From positions 992,001 through 1,056,000 of the forward strand of contig NZ_CP013378.1 in NCBI RefSeq assembly GCF_001718415.1: a stretch of 64,000 nt of DNA, given 5' to 3'. The position numbers were made by a program, and so were the translations under genes. Shown in pieces: positions 1-64,000 of this stretch. The stretch is from Burkholderia pseudomultivorans (GTDB taxonomy: Bacteria; Pseudomonadota; Gammaproteobacteria; Burkholderiales; Burkholderiaceae). Numbering within the stretch: position 1 is the first letter of the stretch; each line of letters starts with the position of its first letter. Under the pieces are notes generated by a model that was given only the letters and a program-made list of their open reading frames with translations, did no database searches and was not told where the DNA came from.

Positions 1-2353
1 CCACCGCGTCGCAGCCCGCGCCGATCGCGGCCAGCACCGAGGCCGCAGCGATGCCGCTCGTGTCGTGCGTATGGAAATGCACGGGCAGTCCGGTTTCCTC
101 CTTGAGCGCCTTCACGAGCGTGGCGGCTGCCTGCGGACGACAGATTCCGGCCATGTCCTTGATGCCGAGCACGTGCACGCCGGCCTGCTGCAGTTCGCGC
201 GCGATGCCGACGTAGTACTTGAGGTCGTATTTGGAGCGCGACGCGTCGAACAGGTCGCCGGTGTAGCAGATCGCGCCTTCGCAGAGCATGCCGCTCTCGC
301 CGACCGCGTCGATCGCGACGCGCATGTTGCGCACCCAGTTCAGCGAATCGAACACGCGGAACACGTCGACGCCCGCGCTCGCGGCCTGCTTCACGAAGAA
401 GCGCACGACGTTGTCCGCATAGTTCGTATAGCCGACCGCGTTCGAGCCGCGCAGCAGCATCTGGAACAGGATGTTCGGCACGCGCTCGCGCAGCTGCGCA
501 AGGCGCTCCCACGGGTCTTCCTTCAGGAAGCGCAGCGCGACGTCGAAGGTCGCGCCGCCCCAGCATTCGAGCGAGAACAGCTGCGACAGCTCGCGCGCGT
601 AGAACGGCGCGATCGGCAGCATGTCGGCCGTGCGCATGCGCGTCGCGAACAGCGACTGGTGCGCGTCGCGCATCGTCGTGTCGGTCAGCAGCACCTGCTT
701 GCGCTCGAGCATCCACTGCGCGAATTTTTCCGGGCCGAGTTCGCGCAGGCGGTCGCGCGTGCCGGCGGGAATCGCCCGCGCCGTATCGACCTTCGGCAGC
801 ACCGGCTTCGGCAACGGCAGCGCCGGCAGCGTGCGGCCGTTCATCTCCGCGTTGCCGTTCACGTTCAGCTCGCCGAGATAGCGCAGCAGCTTGGTCGCGC
901 GGTCGCCGCGCTTCGCGAACGCGAGCAGTTCCGGCGTCCTGTCGATGAAGCGCGTCGTCACGTCACCGGCGACGAACGCCGGATGATTGATCACGTTCTC
1001 GAGAAACTGCAGGTTCGACGTGACGCCGCGAATGCGGAATTCGCGCAGCGCGCGATCCATCCGATGAATCGATTCGGCCGCGGTCGGCGCCCACGTGGTG
1101 ACCTTGACGAGCAGCGAATCGTAGTACGGCGTGATCACCGCGCCGCCGTACGCGGTGCCCGCGTCGAGCCGCACGCCGAAGCCCGCCGCGCTGCGGTAGG
1201 CGGTGAGCCGGCCGTAGTCGGGCAGGAAGTCGTTCTCCGGATCCTCGGTCGTGATCCGGCATTGCAGCGCATGGCCGTTCAGCGGGATGTCCTGCTGCGC
1301 CGGCACGCCGGCCGCGCGCTCGACGATCGCGCCGTCGCTGTCCGCAACGTCTTCCGCCAACCCGATCCTGCCGCCCTCGGTGATGCGGATCTGCGCCTTC
1401 ACGATGTCGATGCCGGTGATCATTTCGGTCACCGTATGTTCGACCTGGATGCGCGGGTTCACTTCGATGAAGTAGAACTGGTTCGTGTCGGCATCCATCA
1501 GGAATTCGACGGTGCCCGCATGCGTATAGCCGACCGCGCGCATCAGCCGCAGCGCCGCCTCGCACAGCGCGTGCCGGCCGTCGCGATCGAGATACGGCGC
1601 CGGCGCACGTTCGACGACCTTCTGGTTACGGCGCTGCACCGTGCAGTCGCGCTCGTGCAGATGCACGACCGTGCCGTGCATGTCGCCGAGCACCTGCACT
1701 TCGACGTGCCGCGCATTGCGCACGAGCTTCTCGACGTAGACCTCGTCGTTGCCGAACGCGGCCAGCGCTTCGCGGCGGGCGACCGGCAGCAGCGTCTCGA
1801 GGTCCTGCGCGTTTTCCAGCACGCGCATGCCGCGCCCGCCGCCGCCCCAGCTCGCCTTCAGCATCAGCGGATAGCCGACCTCGGCGGCCAGCGCCTTGCA
1901 CGCGTCGAGATCGTCCGGCAGCGGCGCGGTGGCCGGCATCACCGGCACGCCGGCCGCGATCGCCGCATTGCGCGCCGCGACCTTGTTGCCGAGCGTGCGC
2001 ATCACGTCGGGCGACGGGCCGATCCAGCGGATGCCCGCGTCGATCACGGCCTGCGCGAAATCGGGGTTCTCCGACAGGAAGCCGTAGCCGGGATGGATCG
2101 CGTCGACCCTGGCCTGGCGCGCGACGCGCAGGATGTCGTCGATGTCGAGATAGGCGGCGAGCGGCTTCTTGCCTTCGCCGATCAGGTAGCTCTCGTCGGC
2201 CTTGAAGCGATGCAGCGCGAGGCGGTCTTCCTTCGAATACACCGCCACCGTACGCATGTTCAGCTCGGCGGCGGCACGCATCACGCGAATCGAGATTTCC
2301 GAGCGGTTCGCGATCAGGATGGACTGGATGGGGGTAGGCGTCACGGCAGCCAT
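1..2353 (-). CDS. pyc: pyruvate carboxylase, 5' part (gene continues off the left edge)
   Basis: Biotin-dependent carboxylation of pyruvate to oxaloacetate, an anaplerotic cytosolic enzyme. The minus strand reads open from ATG at 2353 to the window edge, about 784 codons of an expected ~1150. The start reads MAAVTPTPIQSILIANRSEI. An N-terminal biotin-carboxylase/ATP-grasp domain (about residues 10-460) has the glycine-rich KASWGGGGRGM loop and the EVNPRIQVEHTVTE catalytic segment. The carboxyltransferase domain begins near residue 545 with LLTDTTMRDAHQSLFATR, typical of pyruvate carboxylase and not of propionyl- or acetyl-CoA carboxylases. The C-terminal biotinyl domain is outside the window. 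No clear Shine-Dalgarno precedes the ATG; no regulator gene is adjacent. A long antisense open frame over it is a codon-bias shadow. Confidence 0.96.
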   Translation of the reverse strand, partial: MAAVTPTPIQSILIANRSEISIRVMRAAAELNMRTVAVYSKEDRLALHRFKADESYLIGEGKKPLAAYLDIDDILRVARQARVDAIHPGYGFLSENPDFAQAVIDAGIRWIGPSPDVMRTLGNKVAARNAAIAAGVPVMPATAPLPDDLDACKALAAEVGYPLMLKASWGGGGRGMRVLENAQDLETLLPVARREALAAFGNDEVYVEKLVRNARHVEVQVLGDMHGTVVHLHERDCTVQRRNQKVVERAPAPYLDRDGRHALCEAALRLMRAVGYTHAGTVEFLMDADTNQFYFIEVNPRIQVEHTVTEMITGIDIVKAQIRITEGGRIGLAEDVADSDGAIVERAAGVPAQQDIPLNGHALQCRITTEDPENDFLPDYGRLTAYRSAAGFGVRLDAGTAYGGAVITPYYDSLLVKVTTWAPTAAESIHRMDRALREFRIRGVTSNLQFLENVINHPAFVAGDVTTRFIDRTPELLAFAKRGDRATKLLRYLGELNVNGNAEMNGRTLPALPLPKPVLPKVDTARAIPAGTRDRLRELGPEKFAQWMLERKQVLLTDTTMRDAHQSLFATRMRTADMLPIAPFYARELSQLFSLECWGGATFDVALRFLKEDPWERLAQLRERVPNILFQMLLRGSNAVGYTNYADNVVRFFVKQAASAGVDVFRVFDSLNWVRNMRVAIDAVGESGMLCEGAICYTGDLFDASRSKYDLKYYVGIARELQQAGVHVLGIKDMAGICRPQAAATLVKALKEETGLPVHFHTHDTSGIAAASVLAAIGAGCDAV

Positions 2354-3063
2354 GGATGTGAATGGTTGAATGAGGGTTCGCCGACGCGCCTTCCTCCGCC
2401 TGTCCGATTCACGGGGCGGCGACGGATCGTCGCGTCGGTCACACGGGGTTGCTTCGTCCCGGCTTTCGCCAGTCGACATCGTCGTCATATCGCCCGATAA
2501 CCGCTATCGACGGCGCGACGACGAACAGCATCCAGCCGACCAACCGGGCAGACAAAAAGGAGACCGGCCGGCCGGTCGTCTATCGGCACAGGGCGGCCAC
2601 GCGCCACGACGCGGCCCGCCACGACTTCAGTCGCGGTGCTCGAAAAGCGGTGCGTGATCCATCCAGTCGTATCCTGCCCCGGATCGCGCCCACGCCCAGT
2701 TCGCATCGCGCGGCCGGTCGCCGGGCTGCGGCGTCGCCCGGACGCGTGCCGCCCCGCGCTCGTGCCCGAGCCCGTGCGCATCGTCCTGTGGTACGCCATT
2801 TCGCTTTGGGTAGCCAGTCATTGCATCACCTTACGTTGATAGAAGCTTTTCGCTCTTCGGTCAGGCCCGTCCGGCTCAGGGAATGCCTGCGCGACCGGCG
2901 GGCGCCGAATGCGTCGAGGTTCGATCACGCAAAAAGCAGGCCACATCGGATCTCCAGCGGAGAGCCCCGACTCGCGTGGAGAGCGTTCAAAGGCGGTTTC
3001 AAAATTCGTTCAATTCTGAAATTGAGGTTTTGATTTTGAAATGGCGAGGCCGCGCACCGCGCC
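2354..3063. other. 710-bp gene-free region between pyc and an acyl-CoA dehydrogenase gene
   Basis: Both flanking genes are on the minus strand. The region must hold the pyc promoter (near 2354-2500 on the minus strand) and the 3' end of the acyl-CoA dehydrogenase transcript. All frames give arginine-rich, low-information translations with no recognisable protein and no start supported by a ribosome site. The only structured element I see is the AT-rich nested inverted repeat at 2997-3041. Confidence 0.6.
2997..3041. repeat. AT-rich nested inverted repeat downstream of the acyl-CoA dehydrogenase gene
   Basis: TTTCAAAAT (2997-3005) is perfectly complementary to ATTTTGAAA (3033-3041), and between them CAATT (3011-3015) pairs with AATTG (3020-3024). 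It lies 22 bp past the stop of the minus-strand gene at 3064 and stands out in base composition from its GC-rich surroundings. It could be a transcript 3' structure or a regulator site; it lacks the GC stem and T-run of a classical terminator. Confidence 0.55.
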
Positions 3064-4215
3064 TTATTGCGCGTCGCGCACCATGTTCCGCGCAATCACG
3101 ATCTGCTGGATCTGCGTCGTGCCCTCGTAGATGCGGAACAGTCGCACGTCGCGATAGAAACGCTCGATCGCATATTCGGCCATGTAGCCGGCGCCGCCGA
3201 AAATCTGCACCGCGCGGTCGGCCACGCGGCCGCACATCTCGGACGCGAACAGCTTCGCGCACGACGCCTCGGTGCTGACCGGCAGCTTGTCGTCGCGCCG
3301 GCGCGCGGCGTCCAGCACCATGCAGCGCGCCGCGTAGATCTCGGCCTTGCTGTCGGCGAGCATCGCCTGCACGAGCTGGAAATCGGCGATCGGCTTGCCG
3401 AACTGCTTGCGCTCCATCGCATAGGCCAGCGCCATCGACAGCATCCGCTCGGCCACGGCCACGCAGACGGCCGCGATATGGATGCGCCCCTTGTCGAGCA
3501 CCTTCATCGCCGTCTTGAAGCCCTGCCCTTCCTTGCCGCCGATCAGGTTCGCGGCCGGCACGCGCACGTTGTCGAAGATCACGTCGCAGGTATGGGCGCC
3601 TTTCTGTCCCATCTTCTTGTCGCGCTTGCCGAAGCTGATGCCGGGCGACTTCGCATCGACGATGAACGCCGAGATGCCGCCCGAGCCCTTGTCGTCGGGG
3701 TTGGTCCGCGCCATCAGCGTGAAGATGCCCGCATGCGGCGCGTTCGTGATGAAGCGCTTGGTGCCGTTCACGACGTAGTCGTCGCCGTCGCGGATCGCGG
3801 TGGTGCGCAACGACGCCGCGTCGGAGCCGGCTTCCGGTTCGGTCAGCGCGAAGGAGGCGATCAGCTCACCGGTCGCGAGGCGCGGCAGGTACTTCTCCTG
3901 TTGCTCGGGCGTGCCGTCGAACAGGATGCCTTGCGAGCCGATGCCCACGGTCGTGCCGAGCAGCGAGCGAAATACCGGCGAAGCCTGGCACAGCTCGAAC
4001 ACCGCCAGCACCTCCTCCTCCATCGTCAGCTCGAGGCCGCCGAAGCGCTCCGGAATCGTCAGGCCGAACAGGCCCAGCGCCTTCATGTCGGCGACGATGT
4101 CGTCGGGAATCTCGTCGGTTTCGGCCACGAGCTCCTCGTTGGGCACGAGCCGCTCGCGCACGAACCGGGCGATGGAGTCGAGCAGGCCGTTGAGCGTTTC
4201 TTGATCGCGAATCAT
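3064..4215 (-). CDS. acyl-CoA dehydrogenase
   Basis: FAD-dependent alpha,beta-desaturation of an acyl-CoA, passing electrons to ETF. 383 residues, the normal family length, starting MIRDQETLNGLLDSIARFVR; the upstream in-frame extension has no family similarity, so ATG 4215 is chosen. Domains in order: helical N-terminal (1-115), beta domain with FALTEPEAGSDAASLRTTA and FITNAPHAG (about 120-235), C-terminal helical domain with the RKQFGKPIADFQLVQAMLAD signature and the QIFGGAGYMAEYAIERFYRDVR segment; the EGTTQIQQIVIARN tail is typical and is next to the usual catalytic Glu (YEGT). Divergent from the MaoC gene at 4457, with 241 bp between them for promoters, so probably part of the same CoA-ester pathway. 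Substrate chain length cannot be read. Confidence 0.93.
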   Translation of the reverse strand: MIRDQETLNGLLDSIARFVRERLVPNEELVAETDEIPDDIVADMKALGLFGLTIPERFGGLELTMEEEVLAVFELCQASPVFRSLLGTTVGIGSQGILFDGTPEQQEKYLPRLATGELIASFALTEPEAGSDAASLRTTAIRDGDDYVVNGTKRFITNAPHAGIFTLMARTNPDDKGSGGISAFIVDAKSPGISFGKRDKKMGQKGAHTCDVIFDNVRVPAANLIGGKEGQGFKTAMKVLDKGRIHIAAVCVAVAERMLSMALAYAMERKQFGKPIADFQLVQAMLADSKAEIYAARCMVLDAARRRDDKLPVSTEASCAKLFASEMCGRVADRAVQIFGGAGYMAEYAIERFYRDVRLFRIYEGTTQIQQIVIARNMVRDAQ

Positions 4216-4456
4216 GTCGGTGCGCCTGAAAAAGATAAGGAAAACGATGAGATGCTGCGCCGGCGGCCGGCCCGAAACAATTGCGCGGCCAAAAACGTTC
4301 CGAAGAATGAAATGGCGCGGGCACGGCCGGCATTGGCCCCGCGAGCACTGCGGCCCGGGCGCCTGCCAAGGTACGGAACAATCTGCGCCGATCCGTTGAC
4401 CCGAGAACCGCGCGGTTCCATCGTGAGCACTCGAATCCACTGCCGTCACGTTCGCC

Positions 4457-5332
4457 ATGCCGCTCCAGCCCGATCACCTGCTGTCCCGTCCGTTCCCGCC
4501 CATCGAGCATGCGTACTCGCTGCGCGATACGCAGCTCTACGCGCTCGGCGTGGGCCTCGGCGCCGATCCGGTCGACGCGGGACAACTGCGTTACGTCTAC
4601 GAAGGCCGCGACGGCACGGCGCTGCGCGCGCTGCCGACCATGGCGAACGTGCTCGCCTATCCCGGTTTCTGGGCACGCGAGCCGGACACCGGCATCACCT
4701 GGCAAAAGATCCTGCATGCGGAACAGGAGATCCGGATTCACGCGCCGTTGCCGGCCAGCGGCCGCGTCACGGGCACGACGCGCATCACCGGCCTGTGGGA
4801 CAAGGGCGCGGACAAGGGCGCGTTCCTGCAGCAGACGCGCGAGATCGCCGATGCCGGCACGGGCCGCCTGCTCGCGACCGTCGTGCAGCTGAGCCTGCTG
4901 CGCGGCGACGGCGGATTCGGCGCGGGCGGCAGCACCGAGCCGCTGCCGGCGCCCCACGCGATGCCCGACGGCGCGCCGGACCACGTGTGCGAGCTGAGCA
5001 CGCCCGCCCACCTGGCGCTGATCTATCGTCTGAGCGGCGACCTGAATCCGCTGCACGCGGACCCGGCGGTCGCCTCGGCGGCCGGCTTTGCGCGCCCGAT
5101 CCTGCACGGCATGGCGCTGATGGGCGTGGCCGCGCACGCGGTGCTGCGCACGGTGCTGGCCTACGACGACACGCGCTTCGCGGGCATGCGCGTGCGCTTC
5201 ACTGCGCCGGCCTGGCCGGGCGACACGCTGCGCACCGAGATGTGGGTGCGCGGCCATACGGTTTCGCTGCGCGTCACGGCCGTGGAGCGCAACGTGGTGG
5301 TTTTGAGCAATGCGCGGGTCGACCTGCGCTGA
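4457..5332 (+). CDS. MaoC-family (double hot-dog) acyl-CoA hydratase/dehydratase
   Basis: Reversible hydration of a 2-enoyl-CoA, probably the second step after the neighbouring acyl-CoA dehydrogenase. 291 residues form two hot-dog halves: a degenerate N-terminal half (about 1-145) and a C-terminal half carrying the hydratase-2 motif YRLSGDLNPLHADPAVA near residue 192, in which Asp and His are the catalytic pair, followed by PILHGMALMG. First gene of a five-gene plus-strand run (4457-10572) with short gaps: 24 bp to the SDR gene. The length and arrangement match bacterial 2-enoyl-CoA hydratase 2 / MFE-2-like proteins. The start lacks a strong ribosome site but matches the domain start. Confidence 0.88.
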   Translation: MPLQPDHLLSRPFPPIEHAYSLRDTQLYALGVGLGADPVDAGQLRYVYEGRDGTALRALPTMANVLAYPGFWAREPDTGITWQKILHAEQEIRIHAPLPASGRVTGTTRITGLWDKGADKGAFLQQTREIADAGTGRLLATVVQLSLLRGDGGFGAGGSTEPLPAPHAMPDGAPDHVCELSTPAHLALIYRLSGDLNPLHADPAVASAAGFARPILHGMALMGVAAHAVLRTVLAYDDTRFAGMRVRFTAPAWPGDTLRTEMWVRGHTVSLRVTAVERNVVVLSNARVDLR

Positions 5333-5356
5333 CACGCAATTCTTCAGGAGACACAC

Positions 5357-6106
5357 ATGGATCTGGGTTTGACCGGCAAGGTCGCCATCGTTACCGGCTC
5401 GGCGCGCGGCCTCGGCGCGGCCACCGCGCGCCGGCTCGCGCAGGAAGGCGCGAGCGTCGTCGTCACCGACATCAATGCCGAGCTGGCGCAAGCCACCACC
5501 CGAGCGCTGCAGGACGAAGGGTTGGCCGCGCACTGCATCGTCGGCGACATCACGCGCGCGGCCGACGTGCAGCGCCTCGTCGATGAAACGGTCGCGCATT
5601 TCGGCGGCGTGCACATCCTCGTGAACAACGCGGGCGCGCCGCGCGACAAGTACCTCGTGAAGATGAGCGAGGACGACTGGGACTTCGTGATGAACGTCAT
5701 GCTCAAGGGCGCGTTCCTGGCGGCGAAGGCGGTGATGCCGCACTTCATCGAGCAGGGCTGGGGCCGGCTCATCAACATCAGCTCGCGCGCCTACCTCGGC
5801 AACCCGACGCAGGCCAACTACTCGGCCGCCAAGGCCGGCCTGATCGGCATGGCCAAGGCGCTGTCGATGGAGGAAGGCCGCTACGGGATCACCGCGAACT
5901 GCGTCGCGCCGGGCTTCATGGAAACGGAAATGGTGCAGGCGCTGCCGACCTACGAAACGATCAAGGAGCGTGCGGTGGCCGCGCAGCCGATCAAGCGCGT
6001 CGGGCGTCCGGACGACATCGCCGACGCGGTGGCGTTCCTCGCCAGCGAGCGCGCCGGCTTCATCAGCGGCGAAGTGCTGCACGTGACCGGCGGACGCTAC
6101 GGCTGA
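5357..6106 (+). CDS. short-chain dehydrogenase/reductase (FabG-like)
   Basis: NAD(P)-dependent 3-hydroxyacyl-type oxidoreductase, fitting the hydroxyacyl-CoA dehydrogenase step between the MaoC hydratase and the thiolase. 249 residues, classical SDR length. TGSARGLG cofactor loop at residues 13-20, NNAG at 90-93, catalytic Ser142/143, Tyr155 and Lys159 (YSAAK). An acidic Asp38 at the end of beta-2 (VVVTDIN) suggests NAD(H) preference. A perfect AGGAG precedes the ATG. Substrate is inferred only from context. Confidence 0.9.
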   Translation: MDLGLTGKVAIVTGSARGLGAATARRLAQEGASVVVTDINAELAQATTRALQDEGLAAHCIVGDITRAADVQRLVDETVAHFGGVHILVNNAGAPRDKYLVKMSEDDWDFVMNVMLKGAFLAAKAVMPHFIEQGWGRLINISSRAYLGNPTQANYSAAKAGLIGMAKALSMEEGRYGITANCVAPGFMETEMVQALPTYETIKERAVAAQPIKRVGRPDDIADAVAFLASERAGFISGEVLHVTGGRYG

Positions 6107-6198
6107 TCCGGCCGCCACACCACCACGACCCGGGCCGCCGGCGCGTGACACGCGCGCGACGGTGGCCGATCATTGACGACATTCACAAGGCATTCCAA

Positions 6199-7404
6199 AT
6201 GAAACGAGCAGCCATCGTCTCTCCGCTGCGCACCCCGGTGGGCGCGTTCGGCGGAACGTTGAAGGGCGTTCCCGTCGAGGAACTCGGCGCCACCGTCGCG
6301 CGCGCCATCGTCGAGCGTACCGGGCTCGACCCGGCGCGCCTCGACGACGTCGTGTTCGCGCAAAGCTACGCGAGCGGCGAGACGCCGTGTACGGGGCGCT
6401 GGGTCGCGCTGCAGGCCGGCTTCCCGATCGAAGTGGCCGGCATGCAGCTGGACCGCCGCTGCGGCGGCGGCGTGCAGGCGCTCGCCACCGCGGCGATGAT
6501 GGTGCAGACCGGCGCGGCCGACGTCGTGATGGCCGGCGGCGTCGAAAGCATGAGCAACGTCGAGTTCTATACGACCGACATGCGCTGGGGCAAGCGCGCC
6601 GGTTCGGTCACGATGCACGACCGGCTCGACCGCGGCCGCGAGCGCTCGCAGCCGGAAAGCCGCTTTGGCCGCATCAGCGGCATGATCGAGACGGCCGAGA
6701 CGCTGGCGCGCGAGTACGACATCACGCGCGAGGCGTCCGACCGGTTCGCCGCGCGCAGCCACCGGTGCGCCGCGGCCGCGCAGCAGGCCGGCCATTTCGA
6801 TGGCGAGATCGTTCCCGTCTCGGTACCGCAGCGCAAGGGCGATGCGCTGATCGTCGCGCAGGACGAAGGCGTGCGCGGCGACACGACGCCGGAGAGCCTC
6901 GCCAGGCTGCGCACCATCATGAAGGACGGCGTCGTCACGGCCGGCAACGCATGCCAGCAGAACGACGCGGCCGCCGCCTGCCTGATCGTCGCCGAGGACA
7001 AGCTCGACGAACTCGGCCTCACGCCGATCGGCTGGCTGGTCGGCTGGGCCGCTGCCGGCTGCGATCCGGCGCGCATGGGCATCGGTCCCGTGCCTGCCGT
7101 GCAGAAGGTGCTCGCACGCACGGGCCTGCGCTTCGACCAGATGGACCTGATCGAGCTCAACGAAGCGTTCGCGTGCCAGGCGCTCGCCTGCGTCAAGGGC
7201 TGGGGCAGCTCGATGGACGCGCTCGAGGACAAGCTCAACGTGAACGGCTCGGGCATCTCGCTCGGTCACCCGGTGGGCGCGACGGGCGTGCGCATCGCGA
7301 CCACGCTGCTGCACGAGATGCAGCGCCGCAAGGTGCGCTACGGCCTCGAAACGATGTGCATCGGCGGCGGCCAGGGCATCGCGATGATCGTCGAGCGCGC
7401 CTGA
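6199..7404 (+). CDS. thiolase family protein (acetyl-CoA acetyltransferase)
   Basis: Thiolytic cleavage of a 3-ketoacyl-CoA to acetyl-CoA and a shortened acyl-CoA. 401 residues from ATG 6199 (MKRAAIVSPLRTPVGAF; AAGG ribosome site); an upstream in-frame start at 6145 adds only non-homologous residues. Nucleophilic Cys88 in DRRCGGGVQAL, NEAFACQALA with the conserved Asn-Glu-Ala-Phe-Ala, GHPVGATGVRI with the catalytic His, and the second catalytic Cys in CIGGGQGIAM near the C-terminus are all present. Lies 92 bp after the SDR and 15 bp before the acyl-CoA synthetase gene. Confidence 0.94.
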   Translation: MKRAAIVSPLRTPVGAFGGTLKGVPVEELGATVARAIVERTGLDPARLDDVVFAQSYASGETPCTGRWVALQAGFPIEVAGMQLDRRCGGGVQALATAAMMVQTGAADVVMAGGVESMSNVEFYTTDMRWGKRAGSVTMHDRLDRGRERSQPESRFGRISGMIETAETLAREYDITREASDRFAARSHRCAAAAQQAGHFDGEIVPVSVPQRKGDALIVAQDEGVRGDTTPESLARLRTIMKDGVVTAGNACQQNDAAAACLIVAEDKLDELGLTPIGWLVGWAAAGCDPARMGIGPVPAVQKVLARTGLRFDQMDLIELNEAFACQALACVKGWGSSMDALEDKLNVNGSGISLGHPVGATGVRIATTLLHEMQRRKVRYGLETMCIGGGQGIAMIVERA

Positions 7405-7419
7405 GCAAGGAGACCGATC

Positions 7420-9372
7420 ATGACCGACCATGAATCCGCCCGCGTGTGGCAACCCGGCCAGCGCGAGCTGCAGAACGCCGGCATCGTGACGCTGATGCGC
7501 GCGCTCGGCGTGCCGTCGTATGAAGAACTGATGCGCGTGTCGATCGACGAGCCCGAGCGCTACTGGCAGACCGTGATGCGCGAATGCGCGATCGCGTGGG
7601 ACGTGCCGCCCACGGGCTACGTCGACCTGTCGCGCGGCCCGCAGTTTCCGAGCTGGTTCCCCGGCGGCAGGCTCAACTGGGTCAACACGATCTACGGCTG
7701 GGCGCGCCACCCCGCCACCGCGCAGCAGAAGGCCGTGGTGGCCGAGCGCGAGGACGGCAGCGTGAGCGAAGTGACCTATGCCGAACTCGAACAGCGTGTG
7801 CGCGATTTTGCGGCGGGGCTCGCGCAGCGCGGCGTCAAGCAGGGCGACCGCATCGGCCTGCTGATGGAGAACGGCATCGAGGCGACCGTCTCGCTGCTCG
7901 CGATCGTGCATCTCGGCGCGCTCGTCGTGCCGCTGTTCAGCGGCTTCGGCGTCGATGCGATCGTCGCGCGCCTGTCGGCGGCCGAAGCGCGCATCGTGAT
8001 CGCGTCGACCGGCTTCTCGCGCCGCACCAAGCGCGTGGACGTCCAGGGCGCGCTGCGCGATGCGTGGCGTCAATTGCCGCTGCTCGAACACGTGATCTGG
8101 AAGCGCGGCGAAGGCGACACCGCGCAGGACGCACGCGACCTCGACTGGCAGGACACGGCGCGCGCCGCAGCCGGCCACGCGATCGAACCGGTGTCGGTCA
8201 CGCCCGATACGCCGTTCATGGTGATCTATACGTCGGGCACCACCGGCAAGCCGAAGGGCGTGGTCCATACGCACGGCAGCTTCCCGATCAAGATCGCGCA
8301 CGATTCGCTCGTCCATTTCGACGTGCATCCCGGCGACGTCTACTGCTGGCCCGCCGACATGGGCTGGATCGCCGGCACGCTGGTACTCGGCTGCGCGCTG
8401 CTGCGCGGCGCGACGCTCGTGTGCTACGACGGCGCGCCCGACTATCCCGACTGGTCGCGCATGTCGCGCGTGGTGGAACGCCACCGCGTCACGCACTTCG
8501 GCTCGGCGCCGACGCTGATCCGCGGCATGGCCAGCCACGAAGCGCTGGCGCTCGCAGGCGACCGCTCGACCGTGCGCCTGCTGATCACGGCCGGCGAAGG
8601 CATCGCACCCGAGCATTTCAACTGGTTCCTGCAGCGCTTCGGCGACGGCACCGCGCCCGTCATCAACTACACCGGCGGCACCGAGGCGTCGGGCGCACTG
8701 CTCGCGAGCGTGCCGATCCGGCCGATTCCGCCGAGCGGCTTCAATACCGTGTCGCCCGGCGTCGCCGCCGACGTCGTGAATGCCGACGGCGTCAGCGTGA
8801 CCGGCGAAGTCGGCGAGCTGGCGATCCGTGCGCCGTTCGTCGGCATGACGCAATCGTTCTGGCGCGACGACGAGCGCTATCTGGAAACCTACTGGCAGAC
8901 CATTCCCGGCATCTGGGTGCACGGCGACCTGGCGCTGCGCACGCCCGACGGCAACTACTTCATGATGGGCCGCTCCGACGACACGCTGAAGGTCGCCGGC
9001 AAGCGCCTCGGGCCCGCCGAGGTCGAGGAAGTCGTGCTCGAACTGCAGGACGTGGCCGAGGCCGCTGCGATCGGCGTGGCCGATGCGGACAAGGGGCAGA
9101 AGCTCGTCGTGTTCATCGTGCCGAAGCCCGACGCCGCCATCGCCGGCGCCGATCTCGAGGCCCTCGTGTCGGGCCACGTCGACAAGCGACTCGGTCGCCC
9201 GTTCCGGCCGGGCCGCGTGCACGTGGTCGCGCAGCTGCCGAAGACGCGCAGTTCCAAGATCATGCGGCGCGTGATCCGCAGCGTGTACTGCGGGCAGCCG
9301 CCGGGCGACCTGTCGTCGCTCGACAATCCCGGCGCGCTCGACGAAGTGCGCGCGGCCGCGACCTCCGCCTGA
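7420..9372 (+). CDS. AMP-binding acyl-CoA synthetase, acetyl-CoA-synthetase-like
   Basis: Activates a carboxylic acid to its CoA thioester via an acyl-adenylate. 650 residues with the acetyl-CoA synthetase-type N-terminal segment (about 30-110), the P-loop YTSGTTGKPKG starting near residue 270, YTGGTEASG (adenine/acyl pocket), the hinge segment GRSDDTLKVAGKRLGPAEVE and the C-terminal lysine motif KTRSSKIMRR. The W of the acetate-specific pocket (common WWQTE) is not obvious, so the substrate need not be acetate. AGGAG ribosome site at 7407-7411. Followed after 18 bp by a CoA-transferase gene, giving two routes of CoA activation in the same operon. Confidence 0.9.
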   Translation: MTDHESARVWQPGQRELQNAGIVTLMRALGVPSYEELMRVSIDEPERYWQTVMRECAIAWDVPPTGYVDLSRGPQFPSWFPGGRLNWVNTIYGWARHPATAQQKAVVAEREDGSVSEVTYAELEQRVRDFAAGLAQRGVKQGDRIGLLMENGIEATVSLLAIVHLGALVVPLFSGFGVDAIVARLSAAEARIVIASTGFSRRTKRVDVQGALRDAWRQLPLLEHVIWKRGEGDTAQDARDLDWQDTARAAAGHAIEPVSVTPDTPFMVIYTSGTTGKPKGVVHTHGSFPIKIAHDSLVHFDVHPGDVYCWPADMGWIAGTLVLGCALLRGATLVCYDGAPDYPDWSRMSRVVERHRVTHFGSAPTLIRGMASHEALALAGDRSTVRLLITAGEGIAPEHFNWFLQRFGDGTAPVINYTGGTEASGALLASVPIRPIPPSGFNTVSPGVAADVVNADGVSVTGEVGELAIRAPFVGMTQSFWRDDERYLETYWQTIPGIWVHGDLALRTPDGNYFMMGRSDDTLKVAGKRLGPAEVEEVVLELQDVAEAAAIGVADADKGQKLVVFIVPKPDAAIAGADLEALVSGHVDKRLGRPFRPGRVHVVAQLPKTRSSKIMRRVIRSVYCGQPPGDLSSLDNPGALDEVRAAATSA

Positions 9373-9390
9373 CCCTACCGTGAACGAAAC

Positions 9391-10572
9391 ATGAAAGTAC
9401 TCGAAGGCATCAAGGTCCTCGATTTCGGACGCTTCATCGCCGGGCCGTTCTGCTCGGCGCTGCTCGCCGACTACGGCGCGGACGTGATCCGCATCGACCG
9501 CGTCGGCGGCGGCGAGGATCGCTTCATCGTGCCCGTGACCGAACACGGCGAAGGCGCGCTGTTCCTGCAGGTCAATCGCAACAAGCGCTCGATGACGCTC
9601 GATCTCGACAGCCCCGAAGGGCGCGAGATCGTGCGCCGGCTGGTCGCCGATGCCGACGTGGTGATCGCGAACATGCCGCCGCGCACGCTCAAGAGCCTCG
9701 GCCTCGACTACGACAGCCTGCGCGCGATCAAGCCCGACGTGATCCTGGTCGCGTCCAACGCGTTCGGCAACAGCGAAGCCGTGCGCGACCGCGTCGGCTT
9801 CGACGGGGTCGGCCAGGCGCTCAGCGGCGCCGTCTACATGGCCGGCACGCCCGACCGGCCGCAAAAGGCGATGGTGCCGGTGGTCGACTTCGCGACGGCG
9901 TTTTCGTGCGCGCTCGGCGTGATGCTCGCGCTCTACGAACGCCAGCGCAGCGGCCAGGGGCAGGAAGTCAGCGCGTCGCTGCTGTGCACGGGCCTGAACA
10001 TGGCCAGCGGCGCGCTGATCGAGGAAGCGCTGCTCGGGCTCGACCGGCAGGCCACGCTGAACCGCGCGTCCGGCTATGCGCCGTCCGACATCTTCAAGGC
10101 GCGGGACGGCTGGTTCATCACGCAGGTGATCGGCCGGCCGATGTTCAAGCGCTGGACGCAGCTCGTGGGCCGCCCGGAACTGCTGGACGATCCGCGCTTC
10201 GCCGACGATACGCTGCGCGGCGAGAACGGCGCGTTCCTGAGCGACCTGATGAGCGAATGGTGTGCGGACAAGACGCTCGCCGAGGCGCTGGCCGCGCTCG
10301 AGCAGGCGCGCATCCCGGCCAGCCCGGTCAACTCGCCGCGTCAGGCGCTGGAGGACGAAACCATCAAGGCCGCCGACGTGATCCGCTGGATGGATTATCC
10401 CGGCGCGCCGAAGAAGGTGCCGATCTTCGCGACGCCGGTGTCGCTGTCGCGCACGCCGCCGGAAATCCGCATGCGACCGCCGCTGACTGGCGAGCATACC
10501 GATGAAATCCTCGCCGGCATCGGGTTCGATGCACGCGCGGTGGCCGAGCTGCGATCGCGCAAGATCGTCTGA
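9391..10572 (+). CDS. class III (CaiB/BaiF family) CoA-transferase
   Basis: Transfers CoA between carboxylic acids through a glutamyl/aspartyl-anhydride type mechanism. 393 residues, the usual monomer size. Opens with LEGIKVLDFGRFIAGPFCSALLADYGADVIRI, the family N-terminal Rossmann segment, and has the conserved Asp in PVVDFATAFSCALGVMLALYERQ (about residue 169) expected to be the nucleophile. Last gene of the 4457-10572 run; no strong ribosome site but translation is likely continued from the close upstream gene (18 bp). Confidence 0.9.
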   Translation: MKVLEGIKVLDFGRFIAGPFCSALLADYGADVIRIDRVGGGEDRFIVPVTEHGEGALFLQVNRNKRSMTLDLDSPEGREIVRRLVADADVVIANMPPRTLKSLGLDYDSLRAIKPDVILVASNAFGNSEAVRDRVGFDGVGQALSGAVYMAGTPDRPQKAMVPVVDFATAFSCALGVMLALYERQRSGQGQEVSASLLCTGLNMASGALIEEALLGLDRQATLNRASGYAPSDIFKARDGWFITQVIGRPMFKRWTQLVGRPELLDDPRFADDTLRGENGAFLSDLMSEWCADKTLAEALAALEQARIPASPVNSPRQALEDETIKAADVIRWMDYPGAPKKVPIFATPVSLSRTPPEIRMRPPLTGEHTDEILAGIGFDARAVAELRSRKIV

Positions 10573-10802
10573 CCGGACCGGCCGCGTCGTCGCGCGCACC
10601 GCCGGCCGGTGCGCGCGATCTCTGCCTGTCTCGATGCACGCGTGCCGGCTCGCGGCCCGCGTGGCCGCGCGGCGCGCCGCGCCGGCACTTCCCGCTTCCC
10701 GCCTGATTCCCCTTCCCGCCGCCCGGCCGACATCGGCATTTCGCCGATTACCTGGCCATCGAATTTCAACTATATTCGTCAGTCACACTTGACAATGGCA
10801 TC

Positions 10803-11795
10803 ATGGATCCGTCCCAGCTCCCTTCCCTCGCCTGGTTCGTGCACATCGCGCACCATCTGAGCTTCACCAAGGCCGCCGCCGAAATGGGCGTGTCGCGCGC
10901 CGCGCTGTCGCAAAACCTGAAAGCGCTGGAACGGCAGCTGAACGTGAAGCTGCTGTACCGCACCACGCGCGACATGTCGCTGACCGAGGACGGCCAACGG
11001 CTGTACGACACGCTGCGGCCGGCATTCGGCTCGATCGAGGCGGCGATCCGCAACCTGCATGAAGTCCGCCACGAACCGTCCGGGCTGCTGCGCATCAACA
11101 CGTCGCGCGTGGCCGCGCGCACGCTGCTCGAACCGCACCTGGGCGAATTCATGGCGCGCTATCCGCTGCTGCGGGTGGAACTCGTGATGGACGACGGGCT
11201 GTCGAACATCATCGCCGACGGCTACGACGCGGGCATCCGGCTCGGCGAGAGCCTGGCCGAGCACATGGTGGCCGTGCCGATCACGCCGATGCTCGAAATG
11301 GTCGTGGCCGGCTCGCCGGACTATTTCGCGCGTCACGGCACGCCGGCCACGCCCGCCGACCTGATCGGCCACAACTGCCTGTGCTATCGCCATACGACGA
11401 GCGGCGCGATCTATCGCTGGGAATTCACGTCGTCCGAGGTCGAAGGGCACGCGTTCGAAGTCGAGCCGCAGGGCAGCGTGGTCACGAACGACGACGACGG
11501 GATGATACGCGCGGCGCTGCAAGGTATCGGCCTGATCCAGCACCAGGACATCGCGCTGCGCGAACACCTCGATGCCGGCACGCTGGTGCGCGTGCTTGCG
11601 CCGTGGTGCAAGCCGTTTCCCGGCTACTATCTGTACACGCCGTCGCGCGAGCAGATGCCGGCGAAGGTGCGCGCGCTGATGGATTTCCTCGTCGAAAAAC
11701 GTGAACGGCTGGCCGCCGACACAGCCACGCACGCGGGCGCGCCTGCCGCTTCCGTCGCGCCGGCGCCGCGCAAGCGGCGCGTCAGACGGTCCTGA
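10803..11795 (+). CDS. LysR-family transcriptional regulator
   Basis: 330 residues: N-terminal winged helix (about 1-65; KAAAEMGVSRAALSQNLKALERQLNVKLLYRTTRDMSLTEDG) and a LysR substrate-binding domain (about 95-300), followed by an extra Ala/Arg-rich tail ending RRVRRS. It is 230 bp after the CoA-transferase and convergent with the enoyl-CoA hydratase gene, so it probably controls the surrounding acyl-CoA genes, although it is not divergent from any of them. No Shine-Dalgarno precedes the ATG; TTGACA at 10791-10796 lies too close to the start to serve as its -35. Confidence 0.9.
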   Translation: MDPSQLPSLAWFVHIAHHLSFTKAAAEMGVSRAALSQNLKALERQLNVKLLYRTTRDMSLTEDGQRLYDTLRPAFGSIEAAIRNLHEVRHEPSGLLRINTSRVAARTLLEPHLGEFMARYPLLRVELVMDDGLSNIIADGYDAGIRLGESLAEHMVAVPITPMLEMVVAGSPDYFARHGTPATPADLIGHNCLCYRHTTSGAIYRWEFTSSEVEGHAFEVEPQGSVVTNDDDGMIRAALQGIGLIQHQDIALREHLDAGTLVRVLAPWCKPFPGYYLYTPSREQMPAKVRALMDFLVEKRERLAADTATHAGAPAASVAPAPRKRRVRRS

Positions 11796-11825
11796 CCGCG
11801 TGCATGCCGCGCGGCCAGCCGCCGC

Positions 11826-12605
11826 TCAACCGCGGTCGCGCTGCGCGAAATCCTGCACCGATGCCGCCAGCGACGGCGATTCGGTCCGGTAGCGGTACTG
11901 CATCCAGCGCTCCATCGTCAGCCCGTCGTTCAGCGGCATCTCGAGCGCGCGGCGCGTCATCTGCTTCATCGCCGCGAGCGCATCGGCATCGGTCCGCGCG
12001 ATCTCTCGGGCCAGCTGCATCGTCGCGGCATCGAGTTCCGCGCCGCTCACCGCCAGCGACGCGAGCCCCATGCGCTCGGCGTCGCGCCCGGTCATGCGCC
12101 GTCCCGTGACGAGGTAATACATCGCGCGCGCCAGTCCGATCTTGCGCGGCAGCCGCTGCGAGCCGCCGCCGCTCGGCAGCAGGTTGCGCTGCAGATGCGC
12201 ATCGCCGAGTTCCGCTTGTTCGTCGACAACCACGATGTCGGACGCCAGCACCAGTTCGAAGCCGCCCGCCACCGCGTAACCGTTGACCGACGCGATCACG
12301 ATCTGCCGCGACGCCTCCATCCGCGCGAACGTATCCTGCATCAGGTCCTGGTGCCGCATGTGCGCGGCCGGATCGGCGAGCACGCCGCTCGCCAGCCATT
12401 TCAGGTCGTTGCCTGCGCAGAACGCGCGGCCGCTGCCGCGAATCACGATCACGCGGATCTCGCGGCCCGGATCGTCGGCCGTGCGCACCGCGTCGTTCAG
12501 CGCCGCGAGCGTCGCGCCGTCGAGCGCATTCATGCGCTCGGGACGATTCAGCGTGACGACGCGAACGCCAGGCGTCGAGTCGTCTGTCAGCAACGTGTTC
12601 GCCAT
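11826..12605 (-). CDS. enoyl-CoA hydratase/isomerase (crotonase family)
   Basis: Crotonase-fold enzyme acting on an enoyl-CoA. 259 residues, normal length, with the CoA-binding GSGRAFCAGNDLKWL oxyanion-hole segment (about 57-71) and NGYAVAGGFELVLASDIVV (about 109-127). Of the two usual crotonase glutamates, GGGSQRLPR replaces the acidic residue of the common GAGG-TQRL region, while ELGDAHLQRN has an Asp at the first position; a non-hydratase crotonase activity is possible. Ribosome site AGGAGACA precedes the ATG. Downstream of, and co-oriented with, the chemoreceptor gene (84 bp gap). Confidence 0.87.
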   Translation of the reverse strand: MANTLLTDDSTPGVRVVTLNRPERMNALDGATLAALNDAVRTADDPGREIRVIVIRGSGRAFCAGNDLKWLASGVLADPAAHMRHQDLMQDTFARMEASRQIVIASVNGYAVAGGFELVLASDIVVVDEQAELGDAHLQRNLLPSGGGSQRLPRKIGLARAMYYLVTGRRMTGRDAERMGLASLAVSGAELDAATMQLAREIARTDADALAAMKQMTRRALEMPLNDGLTMERWMQYRYRTESPSLAASVQDFAQRDRG

Positions 12606-12689
12606 CTTGTCTCCTGGGTTCGGCCGAGCCGGTTTAAGCCGGGTGGCGCCGCGCGATCGTTCCCGGCTATCGCGGCATCGCGTCCAGCG

Positions 12690-14345
12690 CTACATCGCAT
12701 AGGACTCGCTCGCTGGCAGCGGACGTCGCACGAGCGCGGCTGCGCCATCTCGCGACGTCGGCGCCACCTCCGGCATCGGCGGCGTGTCGACTTCGCGCAC
12801 GACGAAATTCGAAATCATCGCGACGAGCTGCTTGCTCTGATCGTCGAGCGACTGCGCAGCGGCGGCGACTTCCTCGACATAGGCGGCATTGTGCTGGGTG
12901 GCCCGGTCCATTTCCGACACGGCCTGGTTGACCTGATCGATGCCGTGCCCCTGTTCCACCGAGGCCGCTGCGATTTCTTCCATCAAGGCCGTCACACGCG
13001 AGATCGCCTGCACGATCTCCGCCATCGACGCGCCCGCGGCGTTCACGAGTTCCACGCCGCCCCTGACGCGTCCGACGGATTCGTGAATCAAGTCCCGAAT
13101 TTCCTTCGATGCCGACGACGAGCGCTGGGCGAGCGAACGCACTTCCGATGCGACGACGGCGAAGCCGCGCCCCTGCTCGCCTGCACGCGCGGCTTCGACG
13201 GCGGCATTGAGCGCGAGGATGTTGGTCTGGAACGCGATGCTTTCGATGATGCCGACAATCTCGGCGATCCTGCCGGAGCTCGCGTCGATGCTGCCCATCG
13301 CCTCGACCACCTGCGACACCACGCCATTGCAGCGCTCGGCCGACTGCACGGCCTGTACTGCGACCTGGCTCGCCTGCCGAACGTTGTCGGTGTTCTGGCC
13401 GACCCTCGACGAGAGTTCCGCCATGCTCGCCGCGGTTTCCTGCAGCGACGCTGCCTGCATCTCGGTGCGCCGGGACAGATCGAGATCGCCGGCCGAGATC
13501 TGCGCGGCCGCCGAGGCGATCGAATTCGCGCTCGCCTTGATGCCGTTGATGGCCGCGGACAGATTCGCCTGCATGCGCTTCATCGAATAGAGCAGGCTGC
13601 CGCGATCGTCCGGCGCGGTCGCGATGGCGGCGGTGAAATCGTTGGCCGCGATTCGCCCGGCAATCTCGACCGCATCGCCGGGCTCGCCGCCTATCGTCCG
13701 CGCGATGCCGCGATTGAGCGCCACGACGATGCCGCTCAGCACCAGCGCGATCAGCGCAAGGATGCCGAGGCTTTGCAGCAGGTTCGCCTGAAACGCGCTG
13801 TCGATGTCGTCGACGAACAGGCTCGTATTGATCACCCAGTCCCATGGACGGTACGTATCGACATACGCGATACGCGGGGCGTCCGTCGTCACGCCGGAGG
13901 TTTCCTTCGGATAGTCGAAGCGCTGAAATCCGCTGCCGGTTCGCGCTGCCAGCTCGATCTGCTGCTGGACGATGGCAGCGGCCTTCGGATTCAGTTCGCT
14001 CAACGGCTTGTTCTGGATCGAGGCATCGAACGGGTACATCAACACCACGCCCTTCGAATTCACGATCGAGAAATAGCCGCTGCCCGCTTCGCCGTAGCGC
14101 AGGCCGCGGATCACGTCCATCGCCTGCTTCTGCGCCTGTTCGGCGCTCAGCTCTCCCGCGTCGGCCCGCTTCGCGTAGAACTCGATCGTGGCGAGCGCGA
14201 TCTGCGTTGCATGCACGAGATCGGACTTGCGCTCCTCGAGACGCACGTCGCGATTCCGGTACGCATCCGTGACCGACAGCAGCATAAGGCAGAACAGGCT
14301 CAGGACCAGCGGCAACCCGAGCCTCTGCTTGAATGACAGCTTCAT
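12690..14345 (-). CDS. methyl-accepting chemotaxis protein with Cache-type sensor
   Basis: Inner-membrane chemoreceptor. 551 residues: TM1 about 8-28, periplasmic single-Cache (Cache_2) domain about 35-185 ([35 protein letters not shown]), TM2 about 188-210, HAMP region, then the methyl-accepting signalling domain with the conserved hairpin tip [32 protein letters not shown]. The C-terminus ends SESYAM without the NWETF-type pentapeptide that tethers CheR. GGAGATG ribosome site. Cache_2 receptors commonly sense small organic acids; the ligand is unknown, but the gene sits among catabolic operons. Confidence 0.94.
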
Positions 14346-14679
14346 TGTGATGGCATCTCCTCGTTGTTATGAATGGACAGCGCGCATCGGGCGCGCTTGC
14401 CATCCCGTGCAACACATGCGGTTGCGCTGCCGTTGCCCTGCATTAAAGGCCCGTCGCGCGGCGATCCGCAATGCGGCGCGCGCGTTGTTCCGGGGGTTGG
14501 AAGCGCGCGTGTTGCACGGCATCACGGCTTTCTCTTTCGAAGGACGAAACAGTGCGCCGGAAATGCCGCGGCAACGGCATGCGCCGTGATCGAATGGGCG
14601 ATCGACCGGCGCGCACGCCGCGCCGCCGGCGTGCGGTTCAGCGTGATCCGTCGTGCAACCCATTCCGAGGAAAACCACC
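14346..14679. other. 334-bp divergent intergenic region
   Basis: Separates the chemoreceptor gene (minus) from the metallo-hydrolase gene (plus), so it holds both promoters. I see no recognisable coding frame or clear sigma-70 boxes. A GAGG ribosome site for the downstream gene lies at 14667-14670. Confidence 0.5.
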
Positions 14680-15588
14680 ATGCCGTTGCTGCATACCATT
14701 CGCTCGCGGATCGGCCATGCGGAAGTCGTGCAGATCGTCGAGATGGACATCAGCGGGATTCTCGGCGCCCTGCTGTCCGAGGCGACGCCCGACGTGATGA
14801 AGTCGATTCCGTGGATGAAGCCGCCGTACGTGGACGAACAACACCGCATGCGCGCCGTCAGCCAGTGCTTCGTCGTGCGGACCGGCAAGCGCATCCTCGT
14901 GATCGACACCTGCGTCGGCAACGACAAGGACATCGCGGGCTTCGACGCGTTCGCCGAACTGCAGCTTGAATTCCTGGCCACGCTGGAACAGGCCGGCATC
15001 GACCGCCACGCGGTTACCGACGTGCTGTGCACGCACCTGCATTTCGATCACGTCGGCTGGAACACCTACAAGCAGGACGGCCGCTGGCTGCCGACCTTTC
15101 CGAACGCGACCTACCACTTCGGCAAGGCCGAATACGCGTTCGCGCAACAGGGCGACGCCGACGACGCGATGTACGACGCGCAGAACATCTCGTTCCATGA
15201 ATCCGTGCGGCCCGTCGTCGATGCGGGACTCGCCAACTTCATCGATCGCGACACCGACCTCGGCGACGGCATCTCGGTGTTCTCCACGCCCGGGCACACG
15301 ATCGGCCATATCGCCGTCGCGGTCGACGCGGGCACCGAGCAGTTCATCATCGGCGGCGACGCGATGCATCACCCGGTGCAGATCGCGCGGCCCGACATGG
15401 CGCTCGTGCTCGACTACGACCACGCGCAATCGTCGGCGACGCGGCACGCGTTGCTGTCGCGCCTCGACGGCAGCCCGACGCTGTTCACCTGCACGCATTT
15501 CTGCGCGCCGTCGTTCGGCCGGATCAGCAGGGACGCAAATGGCGACTATGTGTTCACCGGCGTGCAGAAGTCACGCCCTTTACCTTGA
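14680..15588 (+). CDS. metallo-beta-lactamase-fold hydrolase
   Basis: 302 residues from ATG 14680 (MPLLHTIRSRIGHAEVV), chosen because GAGG lies 9 bp upstream; a GTG 27 bp further up has no site. The zinc motif THLHFDHVGW supplies His119, His121, Asp123 and His124; later ligands are visible as FSTPGHTIGHIAV (His) and IIGGDAMHHPVQ (Asp). This matches quorum-quenching-lactonase-like MBL proteins of about 300 residues. Followed by aldehyde dehydrogenase and GMC oxidoreductase genes, so hydrolysis of an ester or lactone to an alcohol that is then oxidised is a reasonable inference. Confidence 0.88.
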   Translation: MPLLHTIRSRIGHAEVVQIVEMDISGILGALLSEATPDVMKSIPWMKPPYVDEQHRMRAVSQCFVVRTGKRILVIDTCVGNDKDIAGFDAFAELQLEFLATLEQAGIDRHAVTDVLCTHLHFDHVGWNTYKQDGRWLPTFPNATYHFGKAEYAFAQQGDADDAMYDAQNISFHESVRPVVDAGLANFIDRDTDLGDGISVFSTPGHTIGHIAVAVDAGTEQFIIGGDAMHHPVQIARPDMALVLDYDHAQSSATRHALLSRLDGSPTLFTCTHFCAPSFGRISRDANGDYVFTGVQKSRPLP

Positions 15589-15602
15589 CCTTGACCTTGA
15601 CC
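15582..15602. repeat. tandem ACCTTG hexamer repeat spanning a stop codon
   Basis: Three and a half head-to-tail copies of ACCTTG (15582-15602). The TGA of the metallo-hydrolase gene is within the array and recurs in the same frame in every copy, so copy-number change would not alter that protein but would change the spacing to the aldehyde dehydrogenase start at 15614. Confidence 0.75.
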
Positions 15603-15613
15603 GACTCGATTCC

Positions 15614-17110
15614 ATGCTCAGTCTCGTTTCCCGGCTCGACGCGCTGAAGGTGCGCCCGGGCCGCCTGTTCATCGACGGCCAGTGGCTCGACTGGCCCGAG
15701 GCGCGTTTCGACCAGCTCAATCCGTGCACGAACGAAGTCATGACCAGCTTCGCGGAAGCCGGCACGCGCGGCGTCGCGCTGGCCGTCGCCGCGGCGCGCA
15801 AGGCGTTCGACGCGGGCCCGTGGCCGCGCATGCGCGCGCAGGATCGCAAGCGCCTGTTGCAGCCGATCGTCGAGCGGCTGTATGCGGCCGAAGACGAAAT
15901 CGCGCAACTGCAGACGCTCGACAACGGCATCCCGTACACCTTCAGCCGTCAGTCGCGCGTATCGGCAAAAGCCGCCGCCGACATCTTCGATCATTTCCTC
16001 GGCTGGATCGACAAGATCAATGGCGACACGCTGCCGATCTTCTCCGGCGCGTCGAACATGCAGTACATGACCTTCCGCGACCCGGTCGGCGTCGTCGCGG
16101 CGATCCTGCCGTACAACGGCCCGGTGATGACGTTCGCGATGAAGGTGGCGCCGGCGCTGGCCTGCGGCTGCACCGTGGTCGTCAAGCCCTCGGAGCTCAC
16201 CAACCTCGCCGTGAGCCGGCTCGCGCAGATCCTCGCCGACAGCGACCTGCCGCCCGGCGTGTTCAACCTCGTCACCGGCGCGACCGAAACGGGCACGGCG
16301 CTGACGTCGCACCCCGGCGTCGATAAGGTGACGTTCACCGGCAGCCCGCTCGTCGGCGAAAAAATCACCGTGGCCAGCGCGCCGACCATGAAGCGCCTGT
16401 CGCTCGAACTCGGCGGCAAGAGCGCGGCGCTCGTGTTTCCCGACACGCGCGACGTGGCGGCCACCGCGCAGGCGCTGATGGGCCTCTGCTCGACGTTCCT
16501 GTCGGGCCAGGTCTGCACCACGCCGTCGCGCGCGGTCGTGCATCGTTCGATCGTCGACGAATTCCTGCATCACGCGCGCGAACAGCTCGGCAACGTTCGG
16601 TTCGGCGATCCGTTCGACCCGGCGACGACGTCCGCGCCGATGATTTCGCGACGTCACCAGGCGCGCGTGCTCGAGTACGTCGACAGCGGCGTCGCGCAGG
16701 GAGCGACGCTGCTCGCCGGCGGCGGCCTGCCGGGCGGCGCGCTCGGCAACGGCAACTGGGTCGAGCCGGCGCTGTTCGCGAACGTGCGCAACGACATGCG
16801 GATCGCGCAGGAAGAAATCTTCGGCCCGGTACTGTCGGTGATTCCGTTCGATACGGAAGAGGAAGCCGTGCGCATCGCCAACGACAGCGAATACGGGCTC
16901 GCCGGCTGCGTCTACACCACCGACGTCAGCCGCGCGTTCCGCGTGGCGCGCGCGGTGAAAAGCGGCGCGATCGGCGTCAACGGCTTTGCCAGCATTCCGA
17001 ACGCGCCGTTCGGCGGCATCAAGCGCTCGGGCGTCGGCCGCGAAGGCGGCTGGTCGACGATCGAGGCGTTCACCGAACTGAAGACCGTCAATTTCAATCT
17101 GGATGCCTGA
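15614..17110 (+). CDS. aldehyde dehydrogenase family protein
   Basis: NAD(P)-dependent oxidation of an aldehyde to a carboxylate. 498 residues from ATG 15614 (MLSLVSRLDALKVRPGRLFI). The frame is open further upstream but that part only overlaps the metallo-hydrolase gene. Catalytic Glu265 in LELGGKS and nucleophile Cys301 in SGQVCTTPSR; ILPYNGP at 165-170 replaces the usual FPWN-type Asn segment; GEEIFGPVLSV-like QEEIFGPVLSV and NGFASIPNAPFGGIKRSGVGRE near the end. No Shine-Dalgarno: the start follows the hexamer repeat. Only 3 bp separate its stop from the GMC gene. Confidence 0.92.
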   Translation: MLSLVSRLDALKVRPGRLFIDGQWLDWPEARFDQLNPCTNEVMTSFAEAGTRGVALAVAAARKAFDAGPWPRMRAQDRKRLLQPIVERLYAAEDEIAQLQTLDNGIPYTFSRQSRVSAKAAADIFDHFLGWIDKINGDTLPIFSGASNMQYMTFRDPVGVVAAILPYNGPVMTFAMKVAPALACGCTVVVKPSELTNLAVSRLAQILADSDLPPGVFNLVTGATETGTALTSHPGVDKVTFTGSPLVGEKITVASAPTMKRLSLELGGKSAALVFPDTRDVAATAQALMGLCSTFLSGQVCTTPSRAVVHRSIVDEFLHHAREQLGNVRFGDPFDPATTSAPMISRRHQARVLEYVDSGVAQGATLLAGGGLPGGALGNGNWVEPALFANVRNDMRIAQEEIFGPVLSVIPFDTEEEAVRIANDSEYGLAGCVYTTDVSRAFRVARAVKSGAIGVNGFASIPNAPFGGIKRSGVGREGGWSTIEAFTELKTVNFNLDA

Positions 17111-17113
17111 CCC

Positions 17114-18778
17114 ATGAGCGAAACCTTCGACTACGTCGTCGTCGGCGCGGGCAGCGGCGGCAGCGTGGTGGCCGCGCGGCTCGCCGAAGCCGGCCATACC
17201 GTGTGCGTGCTGGAAGCCGGCCCACCCGACACCAACCCGTTCATCCACATCCCGGCGGGCTACATCAAGAACCTGTTCAACGACCGGCTCGTCTGGCGCT
17301 TTCGCAGCGGCCCGATCGCGGGCACCAACGGACGCACGATCGAGCTGACCCAGGGCAAGGTGGTGGGCGGCTCGGGCTCGATCAACGGGATGGTGTACAA
17401 CCGCGGGCAGCATGCCGACTTCGACGGCTGGGCCGCGCTCGGTAATCCGGGCTGGTCCTACGACGACGTGCTGCCCTACTTCAAGAAGGCCGAGACGCGC
17501 ATCGGGCCCGGCGACGACCGCTACCGCGGCCGCAGCGGGCCGCTGATCGTCACCGACCCGATCATGCCGGCGCCGCTGTGCGAGCTGTTCGTCGAGGCCG
17601 TCAAGAGCCTCGGCTATCCGTACGTGGCCGACTCGAACGCCGAAGCACAGGACGGCGTCGGCCCGTGGCATTTCATGATCGACACGCGCGGCCACGCGCC
17701 GCGACGCTGGAGCGCAGCGCGCGCCTACCTGCATCCGGCCGTCCGGAGCGGCCGCGTCACGCTGCGGACCGACAGCCCCGCCACGCGCGTGCTGCTGGAC
17801 GGCCGTCGCGCGACCGGCGTGCGATATCGCGCGGGCGGCAGCGGCGCTCCCGAGCGCGAGGTGCGCGCCAATCGCGAGGTGATCGTCGCGGCGGGCGCAC
17901 TGAACACGCCCCGCCTGCTGCAGATCTCGGGCATCGGCGACGATGCGCATCTGCGCGCGATCGGTGTGCAGACGCAGATCGACCTGCCCGGCGTCGGCGC
18001 CAACCTGGTCGACCACTTCAACCTGCGCGTGGCCGTCAAGGTCAAGGGCGTCCCCACGCTCAACGAGCGCGGCCGCGGCCTGCCGCTGGCCCGCGAGATC
18101 GCGCGCTACTTCCTCGGCCGGCCGAGCATCCTGAGCATGGGCCCGGTGCCGATGCGCTTTTTCTTCCGCTCGGAACCGTCGCTGGCGCGTCCCGACCTGC
18201 AGGTGTCGTTCACGCCCGGCAGCTATCAGGAAGGCCTGCCCGGACTGCTCGATCGCTACCCGGGCATGACGCTGGGCGGCCACAAGCAGCGGCCCGACAG
18301 CCGCGGCTGGGTCAAGGCGCGCTCCGCGCACATCGACGAGCTGCCCGAGGTGCAGCCGAACTACCTGACCGACGAATCGGACCAGCGCGCGATGGTGGCC
18401 GTCGTCAGGATGGCGCGCGCGGTGCTGCAGGCGAAGCCGTTCGCGCCGTACTACGTCGACGAGATGTTCCCCGGCAACGACGTCCGGACCGACGACGAGA
18501 TCCTCGCGTTCGCGCGCCAGCGCGGCGGCACCGTCTATCACCACAACGGCACCGCGCGCATGGGGCCCGACAGCGATCCGATGGCGGTGGTCGATGCGCG
18601 GCTGCGCGTGCGCGGCGTGCAGGGGCTGCGCGTCGCCGATGCGTCCGTGATGCCGTTGCCGATCTCGGGCGCGACCAATGCGGCGACGATCATGATCGGC
18701 GAGAAGGCCGCCGCGATGCTGGTCGAGGATGCGAAGACGGACGGCGTCCCGAGCGCGCGCGTGTTCGACACCGCTTGA
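17114..18778 (+). CDS. GMC-family FAD oxidoreductase (choline/alcohol dehydrogenase-like)
   Basis: FAD-dependent oxidation of an alcohol. 554 residues. N-terminal dinucleotide motif VVVGAGSGGSVVAARLAE (about 8-25) with LEAG after beta-2, the GMC signature GKVVGGSGSINGMVYNRG (about 82-99), IVAAGALNTPRLLQISGIGD (GMC signature 2, about 257-276) and the C-terminal catalytic His segment YHHNGTARMG, the second catalytic residue being Asn in SGATNAATIMIGEKAA. Last gene of the 14680-18778 set; with the aldehyde dehydrogenase it would take an alcohol to an acid. A strong hairpin follows the stop. Confidence 0.93.
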   Translation: MSETFDYVVVGAGSGGSVVAARLAEAGHTVCVLEAGPPDTNPFIHIPAGYIKNLFNDRLVWRFRSGPIAGTNGRTIELTQGKVVGGSGSINGMVYNRGQHADFDGWAALGNPGWSYDDVLPYFKKAETRIGPGDDRYRGRSGPLIVTDPIMPAPLCELFVEAVKSLGYPYVADSNAEAQDGVGPWHFMIDTRGHAPRRWSAARAYLHPAVRSGRVTLRTDSPATRVLLDGRRATGVRYRAGGSGAPEREVRANREVIVAAGALNTPRLLQISGIGDDAHLRAIGVQTQIDLPGVGANLVDHFNLRVAVKVKGVPTLNERGRGLPLAREIARYFLGRPSILSMGPVPMRFFFRSEPSLARPDLQVSFTPGSYQEGLPGLLDRYPGMTLGGHKQRPDSRGWVKARSAHIDELPEVQPNYLTDESDQRAMVAVVRMARAVLQAKPFAPYYVDEMFPGNDVRTDDEILAFARQRGGTVYHHNGTARMGPDSDPMAVVDARLRVRGVQGLRVADASVMPLPISGATNAATIMIGEKAAAMLVEDAKTDGVPSARVFDTA

Positions 18779-18783
18779 TTGCG

Positions 18784-18812
18784 GCCGGCGCCCGGCAGGT
18801 TCGGGCGCCGGC
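18784..18812 (+). terminator. GC-rich hairpin after the GMC oxidoreductase gene
   Basis: GCCGGCGCCCG (18784-18794) and CGGGCGCCGGC (18802-18812) form a perfect 11-bp stem with a 7-nt loop, 6 bp past the stop codon. There is no T-run, so intrinsic termination is only possible; it may be an RNA 3'-end stabiliser. Confidence 0.5.
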
Positions 18813-18963
18813 GCGACCCGCCGCTTTCACGGCCCGTCGAAACGGGTATCGGGCGATGTCGGCTGACGTGCGTGGTGCACCGCCGTCGCTGCGCGACGTC
18901 ACCCACGCGAGACGTCCGCGATCGTCGCCACCATTGGGCAGCGACCGATCGCGGCCTTCTCCG

Positions 18964-20208
18964 CTACGCGATCGCGTCCTTCACGGTCGACGCCGACGAC
19001 CACCGGACCACCTGCTCGAGCCCGTGCCGGCACAGGATCTCGCTCTCGTTGAAGTAGACGAACGGCTTCGCGCCCGTCTCCATGCCGGCCTGCATCGACT
19101 CGATGTTGCCGAGATCCTCGAGCATCCCGTCGGTGATGTGCGACGTGAAGTGTTCGAGCTGCAGCCGCTCGCGCACGCTCTTCGGCTTCTTGTTGTAGAA
19201 GCGCGCCTCCCAGACCGTCGTGTTCGCCGACGTCGGCCAGAATTCATGCGTCCAGAACTGGTTCGCCGAGATCTGCAGATGCCAGTTCGGGAAGAACCAG
19301 TTCACGTCCTGCGACCAGTCCGGATGCCGGCCCGGATTCACGCCGCGGTGCTCGGTGAGCGGATTGGCCTGCGCGTCGTTGCGCGTGCCGGTCACCGTCT
19401 CGCCGGCCGAGAACAGCCAGCGCATCACCTTCGCGTGCTCCGGCACCGCGACGTTCTGGTTCAGCCACAGCGAAAACGAGCGATGCGCGCCGCGCAGGTT
19501 CGCGTCCAGCGGCCGCCCGAACGGATTTTCCTTGCCGGTGTAGATCGGCCCGAACGTCTTCGGGTGGATCGACGCGATGTGATAGACCTCGCTGAAATTC
19601 TCGGCGACGGCCTTCCAGTTCGCCTTGAATTCGCCGCGCAGCACGATCGCGTTGTCGGCGTTCGGGTAGTCGATGCCGGACAGCGCCTCGGCCATCGGTC
19701 CGAGGAATTCGGCGAGGCTGACTTCGGGCGCGGGCGCCAGGTTGATGAAGATCCAGCCGTCCCACACGTCGAGCGCAACCGGCGTCAGCCCGCATTTCTT
19801 CCGGTCGAGATGGAAGAAGCCGGACTCGTCGGGCACGTTCGCCAGCTCGCCCGCGTTGTTGTAGCTCCAGCTGTGATAGCGGCACACGAAGCGCTTCGCG
19901 TTGCCGCTCGGCCGGTGCTCGACGATGTTCGCGCGATGCGCGCAGACGTTGTGAAACGCGCGGATCTTGCCGTCCTCGGCACGCGCGACGATCACGGACG
20001 CGCGGGCCACGGCGAGATCCTTCACGAAAAAATCGCCCGGCTTCGGAATCCGCTCGACGCGGCCCACCATCAGCCACGCACGGCGGAAAATCCGCTCGCG
20101 TTCGATTTCGTACTGTGCCGGATCGGTGTACAGCGTGGTTGGCATCGGGTTCGTCGACAGGCCGACGGATTCGGTCAAGCTCGGCTTGAGTTCGCCAGGA
20201 TGGTTCAT
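18964..20208 (-). CDS. Rieske [2Fe-2S] ring-hydroxylating oxygenase, large subunit
   Basis: Catalytic component of a Rieske non-heme iron oxygenase. 414 residues. Rieske ligands Cys89, His91 (CAHR), Cys109 and His112 (CRYHSW). The mononuclear iron site is visible as ENFSEVYHIASIHP, giving the two His ligands of the N..E.YH....H motif; the Asp ligand is expected in ITDGMLEDLGNIESMQ. No reductase or ferredoxin gene is adjacent, so electrons must come from elsewhere, perhaps from the VanB-like reductase at 57858. AGGAG ribosome site. Lies in an apparent operon with the upstream 120-residue protein (64 bp gap). Confidence 0.92.
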   Translation of the reverse strand: MNHPGELKPSLTESVGLSTNPMPTTLYTDPAQYEIERERIFRRAWLMVGRVERIPKPGDFFVKDLAVARASVIVARAEDGKIRAFHNVCAHRANIVEHRPSGNAKRFVCRYHSWSYNNAGELANVPDESGFFHLDRKKCGLTPVALDVWDGWIFINLAPAPEVSLAEFLGPMAEALSGIDYPNADNAIVLRGEFKANWKAVAENFSEVYHIASIHPKTFGPIYTGKENPFGRPLDANLRGAHRSFSLWLNQNVAVPEHAKVMRWLFSAGETVTGTRNDAQANPLTEHRGVNPGRHPDWSQDVNWFFPNWHLQISANQFWTHEFWPTSANTTVWEARFYNKKPKSVRERLQLEHFTSHITDGMLEDLGNIESMQAGMETGAKPFVYFNESEILCRHGLEQVVRWSSASTVKDAIA

Positions 20209-20272
20209 GCCAGCTCCTGAAAGGTATGAGGGACGGCGAGGTGGTAAATCGAAGCGACGCGACGCGGCGCGT

Positions 20273-20635
20273 TCAGCCGTGCGGCTGAAAGCCGGTCACG
20301 ATCTTCAATGCATGGGCGGGCGGCGCATGCCGGATGCCCGGCGCCTCGTGCATCTCGACCGCGATCGCCGCATGGCACATCGCGAGCAGCAGGCGGAACA
20401 GGTTCTGCGCGGGCGGCGGCATGTCGTCGAGCGGAAACTGCTCGAGGTAGACGGTCGCCTGCTCCGCATACCCGGACATCGCTTCGTAAAACCTGACGAT
20501 CTCCGGGTACGGCGTCGCCGCCCGATTGATCCAGCGCGCGTGCGAGGTCTCCGCGCTCCAGTGGTCGAGAAACGGTTCGAGCGCCTCGAAACCTGCCGGC
20601 AGGCGCCTTGAATCGCGTGATGCATCGTCAGTCAT
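20273..20635 (-). CDS. conserved-looking hypothetical protein beside the Rieske oxygenase
   Basis: 120 residues, starting MTDDASRDSRRLPAGFEALE; ATG 20635 is set by an ideal GGAGGAG at 7 bp. The open frame extends further upstream but without a supporting start. The protein is soluble, with no signal peptide or membrane segment, and looks helical (YPEIVRFYEAMSGYAEQATVY, PAQNLFRLLLAMCHAAIAVE). Just upstream of, and co-oriented with, the Rieske large subunit; a small accessory subunit is possible, but it does not resemble a classical beta subunit. I do not recognise the family. Confidence 0.75.
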   Translation of the reverse strand: MTDDASRDSRRLPAGFEALEPFLDHWSAETSHARWINRAATPYPEIVRFYEAMSGYAEQATVYLEQFPLDDMPPPAQNLFRLLLAMCHAAIAVEMHEAPGIRHAPPAHALKIVTGFQPHG

Positions 20636-20876
20636 CGTGCTCCTCCAGTTCAGAAACGCAGCACCCCGGCCCGGGATGGGCAGCGGTGCATCGCGTCGTG
20701 TCACAGCGTGATACGGGGGCTGGCGACTTCGACCCGGGGCCGCTGCCGCGCGTGTCGCGCGGGGGCCGATCCGGCACGCGGGCGGCGCACGTTCCATCTG
20801 CCGCATTGCGTATTCCGTACTTCGAAACATCGTCCAGCCGGCAAGCGGATGCGGCGCCTTCGCCGTCGATCCGTTT

Positions 20877-20894
20877 ATCTAACGAACGGTAGAT
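20877..20894. promoter_or_regulatory. operator-like palindrome, copy 1 (CTA-N8-TAG)
   Basis: ATCTA (20877-20881) and TAGAT (20890-20894) are perfect inverted arms around an 8-bp core ACGAACGG. The 14-bp centre CTAACGAACGGTAG matches copy 2 read on the other strand (CTATCGTTAGGTAG), consensus CTAWCGWWMGGTAG. The geometry resembles TetR-family sites, but no TetR gene is in the window. Confidence 0.6.
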
Positions 20895-21013
20895 TGATAG
20901 AGTGCCGACGATCGCTCCATCCGGTCAAACCCGCATGGCGGATGCGCGGTCCGCCCGCGCTGGAAAACCGCGCTTAATGGATAACACGCATGGCACTTCC
21001 TGCCCGGGCACTA

Positions 21014-21035
21014 CAAACTACCTAACGATAGTTTG
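21014..21035. promoter_or_regulatory. operator-like palindrome, copy 2 (CTA-N8-TAG)
   Basis: CAAACTA (21014-21020) and TAGTTTG (21029-21035) are perfect 7-bp inverted arms around CCTAACGA. Same 8-bp spacing as copy 1, 78 bp before the transporter start, so a repressor bound here would cover the promoter or leader of the MFS gene. Confidence 0.65.
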
Positions 21036-21112
21036 ATAAACGGATGGCGGCACTGCACGTCGCCCGCCCCGATGTTCGACACGACCGTCTCGGAGACATG
21101 ATGAGGAATGCC

Positions 21113-22495
21113 ATGAATGAAGTCCCGCCCGTGGGCGGCCTGGATGACACGCGTGCAGGACGGACCTCGTCCAGGGTCGTCCACGACAGCATGCGGTCGT
21201 GGTACATCCTGGCCATGCTGACGCTCGCGTATTCGCTTGCCTATATCGACCGCCAGCTGCTCAACCTGCTGGTCGACCCGATCCGTCATTCGCTTGCCAT
21301 TTCCGACACGCAGCTCAGCCTCGTGCAGGGCATCGCGTTCATTTCCGCGTACCTGATCGCGTCGCCGCTGTTCGGCCGGCTCGTCGACGTGACCAACCGT
21401 CGCAATATCCTGCTGGTCGGCATTTGTCTGTGGTGCGTCTTCACGGCGCTGTGCGGCAAGGCGACGACGTTCCAGGGGCTGTTCCTCGCGCGCTTCGGCG
21501 TCGGGGCCAGCGAGGCGTGCGTGTTTCCGATCGCGCTGTCGATGATCGCGGACTGCTTCTCGGCGCAGAAGATGCCGCGCGCGATGAGCGTGTTCATCCT
21601 CGGGCCGATGCTCGGCGGCGGCCTGTCGCTCGTCGCCGGCGGCCTCGTCATCTCGTTCGCCCGCGATGTCCATCAGCAGTTTCCGGCGCTCGCCGGATTC
21701 GAGACCTGGCAGCTGGCATTCGTGCTGATCGGACTGCCGGGCATGCTGTTCGCGTTGCTGGTCTGGCTGACGGTGCGCGAGCCGATGCGCAGCAAGGTCG
21801 TCAGCGGAAGCGCGGACGACCGCCAGTTCTCGACGCGGGATTCGGCTGCATTCCTGTGGGCGCGGCGCGGGTTCTACGCACGCATCCTGCTCGGCGTCGG
21901 CATGCTCGCGATCGTCGTGCTCGGCATGCCCGCATGGATGCCGACCTACCTGATCCGCTCGCACGACATGCCCGCCGCGCTAGTCGGATTCCGGTTCGGC
22001 GCGCTGGTGGTCGGATGCGGGATCGCCGGCGCACTGGCCGGCCCGTGGGCGGTGCGCCGGTTCGAACGACGCGGCTATGCGGATGCGCCGCTGCGCACCG
22101 CCGCGTTCTCGATGATCCCGATGCTGCTCTGCTGTGCGAGCATCCCGTTCGCGCCCGACGCGACGAGCACGCTCGCCGCGGCCGCCGGCACGGTGTTCTT
22201 CTTCACGCTGCCGACCGGATGCATGGCCGCGGCGCTCCAGCTCGTCGCGCCCAGCCGGATGCGCGGCACCGTCGGCGCACTCTATTCGTTCTTCGCGCAA
22301 TTGATCGGGTTCGGGCTCGGCCCGACGCTGATCGCCGTCATGACCGATCGCGTGTTCGGCAACCCGAAGATGGTCGGCAATTCGATCGGCATCGTCTGCA
22401 CGATCGCGGCCGCGCTTGCCGCATGGCTGCTGTTCACCGCGCTGCCCCACTATCGACGCCTGCTCGCCGAGGAGCACGGGGATCAGGCTGCCTGA
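21113..22495 (+). CDS. MFS transporter (12 TM)
   Basis: Major facilitator, inner membrane. 460 residues from ATG 21113 (MNEVPPVGG), preferred because GAGG lies 6 bp upstream; in-frame ATGs at 21098 and 21101 are possible. About 12 hydrophobic segments; the loop 2-3 motif GRLVDVTNRRNILL follows a YIDRQLLNLLVDPIRHSLAISDTQ segment typical of the anion:cation/spinster-like MFS group (Asp-Arg-Gln after TM1). Likely an organic anion importer. Convergent with the molybdenum hydroxylase genes and divergent from the Rieske pair, which makes uptake of the Rieske substrate a possible role. Confidence 0.88.
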   Translation: MNEVPPVGGLDDTRAGRTSSRVVHDSMRSWYILAMLTLAYSLAYIDRQLLNLLVDPIRHSLAISDTQLSLVQGIAFISAYLIASPLFGRLVDVTNRRNILLVGICLWCVFTALCGKATTFQGLFLARFGVGASEACVFPIALSMIADCFSAQKMPRAMSVFILGPMLGGGLSLVAGGLVISFARDVHQQFPALAGFETWQLAFVLIGLPGMLFALLVWLTVREPMRSKVVSGSADDRQFSTRDSAAFLWARRGFYARILLGVGMLAIVVLGMPAWMPTYLIRSHDMPAALVGFRFGALVVGCGIAGALAGPWAVRRFERRGYADAPLRTAAFSMIPMLLCCASIPFAPDATSTLAAAAGTVFFFTLPTGCMAAALQLVAPSRMRGTVGALYSFFAQLIGFGLGPTLIAVMTDRVFGNPKMVGNSIGIVCTIAAALAAWLLFTALPHYRRLLAEEHGDQAA

Positions 22496-22583
22496 CGCCG
22501 TCCGGCATCCCCGGCGGGCGTCGCCGCGAGCGCGGAACGCGCAGCGGCGCGGCGACGCCCGATCGGGCCCGTCCAGGGCATCT

Positions 22584-24830
22584 TCATGCTAACGACGACA
22601 GGTCGAACGGCGTCTCCCGCAGGCGCTGCCCCGTCAGCCGGAACACTGCATTCGCGAGCGCCGGCGTCACGGCCGGGCTGGACAGTTCGCCGACCCCGCC
22701 CGGCTTCGCCGGATCGCCGTTCACGATACGGATGTCGGTCTCGGGCATGTCGCTCATCCGCATCACGCGATACGTATCGAAGTTCGCCTGCTGCACGCGG
22801 CCATGCCTGAAATCGATTCGATCGGACGTCGCATGGCCGAGGCCCCACATCAAGCCGCCATACAGCTGCTCTTCGACGCCGCCCGGCGACACCGCGATCC
22901 CGCAATCGGCCACGCACGTCAGCTTCTCCACCCGCACCGCACCGTCCTTGCGCACGACGCGCGCGACCACCGCGACATAGCTGTCGTAGGCCTGGTTGGT
23001 CGCGACGCCGAGCGCGACACCGTCGGGCAGCGGCCGTCCCCATCCCGCGCGCTGCGCCGCTTCGCGCAGCACGGCAGCATGCCGCGGCCGCTCGCGCATG
23101 TGCGCAAGCCGGAACTCGACCGGGTCGCGCCCGGCCGCATGCGCGGCCTCGTCCATCAGCGATTCGACCGCAAACACGTTCGGGATATAGCTGACCGCGC
23201 GATACCACCCGGTCGGCACGCCCGTTTCCATCCGGATCCAGCCGATGTCGCGATGCGGCGCCGCATACGCGAACTCCCACTTCGTGATCGCTTCGGTCGT
23301 GCTGAAATCCATGCGGTCGGTGCGCTCCAGATAACCGGGCTCCCACTGCTGCGGCGAGGCGGGCATCACGCCGCGCAACCACAGCGACGCGAGATTGCCG
23401 TGCGCATCGAGCACCGCGCGCCCACGATGATGGCTCGCCGCGTGATAGAACAGCGCGCGCATTTCGTCCTCGCGGCTGTTCATCAGCTTCACCGGCTTGC
23501 CGGTCTTCACCGCGAGCCAGGTCGCCTCGAACAGCCAGTACTTCGATTCGCGCGCGCCGAAGCTGCCGCCCGACACGAGCTCGTGCAGCGTCACGCGATG
23601 CGACGGAATCCCGCCGATCACCTCGGCCGCCTCCAGCGCGGTCGACGGCACCTGCAGGCCGCCCCAGTACTCGATGCCGCCGTGATGCGCCCAGACGGTG
23701 ACGTTGACCGGCTCCAGCGGGTTCGCAGCCTTGTGCGGCATCGAATACGACGCCTCGACCGTGCGTGCACCGGCCGCGCGCGCCGGCGCCGGATCGCCGT
23801 CGGCGATCGTCGGCACCACGCGCGCGGCCGGATCGTCGATCCATGCGGCCTGACGGGCGGCGAGCGTACTGCTGTCGAAGGTCTCGAACAGGCTGTCCTC
23901 CCATTCGATCGTCAGCGCGGCCTGTCCGCGATGTGCGGACCAGTAGTCGTCCGCCAGCACCGCGACGCCGGCCTGGTTGCCGCCCAGCACGTCGGGACGC
24001 GGCGGAATCTGCAGCACTTCGCGCACGCCGGGAATCGCAAGCGCGGCCTTCGCATCGACGCTGCGCACGCGCCCGTCGATCACCGGCGCGCGCGTCACGA
24101 CGGCAACGAGCATGCCGGGCAGCGACACGTCGATGCTGTACGGAAACGAGCCGTCGGCCTTCTGCGCGGCGCCGCGCTTGTTGCGCAGCTTGCCGATGTA
24201 GCGGAATTGCGCGGGCGTCTTCAGCACGACCTGCCGCGGCGCCGGCAGCCGAGCGGCGTCCGATGCGAGCTCGCCATACGTTGCCCGACGCCCGCTCGCC
24301 GCGTGCGACACGACGCCGTCGGCCGTCGTGCAGGCCGACGCCGGCACGCGCCATTGCCGCGCGGCCGCCTCGACGAGCATCGCGCGCGCAGTCGCGCCCG
24401 CGCGGCGCAGCCGCTCGTACTCCATCGCGACGCTGGTGCTGCCGCCGGTCGAGAACACCTTCCACAGCGGATGGATGTAGTCGGCGAAGAACGGATCCTC
24501 CGGCGTGATCACGTCGACCTTGAACGGATCGACGTCGAGTTCCTCGGCGACCACCGCGGCCAGCGCGGTACGCGTGCCGGTGCCCGAATCGTGCTTGTGT
24601 ACGACGAGCTTGATCGTGTCGTCCGGCAGTACGCGCACCCACGCGTTCGGTTCGAATTCGCCGGCCGAAGGCTGCGGATCGCCGCTGACCGGCTTGCCCG
24701 CGCCCGCCGCCTCCGGCATCCGGAAACCGATCGCGATGCCGGCGGCGAGCAGCGTGGAACCCTGCTTGAGGAAACGCCGGCGCGGCGTACCGTCGGCGTT
24801 TGCGCCGCCCTGTGCGTGATCGTCGCGCAT
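22584..24830 (-). CDS. molybdopterin-binding aldehyde/heterocycle dehydrogenase large subunit, Tat-exported
   Basis: Xanthine-oxidase-family molybdenum hydroxylase large subunit of the isoquinoline 1-oxidoreductase beta (IorB) type. 748 residues, start MRDDHAQGGANADG with AAGGAGG placed inside the end of the upstream gene; the two genes are separated by a single base (TGA-C-ATG). RRRFLKQGSTLLAAGIAIGF (about 17-36) is a Tat signal, so the enzyme is expected in the periplasm, as in other IorB-type proteins. Molybdopterin segments such as VSGGSFGARESKYWLFEATWLA and the C-terminal GGVGELSSPAVTPALANAVF are present. It lacks an FAD subunit; electrons would go to a cytochrome. Confidence 0.91.
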   Translation of the reverse strand: MRDDHAQGGANADGTPRRRFLKQGSTLLAAGIAIGFRMPEAAGAGKPVSGDPQPSAGEFEPNAWVRVLPDDTIKLVVHKHDSGTGTRTALAAVVAEELDVDPFKVDVITPEDPFFADYIHPLWKVFSTGGSTSVAMEYERLRRAGATARAMLVEAAARQWRVPASACTTADGVVSHAASGRRATYGELASDAARLPAPRQVVLKTPAQFRYIGKLRNKRGAAQKADGSFPYSIDVSLPGMLVAVVTRAPVIDGRVRSVDAKAALAIPGVREVLQIPPRPDVLGGNQAGVAVLADDYWSAHRGQAALTIEWEDSLFETFDSSTLAARQAAWIDDPAARVVPTIADGDPAPARAAGARTVEASYSMPHKAANPLEPVNVTVWAHHGGIEYWGGLQVPSTALEAAEVIGGIPSHRVTLHELVSGGSFGARESKYWLFEATWLAVKTGKPVKLMNSREDEMRALFYHAASHHRGRAVLDAHGNLASLWLRGVMPASPQQWEPGYLERTDRMDFSTTEAITKWEFAYAAPHRDIGWIRMETGVPTGWYRAVSYIPNVFAVESLMDEAAHAAGRDPVEFRLAHMRERPRHAAVLREAAQRAGWGRPLPDGVALGVATNQAYDSYVAVVARVVRKDGAVRVEKLTCVADCGIAVSPGGVEEQLYGGLMWGLGHATSDRIDFRHGRVQQANFDTYRVMRMSDMPETDIRIVNGDPAKPGGVGELSSPAVTPALANAVFRLTGQRLRETPFDLSSLA

Positions 24831-24831
24831 G

Positions 24832-25302
24832 TCATGCCTCCTTCGCCGGTTCGCCGGACGCCGCGCGCTTGATCGCGCGATGAATGCGCGCATAGGTGCC
24901 GCAACGGCAGATGTTGCCGGACATCGCCTGCACGATCGCCGCATCGTCGACCGGCTGGCCGCCCTTCAGCAGCGCCGCGGCCTGCATCAACTGCCCCGGC
25001 TGGCAATAGCCGCACTGCGGCACGTCCTCCGCGACCCACGCGAGTTGCAGCGGATGCCGCCCGTTCGGCGACAGCCCTTCGATCGTCGTCACGTGCCGGC
25101 CATGGGCGGCCACGGCCGGAATCAGGCACGCCCGCACGGCCTGCCCTTCGAGATGCACGGTGCAGGCGCCGCACAGTCCCTTGCCGCAGCCGAACTTGGT
25201 GCCGGTGAGCTTGAGCCGGTCGCGCAGCACCCACAGCAACGGCATATCCTCCGGTACATTCTCGAGCGAATGGCGTGTATCGTTCACGACGATGTCGATC
25301 AT
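24832..25302 (-). CDS. [2Fe-2S] small subunit of the molybdenum hydroxylase (IorA-like)
   Basis: 156 residues. First cluster ligands Cys39, Cys44, Cys47 ([11 protein letters not shown]) and Cys59; second cluster Cys97, Cys100 (CGYC) and Cys132, Cys134 (CRCG). Delivers electrons from the molybdenum centre of its partner at 22584. No Tat signal of its own, consistent with hitch-hiking export with the large subunit. First gene of the two-gene operon and divergent from the LysR gene at 25408. Confidence 0.93.
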
Positions 25303-25407
25303 GCGCGGTCTCCTGATTCGCGTTCATGGTGTCGGCGCATTATCGAAACGCGAGGCGCGGGTACGCCAGCGATCATTTCGTCGAATCCCTGTCAGTCGGA
25401 CTAACAG

Positions 25408-26301
25408 ATGCTCAAGCGCTACCCTTCGATCCAGTCGATGCAGGCGTTCCTGCAGGCCGCGCGAGTCGGCAGCTTTTCCAGCGCGGCGCGCCAGCTGGCG
25501 CTCACGCACAGCGCGATCAGCCAGCAGATCCGCTCGCTCGAGGAATTCATCGGCCAGCCGCTGTTCGCGCGGGCCGGCGGCCGCGTGATCCTGACCGACG
25601 CGGGCACGCTGTTCGCGAACCAGCTGTCGGACGGGCTCGAACAGATCGATCGCGCACTGTCGTCGGTGAAGGGCCGCACGACCGCGCCGTCGATCCGTGT
25701 CGACGTCGATCCGGAACTGATGCAGGGCTGGCTGCCGGCGCGGCTGCCCGCGCTGATGCGCGCGCTCGACGGCGCGACGCTGACGGTGCTGTCGGCGCCG
25801 CGCCACGACCGCGATGCATTCGACCGCGTCGATGTCGCGCTGCGCTACGGCTACGGGGAATGGGAAGGCGTCGACAGCGCGCTGGTCTGTCCCGACCGGT
25901 TGACCGCGATGGCCGCGCCCGCGCTGCTGGCGCGCTACGGCCTCAGCGCGCCGCTCACGCCCGCGCAGGTGCTGGACCTGCCGCTGCTCGGCTATACGAA
26001 GCGTTCGTGGATTCCGTGGCTCGAAGCGGCCGGCCTCGAGCCGGTCGAGCCCGAGACGGTCGCGGTGTTCGACAACGCGGCGGGACTCGTCGCGACGCTC
26101 GCGTCAGGGCTCGGCGCGGGGCTCGTGCGCGGGCTGCTGGCGGCCGACGCACGCCGCGACGGACGGCTCGTCGAGCTGTGCTCGATCGCGATTCCGACGC
26201 ACTACAACCTCCATGCGATCTGGCCGCGCGAACGGCATGCGCGCGTGAAGCCGCTGGTCGACGCGATCGGCGCGCTGGCCGCGGCATCGCTCGTGCACTG
26301 A
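25408..26301 (+). CDS. LysR-family regulator divergent from the molybdenum hydroxylase operon
   Basis: 297 residues. Winged helix at about 5-65 (SFSSAARQLALTHSAISQQIRSLEEFIGQPLFARAGGRVILTDAG), then a GcvA-like effector domain. The 105-bp divergent gap to 25302 is the usual arrangement for a LysR regulator of the neighbouring operon, so it probably controls the IorA/IorB-like genes. Its stop is 13 bp from the stop of the next, convergent, LysR gene. Confidence 0.92.
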   Translation: MLKRYPSIQSMQAFLQAARVGSFSSAARQLALTHSAISQQIRSLEEFIGQPLFARAGGRVILTDAGTLFANQLSDGLEQIDRALSSVKGRTTAPSIRVDVDPELMQGWLPARLPALMRALDGATLTVLSAPRHDRDAFDRVDVALRYGYGEWEGVDSALVCPDRLTAMAAPALLARYGLSAPLTPAQVLDLPLLGYTKRSWIPWLEAAGLEPVEPETVAVFDNAAGLVATLASGLGAGLVRGLLAADARRDGRLVELCSIAIPTHYNLHAIWPRERHARVKPLVDAIGALAAASLVH

Positions 26302-26314
26302 AGCGTGCGTTGCA

Positions 26315-27205
26315 TCAGGCGCCGAATTCCGCCGCGACCTCGCGCACGGTATCGAGGAACGACCCGAGCACCGCGGACGTATCGTCCGCCCGGTAGCGCG
26401 CCTGCAGCGACACTTCGAGCGCCGGCGTCGACAGCGGCACGAACGCGACGCCGCCCGTCGCGATCTGCTGCGACGACGCCGGCAGCAGCGCGACGCCGAG
26501 CCCTTCCCGCACGAGCGACAGCAGCGTATGCACTTCGACGACTTCGTGCGCGATCCGCGGCGTAAAGCGCGCATCGACGCAGCTCTGCTGCAGGAATCTC
26601 GCCAGGTGCGACTGGCGCAGGCCGAACGACACGAACTGCTCGTCGGCGAGTTCGTCGAGCGCGATCGCTTCGCGCGCCGCGAGCCGATGATCGAGCGGCA
26701 GCACCGCGACCGCCGTCTCGCGCACGACAATTTCGCTGCGGATCGCCGGATCGTCCTGGAACAGCCGGAAGAAACACACGTCGAGCCGCTTCTCCTTCAA
26801 CGCGTCGATCTGCGCGGCCGGCGTCATCTCGTGCAGCGACCAATGCACGTGCGGATGACGCCTGGCGAACACGCGCAACGCCTGCGGAATCGGCGCGACC
26901 ATCGCCGAGCTGATGATGCCGACCGCCAGGCGCCCGACTTCTCCGCGCCCCGCGCAGCGCGTGAGATCGATCGCGCGATCGAACTGCGCGACGATCAGCG
27001 GCACCTGTTCCTTCAGTGTTTTCCCTGCCTCGGTGAGCTCGACGCGATGCTGCGAGCGCACGAACAGCGTGGTGCCGAGTTGCTCCTCGAGCAGCCGGAT
27101 CTGCTGGCTCAACGGCGGCTGCGAGATATGGAGCCGCGCGGCGGCGCGCCCGAAATGCAGTTCGTCGGCCAGCACCGCGAAGTAACGCAACACACGCATG
27201 TCCAT
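26315..27205 (-). CDS. LysR-family regulator divergent from the decarboxylase operon
   Basis: 296 residues. MDMRVLRYFAVLADELHFGRAAARLHISQPPLSQQIRLLEEQLG is the CatR/BenM-like group of LysR proteins with the F-G-RAA-RLHISQPPLS helix. Effector domain about 90-290. It is divergent, with a 243-bp gap, from the amidohydrolase/UbiD operon starting at 27449 and is the obvious candidate regulator of it. Many relatives of this subgroup respond to aromatic-acid or muconate-type ligands. Confidence 0.92.
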   Translation of the reverse strand: MDMRVLRYFAVLADELHFGRAAARLHISQPPLSQQIRLLEEQLGTTLFVRSQHRVELTEAGKTLKEQVPLIVAQFDRAIDLTRCAGRGEVGRLAVGIISSAMVAPIPQALRVFARRHPHVHWSLHEMTPAAQIDALKEKRLDVCFFRLFQDDPAIRSEIVVRETAVAVLPLDHRLAAREAIALDELADEQFVSFGLRQSHLARFLQQSCVDARFTPRIAHEVVEVHTLLSLVREGLGVALLPASSQQIATGGVAFVPLSTPALEVSLQARYRADDTSAVLGSFLDTVREVAAEFGA

Positions 27206-27260
27206 ATCGCAAACGTATCAAGAGCGTCAGTAAAAAATATTGTACAGAGCACATTCGGCT

Positions 27261-27309
27261 TGTGACACTCGGTCCCAAGCAGCAGTGCACGTCGCAGTGT
27301 GTCACTCGA
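27261..27309. promoter_or_regulatory. paired TGTG(A/T)CACTCG repeats in the operon promoter region
   Basis: TGTGACACTCGG (27261-27272) recurs as TGTGTCACTCGA (27298-27309), 37 bp apart, i.e. about 3.5 helical turns. The cores GTGACAC and GTGTCAC are also inverse complements. Placed between the divergent LysR gene and the amidohydrolase operon, they could be regulator half-sites. Confidence 0.45.
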
Positions 27310-27322
27310 TGCCGGCGAGGGG

Positions 27323-27346
27323 AAGGCGCGAAAAAAAATGCGCCTT
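27323..27346 (+). other. hairpin in the leader of the amidohydrolase/UbiD operon
   Basis: AAGGCGC (27323-27329) and GCGCCTT (27340-27346) form a 7-bp stem around an A-rich 10-nt loop, about 100 bp before the first start codon. No T-run follows, so it is not a clear terminator; a leader structure or chance are both possible. Confidence 0.4.
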
Positions 27347-27448
27347 GAAAAGGGCCGCGTGAATCCGACCGACAGGGTCGCTTCATCGACGTGCCTGCCC
27401 GCGAACCGGCAACCGGCTCCCCCGGTTCCTCTCAAGGAGATCGAGTAG

Positions 27449-28351
27449 ATGATCATCGACACCAGCTGTTACCCGACGAATCTCGTCGACCTCGCGTGGC
27501 GTCACGACGGCCCGCCGTTCACCGGCGAGCGCCTGATCGAGACGATGAACGGCCCGTTCCTCATCAACGGCAAGCCGCGCCGCGTCGACAAGGCGTTCAT
27601 CCAGCCGCCGCAAGGCAACACCATCTATACCTATACCGACGGCGAAAAGTCGGGCACCGAGTCGATCGATGCCTACATGGCGTATACGGTCGAGATGGTG
27701 CGCAAGCATCCCGACCGCTTCATCGGCTGCTTCGTCTACAACCCGCGCTGCGGCGTGGAGAACGGCGTCAATGCGATCGATCACTACGTGCGCAAGCTCG
27801 GCTTCAAGATGGTGCAGTTCCAGGCCAACATGCATGCGTACCGCCCCGACCGCGCGCTCGACTGGCTGCGCCCCGCGCTGAAGAAATGCGCGGAACTCGG
27901 CGTGCTCGTGAAGCTGCACACCGGCGACGGCCCGTACAGCATCCCGACCGAGTGGGTGCCGATGATCAAGGAATTCCCGACGGTCAATTTCATCATGGCG
28001 CACTTCGGTGTGCAGACGGGCGGCGTCTACTGTTTCGAGCCGTTCCAGCTCGCGATGGACCTGCCGAACGTGTACTGCGAATCGGGCTGGTGCCTGCAGT
28101 CGCGCATCGTCGAATTCGCGAAAGTGCTGCCGAAACACAAGATCCTGTTCGGCTCCGACACGCCGCCGAACGAACCGGGCATGTGGCTGCGCCTGCTCGA
28201 AGTGCTGTGCTTCGAGCCGCCGCAGGGGATGAATCTCGACGAGGACACGCTCGAGGATTACCTCGGCAACAACACCGCGCGGATGATCGGCCTCGAACCG
28301 ACGCCCGCACCACGCACCGTCGAAGAAGCGAAAGCGCTGCTCGCCGCCTGA
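27449..28351 (+). CDS. amidohydrolase-2 (ACMSD-type) paralogue lacking the HxH metal motif
   Basis: 300 residues, TIM-barrel amidohydrolase of the ACMSD/gamma-resorcylate-decarboxylase group. Where the family has a metal-binding HxH at the end of strand 1, this protein reads MIIDTSCYPTNL (Ser6-Cys7-Tyr8), while the tandem paralogue at 28384 has DTHLHP. The other ligands remain: His157 (LHTGDGP), His185 (AHFG) and Asp237 (FGSDTPP). So metal binding is altered or lost, although Cys7 might substitute. First gene of the operon, AAGGAG ribosome site, 32 bp before its paralogue. It could be a non-catalytic partner subunit or a divergent enzyme. Confidence 0.87.
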   Translation: MIIDTSCYPTNLVDLAWRHDGPPFTGERLIETMNGPFLINGKPRRVDKAFIQPPQGNTIYTYTDGEKSGTESIDAYMAYTVEMVRKHPDRFIGCFVYNPRCGVENGVNAIDHYVRKLGFKMVQFQANMHAYRPDRALDWLRPALKKCAELGVLVKLHTGDGPYSIPTEWVPMIKEFPTVNFIMAHFGVQTGGVYCFEPFQLAMDLPNVYCESGWCLQSRIVEFAKVLPKHKILFGSDTPPNEPGMWLRLLEVLCFEPPQGMNLDEDTLEDYLGNNTARMIGLEPTPAPRTVEEAKALLAA

Positions 28352-28383
28352 GCCGGCGCCCCCTCCCGATTCCGGAGCATTGC

Positions 28384-29289
28384 ATGATCATCGATACGCA
28401 CCTGCACCCGACCAACCTCGTCGACGAGGCCTGGCGCCATACCGGCGAACCGTTCACCGGCGAACGCCTGCTGAAGATGATGGACGGCCCGTACATCATC
28501 AACGGCAAGCCGCGCCGCATCGACATGGGCTTCATCCAGCCGCCGCCCGGCAACACCGGCTATCGCGACGGCAACCGCCGCGGCCGCGAAGGTATCCGCG
28601 ACTACATGGCGTACATCGCCGAACTGACGCAGAAGTACCCCGACCGCTTCATCGGCAACTTCACGTACAACCCGCGCTGGGGCCCGGAGAACGGCGCGGC
28701 CGAGCTCGAGTTCCATATCAGGGAGTACGGCTTCAAGATGGTGAAGCTGCACGCGAACATGCACGGCTACCGGCCCGATCGCGCGCTCGACTGGCTGCGC
28801 CCGGCGATGAAGGTCTGCGCGAAGTACAACATCGTCGTGCTGATTCATACCGGCGACGGGCCTTACACCATTCCGACGCAGTTCTACCCGATCATCCGTG
28901 AGTTTCCGATGGTGAACTTCATCATCGGTCACTTCGGGATCCAGACGGGCGGCAACTACTCGTTCGAGGCGTTCTGGATGGCGATGGACACGCCGAACGT
29001 CTATTGCGAGTCGGGCTGGTGCTACCAGTCGCGGATCGTCGAGTTCGCGCGCGAGCTGCCGCGCAACAAGATCGTGTTCGGCACCGATTCGCCGCCGAAC
29101 GAGCCCGGCATGTGGCTGCGCGAACTGGAAATGCTGTGCGGGCCCGCGCCGCAGGGGATGGATCTCGACGAAGACGGCCTCGAGGATTACATGGGCAACA
29201 ACATCGCCCGCCTCGTCGGCATCGAGCCGACCAAGCCGCCGAAGGATCTCGCCGAAGCGGAACTGCGCCTGAAGGCGACCTACGTGTAA
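28384..29289 (+). CDS. amidohydrolase-2 (ACMSD-type hydrolase/decarboxylase)
   Basis: 301 residues, about 60% similar by eye to the preceding gene along its whole length. Complete metal site: His6 and His8 (DTHLHP), His155 (IHTGDGP), His183 (GHFG) and Asp235 (FGTDSPP). The family contains non-oxidative decarboxylases (ACMSD, isoorotate and resorcylate decarboxylases) and hydrolases; which one this is cannot be decided. Its position next to UbiD/UbiX, a metal GTPase and a nucleobase permease suggests action on a carboxylated heterocycle. The NGKPRR and NMHGYRPDRALDWLRPA segments are shared with the paralogue. Confidence 0.9.
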   Translation: MIIDTHLHPTNLVDEAWRHTGEPFTGERLLKMMDGPYIINGKPRRIDMGFIQPPPGNTGYRDGNRRGREGIRDYMAYIAELTQKYPDRFIGNFTYNPRWGPENGAAELEFHIREYGFKMVKLHANMHGYRPDRALDWLRPAMKVCAKYNIVVLIHTGDGPYTIPTQFYPIIREFPMVNFIIGHFGIQTGGNYSFEAFWMAMDTPNVYCESGWCYQSRIVEFARELPRNKIVFGTDSPPNEPGMWLRELEMLCGPAPQGMDLDEDGLEDYMGNNIARLVGIEPTKPPKDLAEAELRLKATYV

Positions 29290-29366
29290 CGCGCCGGCTT
29301 CCGGATCGCATGCTCGCACGCAGGTGCGATCCGGTCTTTCCTTTTCCGCATCCGACGGAGTGCATC

Positions 29367-30761
29367 ATGGCGTCCAGCCTTTTCGCCGAGCAGCAGGATT
29401 TCCACCATTTCGCGAACACGTATCGCGAACGCTTTCCGGACGACGTGCTGACGATCGCGCAGCCGCTGTCCGCCGACCAGGACGTCACGGCCGTCGTCGC
29501 GTCGCTCGCCGCGCGCGGCCGGCACGAGATGCTCGTATGCGAGCGCGTCGACGGCCTGTCGACACCGCTCGTCACCAACGTATTCGCATCCCGCACGCGG
29601 ATCGGCCGCTTGTTCGGCACCGATGCGAACGGCCTGTTCGACGCCTGGCAGCAGCGCGCGAACGCGCCGGTCGCGCCGGTCGTCGTGCCGCATGGCCCGG
29701 TGCTCGATCATATTGTCGAAGGCGACGCGGTCGACCTCGCGCAGCTGCCGATGATCCGCCACTTCGAAACCGACCGCGGCCCGTACGTAACCAATGCGGT
29801 GATCGTCGCCGAAGATCCGGTCACCGGTGTCGCGAACCTCAGCTATCACCGCTCGATGCCGCATGCGCGCAACGCGCTGGCGACGAGCCTGCATTCGCGC
29901 GGCCATCTGTGGCGCATGCTGCAAACCGCGCAAGCGCGCGGCGATACGCTGAAGGTCGCGATGGTGATCGGCGCGCATCCGCTGTTCATGCTGGCCGCCG
30001 CCGCGCGCGTGCCGTTCGGGGCGGACGAGCGCGCGCTCGCGGGCGGCCTGTTCGGCGCGCCGCTGCAGCTCGTGCGCACGCCGCGGCATGGCATCGGCGT
30101 GCCGGCCGCCGCCGAGTTCGTGCTCGAAGGCACGATCGATCCGCACGCGCATGCCGAAGAAGGCCCGTTCGGCGAATTCACCGGCTACTCGTCGGATCGC
30201 TCGACCAACAACGTGCTGCGCGTCGACACGATGATGCGGCGCGACGACGCCTGGCTCGTCGACGTGGTCGGCGGCCCGTACGCGGAACATCTGACGCTCG
30301 CGCGCCTGCCGCGCGAAGCCGAGATGAGCGAGAAGCTGAAGGCGCGCTTCCCGGCCGTCACCGCGATCCACTATCCGAATTCCGGCACGCACTTCCACTG
30401 CTATGTCGCGCTGAAACAGACGCGCGACGGCGAGGCGCGCCAGATCATGCTCGCGCTGCTCGGCTGGGATCCTTATCTGAAGAACGTCGTCGCCGTCGAC
30501 AGCGACGTCGACATCGACGACGACGCGCAAGTGCTGTGGGCGATCGCCACGCACTTCCAGCCGCATCGCGACCTGTTCGTGGTCGACGGCCTGCCGGGCA
30601 GCCCGCTCGACCCGTCGTCGTCCGCCGACGGCACCACGTCGCGGATGGGGATCGATGCGACGCGCGGCTCGCACTTCGACGGCGTGCGTGCCCGCGTCGG
30701 CGATGCCGCGATGCGGCGCGCCGCCGCCCTGCTCGCATCGGCCGCCGGAGCCGCACGATGA
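29367..30761 (+). CDS. UbiD-family (prenylated-FMN) decarboxylase
   Basis: Reversible decarboxylase using prenylated FMN. 464 residues from ATG 29367 ([24 protein letters not shown] at 6 bp). The frame is open further upstream but that overlaps the amidohydrolase gene. UbiD landmarks: [14 protein letters not shown] with the conserved Arg, the [25 protein letters not shown] segment carrying the catalytic Glu pair with Arg, and [18 protein letters not shown] near the C-terminus. The next gene, overlapping by 4 bp, is the UbiX-type enzyme that makes its cofactor. Substrate unknown; not the ubiquinone UbiD by context. Confidence 0.92.
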
Positions 30762-31360
30762 GCGCGCGGCGACTCGTGGTCGGCATCAGCGGCGCGTCCG
30801 GTTTCGTATACGGGATGCGGCTGCTGGCGATGCTGCGCGATCTCGATATCGAGACGCACGTCGTCGTGTCGCGTGCGGCCGCGCTGACGATGACGCACGA
30901 GACCGACCACAAGCTCGCCGACGTCGCCGCGCGGGCAAGCGTGCTCTATCGCAGCGACGACATCGCCGCGCCGATTTCGAGCGGCTCGTTCCGCACGCTC
31001 GGGATGATCGTCGCGCCGTGCTCGATGAAGACGCTCGCCGAAATCGCGACCGGCATGTCGTCGGGCCTGATTTCACGCGCGGCCGACGTCGTGCTGAAGG
31101 AGCGCCGCCGGCTCGTGCTGCTCGCCCGCGAGACACCGTACACGCTCACGCATCTGCGCAACATGACGACCGTCACCGAGATGGGCGCGATCGTCGCGCC
31201 GCCGGTGCCGGCCTTCTACGCACGCCCCGCTTCGCTCGACCGGATGATCGATCACACGCTCGGCCGCGTGCTCGACCTGTTCGATCTCGATTCCCGCACC
31301 GTCCATCGCTGGAAGGAACACGCATCGCAGCCCAACCTGCTCAACGGAGACGCATCATGA
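30758..31360 (+). CDS. ubiX: UbiX-family flavin prenyltransferase
   Basis: Makes prenylated FMN from FMN and dimethylallyl phosphate. 200 residues, the normal length. [15 protein letters not shown] (residues 9-23) is the family FMN-binding start; [29 protein letters not shown] and [18 protein letters not shown] are the other conserved segments. Start ATG overlaps the UbiD stop (ATGA) and its own stop overlaps the next start, so three genes are translationally coupled. It is most likely dedicated to the adjacent UbiD decarboxylase; a second, housekeeping ubiX would be expected elsewhere. Confidence 0.92.
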
Positions 31361-32454
31361 CCCATATCCACACCACCCACAGCGACGTCCAGAAGATTCC
31401 GGTCACCGTGCTCACCGGCTTTCTCGGCGCGGGCAAGACCACGCTGCTCAACTACATCCTGCGCGAGAAACACGGTCGCAAGATCGCGGTGATCGAGAAC
31501 GAGTTCGGCGAGATCGGCATCGACGGCGGGCTCGTGCTCGAATCGACCGAGGAAATCTACGAGATGACCAACGGCTGCGTGTGCTGCGTCGGCGCGGTGC
31601 GCGAGGATCTGGTGCGCATCGTGCGGATGCTGGTCCAGCGGCCCGACCGGCTCGATCACATCATCGTCGAGACGAGCGGGCTCGCCGATCCGTATCCGGT
31701 CGCACAGACGTTCTTTCTCGACGATCCGATCGCGAAGGAGGTCGCGCTCGACGCGGTCGTCACGATGGTCGATGCGAAGCATATCCGCGCGCATCTCGAC
31801 GACCTCGTGCTCGACGGCCGCGACAACCAGGCGGTCGACCAGATCGTCTGCGCGGACCGGATCGTGATCAACAAGGTCGACCTGGTCGATGCGCCGTCGA
31901 TCGATGCGCTGACCGCGCGGCTGCGCGAGCTGAATACGACCGCCGAGATCGTCACGTCGAGCTATGCGCAGGTCGACCTCGACCGGATTCTCGGCATCGG
32001 CGCCAACGAATTCGCGCAGATCCTCGTCGAAAGCGACGGACTGCATGCCGACGAGCACGCTCATGCGGACGAGCACGGCGCACATGCGCACGACGAGCAC
32101 GATGCGCACGACGGGCACGAAGACCACGATCATCACGAACATGACGACAGCGTGTCGTCGGTCGGCATCGAGGTCGACGCGGACGTCGATCTCGACGCGC
32201 TCGAAGCCTGGCTCGGCGAACTGCGCAACGCCGACACCGCAAACCTGTTCCGCATGAAAGGCATCCTCGCCGTGCACGGCCGCGCGCAGCGTTACGTGCT
32301 GCAAGGCGTGCACGGCGTGATCGAACTGCGCGCCGCGCAGGCGTGGGGGTGCGAGCCGCGCTCGTCGCGCATCGTTTTCATCGGCCGCGATCTCGATCGC
32401 GCCGCGCTGACCGACCGTTTCCATGCCTGTCTCGCCGCATCGGTCGCGGCCTGA
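31357..32454 (+). CDS. CobW/COG0523-family metal-chaperone GTPase
   Basis: 365 residues. Walker [10 protein letters not shown] at 21-29, the metal-binding CxCC motif GCVCC (Cys74, Cys76, Cys77), VETSGLADP (Walker B region) and NKVD for guanine specificity; C-terminal CobW domain about 275-355. Between them is a histidine-rich loop (about 229-262, [18 protein letters not shown]) that could hold several zinc or other divalent ions. The coupling by ATGA overlap to ubiX and position after two metal-dependent amidohydrolases suggest it delivers metal to one of them or to the deaminase at 33964. Confidence 0.92.
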
Positions 32455-32512
32455 CGGGACGCCCGGCGGACGCAGCGCGTCCGCCCGATAACGAACATCA
32501 GGAGACATGCCC

Positions 32513-33886
32513 ATGAACTCTGCCTCACATCCCGTCGACCGGATGCTGCCGCGCCGCCAGATGCTGACGCTCGGCCTGCAACACATGCTCGTCGCCTATA
32601 TCGGCGCGATCGCGGTGCCGCTGATCGTCGCGTCCGCGCTGAAGATGTCGCCCGCCGACACGACCGTCCTGATCAGCACCGCGTTGTTCTGCTCCGGCAT
32701 CTCGACGATCCTGCAGACGGTCGGCGTCTGGAAGCTGGGCGTGCGCCTGCCGATCCTGCAGGGCGTCGCGTTCAGCAGCGTCGGCCCCGTGATCGCGATC
32801 GGGCTGACGCCCGGCGTCGGGTTCGCGGGCGTCTGCGGCGCGGTGATCGGCGCCGGCATCGTCACGACCTTCGCCGCGCCGCTGGTCGGCCGGCTGCGCC
32901 GGCTGTTCCCGCCGGTCGTCACCGGCTGCATCGTCACGGTGATCGGGCTGCAGCTGTTTCCGGTCGCGTACCAGTGGGCCGGCGGCGGCGACGCCGCGAA
33001 ACTGCGCTTCGGCGATCTGTCCTTCCTCGCGGTCGCACTCGTCGTCGCGATCGTGATCCTCGCGGTCAACCGCTTCGCGAACGCGTTCCTGCGCAACCTG
33101 TCGGTGCTGATCGGGCTCGTGGCGGGCAGCCTGCTCGCGATCGCGCTCGGGATGGGCAATTTCTCGAACGTCGGGGCAGCGCCGTGGTTCACGGTGCCCT
33201 ACCCGTTTCATTTCGGCACGCCGGTGTTCGCGATCGTGCCGGTGCTGACGATGGTCGTCGTGATGATCGTGCAGATGGTCGAGTCGATGGGGCTGTTCGT
33301 CGCGATCGGCGATATCGTCGAGAAGCAGGTGAGCGAGGACGACGTGGTACGCGGCCTGCGCGCGAACGGCATCGCCAGCGCGATCGCGGGCACCTTTGCC
33401 GCGTTTCCGTTCATCGCGTTCATGGAGAACGTCGGGCTCGTGATCCTGACCGGCGTGCGCAGCCGCTGGATCGTCGCGGTCAGCGGCGTGCTGATGTGCG
33501 TGGTCGCGCTCGTGCCGAAGATCGGCGCGGTGGTCGCCTCGACGCCGTCGGCCGCGCTCGGCGGCGCGGGCATCGCGATGTTCGGCGTGGTCGTCGCCGC
33601 CGGCGTGCAGACGCTCGCGAAAGTCGACTTCGAGGGCAACCGCTACAACGTGCTGATCGTCGGCTTCACGATCGCGACCGCGCTGATTCCGGTGATGGCG
33701 CCGAAGGTGTTCGCGCACATGCCCGACTGGACACAGCCGTTCCTGCATAGCGGCGTCGTGCTCGCGTGCCTCGTGTCGGTCGTGCTCAACGCGCTGCTGA
33801 ACGGCGTGCAGGCTGCCGAACCCGGCGAAGCGCACGTCGCCGCCGACGCCGCGCATCGCGGCCCGATGGCGCGCGAATGCGAATGA
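32513..33886 (+). CDS. NCS2-family nucleobase (uracil/xanthine) permease
   Basis: Proton-coupled nucleobase uptake, inner membrane, about 14 TM segments. 457 residues from ATG 32513, chosen over 32507 because AGGAG sits 8 bp before it. Family marks: QHMLVAYIGAIAVPLIVASAL at the N-terminus, the QGVAFSSVGPVIAIG segment, MVQMVESMGLFVAIGDIVEK with the substrate-contact Glu in TM8 and the FPFIAFMENVGLVILTGVRSRW segment (normally PNTTFSQNVG) in TM10, where the usual QN of xanthine carriers is EN. The substrate of this operon is therefore likely a purine- or pyrimidine-like ring. Confidence 0.9.
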   Translation: MNSASHPVDRMLPRRQMLTLGLQHMLVAYIGAIAVPLIVASALKMSPADTTVLISTALFCSGISTILQTVGVWKLGVRLPILQGVAFSSVGPVIAIGLTPGVGFAGVCGAVIGAGIVTTFAAPLVGRLRRLFPPVVTGCIVTVIGLQLFPVAYQWAGGGDAAKLRFGDLSFLAVALVVAIVILAVNRFANAFLRNLSVLIGLVAGSLLAIALGMGNFSNVGAAPWFTVPYPFHFGTPVFAIVPVLTMVVVMIVQMVESMGLFVAIGDIVEKQVSEDDVVRGLRANGIASAIAGTFAAFPFIAFMENVGLVILTGVRSRWIVAVSGVLMCVVALVPKIGAVVASTPSAALGGAGIAMFGVVVAAGVQTLAKVDFEGNRYNVLIVGFTIATALIPVMAPKVFAHMPDWTQPFLHSGVVLACLVSVVLNALLNGVQAAEPGEAHVAADAAHRGPMARECE

Positions 33887-33963
33887 ATCCCGCCGCGCCG
33901 CGCACGGCGTCGAGCCGGCGCGCGGCGCACGAGGTCCCACACCATGCAGAGGAAAAACGAATC

Positions 33964-35346
33964 GTGAGCCTGCCCTCTTCTTCGCTGTTGATCCGCCATC
34001 CGATCGCGGTCATGAGCGGTCGCGCCGGCGACGCCGCGCGGCTCGGCCGCCCCGACATCCGCATCCGCGACGGCCGGATCGAATCGATCGCGCCCGATCT
34101 CGCGCCGCTGCCCGACGAGCGCGTAATTGACGCACAGGACTGCGTCGTCTATCCGGGCTGGATCAACACGCATCACCATCTGTTCCAGAACCTGCTGAAG
34201 GCCGTTCCGGCCGGCATCAACGCCGATCTTCAGGCATGGCTCGCGGCCGTGCCGTATCCGCGCGTCGCGCGCTTCACGCCGGACCTCGCCCGCATCGCCG
34301 CGCGGCTCGGCTTCGCGGAACTGCTGCTGTCGGGCGTCACGACCTGCGCCGATCACCATTATCTGTATCACGCCGGCGGCACGACCGAGACCGGCGATCT
34401 GCTGTTCGACGAGGCCGCGAACTTCGGCATGCGCTTCGTGCTGTGCCGCGGCGGCGCGTTGCAGGCGGCCGGCGACCATCCCGGCTTCGCCGGCACCGCG
34501 CTGCAGCCCGAGACGCTCGACCAGATGCTCGCGGACATCGAGCGGCTGAAGGCACGCTATCACGACGCGAGCGCCGCATCGATGCGCCGCGTGGTGGTCG
34601 CGCCAACCACGCCGACCTTCTCGCTGCCGCCCGCGCTGCTGCCTGAAGTCGCGCGCGCCGCGCGCGGGATGGGCCTGCGGCTGCACTCGCACCTGTCGGA
34701 GACGACGCGCTACGTCGATTTCTGCCGCGAGCGCTACGGCAAGCTGCCGGTCGAGTTCGTCGCCGATCACGAATGGCTCGGTCCCGACGTATGGTTCGCG
34801 CACCTGGTCCATCTCGAACCGAACGAGATCGCGATGCTCGCCGAGACCGGCACCGGCTGCGCGCACTGCCCCGTCAGCAACGCGCGACTCGGCAGCGGGA
34901 TCGCGCCCGCGCCGCGCATGGCATCCGCCGGCGTGCCGGTCTCGCTCGGCGTGGATGGCGTTGCGTCGAACGAATCGGGCAGCATGACGCACGAAGCGAA
35001 TTTCGCATGGCTCGTGCATCGCGCCGCACATGGCGCGTCGGCCACCACTGCAGAGGAAGTGCTGCACTGGGGCACGCAGGGCGGCGCGCGCGTGCTCGGG
35101 CTCGGCGCGGTCGGCACGCTCGAAGTCGGGCAGGCTGCCGACCTCGTGCTGTACGACGTGAGCGGCCCGCGCTTCAACGGCTTCCACGACCATGCAATCG
35201 CGCCGGTCGTGGCGGGCGAACCCGCGCCGGTCCGATACAGCATCGTGAACGGCCGCGTCGTCGTCGACGACGGCGAGATCCCGGGGCTCGACCTGCCCGC
35301 ACTGCGCCGCGCTGCCGCCGACGCAGTGCGGCAGTTGCTCGATTGA
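33964..35346 (+). CDS. amidohydrolase, 8-oxoguanine-deaminase/TrzN-like
   Basis: Zinc amidohydrolase that removes an amino or other leaving group from a heteroaromatic ring. 460 residues from GTG 33964; GAGG lies about 12 bp upstream and the in-frame region above it is not homologous. Metal and active-site motifs: NTHHHLFQN (HxH), ADHHYLYHAGG, LHSHLSETTRYVDF (His and Glu), FAHLVHL, CAHCPVSNARLGSG and LGVDGVASNESGSM (Asp). The order and spacing resemble 8-oxoguanine deaminases of pseudomonads. Lies 77 bp after the nucleobase permease and 14 bp before the racemase-family gene. Confidence 0.89.
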   Translation: MSLPSSSLLIRHPIAVMSGRAGDAARLGRPDIRIRDGRIESIAPDLAPLPDERVIDAQDCVVYPGWINTHHHLFQNLLKAVPAGINADLQAWLAAVPYPRVARFTPDLARIAARLGFAELLLSGVTTCADHHYLYHAGGTTETGDLLFDEAANFGMRFVLCRGGALQAAGDHPGFAGTALQPETLDQMLADIERLKARYHDASAASMRRVVVAPTTPTFSLPPALLPEVARAARGMGLRLHSHLSETTRYVDFCRERYGKLPVEFVADHEWLGPDVWFAHLVHLEPNEIAMLAETGTGCAHCPVSNARLGSGIAPAPRMASAGVPVSLGVDGVASNESGSMTHEANFAWLVHRAAHGASATTAEEVLHWGTQGGARVLGLGAVGTLEVGQAADLVLYDVSGPRFNGFHDHAIAPVVAGEPAPVRYSIVNGRVVVDDGEIPGLDLPALRRAAADAVRQLLD

Positions 35347-35360
35347 GCGGAGGCCATCCG

Positions 35361-36086
35361 GTGATTTCGCGCATCCGCATCGGCATCCTGACGCCGTCGT
35401 CCAACACCGCGCTCGAACCGCTGACCTCGGCAATCGTCGCCGAACTGCCGAACGTCAGCGTGCATTTCGCGCGCTTCACCGTGACCGAGATCGCGTTGAG
35501 TGCGGCCGCGCTCGACCAGTTCGACGCGGAGCGCATTCTCGTCGCGGCCCGGCAGCTCGCAGACGCGCGCGTCGACGTGATCGGCTGGAGCGGCACATCG
35601 GCCGGCTGGCTCGGCTTCGAGCGCGACGCCGCACTATGCCGCGCGATCGAGCAGGCGACGGGCATTCCCGCGACGACCTCCGTGCTCGCGCTCAACGAAT
35701 TGCTCGAACGAACCGGCGTGCGGCGGCTCGGCCTCGTCACCCCCTATCTCGACGACGTGCAGCAGCGCATCGTCCGTCAGTACGCGCAGCTCGGCATCGA
35801 TTGCGTGGCCGAACGCCATCTGGGGCTGCGCGACAACTACAGCTTCGCGGAAGTACCGGACACGCAGATCGCCGCGCTGATGCGCAACACCGCGCAGGCA
35901 AGGCCCGATGCCGTCGCGACGTTCTGCACGAACCTGCACGCCGCCCATCTGGCCGCGCCGTTCGAGCAGGCGACCGGGATCCCGGCGTACGACACGGTGT
36001 CGACGGTCGTGTGGAAGGCGCTGCGGATGGTGGATGTCGATACGCGGGTGTTGCGAAGGTGGGGGCAGCTGTTTTCGGTCAGTTGA
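35361..36086 (+). CDS. Asp/Glu-racemase-superfamily protein, arylmalonate-decarboxylase-like
   Basis: 241 residues from GTG 35361, with GGAGG 7 bp upstream. TPSSNTALEP near the N-terminus is typical of the maleate isomerase/AMDase group. Racemases and maleate isomerases have a cysteine in each half; here the first half has WSGTSAG (Gly78-Thr79-Ser80) where the first Cys would be, and only Cys189 (FCTNLHA) remains in the second half. This Gly-Thr-Ser plus single-Cys pattern is that of arylmalonate decarboxylase (Gly74 and Cys188 in the Bordetella enzyme). A decarboxylase role is thus favoured over racemisation. Last gene of the operon that starts at 27449. Confidence 0.88.
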   Translation: MISRIRIGILTPSSNTALEPLTSAIVAELPNVSVHFARFTVTEIALSAAALDQFDAERILVAARQLADARVDVIGWSGTSAGWLGFERDAALCRAIEQATGIPATTSVLALNELLERTGVRRLGLVTPYLDDVQQRIVRQYAQLGIDCVAERHLGLRDNYSFAEVPDTQIAALMRNTAQARPDAVATFCTNLHAAHLAAPFEQATGIPAYDTVSTVVWKALRMVDVDTRVLRRWGQLFSVS

Positions 36087-36205
36087 CGGGGCTGTCGATG
36101 CGCGCTGACCATCGGCCGTGCCAGATTGAGGATGCGGGCAGCGGCCGCCATCGTGCAGCTCCCGACGACCCGCGCACAAGCGCGCATCGCGGCGTGTAGA
36201 TCCAT
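36087..36205 (-). pseudogene. remnant of a LysR-family gene (N-terminal helix-turn-helix only)
   Basis: From ATG 36205 the minus strand reads MDLHAAMRACARVVG, then AAAARILNLARPMVSAH, a clear match to the start of a LysR-family winged helix (compare the common MDxLxAMRxFxRVVExGS...AAARxLxLxRPxVS). After about 36 residues similarity ends and the frame runs into the 3' end of the racemase-family gene. No recognition-helix continuation or effector domain exists. The 250 bp above it (36206-36456) have lower coding character and contain nothing I recognise. Confidence 0.65.
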
Positions 36206-36456
36206 GACGTAGAAGCTTGAATTCGATCGGAGGGTGAGGCTCGAAACCGACCGCGAACGACCGACACCACGCACCCGCATCGTGTTCGGCCGCCCGATCG
36301 CAGGCGGCAGCAGGCATGTCGAGGTCGTCTGGTACAAACGACTCGACATCCGCATGGAATGAGCATCGAGGCTCGGCGCACTGAAGACGTTGATATGGCA
36401 GCAGAGGGTTCCGCTACGTACGACAATTTGAACAGGCCGCGCCGTTCGTCGCGACA
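36206..36456. other. non-coding spacer upstream of the LysR remnant
   Basis: Part of a 370-bp stretch without an intact gene between the racemase-family gene and the next LysR gene. Six-frame reading gives only short frames without ribosome sites; together with the LysR remnant it looks like a decayed segment. Confidence 0.45.
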
Positions 36457-37347
36457 TCACGACCGGTCGACAATGCCGAGCGCATTCAGCAACCACGCCT
36501 TGAACGTCTCGAATGCGTCGTGCCGATGGGCCGTGCGCGGATGCACGAGGTAGTGCCCCACGTATTCCACTTTCTTCGTCGATCCGGCCAGCGGTCGCAC
36601 GAGTTCGCCACGCTGCAGTTCGCGTTCGGACAGCAGCGTCGATTCGAGCACGACGCCGAGCCCGTCGACGGCTGCCGCAATCGCCATCGAACTGCGGTCG
36701 AAGCGCAACCCGTAATGCGTCGGCGGCGGCAGCGCATTGGCTTCGAACCAGCCTTTCCATTGATACATTTGCACCTCGCACTGAATCAGCGGCACGCGAT
36801 ACAAATCCTCCGGCTTGCGAATGCGCTCCGCGAGCGCCGGCGTGCACAACGGTGCCAGCCCCTCGAGCGCGAGCGGAATCTTTTCGTGCGGTGACGGCTT
36901 CGGCTCGCCGTAGACGATGTCGAGATCGAAATCGTCGTCGAAACGCGCGTAATCGGTGCTCGCGGAAAATCGCAGGTCGATGTCCGGATGATTGCGCACG
37001 AAGCCCGCGAGCCGCGGCAGCAGCCACTGCGTCGCAAAGCTCGGCGCGGTGTGGAGCCGCAGCGGCGTGCGCGCGTCGCTTGCCAGCAGCGCGAAACCGC
37101 GCTGCATCTCGTCCATGCCGCGCTGGATATGCTCCATCAGCATCGCGCCTTCGCGCGTCAGCCGCACTTCGCGCGTGCTGCGCTGAAACAGCCGATGGCC
37201 GAGCGAGTCTTCCAGCTTGCGCACCGAATGGCTGACCGCGCTCGGCGACAGGCTCAGTTCGCGGGCCGCATCGGCGAACGACAGCATGCGGCCCGCGGCC
37301 TCGAAAACCCGAATATACGAAAGCGGAACCTTGCGGAATGCGTTCAT
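36457..37347 (-). CDS. LysR-family (GcvA-like) regulator divergent from the transketolase operon
   Basis: 296 residues starting MNAFRKVPLSYIRVFEAAGR. Winged helix about 8-66 (SFADAARELSLSPSAVSHSVRKLEDSLGHRLFQRSTREVRLTREG) and an effector domain with the GcvA-like LHTAPSFATQWLLPRL start at about 98. Divergent, with 174 bp, from the split transketolase genes; a T-N11-A palindrome (TGAATGATATTCA) lies 13 bp upstream of its start codon and is its likely autoregulatory/activation site. Confidence 0.92.
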   Translation of the reverse strand: MNAFRKVPLSYIRVFEAAGRMLSFADAARELSLSPSAVSHSVRKLEDSLGHRLFQRSTREVRLTREGAMLMEHIQRGMDEMQRGFALLASDARTPLRLHTAPSFATQWLLPRLAGFVRNHPDIDLRFSASTDYARFDDDFDLDIVYGEPKPSPHEKIPLALEGLAPLCTPALAERIRKPEDLYRVPLIQCEVQMYQWKGWFEANALPPPTHYGLRFDRSSMAIAAAVDGLGVVLESTLLSERELQRGELVRPLAGSTKKVEYVGHYLVHPRTAHRHDAFETFKAWLLNALGIVDRS

Positions 37348-37359
37348 GCGCGTAATTCG

Positions 37360-37372
37360 TGAATGATATTCA
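37360..37372. promoter_or_regulatory. LysR-type T-N11-A palindrome
   Basis: TGAAT-GAT-ATTCA, perfect 5-bp arms. Position, 13 bp from the LysR start and 150 bp from the transketolase start, fits a LysR box serving both divergent transcripts. Confidence 0.5.
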
Positions 37373-37521
37373 TCAGTTGGTGCAATCTTTTCTTTTGTCA
37401 GCCCCGATTGTCAAGGCTAAATTTGTCCCACCTCGCATCCACACCATCCGATTGCTGAACAGGAGACAACTTCGGCGATCGCGGGATGTCGAGAATCTTT
37501 TCCCCGTTCGCAGGAACCGCC

Positions 37522-38412
37522 ATGACAACGATGACCGAGGCCGGGCCGCACGCCGGCCCGCACTCAGCACAACTCGCCGCGCTCGCCGCTCACGCGTACC
37601 GCATCCGCCGGTTCGCGCTGCGCATGGGCGAAGTGCAGGGACAAGGCTATATCGGCCAGGCGCTCGGACTCGCCGACGCCCTCGCCGTCGCCTGGTGCCA
37701 CGCGATGAACTTCCGCCCCGACGATCCGCAATGGGAAGGCCGCGACCGCTTTCTGCTGTCGCACGGCCATTACGCGATCGCACTCTACGCCGCGCTGATC
37801 GAAACGGGCGCGATTCCCGAGGAGGAGCTGGAAACCTACGGCGCCGACGATTCGCGCCTGCCGATGTCCGGCATGGCAACCTATACGCCCGGCATGGAAA
37901 TCTCGGGCGGCTCGCTGGGACAGGGCCTGGCGATCGGCGTCGGCATGGCGCTCGGCCTGCGCCTGAAGGGCAGTCCGGCGTTCGTCTACAACTCGATGTC
38001 CGACGGCGAGCTCGACGAAGGCGCGACCTGGGAAGCCGCGTTGTCCGCCGCGCATCACCGCCTCGGCAACCTGATCGCGATGGTCGACATCAACCGTCAG
38101 CAGGCCGACGGCGCGTCGCACGACGTGCTCGCCTTCGAACCGCTCGCGGACAAGTTCGCGTCGTTCGGCTGGCATGTCGAGCGTGTGAACGGCAACGACA
38201 TCGCCGCGCTCGTCGCCGCGTTCGATCGCTGCCGCGCGCTGAAGGAAGCCAGGCCGCGCGCCATCCTGCTCGACACGACGATGGGCAAAGGCGTGCCGTT
38301 CCTGGAAACGCGCGAGAAGAATCACTTCATCCGGGTCGATCCCGAAGAATGGCAGCTGGCGATCGCCGCGCTCGACCGACACCACGCAGCAGCACAAGGA
38401 GACGACGCATGA
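37522..38412 (+). CDS. transketolase, N-terminal (ThDP-binding) subunit
   Basis: First half of a split transketolase, cytosolic. 296 residues from ATG 37522 (AGGA at 6 bp). Landmarks: FLLSHGHYAIALYAAL (His of the active site), GMEISGGSLGQGLAIGVGMALG, and the ThDP motif GDG(x)n-NN modified as MSDGELDEGATWEAALSAAHHRLGNLIAMVDINRQQADG. The next gene overlaps by 4 bp and supplies the other half. Split transketolases often serve dedicated sugar or sugar-acid pathways rather than the pentose phosphate cycle. Confidence 0.93.
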   Translation: MTTMTEAGPHAGPHSAQLAALAAHAYRIRRFALRMGEVQGQGYIGQALGLADALAVAWCHAMNFRPDDPQWEGRDRFLLSHGHYAIALYAALIETGAIPEEELETYGADDSRLPMSGMATYTPGMEISGGSLGQGLAIGVGMALGLRLKGSPAFVYNSMSDGELDEGATWEAALSAAHHRLGNLIAMVDINRQQADGASHDVLAFEPLADKFASFGWHVERVNGNDIAALVAAFDRCRALKEARPRAILLDTTMGKGVPFLETREKNHFIRVDPEEWQLAIAALDRHHAAAQGDDA

Positions 38413-39410
38413 GCGCCGTGGCTGACAAGAAACCCCGCCTGACGACGTCCGCGATGATCGCGTCGATCGCCGCGGAAGGCCAGAAGACGCGCCCCGCGCC
38501 GTTCGGCCATGCGCTCGTCGCCGAAGCGGAGAAGCGCCGCAACATCGTCGGCATGACGGCCGATCTGTCGAAGTACACCGATCTGCACGTCTTCAATCAG
38601 GCGTTCCCGGAACGCCATTTCCAGATGGGCATGGCCGAGCAGTTGCTGATGGGCGCGGCAGGCGGCATGGCGAAGGAAGGCTTCATTCCGTTTGCGACGA
38701 CCTACGCCGTGTTCGCGACACGCCGCGCGTACGACTTCATCCATCAGGTGATCGCGGAAGAAAACCTCAACGTGAAGATCTGCGCGGCGCTGCCGGGACT
38801 CACGACCGGCTACGGCCCGAGTCATCAGGCAACCGAAGACCTCGCGCTGATGCGCGCGATTCCCGGCTTGACCGTCATCGATCCGTGCGACGCGCTCGAC
38901 ACCGAACAGGCCGTTGCGGCAATCGCCGCCTACGACGGCCCGGTCTATATGCGCCTGTTGCGCGGCAAGGTGCCCGCCGTGCTCGACGACTACGATTACC
39001 GCTTCGAGCTCGGCAAGGCGAAGCTGCTGCGGGAGGGGGCGGACGTGCTCGTCATCTCGTCCGGCCTGATGACCATGCGCGCGCTCGAAGCCGCGCAGGC
39101 GCTGGACGACGGATCGGCGAGCGTCGCCGTGCTGCACGTGCCGACCATCAAGCCGCTGGACGAGGCGACCATCGTCGAGCAGTGCAGGAAGCCCGGACGT
39201 CTCGTGATCGTCGCGGAGAACCACAGCGTGATCGGCGGCCTCGGCGATGCGGTGGCGAGCACGCTCGTGCGTCATCGCGTGATGCCCGAATTCCGCCAGA
39301 TCGCGCTGCCGGACCGGTTTCTCGACGCCGGCGCGCTGCCGACGCTGCACGATCGCTACGGCATCTCGACGGCATCGATCGTCGCGAACATCAAGACGTG
39401 GCTGAAGTAA
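38409..39410 (+). CDS. transketolase, C-terminal (pyrimidine-binding) subunit
   Basis: Second half of the split enzyme, 333 residues, ATGA overlap with the previous gene. GMAEQLLMGAAGGMAKEGFIPFATTYAVFATRRAYDFIHQ contains the conserved cofactor-activating Glu, and GLTTGYGPSHQATEDLALMRAIPGLTVIDPCD the His-containing substrate segment. C-terminal domain from about residue 205. Together with 37522 it should form an alpha2beta2 enzyme. Donor and acceptor sugars cannot be inferred. Confidence 0.93.
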   Translation: MSAVADKKPRLTTSAMIASIAAEGQKTRPAPFGHALVAEAEKRRNIVGMTADLSKYTDLHVFNQAFPERHFQMGMAEQLLMGAAGGMAKEGFIPFATTYAVFATRRAYDFIHQVIAEENLNVKICAALPGLTTGYGPSHQATEDLALMRAIPGLTVIDPCDALDTEQAVAAIAAYDGPVYMRLLRGKVPAVLDDYDYRFELGKAKLLREGADVLVISSGLMTMRALEAAQALDDGSASVAVLHVPTIKPLDEATIVEQCRKPGRLVIVAENHSVIGGLGDAVASTLVRHRVMPEFRQIALPDRFLDAGALPTLHDRYGISTASIVANIKTWLK

Positions 39411-39424
39411 TCGGGAGCACGAAC

Positions 39425-40276
39425 ATGAACGTGACATTTGTCGGCATCGGCGCCATCGGGCTGCCGATGGCGCTGCAAATCCAGCGCGCGGGCCACCGTG
39501 TGACCGGCGTGGACCTGTCGCCGCACGCCCGCGACGCGGCACGCGAAAGCGGTCTTGCGGCCGTCGACGGCTTCGCCGCCGCGCCCGCGCCGCAAGTCGT
39601 CGTCGCGATGGTCGCGACCCCGCAGCAGCTCGCGTCGCTCGTCGACGGTATCGGCACGGCACTCGACGGACAAACGTGGGTCATCATGTCGACGGTCGGA
39701 CCGGAGGCAGTGCGCGAACAGGGCGCCCGCCTCGCCGCCGCGGGTGCGCGCGTCGTCGATGCGCCGGTGACCGGCGGCACCGCGCGGGCGAAGACCGGCG
39801 AGCTCGTGATCTTCGCGTCGGGCGACGCGGCGGACATCGCCGCCGTGCGCCCGGTGCTCGACGCGATGGGCAGCGTGCGGGTCACCGGCCCGAAGCTCGG
39901 CGACGGCCAGGCAATCAAGGTCGTGAATCAGCATCTGTGCTCGGTGCATATCGTGGCGGCAGCGGAAGCGCTGAATCTGGCGCGTGCGCTCGGCCTCGAT
40001 CCGCACGCCGTGCTCGAACTCGTCGAGCGCGGCGCGGCCGGTTCCTGGATGCTGTCGGATCGCGGGCCGCGCATGCTGCAAGGCACGGACGTGAACGTGA
40101 CGAGTTCGATCAACATCTTCGTGAAGGACAGCGATCTCGTGTGCGGCGCGGCAAAGGCCTGCGGCGCCGACGTGCCGCTGCTGTCGATCGCCAACGCGCG
40201 TTATCACGCAGCCGCCGACGCGGGTCTCGGTCTGCGCGACGACAGCCGCGTGATAGAAACCTGGAGCCTGGCCTGA
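39425..40276 (+). CDS. NAD(P)-dependent beta-hydroxyacid dehydrogenase (HIBADH family)
   Basis: 283 residues. Rossmann start MNVTFVGIGAIGLPMALQIQRAGHRV (GxGxxG with FVGIGAIGLPMA, family signature), D30 after beta-2 suggests NAD, the DAPVTGGTARAKTGELVIFASG segment with the substrate-binding Ser/Gly region, and the catalytic Lys in GDGQAIKVVNQHLCSVHIVAAAEAL. GGGAG ribosome site, 14 bp after the transketolase. Oxidation or reduction of a hydroxyacid within the same pathway, e.g. tartronate semialdehyde or a related aldehyde-acid, is the family role. Confidence 0.9.
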   Translation: MNVTFVGIGAIGLPMALQIQRAGHRVTGVDLSPHARDAARESGLAAVDGFAAAPAPQVVVAMVATPQQLASLVDGIGTALDGQTWVIMSTVGPEAVREQGARLAAAGARVVDAPVTGGTARAKTGELVIFASGDAADIAAVRPVLDAMGSVRVTGPKLGDGQAIKVVNQHLCSVHIVAAAEALNLARALGLDPHAVLELVERGAAGSWMLSDRGPRMLQGTDVNVTSSINIFVKDSDLVCGAAKACGADVPLLSIANARYHAAADAGLGLRDDSRVIETWSLA

Positions 40277-40383
40277 AGCCGGGATGCCACTGACGCGTTG
40301 AACGCGCTCGACGAAAGCGCGACGCACCTCGAGCCGCATCCGCCCCCGGACGCGGCCGATTGAAGTATCGGAGACGACACACC

Positions 40384-41691
40384 ATGAGCAGCAACAACAA
40401 AGACCGCGCGGTCAAGGTCGCCGTCGCGTCGATGATCGGCTCGGCGGTCGAGAGCTACGACTTCTTCATCTACGGCACCGCCGCCGCCGCATGGTTCGGC
40501 AAGATCTTCTTCCATACCACCGAGCCGATCGTCGGCATCCTCGCGTCGTTCGCGACGCTCGCGATCGGCTTTCTGATGCGCCCGTTCGGCGGCTATCTCG
40601 CCGGACACTACGGCGATCGCCTCGGCCGCAAGGCGGTGCTGTTCTGGTCGCTCGTCGCCATGGGCGGCGCGACCGTGCTGATCGGCTGCCTGCCGACTTA
40701 CGCGCAAGCCGGCGTGCTCGCACCGATCCTGCTGATCCTGCTGCGCATGGTGCAGGGCATCGGCTTCGGCGCGGAATGGGGCGGCGCGGTTCTGATGGCT
40801 TGCGAGCATGCGCCGGAAAAACGCCGCGGCCTGTTCGGCGCCGTCCCGCAACTGGGCATTCCGCTCGGCCTGCTGCTCGCGAACGGCGCGTTCCTGCTGT
40901 CGGCCGCGCTGTTCGAAGGCGACTGGATCTGGCGGATGCCGTTCCTGATGTCGTTCGTGATGGTCGCGATCGGCATCTTCATCCGGATGAGCGTGTCGGA
41001 ATCGCCGGCCTTCGAAGCGGTGAAGGCCGAGAACAAGGTCGTCAGGCAGCCCGCGCTCGAAGTGATCAGGAGCGACTGGCGCAGCATCCTGAAGATCGTC
41101 GGCCTGCGCATGGCGGAAACGGGCGGCTACTACATCACGACGAGTTTCATGCTGTCGTATGTGGCGCTCGCGCATGTGTCGACGACGCGCCATATCCTGT
41201 GGGGGACGCTGCTCGGCTCCGCGCTCGGCCTCGTCAGCCACCTCGTCTACGGCGCGTTGAGCGACAAGGTCGGCCGCCGTCCGGTATTCATGACGGGCGC
41301 GCTGTTCACCATCGCTTTCGGCGTGCCGATGTTCATGCTGATCAACACCGGCGCGATCGTCATGGTGATCGTCGCGGTCGCGCTGTCCCTGCTCTTCAGT
41401 CACGATCCGATTTTTGCGGTCGAGGCGAGCTGGTTCTCGGAGCAGTTTCCGGCCAACGTGCGCTCGTCGGGCATTTCGCTCGGCTATAACGGCGCATCGG
41501 TGATCGCAGGCCTGCTGCCGATCGTCGCCACCGGCATGTACGGCGCGTTCGGCTGGATCGGACCGGCGCTGATGTTCTCGCTGCTCGGCGTGGTGTCGGC
41601 ATGCTGCGCGCTGGCGATGAAGGAAACCGCACCCGCCGTGCTGGAAAAGCGCAACCTGCGGCAAAGCGCGGCGAGCCGTTTCGCCGCGTAA
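40384..41691 (+). CDS. MFS transporter, metabolite:H+ symporter (MHS) family
   Basis: 435 residues, 12 TM. Starts with SMIGSAVESYDFFIYGTAAAAWFGKIFF, the MHS family mark, and RPFGGYLAGHYGDRLGRKAVL after TM2. Likely imports the sugar acid or hydroxyacid handled by the neighbouring transketolase and dehydrogenase genes. Fourth gene of the 37522 operon (107 bp gap). Confidence 0.9.
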   Translation: MSSNNKDRAVKVAVASMIGSAVESYDFFIYGTAAAAWFGKIFFHTTEPIVGILASFATLAIGFLMRPFGGYLAGHYGDRLGRKAVLFWSLVAMGGATVLIGCLPTYAQAGVLAPILLILLRMVQGIGFGAEWGGAVLMACEHAPEKRRGLFGAVPQLGIPLGLLLANGAFLLSAALFEGDWIWRMPFLMSFVMVAIGIFIRMSVSESPAFEAVKAENKVVRQPALEVIRSDWRSILKIVGLRMAETGGYYITTSFMLSYVALAHVSTTRHILWGTLLGSALGLVSHLVYGALSDKVGRRPVFMTGALFTIAFGVPMFMLINTGAIVMVIVAVALSLLFSHDPIFAVEASWFSEQFPANVRSSGISLGYNGASVIAGLLPIVATGMYGAFGWIGPALMFSLLGVVSACCALAMKETAPAVLEKRNLRQSAASRFAA

Positions 41692-41808
41692 CGCATGGCC
41701 GGCCGGCAGCGGCGCATGCGGTCGCACCGAGCCCCGACATGAACCGGTCGCGAAACCGGCCCGACGACGCTTGTCGCGCGCCCCTCCATGTCTGCGTAGA
41801 TCACCGAC

Positions 41809-41837
41809 TTGATCGAGCGGAATCGGCGGTATATACA
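41809..41837 (+). promoter_or_regulatory. candidate sigma-70 promoter for the FAD dehydrogenase gene
   Basis: TTGATC (41809-41814) and TATACA (41832-41837) are separated by exactly 17 bp, in a locally AT-rich segment 43 bp before the start codon at 41880. An AGGAAC ribosome site follows. Confidence 0.5.
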
Positions 41838-41879
41838 ACTATCCATGATGCCTAATCCACACCCTGCGACAGGAACGAC

Positions 41880-43259
41880 ATGGAAGCGATTCTGCATGCC
41901 CTCGAGGACGCGCTCGGCGCGGATGTGCTACGAACCGGCGACGCCATCGCCGATCGCCACCGCGGCGACTGGAGCGCGAAAGCACCGCATGCGCCGCTGG
42001 CCGTCGTGCTGCCGCGCAATACGCAAGAGGTCGCCACCGCGCTGCGGCTATGCAATGCGGCCAGGCAAAGCGTCGTCCCGCAGGGCGGATTGACCGGGCT
42101 CGCGGGCGGCGCGGTGCCGACCTCGCGCGACATCTGCATTTCGCTCGAAAGAATGACCGGCATCGAGGAAATAGACCGCTCCGCATCGACGATGACCGTG
42201 CTGGCAGGCACGACACTGCAGGCGATTCAAGAAGCCGCCGCGGCCGAGGATTTCGAATTCCCGCTCGATCTGGGCGCGCGGGGAACCTGCCAGATCGGCG
42301 GCAACCTCGCGACCAATGCGGGCGGCATCCGCGTCATCCAGTCGGGCCCCGCGCGCGATCAGGTGCTGGGCCTCGAAGTCGTGCTGGCGGACGGCAGCAT
42401 ACTGAGCGGCCTCGGCAAGATGATCAAGAACAACACCGGTTACGACCTGCGTCATCTGTTCATCGGATCCGAAGGCACGCTCGGCATCATCACGCGTGCC
42501 GTATTGCGCGTCGCGCCCCGCCCCGCGGGCCGGCAAACGGCGCTCTGCGCGCTGTCCGGCTATTCCGACGCGGTCACGCTGCTGCAAACGCTGAAAGCGC
42601 GCCTGGGACGGGAGCTCAGCGCATTCGAATTGATGTGGCCGGACTTCTTCGAGCTGGGCGTGTCGTTCTCGCGAAGCCGGCAATCGCCCTTTTCCGCGGC
42701 CTATCCGCTCTATGCGCTGATCGAGCACACGTGCTATGCCGAAGACGGAAGCGGACGCTTCACCGGCGCGCTGGGCGACGCACTCGAATCCGGTTTGCTG
42801 CTCGACGCGGTCATCGCGCAATCCGACACGCAGGCGCACGCGCTGTGGGAAATTCGCGAGGCAACGGCCGAATTCCCCATCAGGCTCGCGCCGATCAATT
42901 TCGACATCAGCATCCCGATCGGCGAGATCGGGACCTTCGTCAGCCAGTGCCGCGCCGAACTCGAAACCCGCTGGCCGACCGCGCGCGCGTGCTTCTTCGG
43001 TCATATCGGCGACTCGAATCTCCATATCACGATCGACGGCCGCTCGATTCCCGACGTCGAGCCTGCGGCGGCCGAAGCCGTCGTCTACGATCTCGTCAGG
43101 CAATTCAACGGCTCCGTTTCGGCCGAACACGGCATCGGCGTGCACAAGCGCGCCTTTCTGGGCCATACCCGCAGCGCGACGGAACTGGCCTGCATGCGCG
43201 CCATCAAGCAGGCGCTCGATCCGAACGGGATTCTCAATCCCGGCAAGCTGCTGCCGTAA
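41880..43259 (+). CDS. FAD-linked D-2-hydroxyacid dehydrogenase (GlcD/D-lactate-dehydrogenase-like)
   Basis: 459 residues. VAO/PCMH-type FAD domain (about 35-215): PQGGLTGLAGGAVP, GTCQIGGNLATNAGGIRVIQSGPARDQVLGLEVVLADG, and NNTGYDLRHLFIGSEGTLGIITRAVLRV. C-terminal FAD-oxidase domain with GHIGDSNLHITI (His metal ligands) and SAEHGIGVHKR, ending LDPNGILNPGKLLP, the family tail. Oxidises a D-2-hydroxyacid to a 2-oxoacid, passing electrons to the respiratory chain. It has its own promoter candidate but is co-oriented with the transketolase set. Confidence 0.92.
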   Translation: MEAILHALEDALGADVLRTGDAIADRHRGDWSAKAPHAPLAVVLPRNTQEVATALRLCNAARQSVVPQGGLTGLAGGAVPTSRDICISLERMTGIEEIDRSASTMTVLAGTTLQAIQEAAAAEDFEFPLDLGARGTCQIGGNLATNAGGIRVIQSGPARDQVLGLEVVLADGSILSGLGKMIKNNTGYDLRHLFIGSEGTLGIITRAVLRVAPRPAGRQTALCALSGYSDAVTLLQTLKARLGRELSAFELMWPDFFELGVSFSRSRQSPFSAAYPLYALIEHTCYAEDGSGRFTGALGDALESGLLLDAVIAQSDTQAHALWEIREATAEFPIRLAPINFDISIPIGEIGTFVSQCRAELETRWPTARACFFGHIGDSNLHITIDGRSIPDVEPAAAEAVVYDLVRQFNGSVSAEHGIGVHKRAFLGHTRSATELACMRAIKQALDPNGILNPGKLLP

Positions 43260-43304
43260 CCTCGACGGGCACCCGGCGCTGCCCGCTGTCGGGCGCGCCG
43301 CCGT

Positions 43305-44039
43305 TCATATCTGGCCGCGCAGCGCATGCGGCTTGAATCGCGATCCCAGGCTGTAGCGGTTCGCCGGATGCACGAAGCGCGCGATCGTGACCGGAACGCC
43401 GCCGGTCCAGGTGCGCCGCGTCAGGATCAGACAGGGCTCGCCGGCCTCGATTTCGAGCAGCGCGGCCTGATCCGGCAACGGATGCGCGGCATCGACGACA
43501 TGCTCGACCTCCAGCTCGAAATGCGACACGTTGTTGTACAGGTACGCGGACGGCGGTTCCGCCGTGAAATCCTGCGCGAGAAAACCGGGCGCCGCGGCCG
43601 GGTTGACGTAGCGATCTTCCAGCTGAAGCGGGCGGCCGTCGTCCAGATGAACGCAGACCAGGTGAAACACCTGATCGTTGGGCGCCAGGTCCAGCGCGCG
43701 CGTGATGTCGAGCGGTACGTGCTCGCGCTCATGCCGGACGAGCCGGCACGAGTATTGATGCCCGCGCGCGACGATTTCGTCGCGAATGTGCGCGATCATC
43801 AGCAAGTTGGATTGCGGCTTGCCCTCCGCGACGAACGTGCCGACGCCGGCGACGCGCTCGAGCATGCCCTCGGCGGTCAATTCGCGAAGCGCGCGGTTGA
43901 CCGTCATGCGCGCCACCCCGAACGCCGACGCGAGATCTACTTCGGACGGAATGCGCTCCCCCACATTCCACTCGCCGCTCCGGACCTTGTCGCGCACCAG
44001 TGCCTTGATCTTCCGGAACGGCACGCCGATCTTCTGCAT
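43305..44039 (-). CDS. GntR regulator, HutC/UTRA subfamily
   Basis: 244 residues from ATG 44039 (MQKIGVPFRKIKALVRDKV), set by a GGAG ribosome site. Winged helix about 8-75 (RIPSEVDLASAFGVARMTVNRALRELTAEGMLERVAGVGTFVA), UTRA ligand domain about 95-235. Last gene of the minus-strand run that begins with the binding protein at 47888, and probably the repressor of it; HutC-subfamily operators (GTCTAGAC type) are present at 47941-47961. In the family, HutC responds to urocanate in histidine degradation; the adjacent HisC and amino-acid transporter are compatible with a histidine-related effector. Confidence 0.92.
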   Translation of the reverse strand: MQKIGVPFRKIKALVRDKVRSGEWNVGERIPSEVDLASAFGVARMTVNRALRELTAEGMLERVAGVGTFVAEGKPQSNLLMIAHIRDEIVARGHQYSCRLVRHEREHVPLDITRALDLAPNDQVFHLVCVHLDDGRPLQLEDRYVNPAAAPGFLAQDFTAEPPSAYLYNNVSHFELEVEHVVDAAHPLPDQAALLEIEAGEPCLILTRRTWTGGVPVTIARFVHPANRYSLGSRFKPHALRGQI

Positions 44040-44145
44040 GTTGTCGTTCTCTCCTGTCGTCGCCGTCCACGAACCGTGGCCCTGTCGAAACACGATGCGG
44101 TCGCGCGATCGATCGAGCCGTCTCCGGACGGCAATACCCGGGCGC

Positions 44146-45288
44146 TCAGGGTTCGCGATCGTCGAGCAGCGCATCGAGGAAGATCTCGTTCTCCTCCTCC
44201 GTGCCGATCGTCACGCGGACGAAATCGTCGAGCCGATAGGCGCCCAGCGGCCGGATCACCACACCGGCTTCGAGCAGCCTCTGCGTCGTGCGGGCCGCAT
44301 ACTGCAGGCGAATCGCGATGAAATTCGCATGGGTCGGCACATATTCGATGCCGCTCGTGCGAAGCGCGTGCGTGATCTGCTCGATGCCCGCGCGGTTGCT
44401 CTGCTGCGTCCGCGCCAGGAACGCGCGGTCGGACAGCGCCGCCGATGCCGCCGTTTGCGCCATCGCATTGACGCTGAAGGTGGGACGAATCCGCGCAATC
44501 ATGTCCGCCAGTTCCGCGCTCATGATCCCGTACCCGATCCGCAGCGATGCGAGCCCGTACGCCTTCGAGAACGTCCGCGCAACGACCAGCTGCGGATAAC
44601 GCTCGACGAGCGCCGCCGCATCCACGCGCAGGGCCGGATCGACATAGTCGATATACGCTTCGTCCAGCACGACGAGACGATCGGTGCCGGCCTGCTCGAC
44701 GATGCGTTCGACCTGATCCGGTGTCAGCAGCGTGCCGGTCGGATTGTTCGGATTGCATACGTAGACCAGCCGAATCCGCCCGCCCGCATCGTCGTTCAGC
44801 GCCGCGCATATCGCGGCGGCATCGTGCCCGTAATGCAGCGCGCCGATTTCGCATGCATGCGCGCCGCGCGCCCTGATGCTGATCGGATAGGCCTGGAACG
44901 CGTATTGCGAATACAGCCCGGCGAAACCGTCGCGCAAGACCAGCGCCGCGCAAAGGTCGATCAGTTCGTGCGACCCGTTCGTGACCGCAAACCGGTTTTC
45001 GGGCAAGCCGTGGTATCGCGCGAGTTCGCCGCGAAGTTCGTGCGCATCGCTTTCCGGATACCGCGAAAGCGTCGCGCTGTGCCGCGACATCACGTCCGCC
45101 AGCACCTCGGCGACGCGCGGGCTGCAGCCGAGCGGATTCTCGTTCGACGCCAGCTTCACGATGCGCGACAGCCCGTATTCGCGCGCCACCGACTGCTCGG
45201 ATCGCCCCGGCACGTACATCGGCAAGGTACGGATATACGACGGCACGGCGTTCATGTCCGGTCCCGTTTCGGTTTCGACATCGCTCAT
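44146..45288 (-). CDS. hisC: histidinol-phosphate/aromatic aminotransferase (HisC-like)
   Basis: PLP enzyme, 380 residues. N-terminal KLASNENPLGCSP, FAGLYSQYAFQAYPI, YVCNPNNPTGTLL, LVVLDEAYIDYVDP and the PLP lysine segment RTFSKAYGLASLRIGYG are all conserved in class I/II HisC proteins. Its location outside a his operon, behind an amino-acid ABC transporter and under a HutC-type regulator, suggests a catabolic or salvage transaminase rather than the biosynthetic copy. The start ATG overlaps the TGA of the small ORF at 45285 (ATGA), so its translation is coupled. Confidence 0.9.
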   Translation of the reverse strand: MSDVETETGPDMNAVPSYIRTLPMYVPGRSEQSVAREYGLSRIVKLASNENPLGCSPRVAEVLADVMSRHSATLSRYPESDAHELRGELARYHGLPENRFAVTNGSHELIDLCAALVLRDGFAGLYSQYAFQAYPISIRARGAHACEIGALHYGHDAAAICAALNDDAGGRIRLVYVCNPNNPTGTLLTPDQVERIVEQAGTDRLVVLDEAYIDYVDPALRVDAAALVERYPQLVVARTFSKAYGLASLRIGYGIMSAELADMIARIRPTFSVNAMAQTAASAALSDRAFLARTQQSNRAGIEQITHALRTSGIEYVPTHANFIAIRLQYAARTTQRLLEAGVVIRPLGAYRLDDFVRVTIGTEEENEIFLDALLDDREP

Positions 45289-45401
45289 ACGGCCACCCGC
45301 GCTTGACCGGGCTGCCCCGGTTGCATGGACGACAGATGCGCGACAAGATCATCGCCTGCTGACGGGCTTGCGACACGTGCTTCGATTCGCTCGCGAATCA
45401 T
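45285..45401 (-). CDS. 38-residue ORF translationally coupled to hisC
   Basis: ATG 45401 is preceded by AGGAGGAG at 7 bp, one of the strongest ribosome sites in the window, and the TGA overlaps the HisC start as ATGA. The peptide begins MIRERIEARV and ends QPGQARVAV; it is charged, with no membrane segment. It occupies the 172-bp gap between the ABC ATPase stop and hisC. I do not recognise it. It may be a real small protein or a leader whose translation sets hisC expression. Confidence 0.6.
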   Translation of the reverse strand: MIRERIEARVASPSAGDDLVAHLSSMQPGQPGQARVAV

Positions 45402-45460
45402 CTGAGTGCTCCTCCTGTGAATACGCGTTGGTATGCGGTCTCGCCGCGCGACGCCGGAAG

Positions 45461-46252
45461 CTATCGTTCGACCGCGCGCAGGAAATGCGCGATGCGGCTC
45501 TTCGAGTCCCGATCGGCCGACAGCACATCTTCCGGCGCGCCCGACTCGTGAATCGTTCCATCCGCAACGAAATGAATGCGGTCCGCCAGCTTGCGCGCGA
45601 AACTCATCTCGTGCGTGACGATGGCCAGCGTCATGCCGGCATCGGCGAGCGCGCGAATCGTGTCGAGCACGCCCGCGACGAGTTCCGGATCGAGCGCCGA
45701 AGTCGGTTCGTCGAACAGCACGACCTTCGGCTTCATCGCCAGCGCACGCGCGATCGCGACGCGCTGCTTCTGCCCGCCGGAAAGCTGATCCGGATAATGA
45801 TCGAGCCGCTTTTCGAGGCCGACCTGCTTCAGGATCGCTTCCGCTTCCGCAACGGCCTGATCGCGCGTGCAACCGAGCACGTGAATCGGCCCCTCGATGA
45901 CGTTCTCGAGCACGGTCCGGTGCGCGAACAGGTTGAATTGCTGAAAGACCATCGGCATCTTGCGACGCGCGATGCGCAGCCGGGATTCGGCAATCACGCG
46001 AAACACCGCGCCTTCCTGCCGGCAAAGCGACTCGCCGTCGAAACGGATTTCGCCGCCGGTCGGAACGTCGAGAAAGTTGATGCAGCGAAGCAGCGTCGAC
46101 TTTCCGCCGCCGCTCGGTCCGATGAAGAAATTGACCTCGCCCGGTCGAATGCACAGGTCGATTCCGTTGAGCACCTTCAGCGTGCCGAACGATTTCTGCA
46201 GCCCGCGGACCTCGATGATCGGCTCCGCGTCATGATTGACGTCAGCGTTCAA
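45461..46252 (-). CDS. polar amino-acid ABC transporter ATPase
   Basis: 263 residues, GlnQ/HisP type. Walker A GPSGGGKSTLLR, Q-loop MVFQQFNLFAHRTVLENV, signature LSGGQKQR, Walker B VVLFDEPTSALDPE, and H-loop IVTHEMSFARKLADR. Energises uptake with the permease at 46242 (11 bp overlap) and the binding protein at 47025. About 150 residues in, VLGCTRDQA replaces the common V-K-M/L-R-E-EA segment, otherwise standard. Confidence 0.95.
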   Translation of the reverse strand: MNADVNHDAEPIIEVRGLQKSFGTLKVLNGIDLCIRPGEVNFFIGPSGGGKSTLLRCINFLDVPTGGEIRFDGESLCRQEGAVFRVIAESRLRIARRKMPMVFQQFNLFAHRTVLENVIEGPIHVLGCTRDQAVAEAEAILKQVGLEKRLDHYPDQLSGGQKQRVAIARALAMKPKVVLFDEPTSALDPELVAGVLDTIRALADAGMTLAIVTHEMSFARKLADRIHFVADGTIHESGAPEDVLSADRDSKSRIAHFLRAVER

Positions 46253-47015
46253 GATTCACCCCCCGCCCCTGTGCGGGCATTGCCCCGACGGCGCCGACGG
46301 ACGCCTCGTACGATCCGGCACGCGCGACCGCGCGCGAAGCCGTGCGCCGGCCGCCGCGATGGGCCGGCGTGAAGGTCCGCTCGATCCAGCGCACGCCGCG
46401 CGCTGCGGCGAAACTCATCGCGAAGTAAATGATCGCGACCATCAGGTACACCTGCATGCTCATGAAGGTTTCGGCGATGATGATCGTCCCGTGACGCAGC
46501 AGTTCGTTCACCGCGATGAACGACACCAGCGACGAATCCTTCATCAGCGAGATGAAGTAGCCGCCGACCGTCGGCAACGCCACCTTCATCGCCTGCGGCA
46601 GGATCACGCGCCGGTAGATCATCGCGTTCGACATGCCGATCGTCATTCCGGCTTCACGCTGCCCGTGATCGATCGACTGAATCGCCGCCCGGAATACTTC
46701 GGACAGGTAGGCGCCGAGATTCAGCGAGAGACCGAGCACGCCGGCCCAGAAGCCCGGCAGCGTCAGGCCGATCTGCGGCAGCGTGAAATAGATCACCAGC
46801 AACTGGACGACCAGCGGCACGTCGCGCCAGATTTCGACGTAGCACTGCAACGGCCATGCGATCCAGCGCCGTGGCGACAGTCGCCCGATGGCGACCGCCA
46901 GACCGAGCAGGATCGCGCCGGTCATGCTGATCAGCGACAGCTCGATGGTGATCCATGCGCCCTTCAGCAGAAACGGGAAGTAGCGTGGAATCATGTGCAG
47001 GAAAAACTCTTGCAT
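46242..47015 (-). CDS. polar amino-acid ABC transporter permease
   Basis: 257 residues, HisM/GlnP type with about five TM segments. N-terminal FLLKGAWITIELSLISM, and the EAA loop EAGMTIGMSNAMIYRRVILPQAMKVALPTVGGYFISLMKDSSLVSFIA that docks the ATPase. The C-terminal 40 residues are an unusual Arg/Gly/Ala-rich extension past the last TM helix, overlapping the ATPase gene start. Only one permease gene is present, so it should act as a homodimer. Confidence 0.94.
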   Translation of the reverse strand: MQEFFLHMIPRYFPFLLKGAWITIELSLISMTGAILLGLAVAIGRLSPRRWIAWPLQCYVEIWRDVPLVVQLLVIYFTLPQIGLTLPGFWAGVLGLSLNLGAYLSEVFRAAIQSIDHGQREAGMTIGMSNAMIYRRVILPQAMKVALPTVGGYFISLMKDSSLVSFIAVNELLRHGTIIIAETFMSMQVYLMVAIIYFAMSFAAARGVRWIERTFTPAHRGGRRTASRAVARAGSYEASVGAVGAMPAQGRGVNLER

Positions 47016-47024
47016 GGTTTTTCC

Positions 47025-47888
47025 TCATTTCGTCAGGGTCGCCTGCTCGGCCGACCATGCACCGTACTTGACGAGAATGCGCTGCCGGGTGCCGTCCTGA
47101 TCCATCGACAGCAGCGCGTTGTTCACCGCGTTCAGCAGATCCGTGCATTCCGCGCGCACCGCGACCGCGCTCGAACCGAACCGGTAGTTCGCCTTCGCCT
47201 CGGCGGCGGCCCACTCGGGCTTCGGGCGATAGTAGATCGGCTGGCCCACCACGCGCAGGTTCTTCATCTTTTCGCGCTGCCCGAGCAGGGTGCCCTGATC
47301 GAGCAGCACCGCATCGACCTGTCCGTTCTGGAGCGCGGCGAACGGCTCGCCGAACGTATTGAAATCCATCACCTCGCCGATCTTTCCTTCGTCGGCGAGA
47401 CGATGCGCATTCAGCGAGTCGTTCGTGCCGAGCGTCGTGCCGACCTTGCGCCCCTTCAAGTCCGCCGGCGACTGGATCGGTGAATCGGTCTTGACGATGA
47501 TTTGGTCATACAGCAGGAAATACGGACGGGAGAACCGTACGTTGGCGTTCTGGATCCGCTCCTGCGTCGCGGACATCGACGAGAAGATCACGTCCCATCG
47601 CCTGGCCTTGAGCCCCGGAATCAGCGTGCTCCACTCGGTGACGACGAAATCGGTCTTCGGCACGCCGATGCGCTTGCCGACCTCTTTCAACAGGTCCGAT
47701 TCCAGGCCGCCGTATGTGCCGTCCTCGTTCTGCCATGCGAACGGCCGCGTTCCCATCAGGCCGTTGCCAGCGTGCAGCACGCCCGCTGCCTTCACGTCAT
47801 CGAGGCAGCCGGCGTGGGCGCTCGGGACGACACTGGAGGACAACACCGATGCAACGGACAAAACGAACAGACGTTTGATGGCTGGCAT
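47025..47888 (-). CDS. periplasmic amino-acid-binding protein of the ABC transporter
   Basis: 287 residues from ATG 47888 (MPAIKRLFVLSVASVLSSSV), with GGAG 8 bp upstream; a GTG 9 bp earlier lies inside that site and is unlikely. Signal peptide to about residue 26 (VVPSAHA-G). Bacterial extracellular solute-binding family 3 fold: TRPFAWQNEDGTYGGLESDLLKEVGKRIG, LIPGLKARRWDVIFSSMSATQERIQNANVRFSRPYF and GRKVGTTLGTND. First gene of the ABC-hisC-hutC-like operon. Amino-acid specificity is not readable. Confidence 0.93.
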   Translation of the reverse strand: MPAIKRLFVLSVASVLSSSVVPSAHAGCLDDVKAAGVLHAGNGLMGTRPFAWQNEDGTYGGLESDLLKEVGKRIGVPKTDFVVTEWSTLIPGLKARRWDVIFSSMSATQERIQNANVRFSRPYFLLYDQIIVKTDSPIQSPADLKGRKVGTTLGTNDSLNAHRLADEGKIGEVMDFNTFGEPFAALQNGQVDAVLLDQGTLLGQREKMKNLRVVGQPIYYRPKPEWAAAEAKANYRFGSSAVAVRAECTDLLNAVNNALLSMDQDGTRQRILVKYGAWSAEQATLTK

Positions 47889-47940
47889 GGCAAACACTCC
47901 GGACGAGGGTCGTGGAAGCGCACAGGCGTGGCGCCCATGC

Positions 47941-47961
47941 TGTCTAGACCAGACTAGACCA
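47941..47961. promoter_or_regulatory. tandem HutC-type operators
   Basis: GTCTAGAC (47942-47949) is a perfect palindrome in TGTCTAGACCA, followed at once by AGACTAGACCA (47951-47961), the same site with one arm base changed. The form matches the GT-N-TA-N-AC consensus of the HutC subfamily of GntR. The pair lies 53 bp before the binding-protein start, covering the likely promoter. Confidence 0.7.
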
Positions 47962-48001
47962 CAACAAAATGCCGGCCAAAATGTTTTTCGAGAGCTGCCG
48001 C

Positions 48002-48078
48002 GACCTTATCAAGATATCGCGTCAAACTTCTTTATAAACATAGGTTTGTGCGATTTCATGACTTTCCCTGATAAGGTC
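48002..48078. repeat. 10-bp inverted repeat with 57-bp spacer
   Basis: GACCTTATCA (48002-48011) is perfectly complementary to TGATAAGGTC (48069-48078). The spacer is AT-rich and contains TTTATAAACATAGG. Could be two sites for one regulator, suited to looping. Confidence 0.55.
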
Positions 48079-48094
48079 TGGCCTGCGTCTTGCA
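48079..48094 (+). promoter_or_regulatory. sigma-54-like element with no gene downstream
   Basis: TGGCCTGCGTCTTGCA matches the -24/-12 consensus TGGCAC-N5-TTGCW at 14 of 16 positions with the GG and GC dinucleotides 10 bp apart. Read on the plus strand it points toward the 3' end of the minus-strand MHS gene, so it has no obvious target gene. Confidence 0.35.
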
Positions 48095-48103
48095 GACTAG
48101 ACC
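48095..48103. promoter_or_regulatory. upstream HutC-type half-site
   Basis: GACTAGACC repeats the second operator of 47951-47961 exactly over nine bases, about 145 bp further from the operon. It may be an auxiliary repressor site. Confidence 0.45.
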
Positions 48104-48134
48104 GCGCGTAATGAGACGGACACGCGAAATGGGG

Positions 48135-48179
48135 AAATAAAAAAACGCGGCGCGCGGCGGAATGTCATCCCGCCCCGCG
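48135..48179 (-). terminator. terminator of the MHS transporter gene
   Basis: On the minus strand a GC-rich stem (48151-48179, CGCGGGGCGGGA pairing with TTCCGCCGCGCG, one mismatch and one G-U) is followed after five bases by a run of seven T and further A/T. It begins 50 bp past the stop at 48229. Confidence 0.65.
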
Positions 48180-48228
48180 ACGCGTCCGTTCAAGCGCACC
48201 GGAGAGCGCCGACCGATTCACCGCACCG

Positions 48229-49611
48229 TCAATCGTCCGCCAGCGGCCGCTTCGCCGTCTCGCTGCTCGCGAGCATCGCGACCAGCGCGACGCCGGCCGC
48301 CCCGACCAGATACCACGCGGGCGCCAGCTTGCTGCCGGTCGCACCGATCAGCCAGGTCGCGACCAGCGGCGCCGTGCCGCCGAACAGCGCATTCGCCGCG
48401 TTGAAGCAAAACGCGAAGCCGCTGTAACGCACGCGCGTCGGGAAAATCTCCGACAGGAAACACGGCAGGGTCCCGTCGTTCATCGTCAGCAACGCGCCGA
48501 ACGCGATCTGGATCATCACGATCGTCGCGAAGCTCGCGCCCGCCAGCCCCTTGAACAGCGGCACCGTCAGCACCGCGAACAGGACCGACGCGCCGATCAG
48601 CATCGTCTTGCGTCCGACGCGATCCGACAGCGCGCCCATCAGGAAGATCAGCCCGATATATGCGGCCAGCGAAATCGTCGCCGCGATGAACGACTCGGTC
48701 TCGCCGATGCCCAGCTCCGTCGACAGGTAGGTCGGCATGTAGCTCAGCACCAGATAGAACGCGACCGCATTCAGGCACGTCACGCCGAACGCGATCAGCA
48801 TCCTGCCGCGATGCCGCGTCAGCAGTTCGGTGGCCGGCGCCTGTGCGACATGGTGCGCGCCTTCGAGCGCCTTGAACTTCGGCGTGTCCTCGAGACGAAT
48901 GCGGATATAGCGTCCGACCAGGCCGAACGGCGCGGCGAGCAGGAACGGCAGGCGCCAGCCGAAGTCGTGCAGCTGCTGCGAGGTCATCACCGCGTGCATC
49001 ACGGCGACGAAGATCGAGCCGAACAGCAGCCCTGCCGCGGTGCTGGCCGGCACGATGCTGGTATAGATGCCGCGCTTGCCTTCCGGCGCGTATTCGGCGA
49101 GGAACGCGGACGCGCCCGCATACTCGCCGGACGCCGAGAAGCCCTGCACGACGCGCACCAGCAACAGCAGCACCGGCGCGAGCATCCCGACCTGCGCATA
49201 AGTCGGCAGGAATGCGATCAGGAACGTCGAGCACGACATGATCAGGATCGACAGCGACAGCGCGGTCCGACGCCCGACCCGGTCGCCGAAGTGCCCCCAC
49301 ACCACGCCGCCCAGCGGCCGGATCACGAACGAGATCGCGAACACGCCGTACGCGGCCAGCAAGCCGGTCGTCGCGTCGCTCTTCGGGAAGAAGACGACCG
49401 CGATGACGGTCGCGAGATAGCCGTACGACGCGTAATCGAACCATTCGACGAAATTGCCGATGAAGCTCGCGCATGCGGCCCGCTTCAACAGTTTCGGATC
49501 GGCCGCTTCGCGCGCGGTCGCGCCGCCGCCCGAATGGATCGCGCCGCCCTGGCCCGGCAACCATGCGCCGGCATCCGCCGACCGGCCCGACATTAGCTTT
49601 CTGGTACTCAT
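48229..49611 (-). CDS. MFS transporter, MHS family
   Basis: 460 residues from ATG 49611 (MSTRKLMSGRSADAGAWLP), set by GGAG at 7 bp; the open frame above it is not homologous. N-terminal 40 residues are a cytoplasmic extension. Family marks: FIGNFVEWFDYASYGYLATVIAVVFFP, RPLGGVVWGHFGDRVGRRTAL, GFSASGEYAGASAFLAEYAPEGKRG. 12 TM. Next to creatinase on the same strand but 671 bp and a terminator away, so its substrate may be creatine-like only as a guess. Confidence 0.9.
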   Translation of the reverse strand: MSTRKLMSGRSADAGAWLPGQGGAIHSGGGATAREAADPKLLKRAACASFIGNFVEWFDYASYGYLATVIAVVFFPKSDATTGLLAAYGVFAISFVIRPLGGVVWGHFGDRVGRRTALSLSILIMSCSTFLIAFLPTYAQVGMLAPVLLLLVRVVQGFSASGEYAGASAFLAEYAPEGKRGIYTSIVPASTAAGLLFGSIFVAVMHAVMTSQQLHDFGWRLPFLLAAPFGLVGRYIRIRLEDTPKFKALEGAHHVAQAPATELLTRHRGRMLIAFGVTCLNAVAFYLVLSYMPTYLSTELGIGETESFIAATISLAAYIGLIFLMGALSDRVGRKTMLIGASVLFAVLTVPLFKGLAGASFATIVMIQIAFGALLTMNDGTLPCFLSEIFPTRVRYSGFAFCFNAANALFGGTAPLVATWLIGATGSKLAPAWYLVGAAGVALVAMLASSETAKRPLADD

Positions 49612-50282
49612 GCTCAGTCTCCAAACTGAATCGTACGTTGCGGTGTCGTGGCCGCCATCCGTGATTCGATCGATCGTTCGGTGCTTGCGCTGCGCAGCGC
49701 ACGAATCGCGGCCGTTCAAGCGCATGGTAGGAGCTGGCGCCCCAGGAAGATTTTCATTTTCGACAATCGACTCTCTGGATTCGACATCGAGGGTTAACAC
49801 CGCAGAATCCGGCGGGCGGCAGCGCTGCCGCATTCGCGTGCGGAAAGCGTCGCATCTTCGGCGATCTTGCGTCGAAATCGGCAAGCCGCGGGAAACGCCG
49901 AGCGGCGTGGATCGTGGAGCGAAACGATATGTCGCCGCGCCATGAAAGCGCGAACGGGATGGAAGGGACGAGACGCGCGCGTCCGGACAGACGATCGGTC
50001 CGTTCCGCACGCCGTGCAAACGCCTGATCATCAAGTCGGACGATTCGGCAGGATGACGAATGATAGGGGCTCGATCGAGCCATGTGTCGAAACGCACCTG
50101 CTCGCGAATACAGGGGACGAATACGACAGCCGTGCATCGATCGCGATCGGACCCACGATCGACCCGGCGTTCGACGGACCAAAGCAAAACGGGGCAATCC
50201 TGCCGGATCGCCCCGTCGCCTGCATTTCTTTACACGGCCGCCGTCGCGCGACCGAAGCCGAAACCGCGCGCCTATGCGCCGG
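49612..50282. other. 671-bp region between creatinase and the MHS transporter
   Basis: Holds the creatinase terminator (50183-50216) at one end and the transporter promoter at the other. The rest gives only arginine-rich frames without starts; I see nothing coding in it. Confidence 0.55.
50183..50216 (-). terminator. Rho-independent terminator of the creatinase gene
   Basis: ACGGGGCGATCC and GGATTGCCCCGT (minus strand, 50216-50205 and 50200-50189) pair over 12 bp with one G-U around a 4-nt loop, followed by TTTTGCTTTGG. It is 67 bp past the stop at 50283. Confidence 0.78.
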
Positions 50283-51494
50283 TCATCCCTTGATGATGTT
50301 GTGCTCCGGCCCGTACGGGAACGCGGTGATATTGGTGGCGCCGCGCTCGCCGACGACGAGAATGTCGTGCTCGCGATAACCGCCTGCGCCGGGATGGCCC
50401 TGCGGCAGCATGATCATCGGCTCCATCGACACGACCATGTTCGGCTCCAGCACCGTATCGATGTCCTCGCGCAGTTCAAGCCCTGCCTCGCGACCGTAGT
50501 AGTGCGACAGCACGCCGAACGAGTGACCGTAGCCGAAGGTCCGGTACTGCAGCAGCCCGTATTCCGCGTAGATCTTGTTGAGTTCGAACGCGATGTCGCT
50601 GCAGCGCGCACCGGGCTTGATCAACTTCAGGCCCGCCTCGTGCACCTCGACGTTGATCTTCCACAGGCGCAGGTGTTCGTCCGGGCAGTGGTCGAAGAAC
50701 ATCGTGCGCTCCAGCGCCGTGTAGTAGCCGGCGATCATCGAGAAGCAGTTCAGGCTCAGGATGTCGCCCTTCTGCACCTTGCGCGTGGTGACGGGATTGT
50801 GCGCGCCGTCCGTGTTGATGCCGGACTGGAACCACGTCCACGTGTCCATCAGCTCCGAATCGGGAAAGCGGCGCGCGATTTCGCGCACCATCGCCTGCGT
50901 CGATGCGAGCGCCACCTCGTGCTCGGGCACGCCTTCGCGCACCGCGGCGGCCAGCGCCGCGCCGCCGACATCGCAGACGTTCGCGCCATGCTTGATGAGC
51001 GCGATCTCCTCGTCGGACTTGATCATGCGCATGCGCATCGTCTGTACGCCGATGTCGACGAACTCGACCGACGGCAGCGCCGCCTTCAGCTTCGCCAGCA
51101 CGTCGAGCGGCACCTGGTCGAACTCGATACCGACACGGCCGCGATCGTCGATCTCGGCCTGCACCGCGCGGAAGAAATTGTCGCGCTGCCAGTCGGTGTA
51201 GACGACGTTGTAGTCGCCGACCGTGCGCCGCCACGGCTGGCCGCCGTCGATGTTCGCCGAGATCGACACGACCTTGTCGGGCGTCACGACGAGGCCGTAC
51301 TTGCGGCCGAACGAACAGTACAGGAAGTCCGAGTAGTAGTTGATGTTGTGATACGAAGTGAACAGCGCCGCATCGATGTTCTCGCGCGCCATCAGTTCGC
51401 GCAGCTTGCGCTGACGGTTCGCATATTCGGCATCGGAGAACGTGTGCTTCACCTTCTCGCCGTTCTCGATTCGAATCAGGTTCTCCATCTTCAT
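50283..51494 (-). CDS. creatinase (creatine amidinohydrolase)
   Basis: Hydrolyses creatine to sarcosine and urea; pita-bread fold without metal. 403 residues, the same length as the Pseudomonas enzyme, from ATG 51494 with GAGGAG. Long blocks are identical by memory to that enzyme: FTSYHNINYYSDFLYCSFGR, SISANIDGGQPWRRTVG, TWTWFQSGINTDGAHNPVTT and FGYGHSFG. The catalytic base His232 (DGAHNP) is at exactly the expected number. No creatininase or sarcosine oxidase gene is adjacent; the upstream AraC/GlxA-type regulator on the same strand is the likely activator. Confidence 0.96.
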   Translation of the reverse strand: MKMENLIRIENGEKVKHTFSDAEYANRQRKLRELMARENIDAALFTSYHNINYYSDFLYCSFGRKYGLVVTPDKVVSISANIDGGQPWRRTVGDYNVVYTDWQRDNFFRAVQAEIDDRGRVGIEFDQVPLDVLAKLKAALPSVEFVDIGVQTMRMRMIKSDEEIALIKHGANVCDVGGAALAAAVREGVPEHEVALASTQAMVREIARRFPDSELMDTWTWFQSGINTDGAHNPVTTRKVQKGDILSLNCFSMIAGYYTALERTMFFDHCPDEHLRLWKINVEVHEAGLKLIKPGARCSDIAFELNKIYAEYGLLQYRTFGYGHSFGVLSHYYGREAGLELREDIDTVLEPNMVVSMEPMIMLPQGHPGAGGYREHDILVVGERGATNITAFPYGPEHNIIKG

Positions 51495-51629
51495 GTGCTC
51501 GCTCCTCGGTAAAAAGCGGGGTGGGTGTGAGCAGATGGTAGAAGTTCGACGAATTCGAAGATTTCCGCGATGGACATCATCGTTCGCGAATTGGCCATGC
51601 CGGGTTAACCACCAGACCGGCACGAAGCC

Positions 51630-52646
51630 CTACAGCGCGTTCTGATAGCGGCGCCGGTCGGCGATCGGCGAGATCTGGAACTGTTCCTTGTAGCGCGTCG
51701 CGAAATGGGTCGTCGACGTGAAGCCCGTGCGTGCGCATACGTCCTCCAGCGAGGCCGCGGTGCGGTACAGCAGTTGCCGTGCGCGCAGCAGGCGAATCTC
51801 CAGATAGGCCTGCGCGGGCGACTTGCCGAGGCGATCCTGGAACCACCGCTGCAGCTGTCGCTGCGACACGTGCAGATGCTCGGCGATCTCCGGCACCGAA
51901 AGCGTCTCCTCGACATTGCTTTCCATCAGCTGCAATGCCTCGTCGAGCTTCTCGTGCTCCGCGCCGATGTACTGGCGCAGCGAGGTTTGCTGCCGGTATT
52001 CGCGACTGCGCGGTTCCGCGACCAGCAATTCGAGCACGCGCGCGGCCAGCGCGCGGCTGCCGGGCGCGGCCGCCAGCAGATGCACCATCAGGTCGAGCGG
52101 CGCGACGCCGCCGCTGCACGTATAGCGGTCGCGATCGACTTCGTAGAGGCGCGTCGATACCGTCAGTTTCGGGAACTGCTCCATCAGCACGTCCTGGTCC
52201 TCCCAGTGGATCGTGCAGCGATAGCCGTTCAGCAGCCCGGCGCGCGCGAGGAAGTAGCTGCCGGTGTCGAGGCCGCCGAGCGCGGTTCCGCTGCGCGCCT
52301 GGCGGCGCAGCCAGTCGACGATCGCGCCGGTGCGCCGGCGCGGCACCGGATTGGGGCCGACCACGAACACGACGTCGAACGCTTCGCTGTCCGACATCGA
52401 TACGTCCGGCACGACGCGGATGCCGTCGCTCGACCGGACGACATCGTCGCCGGGCGCGATCAGCCGATAATCGTAGACACGCCGCCCGACGACCATGTTG
52501 GCGATGCGCAAGGGATCGATCGCGGCACTCAGCGCAATCAGCGAGAAATTGTCGACCAGCAGGAAGCCGTACCGGACGACGCGAAGGTCATGAATGGCTT
52601 CGCGCGATCGGGACGACGCAGACGGAACGAACGCGTTTTTCGACAT
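51630..52646 (-). CDS. AraC-family regulator with DJ-1/GATase-like domain (GlxA/GbdR type)
   Basis: 338 residues. N-terminal GATase1-like domain about 25-205 (RYGFLLVDNFSLIALSAAIDPLRIAN, VFVVGPNP, GGLDTGSYFLARAGLLNG, IHWED), C-terminal AraC double HTH about 235-335 (LSVPEIAEHLHVSQRQLQRWFQDRLGKSPAQAYLEIRLLRARQLL). This is the architecture of GbdR, ArgR and CdhR regulators of glycine betaine, arginine and carnitine use; close to creatinase, whose product sarcosine belongs to that metabolism, so an activator responding to creatine or a derivative is inferred. 135 bp separate it from creatinase. Confidence 0.9.
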   Translation of the reverse strand: MSKNAFVPSASSRSREAIHDLRVVRYGFLLVDNFSLIALSAAIDPLRIANMVVGRRVYDYRLIAPGDDVVRSSDGIRVVPDVSMSDSEAFDVVFVVGPNPVPRRRTGAIVDWLRRQARSGTALGGLDTGSYFLARAGLLNGYRCTIHWEDQDVLMEQFPKLTVSTRLYEVDRDRYTCSGGVAPLDLMVHLLAAAPGSRALAARVLELLVAEPRSREYRQQTSLRQYIGAEHEKLDEALQLMESNVEETLSVPEIAEHLHVSQRQLQRWFQDRLGKSPAQAYLEIRLLRARQLLYRTAASLEDVCARTGFTSTTHFATRYKEQFQISPIADRRRYQNAL

Positions 52647-52756
52647 CGGGGGATCGGCGCCACCGGACCGACGGGCAGGAAGGATGCGGCATCATAGCGC
52701 CCGGCGTCCGGTCGCGGCAATGCACGGCGCCGGCGCGCGCAGGCGCGGCAACGATG

Positions 52757-53437
52757 TCAACGACCGAGCCGGCGTTGACGCAGGAACGCATTCAGCTCGT
52801 CGCCTGCATGCTCGATATGGCGTTTCAGCAGCGCGGCCGCTGCGCGCACGTCGCGCTTGCGGCACAGCGCGACCAGCTCGGCGTGCTCGGATTCGGCCAC
52901 GTCGCGCGCCGCCACGGACAGCGAAAGCTGCACGCGCGTGTAGCGGTCGGTCTGCTGCAGCAGCGACGCGACGATCGCCGCCGTCTTCGGCTGTTCGGCG
53001 CGCGACAGCAGCAGATGATGGAGCTCGGTGTTCAGCTCGCCCCAGCGCCCGGACTGGCTCGCATGCAGCACCTCGCTGTATTCCTCGAGGATCGCGTCGA
53101 GCCGCGCGAAATCGTCGGCGGTCAGCTTCGGGATCGATTTTTTCAGCAGCACGGGCTCCAGCAGCGCGCGCAGCTCGAACAGCTCGGTGATGTCTTCCGG
53201 CGACAGCTCCGATACGATCGCCCCCTTGTGCGGCAGGATCTTCACCAGCCCTTCGCTCTCGAGTTGCACGAGCGCTTCGCGCAGCGGAATGCGGCTGATG
53301 CCCAGTTCGGTGGCGAGCGCATCCTGGCGAAGCTGATAGCCGTCGACATATTCCCCGGTCAGAATGCGGCGGCGCAATTCGTTTGCCGCGGCTTCGGCGC
53401 GCGTGGCGTAGACAAGAGCAGGGCGTTTCTCGTTCAT
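52757..53437 (-). CDS. GntR-family regulator, FCD subfamily
   Basis: 226 residues. Winged helix about 12-75 (LRQDALATELGISRIPLREALVQLESEGLVKILPHKGAIVSEL), FCD ligand domain about 85-215 with the metal-type histidines in NTELHHLLLSRA and SEHAELVALCRKRDVRAAAALLKRHIEHA. Lies downstream of, and co-oriented with, the MHS transporter gene. Its own upstream region and that of the transporter and the DapA-family gene share a common AT-rich motif (ATATTGTA-K-AAA), which identifies it as the likely regulator of all three. Confidence 0.92.
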   Translation of the reverse strand: MNEKRPALVYATRAEAAANELRRRILTGEYVDGYQLRQDALATELGISRIPLREALVQLESEGLVKILPHKGAIVSELSPEDITELFELRALLEPVLLKKSIPKLTADDFARLDAILEEYSEVLHASQSGRWGELNTELHHLLLSRAEQPKTAAIVASLLQQTDRYTRVQLSLSVAARDVAESEHAELVALCRKRDVRAAAALLKRHIEHAGDELNAFLRQRRLGR

Positions 53438-53501
53438 GTTCCGGTTCGGACTGGGGGATGACGGTCGGGCAGGCGCCGACGCAGCGACGGATATTGCATA
53501 C

Positions 53502-53514
53502 TTTCTACAATATT
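53502..53514. promoter_or_regulatory. FCD-GntR operator candidate, site A
   Basis: TTTCTACAATATT, on the other strand AATATTGTAGAAA, 65 bp upstream of the GntR gene. Shares the ATATTGTA-K-AAA core with sites B and C. Confidence 0.5.
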
Positions 53515-53540
53515 AGCAGAGCGCCCCGCCGCTGCCTGCG

Positions 53541-53568
53541 CAAAAAAGCCACCGTCGACGGTGGCTTT
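53541..53568 (-). terminator. Rho-independent terminator of the MHS transporter gene
   Basis: AAAGCCACCGTCGACGGTGGCTTT (53545-53568) is a 24-bp perfect palindrome; on the minus strand it runs into six T, 30 bp past the stop at 53599. It separates the transporter from the GntR gene. Confidence 0.85.
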
Positions 53569-53598
53569 GATCCCTGCGACCGGGCTTCGGGCGCCCGG

Positions 53599-54978
53599 CT
53601 ACGCGTGCGTGCGCCGGCCGGCCTCCGCATCGACGTCGCGCAGCGACTTGCCGCGCGTTTCCTTCGCCAGACCGACGCAGACGATCGAGATCGCCGCCGC
53701 GACGACCAGATACAGCGCGATCGGCGTCGACGAATGATAGCGCTCCAGCAGCGACAGGCCGATCAGCGGCGCGAGCGAGCCGGCCATCAGCGGCGCGACC
53801 TGGTAGCACAGCGACAGCGCGGTGTAGCGCACGTTGGTCGGGAACATCTCGGTCATCAGCGCCGAGTACGGCGAGTACGTCATCGATTCGATGAACAGGC
53901 CCAGCACGATCGCGGCCATGATGATCCAGTCGTTGCCGGTGTCCATCATCGGGAACGCGACGAAGCCCCAGCCGGCGGTCAGCACCGCGCCCGTCAGGTA
54001 CACGGGCTTGCGGCCGACGAGGTCGGACATCAGCCCCATCAGCGGGATGAAGAAGAAATGGATCGCGTTGGCCGCGAACATCAGCTTCAGGATGCGCGTG
54101 GTGTCGGCGCCGACGACCAGTTTCAGGTACGTCAGCGAGAACGTGACGACCATGTAGTAGAGGATGTTTTCCGCGAAACGCGCGCCGATGCCGATCAATA
54201 CCTGCCGCCAGTGGAACTTCAGCACGTGGACCACGCCGAGCTGCTTTTCCTGCTTCTGCTCGCGGCGCGCCTGCGCTTCCTTGAAGATCGGCGCATCGTC
54301 GACCTTGCGGCGAATCCAGAAACCGATCAGCACCACCACCGCCGAGAACCAGAACGCCGCGCGCCAGCCCCATGACAGGAAGTCGGCTTCGGACAGCGAA
54401 CTCGACAGCACCAGCAGGATGATCGTCGCGACCAGGTTGCCGGCCGGCACGCCGGCCTGCGGCCAACTCGCCCAGTAGCCGCGACGGTTGTCCGGGCTGT
54501 GCTCGCTCACCAGCAGGATCGCGCCGCCCCACTCGCCGCCGAACGCGAAGCCCTGGATCAGGCGCAGCGTGACGAGCAGCACCGGCGCCCAGTAGCCGAT
54601 CGAATCGAAGGTCGGCAGGCACCCCATCAGGAACGTCGTGATGCCGACCACGATCAGGCTCACCTGCAACAGATACTTGCGACCGAACTTGTCGCCGTAG
54701 TAACCGAATACCAGCCCGCCGATCGGCCGCGCGGCGAAACCCACCGCGTACAGCGCGAACGCGGCGAGCAGGCCGTCGATCGGGTTGCCCGTCTTCTTGA
54801 AGAAGTGCGTGCCGAATACCAGCGCCGACGCGGTTCCGTACAGGAAGAACTCGTACCACTCCGCCACCGACCCGACCATCGACGCCGCGACGACCCGCTT
54901 CAATTCCCGCTTCGACACCGCATCCTGCACGGCCGCCGCATTGCCTGACGAGACTGCTTCGCCGACCTGACTTGTCAT
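53599..54978 (-). CDS. MFS transporter, MHS family
   Basis: 459 residues from ATG 54978 ([13 protein letters not shown]), GGAG at 10 bp. Family marks [49 protein letters not shown] and [39 protein letters not shown]. 12 TM. Divergent from the DapA-family gene, sharing operator-like sites B and C, so it should import the precursor or substrate of that lyase. Confidence 0.92.
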
Positions 54979-55047
54979 CTCCGTATCTCCTCTCGTTGTC
55001 TTGCATTGCCCTTGACGGACTGCCTCGCGAGTAAGCTCGCCGAAAGA

Positions 55048-55060
55048 TTTTATACAATAT
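55048..55060. promoter_or_regulatory. FCD-GntR operator candidate, site B
   Basis: TTTTATACAATAT; the reverse complement ATATTGTATAAAA is identical to 13 bases of site C. 70 bp upstream of the transporter start. Confidence 0.6.
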
Positions 55061-55355
55061 CCAATACGCAATCCATGGAATCTCAAAAATGCATTCGGCG
55101 GAAATGCGACAGGCCGGGAGGACAACTCGCCACCGGGCGGATGGGCCGCGAAAGGACCGCTTCGTGGGGAGACGAACATGCTGCGTGGGTACGCTGGCGC
55201 CGATCCGGTCGGGCTCGCGGGGCCATTGACCCCGCCGGAACACCCGCGTGCCGGCCGTCTCATGACCACCGCCCTGCCCCGCCACAGGCCGCTGTGACAG
55301 GGCTCCCCGCCCGCTTTCCATCTACCGAACCACCCGCCTCGTCACGCCCTTTTTA

Positions 55356-55372
55356 TTTTATATTGTATAAAA
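55356..55372. promoter_or_regulatory. FCD-GntR operator candidate, site C
   Basis: TTTTATATTGTATAAAA is a perfect palindrome with 7-bp arms and a 3-bp centre, in an AT-rich island, 193 bp before the DapA-family start. Confidence 0.62.
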
Positions 55373-55564
55373 TATGCGAACTGGCTAGAATGACCTCGTC
55401 GATGGCTGACTCTCGGGCGAAACCGGAGGCGCGTTTCGGCACCGAGGCAAACAAGCGGTGGCAGACCGCCGTCCGGATCGCACCGGCGATGACGAAACGG
55501 CGAGTGCGCGTCCAGCCCAAGTTGCCAGCAATGGCGGTTGACCCTATCTGAATGAGGAAACGAG

Positions 55565-56506
55565 ATGAGCGACAACATTTTTACCGGCACCATTCCGGCC
55601 CTGATGACTCCGTGCACCGCTGACCGTCAGCCGGATTTCGACGCGCTGGTGAAGAAGGGCAAGGAGCTGGTGGCACTCGGCATGCGCGCGGTGGTGTACT
55701 GCGGCTCGATGGGCGACTGGCCGCTGCTGACCGAAGCGCAGCGTCAGGAAGGCGTTGCGCGCCTGGTCGAAGCAGGCGTGCCGACCATCGTCGGCACGGG
55801 CGCGGTGAACTCGAAGGAAGCCGTGTCGCACGCCGCGCATGCCGCGAAGGTCGGCGCACACGGCCTGATGGTGATTCCGCGCGTGCTGTCGCGCGGCGCG
55901 TCGCCGGCCGCGCAGAAGGCGCACTTCGCCGCGATCCTGAACGCCGCGCCGAACCTGCCGGCCGTGATCTACAACAGCCCGTACTACGGCTTCGCGACCC
56001 GCGCCGACCTGTTCTTCGAACTGCGTCGTCAGCACCCGAACCTGATCGGCTTCAAGGAATTCGGCGGCGCCGCCGACATGCGCTATGCGGCCGAGAACAT
56101 CACGTCGCAGGACGACAGCGTGACGCTGATGGCCGGCGTCGACACGCAGGTGTTCCACGGCTTCGTGAACTGCGGCGCCGCCGGCGCGATCACCGGGATC
56201 GGCAACGCGCTGCCGCGCGAAGTGCTGCAACTGGTCGATCTGTGCAAGAAGGCCGCGCAGGGTGACGCGGTGGCGCGCGTGCGTGCGAAGGAACTGGAAT
56301 CGGCGCTGGCCGTGCTGTCGTCGTTCGACGAAGGCTGCGACCTCGTCCTGTTCTACAAGCATCTGATGGTGCTGAACGGCGACAAGGAATACACGCTGCA
56401 CTTCAACGAAACCGATGCGCTCAGCGACGCGCAACGCAACTACGCGGAAACGCAGTACACGCTGTTCCGCAACTGGTATGCAAACTGGTCGAAGACTATC
56501 GCCTAA
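55565..56506 (+). CDS. DapA/NanA-family lyase (dihydrodipicolinate-synthase-like)
   Basis: Class I aldolase-type enzyme, TIM barrel. 313 residues. Schiff-base Lys164 in IGFKEFGG, catalytic Tyr136 in VIYNSPYYG, and the phosphate-loop-like GSMGDWPLLTEAQR at about 47-60 (GTTGE in DapA, here Gly-Ser-Met-Gly-Asp). The loss of that GTTGE argues against lysine biosynthesis. In related bacteria such copies act on pyrroline-4-hydroxy-2-carboxylate, keto-sugar acids or 2-oxo acids. Controlled presumably by the FCD GntR. Followed by a strong terminator. Confidence 0.91.
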   Translation: MSDNIFTGTIPALMTPCTADRQPDFDALVKKGKELVALGMRAVVYCGSMGDWPLLTEAQRQEGVARLVEAGVPTIVGTGAVNSKEAVSHAAHAAKVGAHGLMVIPRVLSRGASPAAQKAHFAAILNAAPNLPAVIYNSPYYGFATRADLFFELRRQHPNLIGFKEFGGAADMRYAAENITSQDDSVTLMAGVDTQVFHGFVNCGAAGAITGIGNALPREVLQLVDLCKKAAQGDAVARVRAKELESALAVLSSFDEGCDLVLFYKHLMVLNGDKEYTLHFNETDALSDAQRNYAETQYTLFRNWYANWSKTIA

Positions 56507-56558
56507 GCGCGGCCGCGCGGTGCAGTATGAGGCGCGGCCGTGAAAAGGCCGCGTGAAG

Positions 56559-56590
56559 AAAAAGCCACGGAGCGATTCGTGGCTTTTTTG
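56559..56590. terminator. bidirectional terminator between convergent genes
   Basis: AAAAAGCCACG (56559-56569) pairs with CGTGGCTTTTT (56578-56588) with an 8-nt loop and T-runs on both strands. It is placed between the DapA-family gene and the minus-strand hydrolase. A GC hairpin (CGCGGCC/GGCCGCG) precedes it at 56534-56553. Confidence 0.85.
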
Positions 56591-56656
56591 TTTACGCGTT
56601 CGCGGCAGGCCGGCAACGCCGTGATCCACGCCGCTCGGCTATGCAGCACGCCCTCC

Positions 56657-57781
56657 TCACCCGCCCACCGCCGGCACAATCCCCGGCAACGCGCACAACG
56701 CCCGATCCAGCACCTGCCGCGTGCGCAGCCACGCAATCTCGCGCCAGTCGGAATCGGCCGGCAGGAACGCATCGAACAGCGCGCGCTTGATCCGCCTGCC
56801 GAGTGCATCGTGCGGATCGCCATGCAGATGCAGCCAGTGATCGTCGCGCAGCGCCGTATGCATCGGCATTTCCGGCAATGTCCCGCATTCGATCACGAGT
56901 TGCATCAGGTGCGTGTCGGGCAACGCATCGAGCATCGCCTGCGACGTATAGCCGGTCGCGCGCGCCGCCACGCCGGTATCGCTGACCGCCGCATCCGGCG
57001 CGGTCAGCAGCGTATAGAGCCACGGACCGAACAGCTTTTCGGCATCGCCGAGCGCCGGGTAGCGCGCCTGCGCGATCGCCATCAGCATCGGATGCCCGAA
57101 CGGCCCCGCGCCGGTGTGCAGGTCGAACGCGATCGCAACCTGCGCGGGCCGCACATGCTGCGCGACGATGCCACGCAACGTGCGGTTCGACCAGGTCGCG
57201 CGCTGTCCACCGTAGAAAAGGCCGTCGGCATGCCGGTACTGGCCCGCGCCGAGCAGCGCCTGATAGCCAGGCCAGCCGAGCGAACGCAGATGCGCGTCGA
57301 GCCGCTGGTCCGCCGACCGACGCTCCGGGCCGTCGAAATCGCGGCACGTATAGATGTCGTGGATCGATTCGTAACCCGAATTGACCGGCAGCGCGGCGTC
57401 GAAATCCACATAGTTGCGGTTCAGGTCGACGTTGTCTTCATTGACGCGCCGCACCCATGCGGTGCCCCACGGATTGATCAGATGAATCAGCAGCACGGCC
57501 ACGCCGGGCGGCAGCGCGCGACCGGACAGTTCGTGCAGCCATTCCGTCTGGCACGTGGATCCGTAATAGCCTTCGACACCGTGCGTGCCGGACACGACCG
57601 CCAGCACGCGGCGCGCGTCACGCGGGCCGAGCCACGCGACGTCGGTCGCAAGCGGCTCGCCCGCCGGCCCGGCCAGCGGATGCGGATGGCTCGTCACCGT
57701 CGCGCCGGCCGCTTCGGCCGTCTGCAGGAATTGCGTGCGTTGCCGCGTGAAATCGGCATCGGCCGGAAAACCGTACTTCAT
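56657..57781 (-). CDS. DUF2817/M14-like metallo-hydrolase
   Basis: 374 residues. Zinc-type motifs of the M14 (carboxypeptidase/aspartoacylase) fold: SGTHGVEGYYGS (HxxE) near residue 65, HLINPWGTAWVRRVNEDNVDLNRNY near 99-123, and FDLHTGAGPFGHP near 215-228. The length is normal for DUF2817. 76 bp after, and co-oriented with, the VanB-like reductase, so probably the third gene of the oxygenase operon; hydrolysis of an amide substrate or product is inferred from the fold and context. Confidence 0.82.
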   Translation of the reverse strand: MKYGFPADADFTRQRTQFLQTAEAAGATVTSHPHPLAGPAGEPLATDVAWLGPRDARRVLAVVSGTHGVEGYYGSTCQTEWLHELSGRALPPGVAVLLIHLINPWGTAWVRRVNEDNVDLNRNYVDFDAALPVNSGYESIHDIYTCRDFDGPERRSADQRLDAHLRSLGWPGYQALLGAGQYRHADGLFYGGQRATWSNRTLRGIVAQHVRPAQVAIAFDLHTGAGPFGHPMLMAIAQARYPALGDAEKLFGPWLYTLLTAPDAAVSDTGVAARATGYTSQAMLDALPDTHLMQLVIECGTLPEMPMHTALRDDHWLHLHGDPHDALGRRIKRALFDAFLPADSDWREIAWLRTRQVLDRALCALPGIVPAVGG

Positions 57782-57857
57782 CGTCGAATCCTCATGATTC
57801 GTGCGGCAGGCTGCACCGCGCTTCGCCTGTTCGGCGCGAACGCGCCGCCGTCTCGCA

Positions 57858-59009
57858 TCAGCGGCGCGCGCATGGCAGATCGAGCGTCACCGCGCCGGTC
57901 GGTCGCGCGCAGCACAGCAGCACCGAACCTTCGGGCGGCGGCGACAGCGGCTCTTCGTCATATGCGACGCTGCCGGACAGCAGCGGCGTCATGCACGCAT
58001 TGCACAGGCCGGCGCGGCAGTTGAACGTCGGCGCGTAGCCGGCCTGCTCGGCCATTTCGAGCAGCGTTCCGTGCTCCGGCCGCCAGTGTATCGGCTCGCC
58101 GTGCGGCGCGAAACGCACGGTGATCGCGTCGCCGGCGACATCGGCGGGCTCGGCATTCGCCCGCTCGCCGGCCGCTGCAACCTCGGCCCGCGATGCGTCT
58201 ACCTCGCTGTCGAGCACCGTCGCCGGCCCGAAAAATTCATAACGAATCCGCTCGCGCGCGACGCCCAGCCCGCGCAGCAGGCGCCAGTTCGCCTGCATGA
58301 AACCGGGCGGCCCGCACAGGTACACGTCGTAGTCGTCGAGCGGCAGCAGCGATTGCAGCAGCTCGCGCGTCACGATCCCGCGACTGTCGAAGCCGCCGCG
58401 CGCGAGATCGTCTTCGCGTGGCTGCCGGTAGCAGACGTGGACGTCGATGCCGTCCCGCGTCGCGGCCAGCGCGCGCACTTCGTCCGCGAACGCATGGACT
58501 GCTCCGTGCTCGCATGCGTGAATGAAATGCACGCGCCGCTGCGACGCGCGCGACAGCCGATACAGCATGCTGACGAGCGGCGTCACGCCGACCCCGCCGC
58601 TCATCAGCACGACGGGCCGCTCGCTGCGTTCGTCGCACACAAACGCGCCGGCCGGGCCGGCCAGCTCGAGTTCGTCATCGACGTCGACGTTCGCGTGCAG
58701 ATACGTGGAGCCGCGCCCCGGCGGCACGTCGCCGCCGCCCGCCTCGCGCTTGACCGAGATGCGCCAGCGCGTCGTGTCGGCCGGGTCGCCGGACAGGCTG
58801 TAGTGACGCAGCACACGCTCGCCGTCCGGCAGCGTCAGCCGCAGCACGACGAACTGGCCGGGCGTGAACGCAAGCGACCGCGTGCCGTCCACCGGCACGA
58901 GCTCGAACGATACGATCGCACTGCTCTCGCGTATCCGTCGCGCGACGCGAAAGCGCTCGAACCGGTCCGGCGCGGCCGCCTGCCCGGCAATCAAACCGGC
59001 GTCGACCAT
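57858..59009 (-). CDS. oxygenase reductase, VanB-like (FNR domain plus plant-type [2Fe-2S])
   Basis: NAD(P)H to Rieske electron transfer. 383 residues from ATG 59009, one base after the oxygenase stop; an in-frame ATG at 59033 would overlap that gene. Flavin-binding RHYSLSG, NAD-binding SGGVGVTPLVSMLYRL and YDVYLCGPPGFMQAN, then a C-terminal ferredoxin with CRAGLCNACMTPL and CCARP. That is the VanB order, but it is longer than the usual ~320 residues because of an extended N-terminus and an alanine-rich linker (about 265-295). Confidence 0.92.
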   Translation of the reverse strand: MVDAGLIAGQAAAPDRFERFRVARRIRESSAIVSFELVPVDGTRSLAFTPGQFVVLRLTLPDGERVLRHYSLSGDPADTTRWRISVKREAGGGDVPPGRGSTYLHANVDVDDELELAGPAGAFVCDERSERPVVLMSGGVGVTPLVSMLYRLSRASQRRVHFIHACEHGAVHAFADEVRALAATRDGIDVHVCYRQPREDDLARGGFDSRGIVTRELLQSLLPLDDYDVYLCGPPGFMQANWRLLRGLGVARERIRYEFFGPATVLDSEVDASRAEVAAAGERANAEPADVAGDAITVRFAPHGEPIHWRPEHGTLLEMAEQAGYAPTFNCRAGLCNACMTPLLSGSVAYDEEPLSPPPEGSVLLCCARPTGAVTLDLPCARR

Positions 59010-59010
59010 G

Positions 59011-60060
59011 TCATCGCCCCGCGTCGCATGCAACGGCCGCGGCCGCCTGTTCCGCTTCGATCATCTGGCCGAGCGCACGCCGGAACCGCAGCGGCCCGGA
59101 ATCGATCGCGAGATCGATATTCGGCTTGCGCCGGCGCGCCATGCCTGCGTGCACGGCGGCCAGCACCGCGCGATCCTCCTCGAACGCATGGCGCACGTCC
59201 TCGTCGAACGCGCGCGACACCTGCTCGTCGCCCGGCGCGAAATTGCGCGTCTGGAACCAGAAGTAGCGTGTCTGCGATTCGTCGACCGGCGTCATGAAGT
59301 TGTACGAGTTCATCAGGAACACGTCGGGATGCGCGACGCCATCGTCGCTGCCGGTGCCGGCCGGCGCGAAGATCGCCTTGATCACGGCGACCGACGGAAA
59401 CCGCACCTCGTAGTGCTGCTTGCGATCGCAGCGCCCTGCGAAGCGAACGAATTTCGCATAGAACGGTGCAACGTCGACATCGCGCATCCAGCGCGACACG
59501 GTCACGCCGTTTGCCGCGACGCTCGTCTTCAGCGGTTCGGATTCGCACGCGGCATTGCCGAACGACGACCGATGCACCCACGCGACATGCGACGGATCGA
59601 GCAGGTTGTCGGTCATGTACAGGTAATGGCAATCGACGGTCATCGCGTCGCCGCGATTGAGGCCCCAGGCCGGATCGTCCCATTCGTCGATCGTCAGCAG
59701 CGCGTCGGGATCCGCGGCCGCCTCGTCGCCCATCCACACCCACACGAGCCCATAGCGTTCAGCCACCGGATACCGCCGCACCACCGCCTGCGCCGGAATC
59801 CGCGCCGAACCGGGCGCGCGCACGCACGCGCCCGAGCAGTCGAAGGTCAGCCCGTGGTAACCGCATTCGACGTCATCGCCCGTCAGCCGGCCCATCGACA
59901 GCGGCAGCATCCGGTGCGGACACGCATCCTCGAGCGCCACCGGCGTGCCGTCGGCCTTGCGATACAGCACGATGCGCTCGCCGAGCATCGTCACCGGCGT
60001 CAGCGCGCGCGTGACGTCCTTGTCCCATCCCGCGACATACCAAGCGTTTCTCAAAAACAT
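59011..60060 (-). CDS. Rieske oxygenase, VanA-like
   Basis: 349 residues, the length of vanillate O-demethylase oxygenases. Rieske ligands Cys47, His49 (CPHR) and Cys66, His69 (CGYHG); mononuclear iron site NLLDPSHVAWVH with Asp, His, His spacing. First gene of the 60060-56657 minus-strand set, paired one base apart with its reductase. Divergent from the LysR gene at 60223; TTTAG-N5-CTAAA lies in the 162-bp gap. VanA relatives demethylate or hydroxylate aromatic and other ring compounds; the substrate is unknown. Confidence 0.93.
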   Translation of the reverse strand: MFLRNAWYVAGWDKDVTRALTPVTMLGERIVLYRKADGTPVALEDACPHRMLPLSMGRLTGDDVECGYHGLTFDCSGACVRAPGSARIPAQAVVRRYPVAERYGLVWVWMGDEAAADPDALLTIDEWDDPAWGLNRGDAMTVDCHYLYMTDNLLDPSHVAWVHRSSFGNAACESEPLKTSVAANGVTVSRWMRDVDVAPFYAKFVRFAGRCDRKQHYEVRFPSVAVIKAIFAPAGTGSDDGVAHPDVFLMNSYNFMTPVDESQTRYFWFQTRNFAPGDEQVSRAFDEDVRHAFEEDRAVLAAVHAGMARRRKPNIDLAIDSGPLRFRRALGQMIEAEQAAAAVACDAGR

Positions 60061-60165
60061 CCGGTTCTCCTGTGGTCCGGAGCCTCGCGCCCCGGTCTCA
60101 ATGCCGTAGACGAAAGCATAAGAAACCCGGTCACGAAAGAATAGCTACCCACAACTGATCGATGC

Positions 60166-60180
60166 TTTAGTATCTCTAAA
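60166..60180. promoter_or_regulatory. GcvA-like LysR operator candidate 1 (TTTAG-N5-CTAAA)
   Basis: TTTAGTATCTCTAAA has perfect 5-bp arms. It lies 43 bp before the LysR start and 106 bp before the divergent oxygenase start. The same element recurs at 62144 and 63248. Confidence 0.58.
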
Positions 60181-60222
60181 ACGACTTTCGTCCAGCTTCA
60201 CGCTTTTGCGGGATCCATCGCC

Positions 60223-61176
60223 ATGAGTACGCTTCCTCCGTTGCGCGCGTTGCAGGTCTTCGAGGCCGTCGGCCGCTGCGGCGGCATCGCCGAGGCCGCC
60301 AAACGCCTCGGCATTTCGGCGGGCGCCGTCAGCCAGCAGATGAAACTGCTCGAGGACACGCTCGGCCTCAGCCTGCTCGAGAAGGACGGCAAGCGGCTGC
60401 GGCTCACGACGGCCGGGCGCCGCTATCACGAGCGCTGCGCGGATGCGTTCGAGCGGCTGCGCATCGCGCACGCGGAAGTCGAGCGCGCGCGGCACGACCG
60501 CAACCTGCGGATCAGCGCGCTACCGTCGCTGCTGTCGAAATGGCTCGCGCCGCGCGTGATCGAATGGCAACGCGCGTACCCGGAACTGAGCGTCTATCTC
60601 GACGGCACGCATGCCGAGCCGTCTCCGGACGGCTGCGAGATCGATTTCCGGATCAGCTACGGCGATCGCGTCGCGGACGTCGACAACGCGATCGAACTGT
60701 TTCGCGACGCGGTGGTGCCCGCCTGCAGCCCGCAGCTGCTGCGCGAGTGCGCGCCGCTCGAGACGCCGGCCGACCTGCTGCCGCTCCCGTTGATCGCGAT
60801 CGACTGGCAGCCGAAGTTCGCATCGCCGCCGTCGTGGCAGGACTGGTTCGACGCACACGGCGTGGACGCCTCGGCGGCCTCGCCGGTGCGCCTCGCGTTG
60901 TCGTTGTCGAGCATCGCGATCCAGGCCGCGATCGACGGCCACGGCTTCGTGCTCGCGCAGTCGTCGATGATCTGCGACGACGTCGCGGCCGGACGGCTCG
61001 TCGTGCCGATCGCGTCGGGGCTGCCGCTGCCGTGGCCGTACTTCGTCGCGTGGAAGAAAAGCGCGTTCGACAAGCCGGAATGCCGCAACTTTCATCGCTG
61101 GCTGCTGACGCGCGCACGCGAGCAGCAGGAAGTCAGCGATCGCCTGGTTGCGACCAGCGCGACCGGAACGGTGTAG
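60223..61176 (+). CDS. LysR-family (GcvA-like) regulator of the VanA-like operon
   Basis: 317 residues beginning MSTLPPLRALQVFEAVGR, the GcvA group start. HTH GGIAEAAKRLGISAGAVSQQMKLLEDTLGLSLLEKDGKRLRLTTAG, effector domain from about 92 (LRISALPSLLSKWLAPRVIEW). Divergent from the Rieske gene and related to the LysR at 62303 (shared PPLRALQ and AGAVSQQ). Its stop is 60 bp from that of the binding protein on the other strand. Confidence 0.92.
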   Translation: MSTLPPLRALQVFEAVGRCGGIAEAAKRLGISAGAVSQQMKLLEDTLGLSLLEKDGKRLRLTTAGRRYHERCADAFERLRIAHAEVERARHDRNLRISALPSLLSKWLAPRVIEWQRAYPELSVYLDGTHAEPSPDGCEIDFRISYGDRVADVDNAIELFRDAVVPACSPQLLRECAPLETPADLLPLPLIAIDWQPKFASPPSWQDWFDAHGVDASAASPVRLALSLSSIAIQAAIDGHGFVLAQSSMICDDVAAGRLVVPIASGLPLPWPYFVAWKKSAFDKPECRNFHRWLLTRAREQQEVSDRLVATSATGTV

Positions 61177-61236
61177 CACGGACCACGCCGCTCTGCGTCC
61201 GACGCGTGAAGCGGCACGTAGCGGAACCGGCGCCGG

Positions 61237-62010
61237 CTACGGATTCGACTGTTCGATATCGAAATAGCGGCGCTCCAGCCGGCGCAGCGTGCCGTCCTGG
61301 TTCATCGCCGCGATCGCCCCGTCGATCCTGTCGCGCAGCGCGCCGTCGTCCTTGCGCAAGCCGATCGCCACGCCTTTGCCGAGCGTCTTCTCGTCGACGA
61401 CCGGCTCGCCGAGGAACACGTAGCCGGCGCCTTGCGGCGTCTTCAGAAACCCTTCGCTGGCCGCGACCATGTCGGTCAGTGTCACGTCGAGCCGGCCCGC
61501 GCGCAGGTCGTTGTTGACGAGTTCCTGGTTCGCATACGACACGACCTCGATGCCGGCGGGGGCCCAGTAGGTGCGCGCATAGGTCTCCTGCGTCGAGCCC
61601 TGCGCGACGCCGACGCGCTTGCCGCGCAGCGACGCGACGGTCGGCTTGATATCGCGGCCGCGCAGGCCGACCAGGCGGCTCGGCGTATTGAACAGCGACG
61701 TGGAGAACGCAAGCTGCGTCTCGCGTTGCGGCGTGACCGACAGCGCGGACAGGATCGCATCGAACTTGCGGCCCTTGAGCGCCGGGATGATTCCGTCGAA
61801 TGCCGTCTCGACCCACACGCATCGTGCATTCAGGCGACGGCAGATCTCGTTGCCGACGTCGATGTCGAAACCGACGAGCTGCCCCGACGGCGCTTTGGAT
61901 TCGAACGGCGCGTAGGACGGATCGACGCCGAAACGAAGGCGTGTCGCGTCGCCCGCATGGGCGGCAGCAGCGGCCATCAGCATGGCCAGACCGGCAATGG
62001 TTTTTTTCAT
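61237..62010 (-). CDS. periplasmic amino-acid-binding protein (HisJ/ArgT type)
   Basis: 257 residues from ATG 62010 (MKKTIAGLAMLMAAAAAHAG; AGGAG 6 bp away). Signal peptide of about 19 residues, not a lipoprotein. Mature SBP family 3 with LRFGVDPSYAPFESKAPSGQLVGFDIDVGNEICRRL and GIIPALKGRKFDAILSALSVTPQRETQLAFSTSL, typical of lysine/arginine/ornithine/histidine binding proteins. There is no permease or ATPase beside it, so it is either an orphan or serves a transporter elsewhere. Divergent from the second GcvA-like LysR gene (292 bp). Confidence 0.92.
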   Translation of the reverse strand: MKKTIAGLAMLMAAAAAHAGDATRLRFGVDPSYAPFESKAPSGQLVGFDIDVGNEICRRLNARCVWVETAFDGIIPALKGRKFDAILSALSVTPQRETQLAFSTSLFNTPSRLVGLRGRDIKPTVASLRGKRVGVAQGSTQETYARTYWAPAGIEVVSYANQELVNNDLRAGRLDVTLTDMVAASEGFLKTPQGAGYVFLGEPVVDEKTLGKGVAIGLRKDDGALRDRIDGAIAAMNQDGTLRRLERRYFDIEQSNP

Positions 62011-62143
62011 GTGTGCTCCTGGGGACTCGGGCGGGCCCGGCGCGCATTGGCATGGGTTGCGCATCGGCCGATGAGGTGAAACGACCGGACCAAGCTTAAA
62101 AATCCACAATTGCGCCGAACAGGGGCCTTGTGCTGTGCATCGC

Positions 62144-62158
62144 TTAAGTTTTTCTAAA
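62144..62158. promoter_or_regulatory. GcvA-like LysR operator candidate 2
   Basis: TTAAGTTTTTCTAAA: same 5-5-5 layout as 60166 with one arm mismatch. It sits between the binding protein gene and the LysR gene at 62303. Over 12 bases (AGTTTTTCTAAA) it is identical to the reverse complement of the site at 63248. Confidence 0.58.
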
Positions 62159-62302
62159 ATCACGCAATCGTCTGCGGAATCCGCAGCGGCGTACGGCCGG
62201 TCCGACGCAGGATAGCGACGAAGCGCTGGACAATCGCGCGATCCGCCGCCGAGAATACCGTTCGCTCCGCGCCACGCCCCATGTCGTTACAGGATCGACG
62301 GA

Positions 62303-63232
62303 ATGAACCGTTTGCCGCCCTTGCGCGCCCTACAGGCGTTCGATGCCGTCGTTCGTAACGGCAACGTGATGACCGCCGCCGAATCGCTGCATGTCACGCC
62401 TGGCGCCGTCAGCCAGCAGATCCGCGTGCTGGAGGAATTCCTCGGCATCGTGCTGTTCGACCGCGAGAGCAGCGGCCTGCGCCCGACGGAACTCGGCCGG
62501 CTCTATCACCGGCACATCGCGCGCGGCTTCGAATGCTTTCATGCCGGGCAGGCGGCGCTGCACGCCACGCGCGAGGCACCGCAGCTCACGCTCAGCACCT
62601 TCCCTTCCGTGGCCACGCACTGGTTCGCCGCCAGGATCGAAAAATGGCGCGCGCGGTCTGCAGCGGTGCGCGTACACGTCGAGGCGACCGATCGCGAGCC
62701 GAAACGCGGCGAGCATCACGCCGATTTCCGCATGACCTACGGCAAGCCGCCCACCGACGGCACGCCCTGCCGCCTGCTGTTCGTCGATCGCGTGATGCCG
62801 GTGTGTGCGCCGTCGCTGCTTCGCGCGGCCCAGCCGCTCGCGCAGCCGGCGGATCTGCTGCACTACCCGCTGGTCCATGTCGAATGGGGCTGGGCCGATT
62901 TGTCGCCGCCCACCTGGGCGAACTGGTTCGCCGCGACGGGCGTGCCCGTTCCCGATACGCTCGCGCCGCTCAGCTATTCGCTGTCCTCGATGGCGATCGA
63001 CGCGGCGGTCGGCGGGCGCGGCGTCACGCTCGGGCAAGGGCTGTTCGCCGCCGACGGCCTCAGATCCGGCCAGCTCGTCGCGCCGTTCAAGGTGTCGCTG
63101 CCGATGCCGCGCCCCTACTATCTGGTCTGGCAGCCAGGCACGCTCGACCTGCCCGGCGCGCAGCCCTTTCTCGACTGGCTCGTCGAGGAAGTCGAACAGA
63201 CCGTTCGCGACATCGACGCGGCATTCGATTGA
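62303..63232 (+). CDS. LysR-family (GcvA-like) regulator upstream of the ammonia-lyase-family gene
   Basis: 309 residues beginning MNRLPPLRALQAFDAVVRNG. HTH NVMTAAESLHVTPGAVSQQIRVLEEFLGIVLFDRESSGLRPTELG; effector domain from about 94 (LTLSTFPSVATHWFAARIEKW). Related to 60223. Divergent from the binding protein and 176 bp upstream of the lyase-family gene, with a candidate operator on each side, so it likely controls both. Confidence 0.92.
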   Translation: MNRLPPLRALQAFDAVVRNGNVMTAAESLHVTPGAVSQQIRVLEEFLGIVLFDRESSGLRPTELGRLYHRHIARGFECFHAGQAALHATREAPQLTLSTFPSVATHWFAARIEKWRARSAAVRVHVEATDREPKRGEHHADFRMTYGKPPTDGTPCRLLFVDRVMPVCAPSLLRAAQPLAQPADLLHYPLVHVEWGWADLSPPTWANWFAATGVPVPDTLAPLSYSLSSMAIDAAVGGRGVTLGQGLFAADGLRSGQLVAPFKVSLPMPRPYYLVWQPGTLDLPGAQPFLDWLVEEVEQTVRDIDAAFD

Positions 63233-63247
63233 ACGCCGCGCGCCGCG

Positions 63248-63262
63248 TTTAGAAAAACTATA
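63248..63262. promoter_or_regulatory. GcvA-like LysR operator candidate 3
   Basis: TTTAGAAAAACTATA: TTTAG-N5-CTATA, one arm mismatch, about 147 bp before the ammonia-lyase-family start. Confidence 0.58.
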
Positions 63263-63408
63263 AGGCGCGGCCAATTTAAATGATTTGTCGGCCCCCGTTT
63301 GCCGCTCCTATGCTCGGTGGCGAATCCTGGCTCGCCGGTCGCCGGACAGGCGACGCACGTCGTTGCCAGGCTTCGCACCGATCACTCTCCAAGGAGCACA
63401 ACGACACC

Positions 63409-64000
63409 ATGAACGCCCCGGATCTCCTTCTCCCGACTCGTCCGCAAGACATCGACGAAGTCACGCTCGGCGATGCAGACATGTCGCTCGAGCAATTCAT
63501 CGCCGTCGCGAAATACGGCGCGCGCGTGCGGCTGTCGCCCGCCTATCGCGAACGTGTGGCGAAATCGCGCGCGCTGGTCGAACGGTTTCTCGCCGAAAAC
63601 CGCCTGGTTTACGGCGTGACGACCGGATTCGGCGACAACTCGACACGCGTGATCCGTCCCGACGAAGCAGAACAACTGCAGCGCAACATCGTGCGCTCGC
63701 ACGCGGTCTCGGTCGGCGCGCCGCTGCCGCGCGAAGTCGTACGCGCCACTCAGCTGATGGTGCTGAACAGTCTCGGCAAGGGCTATTCGGGCGTCACACT
63801 CGAACTGCTCGAACTGATCGCCGAACTGCTGAATCGCGACATCGTGCCGATCGCGCCCGGCGACGGTTCGGTCGGTTATCTCGGACCTGAGGCGCACATG
63901 GCGTTGGTGCTGATCGGCGAAGGCGAAGCGCTGTGGCAAGACACGCGGATGCCCGGCAAGGACGCGCTGGCGGCGGCCGGCCTCAAGCCGCATACGCTGC
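63409..64000 (+). CDS. histidine-ammonia-lyase-family protein without the MIO tripeptide, 5' part
   Basis: The first 197 residues of an aromatic amino-acid lyase (HAL/PAL) fold; the gene leaves the window. AAGGAG at 63391-63396. Conserved parts: YGVTTGFGDNSTR (Tyr68 is the expected catalytic Tyr), LQRNIVRSHAVSVGAPL, and GSVG...AHMALVLIGEGEA. In HAL the sequence between is ASGDLAPL, where Ala-Ser-Gly condenses into MIO. Here the bases 63865-63897 read GDGSVGYLGPEAH, with Tyr157-Leu158-Gly159 in place of Ala-Ser-Gly and the loop three residues shorter. It therefore cannot make MIO in the normal way. The gene may encode a different activity. Not called hutH for that reason. Confidence 0.87.
   Translation, partial: MNAPDLLLPTRPQDIDEVTLGDADMSLEQFIAVAKYGARVRLSPAYRERVAKSRALVERFLAENRLVYGVTTGFGDNSTRVIRPDEAEQLQRNIVRSHAVSVGAPLPREVVRATQLMVLNSLGKGYSGVTLELLELIAELLNRDIVPIAPGDGSVGYLGPEAHMALVLIGEGEALWQDTRMPGKDALAAAGLKPHTL

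Follow-up and report, generated by a model that had tools for sequence, protein, structure and literature searches.

A predicted MIO-free lyase of the histidine ammonia-lyase fold in Burkholderia pseudomultivorans and its possible role in the cleavage of hercynine

Introduction

In the MIO enzymes of the aromatic amino acid lyase superfamily (PF00221), the electrophile MIO is made from an Ala-Ser-Gly triplet. Histidine ammonia-lyase HutH (PDB 7tqr, 1b8f) has both the triplet and MIO, and a phenylalanine ammonia-lyase of R. xylanophilus that lacks the MIO serine is reported to have practically no activity (PMC3903478). Within the same superfamily, ergothionase (T. denticola, PDB 6s7j/6s7q; Burkholderia sp. 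HME13), which converts ergothioneine to thiourocanate and trimethylamine, is described as lacking the MIO cofactor (PMC13405746).

Among the matches listed in searches of the open-access PMC literature, ergothionase and MIO-less mutants were the only MIO-free lyases, and there was no record of a hercynine lyase. A MIO-free lyase is already known in ergothionase; the enzyme presented here is best read as a betaine lyase not yet described. An earlier note, made from the DNA of the same locus, knew of no described enzyme of this kind; ergothionase, a solved MIO-free trimethylamine-lyase on the same fold, is one.

Results

The lyase gene and its loop

We analyzed a window of 64,000 nucleotides of the B. 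pseudomultivorans genome (contig NZ_CP013378.1, positions 992,001 to 1,056,000), the term denoting this whole stretch of DNA. The window contains the first 197 codons of a lyase gene that continues past its end (Table 1). The frame could be completed from the adjoining sequence (L003:1909-3477), where it ends 977 bases outside the window and gives a protein of 522 amino acids, which is a full-length member of the superfamily according to its PF00221 score. The lyase reads GSVG-YLGPE-AHM where MIO enzymes have GSVG-ASGDLAPL-AHM. This replacement, already claimed in the earlier note, is borne out by the completed gene and by alignment to the HutH of the same genome, which is 41% identical to the lyase and has ASGDLAPL in the aligned loop, so that five residues stand against eight and a gap of three remains. 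Since YLGPE contains no Ala-Ser-Gly, MIO formation is impossible in the lyase; judged by this loop, which is incompatible with autocatalytic MIO formation, the protein is MIO-free. The NCBIfam hutH model scores it at 547.2 bits, above the cut-off of 539.15, and because this model accepts a MIO-free lyase, a hutH score is no test for MIO.

The genome (7.96 Mb, three contigs) carries a separate ASG-bearing hutH, which lies together with the only urocanase gene of the genome. The predicted structure of the lyase has a pLDDT of 91.4, and its ten best structure matches are HAL or tyrosine aminomutase. Among named relatives in the protein database, the nearest come from Paraburkholderia, Burkholderia, and Trinickia, with 75-83% identity. 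The ribosome site had been called good; the AAGGAG-like site lies 12 bases 5' of the ATG, which is rather distant.

Table 1 Positions of the lyase gene and of neighboring features in the window and in the adjoining sequence (L003)
Feature	Position	Strand	Remark
MIO-free PF00221 lyase gene, 5' part	63409..64000	+	frame completed beyond the window; PF00221 558 bits
Codons 157-161, Tyr-Leu-Gly-Pro-Glu replacing Ala-Ser-Gly-Asp-Leu-Ala-Pro-Leu	63877..63891	+	alignment
GcvA-like LysR regulator, directly upstream of the lyase	62303..63232	+	relative near the lyase in 19/33 loci
Amino-acid-type solute-binding protein, likely linked to the lyase (putative)	61237..62010	-	BLAST grouping with the scanned downstream copy
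Second solute-binding protein, directly downstream of the lyase	L003:3572-4510		profile scan
Second LysR regulator of the GcvA-like type, uncertain connection to the lyase	60223..61176	+	
Rieske oxygenase with VanA_C domain	59011..60060	-	68% identity with the Rieske gene of L010, a lyase cluster from Pseudomonas
Rieske reductase partner	57858..59033	-	58% identical to the L010 reductase
Second Rieske/reductase pair, downstream of the lyase	L003:4488-6526		

Active-site residues

The catalytic Tyr68, reported as kept in the earlier note, is indeed retained in the alignment, together with His98, Asn207, Gln287, Tyr290, Arg293, Phe341, Met394, and Glu426. These positions make up the HAL active-site set that binds histidine. 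In P. putida HAL, active-site residues are Tyr53, His83, Asn195, Gln277, Tyr280, Arg283, Phe329, and Glu414, and the lyase residues aligned to them are all conserved. Within the clade of window-type proteins described below, Asn207, Tyr290, and Phe341 are variable, so that members may differ in substrate. In the deep-branching members L079, L148, L154, and L155, Tyr290 is replaced by Leu and Phe341 by Ala or Cys, as would be expected if room were needed for a bulky ammonium group; the window's own subgroup retains both Tyr290 and Phe341, which calls for caution with this reading.

Clade and distribution

Ala-Ser-Gly was absent from the loop in all of the 120 best relatives listed, out of 6616 found at E ≤ 1e-20; one of the 120 is a near-copy of the window lyase. 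In a search of genome contigs, the closest loci carried a Y-L loop, while more distant loci mostly had ASG or CSG. The window-type proteins formed one clade in a tree calculated without the loop columns (34 of 92 rows, SH-aLRT 100) and again in a further subsample of 51 rows, from which the long row L070 was left out (12 rows, support 100/100). The tree input combined hand-chosen loci with random samples, namely 22 length-filtered window-type (A) proteins out of the listed P0002-P0120, 14 of the 120 proteins of a second MIO-free clade (B), and 14 of the 119 proteins of the ergothionase group plus P0241. The YLGPE-type loop is common to the clade, which excludes a sequencing error, under which relatives should read ASG, as well as decay as its source. 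With the loop conserved and the other active-site positions retained, the gene appears to be maintained, as had been proposed.

The clade has hosts among Burkholderiaceae, Pseudomonas, Bacillales, and Actinomycetota and in a gut deltaproteobacterium, and its distribution is patchy. We found a window-type gene in 4 of 150 Burkholderiaceae genomes (matches of at least 75%, own genome counted). Under strict E-value limits, and with G151 and G152 themselves counted, it was present in 5 of 249 genomes from the order to which G151 belongs and in 7 of 249 from the genus group around G152 (Pseudomonas). The phylum group of G150 yielded matches at E ≤ 1e-110 in 8 of 247 genomes; those outside G150 are 41-45% identical and are counted here as sequence matches. 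Plasmid searches gave matches below 60% identity throughout, most listed rows being unannotated or named as an ammonia-lyase of histidine or of aromatic amino acids; the loop was read in the best match alone, a gene on a Smac51 plasmid that is a member of the window clade (L149). Both window-type copies of G154 are broken up over frames. Additionally, in each of G032, G034, G063, and G141, one match is interrupted by a single internal stop codon, suggesting that a PF00221 gene is being lost there.

Comparison with ergothionase

The ergothionase structures 6s7j/6s7q were matched at 2.4e-58, and ergothionase is 31% identical to the window lyase among the sequences compared. Its loop, E-[GA]-D, has one residue missing, whereas three are missing in YLGPE; when the loop fragment alone was compared with solved structures, ergothionase was not among the matches listed. 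Ergothionase has Lys at the position of Tyr398 and mostly Gly at that of Met394. In the sampled rows of the ergothionase group, Glu occupied the loop position in 15 of 15 and Lys position 398 in 14 of 15, compared to Tyr at both positions in all 23 sampled rows of the window clade. The two clades were separate with 100/100 support each. A tree joining them was not rejected in the AU test (p 0.43), and joining the window clade with clade B gave p 0.47; neither one nor several losses of MIO are favored.

Unlike the window lyase, ergothionase has genes of the thiourocanate pathway as neighbors. Thiourocanate hydratase acts directly after ergothionase in the breakdown of ergothioneine. Its profile NF058530 (cut-off 930 bits) gave matches above cut-off in three genomes out of the 150 from Burkholderiaceae, all three of which have an ergothionase-type lyase nearby that is 35-36% identical to 6s7j, has the loop EADITILSH, and retains the Lys. 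Among 19 genomes hosting a window-type gene, one (G013) had a thiourocanate hydratase over the cut-off and three gave fragments alone; the B. pseudomultivorans genome had no match over the cut-off, its sole match (692 bits) being the urocanase of the hut locus. The ergothionase-type cluster of G013 (L225) also encodes ErtD (695.8 bits, cut-off 600) and ErtE (645.1 bits, cut-off 520), two proteins of ergothioneine utilization, and the window-type gene (L122) is located on another contig beside genes for a LysR regulator and a solute-binding protein. The presence of both types in separate gene sets of G013 indicates two distinct enzymes. The ergothionase-type protein of G013 (L225 6146-7786, -) has a hydrophobic N-terminal stretch resembling a signal peptide and may be periplasmic.

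Gene neighborhood

The LysR gene that had been assigned to the lyase as its own adjoins it upstream; a regulator of this kind is near the lyase in 19 of 33 loci (Table 1). Beside the lyase, the own cluster further encodes an ABC transporter whose binding protein is opine-like, being nearest to octopine/nopaline binders. The VanA_C Rieske protein is related to the demethylases DdmC and NdmA, and genes for an S-formylglutathione hydrolase and an S-(hydroxymethyl)glutathione dehydrogenase, each over cut-off, follow downstream. Neither a urocanase nor a BCCT transporter gene is present in the own cluster, and a profile search of the genome found no amine demethylase of the PF11927 type. Beside the first Rieske pair (window 53599-57781), we noted an MFS transporter and a DUF2817-like gene, both named by eye, the latter without NCBIfam match at 1e-20, as well as a DapA-family-like gene below cut-off.

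Neighbors were counted in 33 loci, duplicates entering once (L014 standing for L173, and L230 for L155); part of the gene borders came from a simple script and are rough. LysR regulators were found in 19 loci, family-3 binding proteins in 18, ABC permeases with ATPase in 11, Rieske oxygenases in 8, and MFS transporters in 7. A BCCT transporter gene is located next to the lyase gene in three loci (L148, L154, L230), and L007 has a further BCCT match (25%) at 6 kb. Two loci (L011, L153) have an N-methyl-amino-acid-oxidase-like neighbor and one an MttB-like methyltransferase. Urocanase genes occur in five, whole in L152, L171, and L230 and truncated at a contig end in L168 and L014; the chance expectation is about 0.4% per locus (18 kb; 1.3 urocanases per 6.1 Mb genome), for loci that differ in length and are not all independent. 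Their scores mark the three whole urocanases as ordinary ones: the enzymes from L152 and L171 reach 1007 and 1015 bits as hutU and 700 and 688 bits as thiourocanate hydratase, and that of L230 (G351) reaches 708 bits as thiourocanate hydratase, the cut-off of the latter being 930.

The gene order in L152 is MFS (named by its likeness to L011), lyase, AraC regulator, hutG-like gene, hutU, and hutI, and its genome, G198, has no PF00221 gene besides this window-type lyase. In L230, the lyase is followed by BCCT, hutG-like gene, hutI, hutU, and an ASG-bearing HutH. An extra urocanase copy adjoins the lyase in G776, where the hut operon has its own urocanase. Of 13 host genomes in which PF00221 genes were scanned, 12 carry another one with ASG or CSG. 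The urocanase, BCCT, and N-demethylase-type neighbors link the enzyme to urocanate as its product and to a methylated amine as its substrate.

In Smac51, the gut deltaproteobacterium, which has seven PF00221 genes, Cys-Ser-Gly lyases lie beside MttB-like and BCCT-like genes according to BLAST grouping (L157, L158); these are perhaps MIO enzymes in methylated-amine clusters. Since such genes also accompany Cys-Ser-Gly lyases, they are no marker of MIO loss as such.

Discussion

We lean towards the reading that the window lyase is a MIO-free amine lyase which most likely converts hercynine (histidine betaine) to urocanate and trimethylamine and thereby feeds the hut pathway, with substrate and products inferred from gene context. 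The earlier suggestion of a MIO-independent lyase or a different reaction holds with regard to MIO; it named no reaction, and the context points to elimination of an amine from a methylated histidine, not to loss of ammonia. The substrate would be a histidine with its alpha-amino group already methylated, most likely hercynine, imported by the neighboring ABC transporter. Its imidazole and carboxylate would be held by the HAL pocket, and the Tyr-Leu-x-(Pro/Val)-Glu loop would occupy the former place of MIO. Because trimethylammonium leaves readily by itself and lacks a lone pair that could add to MIO, the electrophile would have become useless and been lost. Proton removal would fall to Tyr68 and Glu426, and the elimination would give trimethylamine and urocanate, the latter of which would then enter the hut pathway. 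The Rieske N-demethylases and glutathione-formaldehyde genes might process the methyl groups of the substrate or of the released amine. The chemistry is probably shared with ergothionase, which likewise releases trimethylamine. The hercynine reading has its limits in that urocanase was found in 5 of 33 loci and a nearby BCCT transporter in three, in few lineages, and in that the substrate assignment has no known hercynine-specific protein to lean on. More tentatively, hercynine trimethylamine-lyases might represent a widespread but patchy family apart from ergothionase, annotated as histidine ammonia-lyase and opening a route to urocanate and hut; within the superfamily, MIO would have been given up wherever the leaving amine is already quaternary.

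It is unlikely, in our estimation, that an enzyme of the same kind acts on another N-substituted or methylated amino acid, for instance histidine with one or two methyl groups at N-alpha, an opine of histidine, or a histidine betaine methylated on the ring. The N-methyl-amino-acid-oxidase-like neighbors and the kinship of the VanA_C Rieske protein to DdmC and NdmA would suit such substrates, and the octopine/nopaline-like binding protein would fit an N-carboxyalkyl amino acid; however, less substituted amines should be poorer leaving groups, and the BCCT neighbors favor a quaternary ammonium. The retained HAL pocket, the hutH score, and the location of the single PF00221 gene of G198 within a hut operon would agree with an enzyme that deaminates ordinary L-histidine without MIO, be it a histidine ammonia-lyase or a relative of it. 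We nevertheless consider such an enzyme distinctly unlikely, given the further ASG/CSG gene in nearly all scanned hosts, the ASG HutH within the same gene set of G351, and the abolished activity reported for a phenylalanine ammonia-lyase without the MIO serine (PMC3903478). It would also leave unexplained the demethylase neighbors and the betaine-type transporters that set several lineages of the window clade apart from HutH.

That the window lyase is ergothionase proper is improbable in view of its different loop, the missing lysine, its fully supported clade of its own, and the rarity of thiourocanate hydratase in host genomes, the own genome included among those without it; in G013 and two other genomes, it is the ergothionase-type lyase that stands beside this hydratase. 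Finally, loss of MIO could by itself mean decay, and the protein might be catalytically dead and serve another role. This we regard as very improbable, since the other active-site positions checked are retained in the lyase and most of them across a clade that spans phyla and has catabolic neighbors.

If the hercynine reading is true, the lyase would provide a missing step for the use of hercynine, which is produced by fungi and actinobacteria, as a source of carbon and nitrogen. It would also represent a new bacterial source of trimethylamine and offer a test of why MIO exists, with one scaffold differing in leaving amine and MIO. A large number of proteins that databases call histidine ammonia-lyase may be MIO-free betaine lyases, since the hutH model accepts such proteins. 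The findings also suggest an explanation for Pseudomonas hutH1, a histidase homologue reported to be dispensable for growth on histidine.

Other MIO-free types

Clade B, with the loop Y-[IL]-[ST]-H (L156 8898-10637, -; L228 9066-10514, -; L010 18626-20143, +), is likewise MIO-free and has, as the window lyase, a Tyr loop that is three residues shorter; it forms a separate clade with 100/100 support and has Phe341 and Tyr290 replaced. The copy in L010 is 39% identical to the window lyase and adjoins Rieske/reductase genes. A clade B member takes the place of hutH1 in a Pseudomonas hut operon, the match to SBW25 being by gene order only. A third MIO-free type, with the loop GTGDL, was found in Actinomycetota (L015 and L018 8530-9960, +; L160 9577, -). 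In two genomes of Sciscionella, its gene lies immediately 5' of the one of the window type, and 6s7j was the second-best solved-structure match of the L015 copy.
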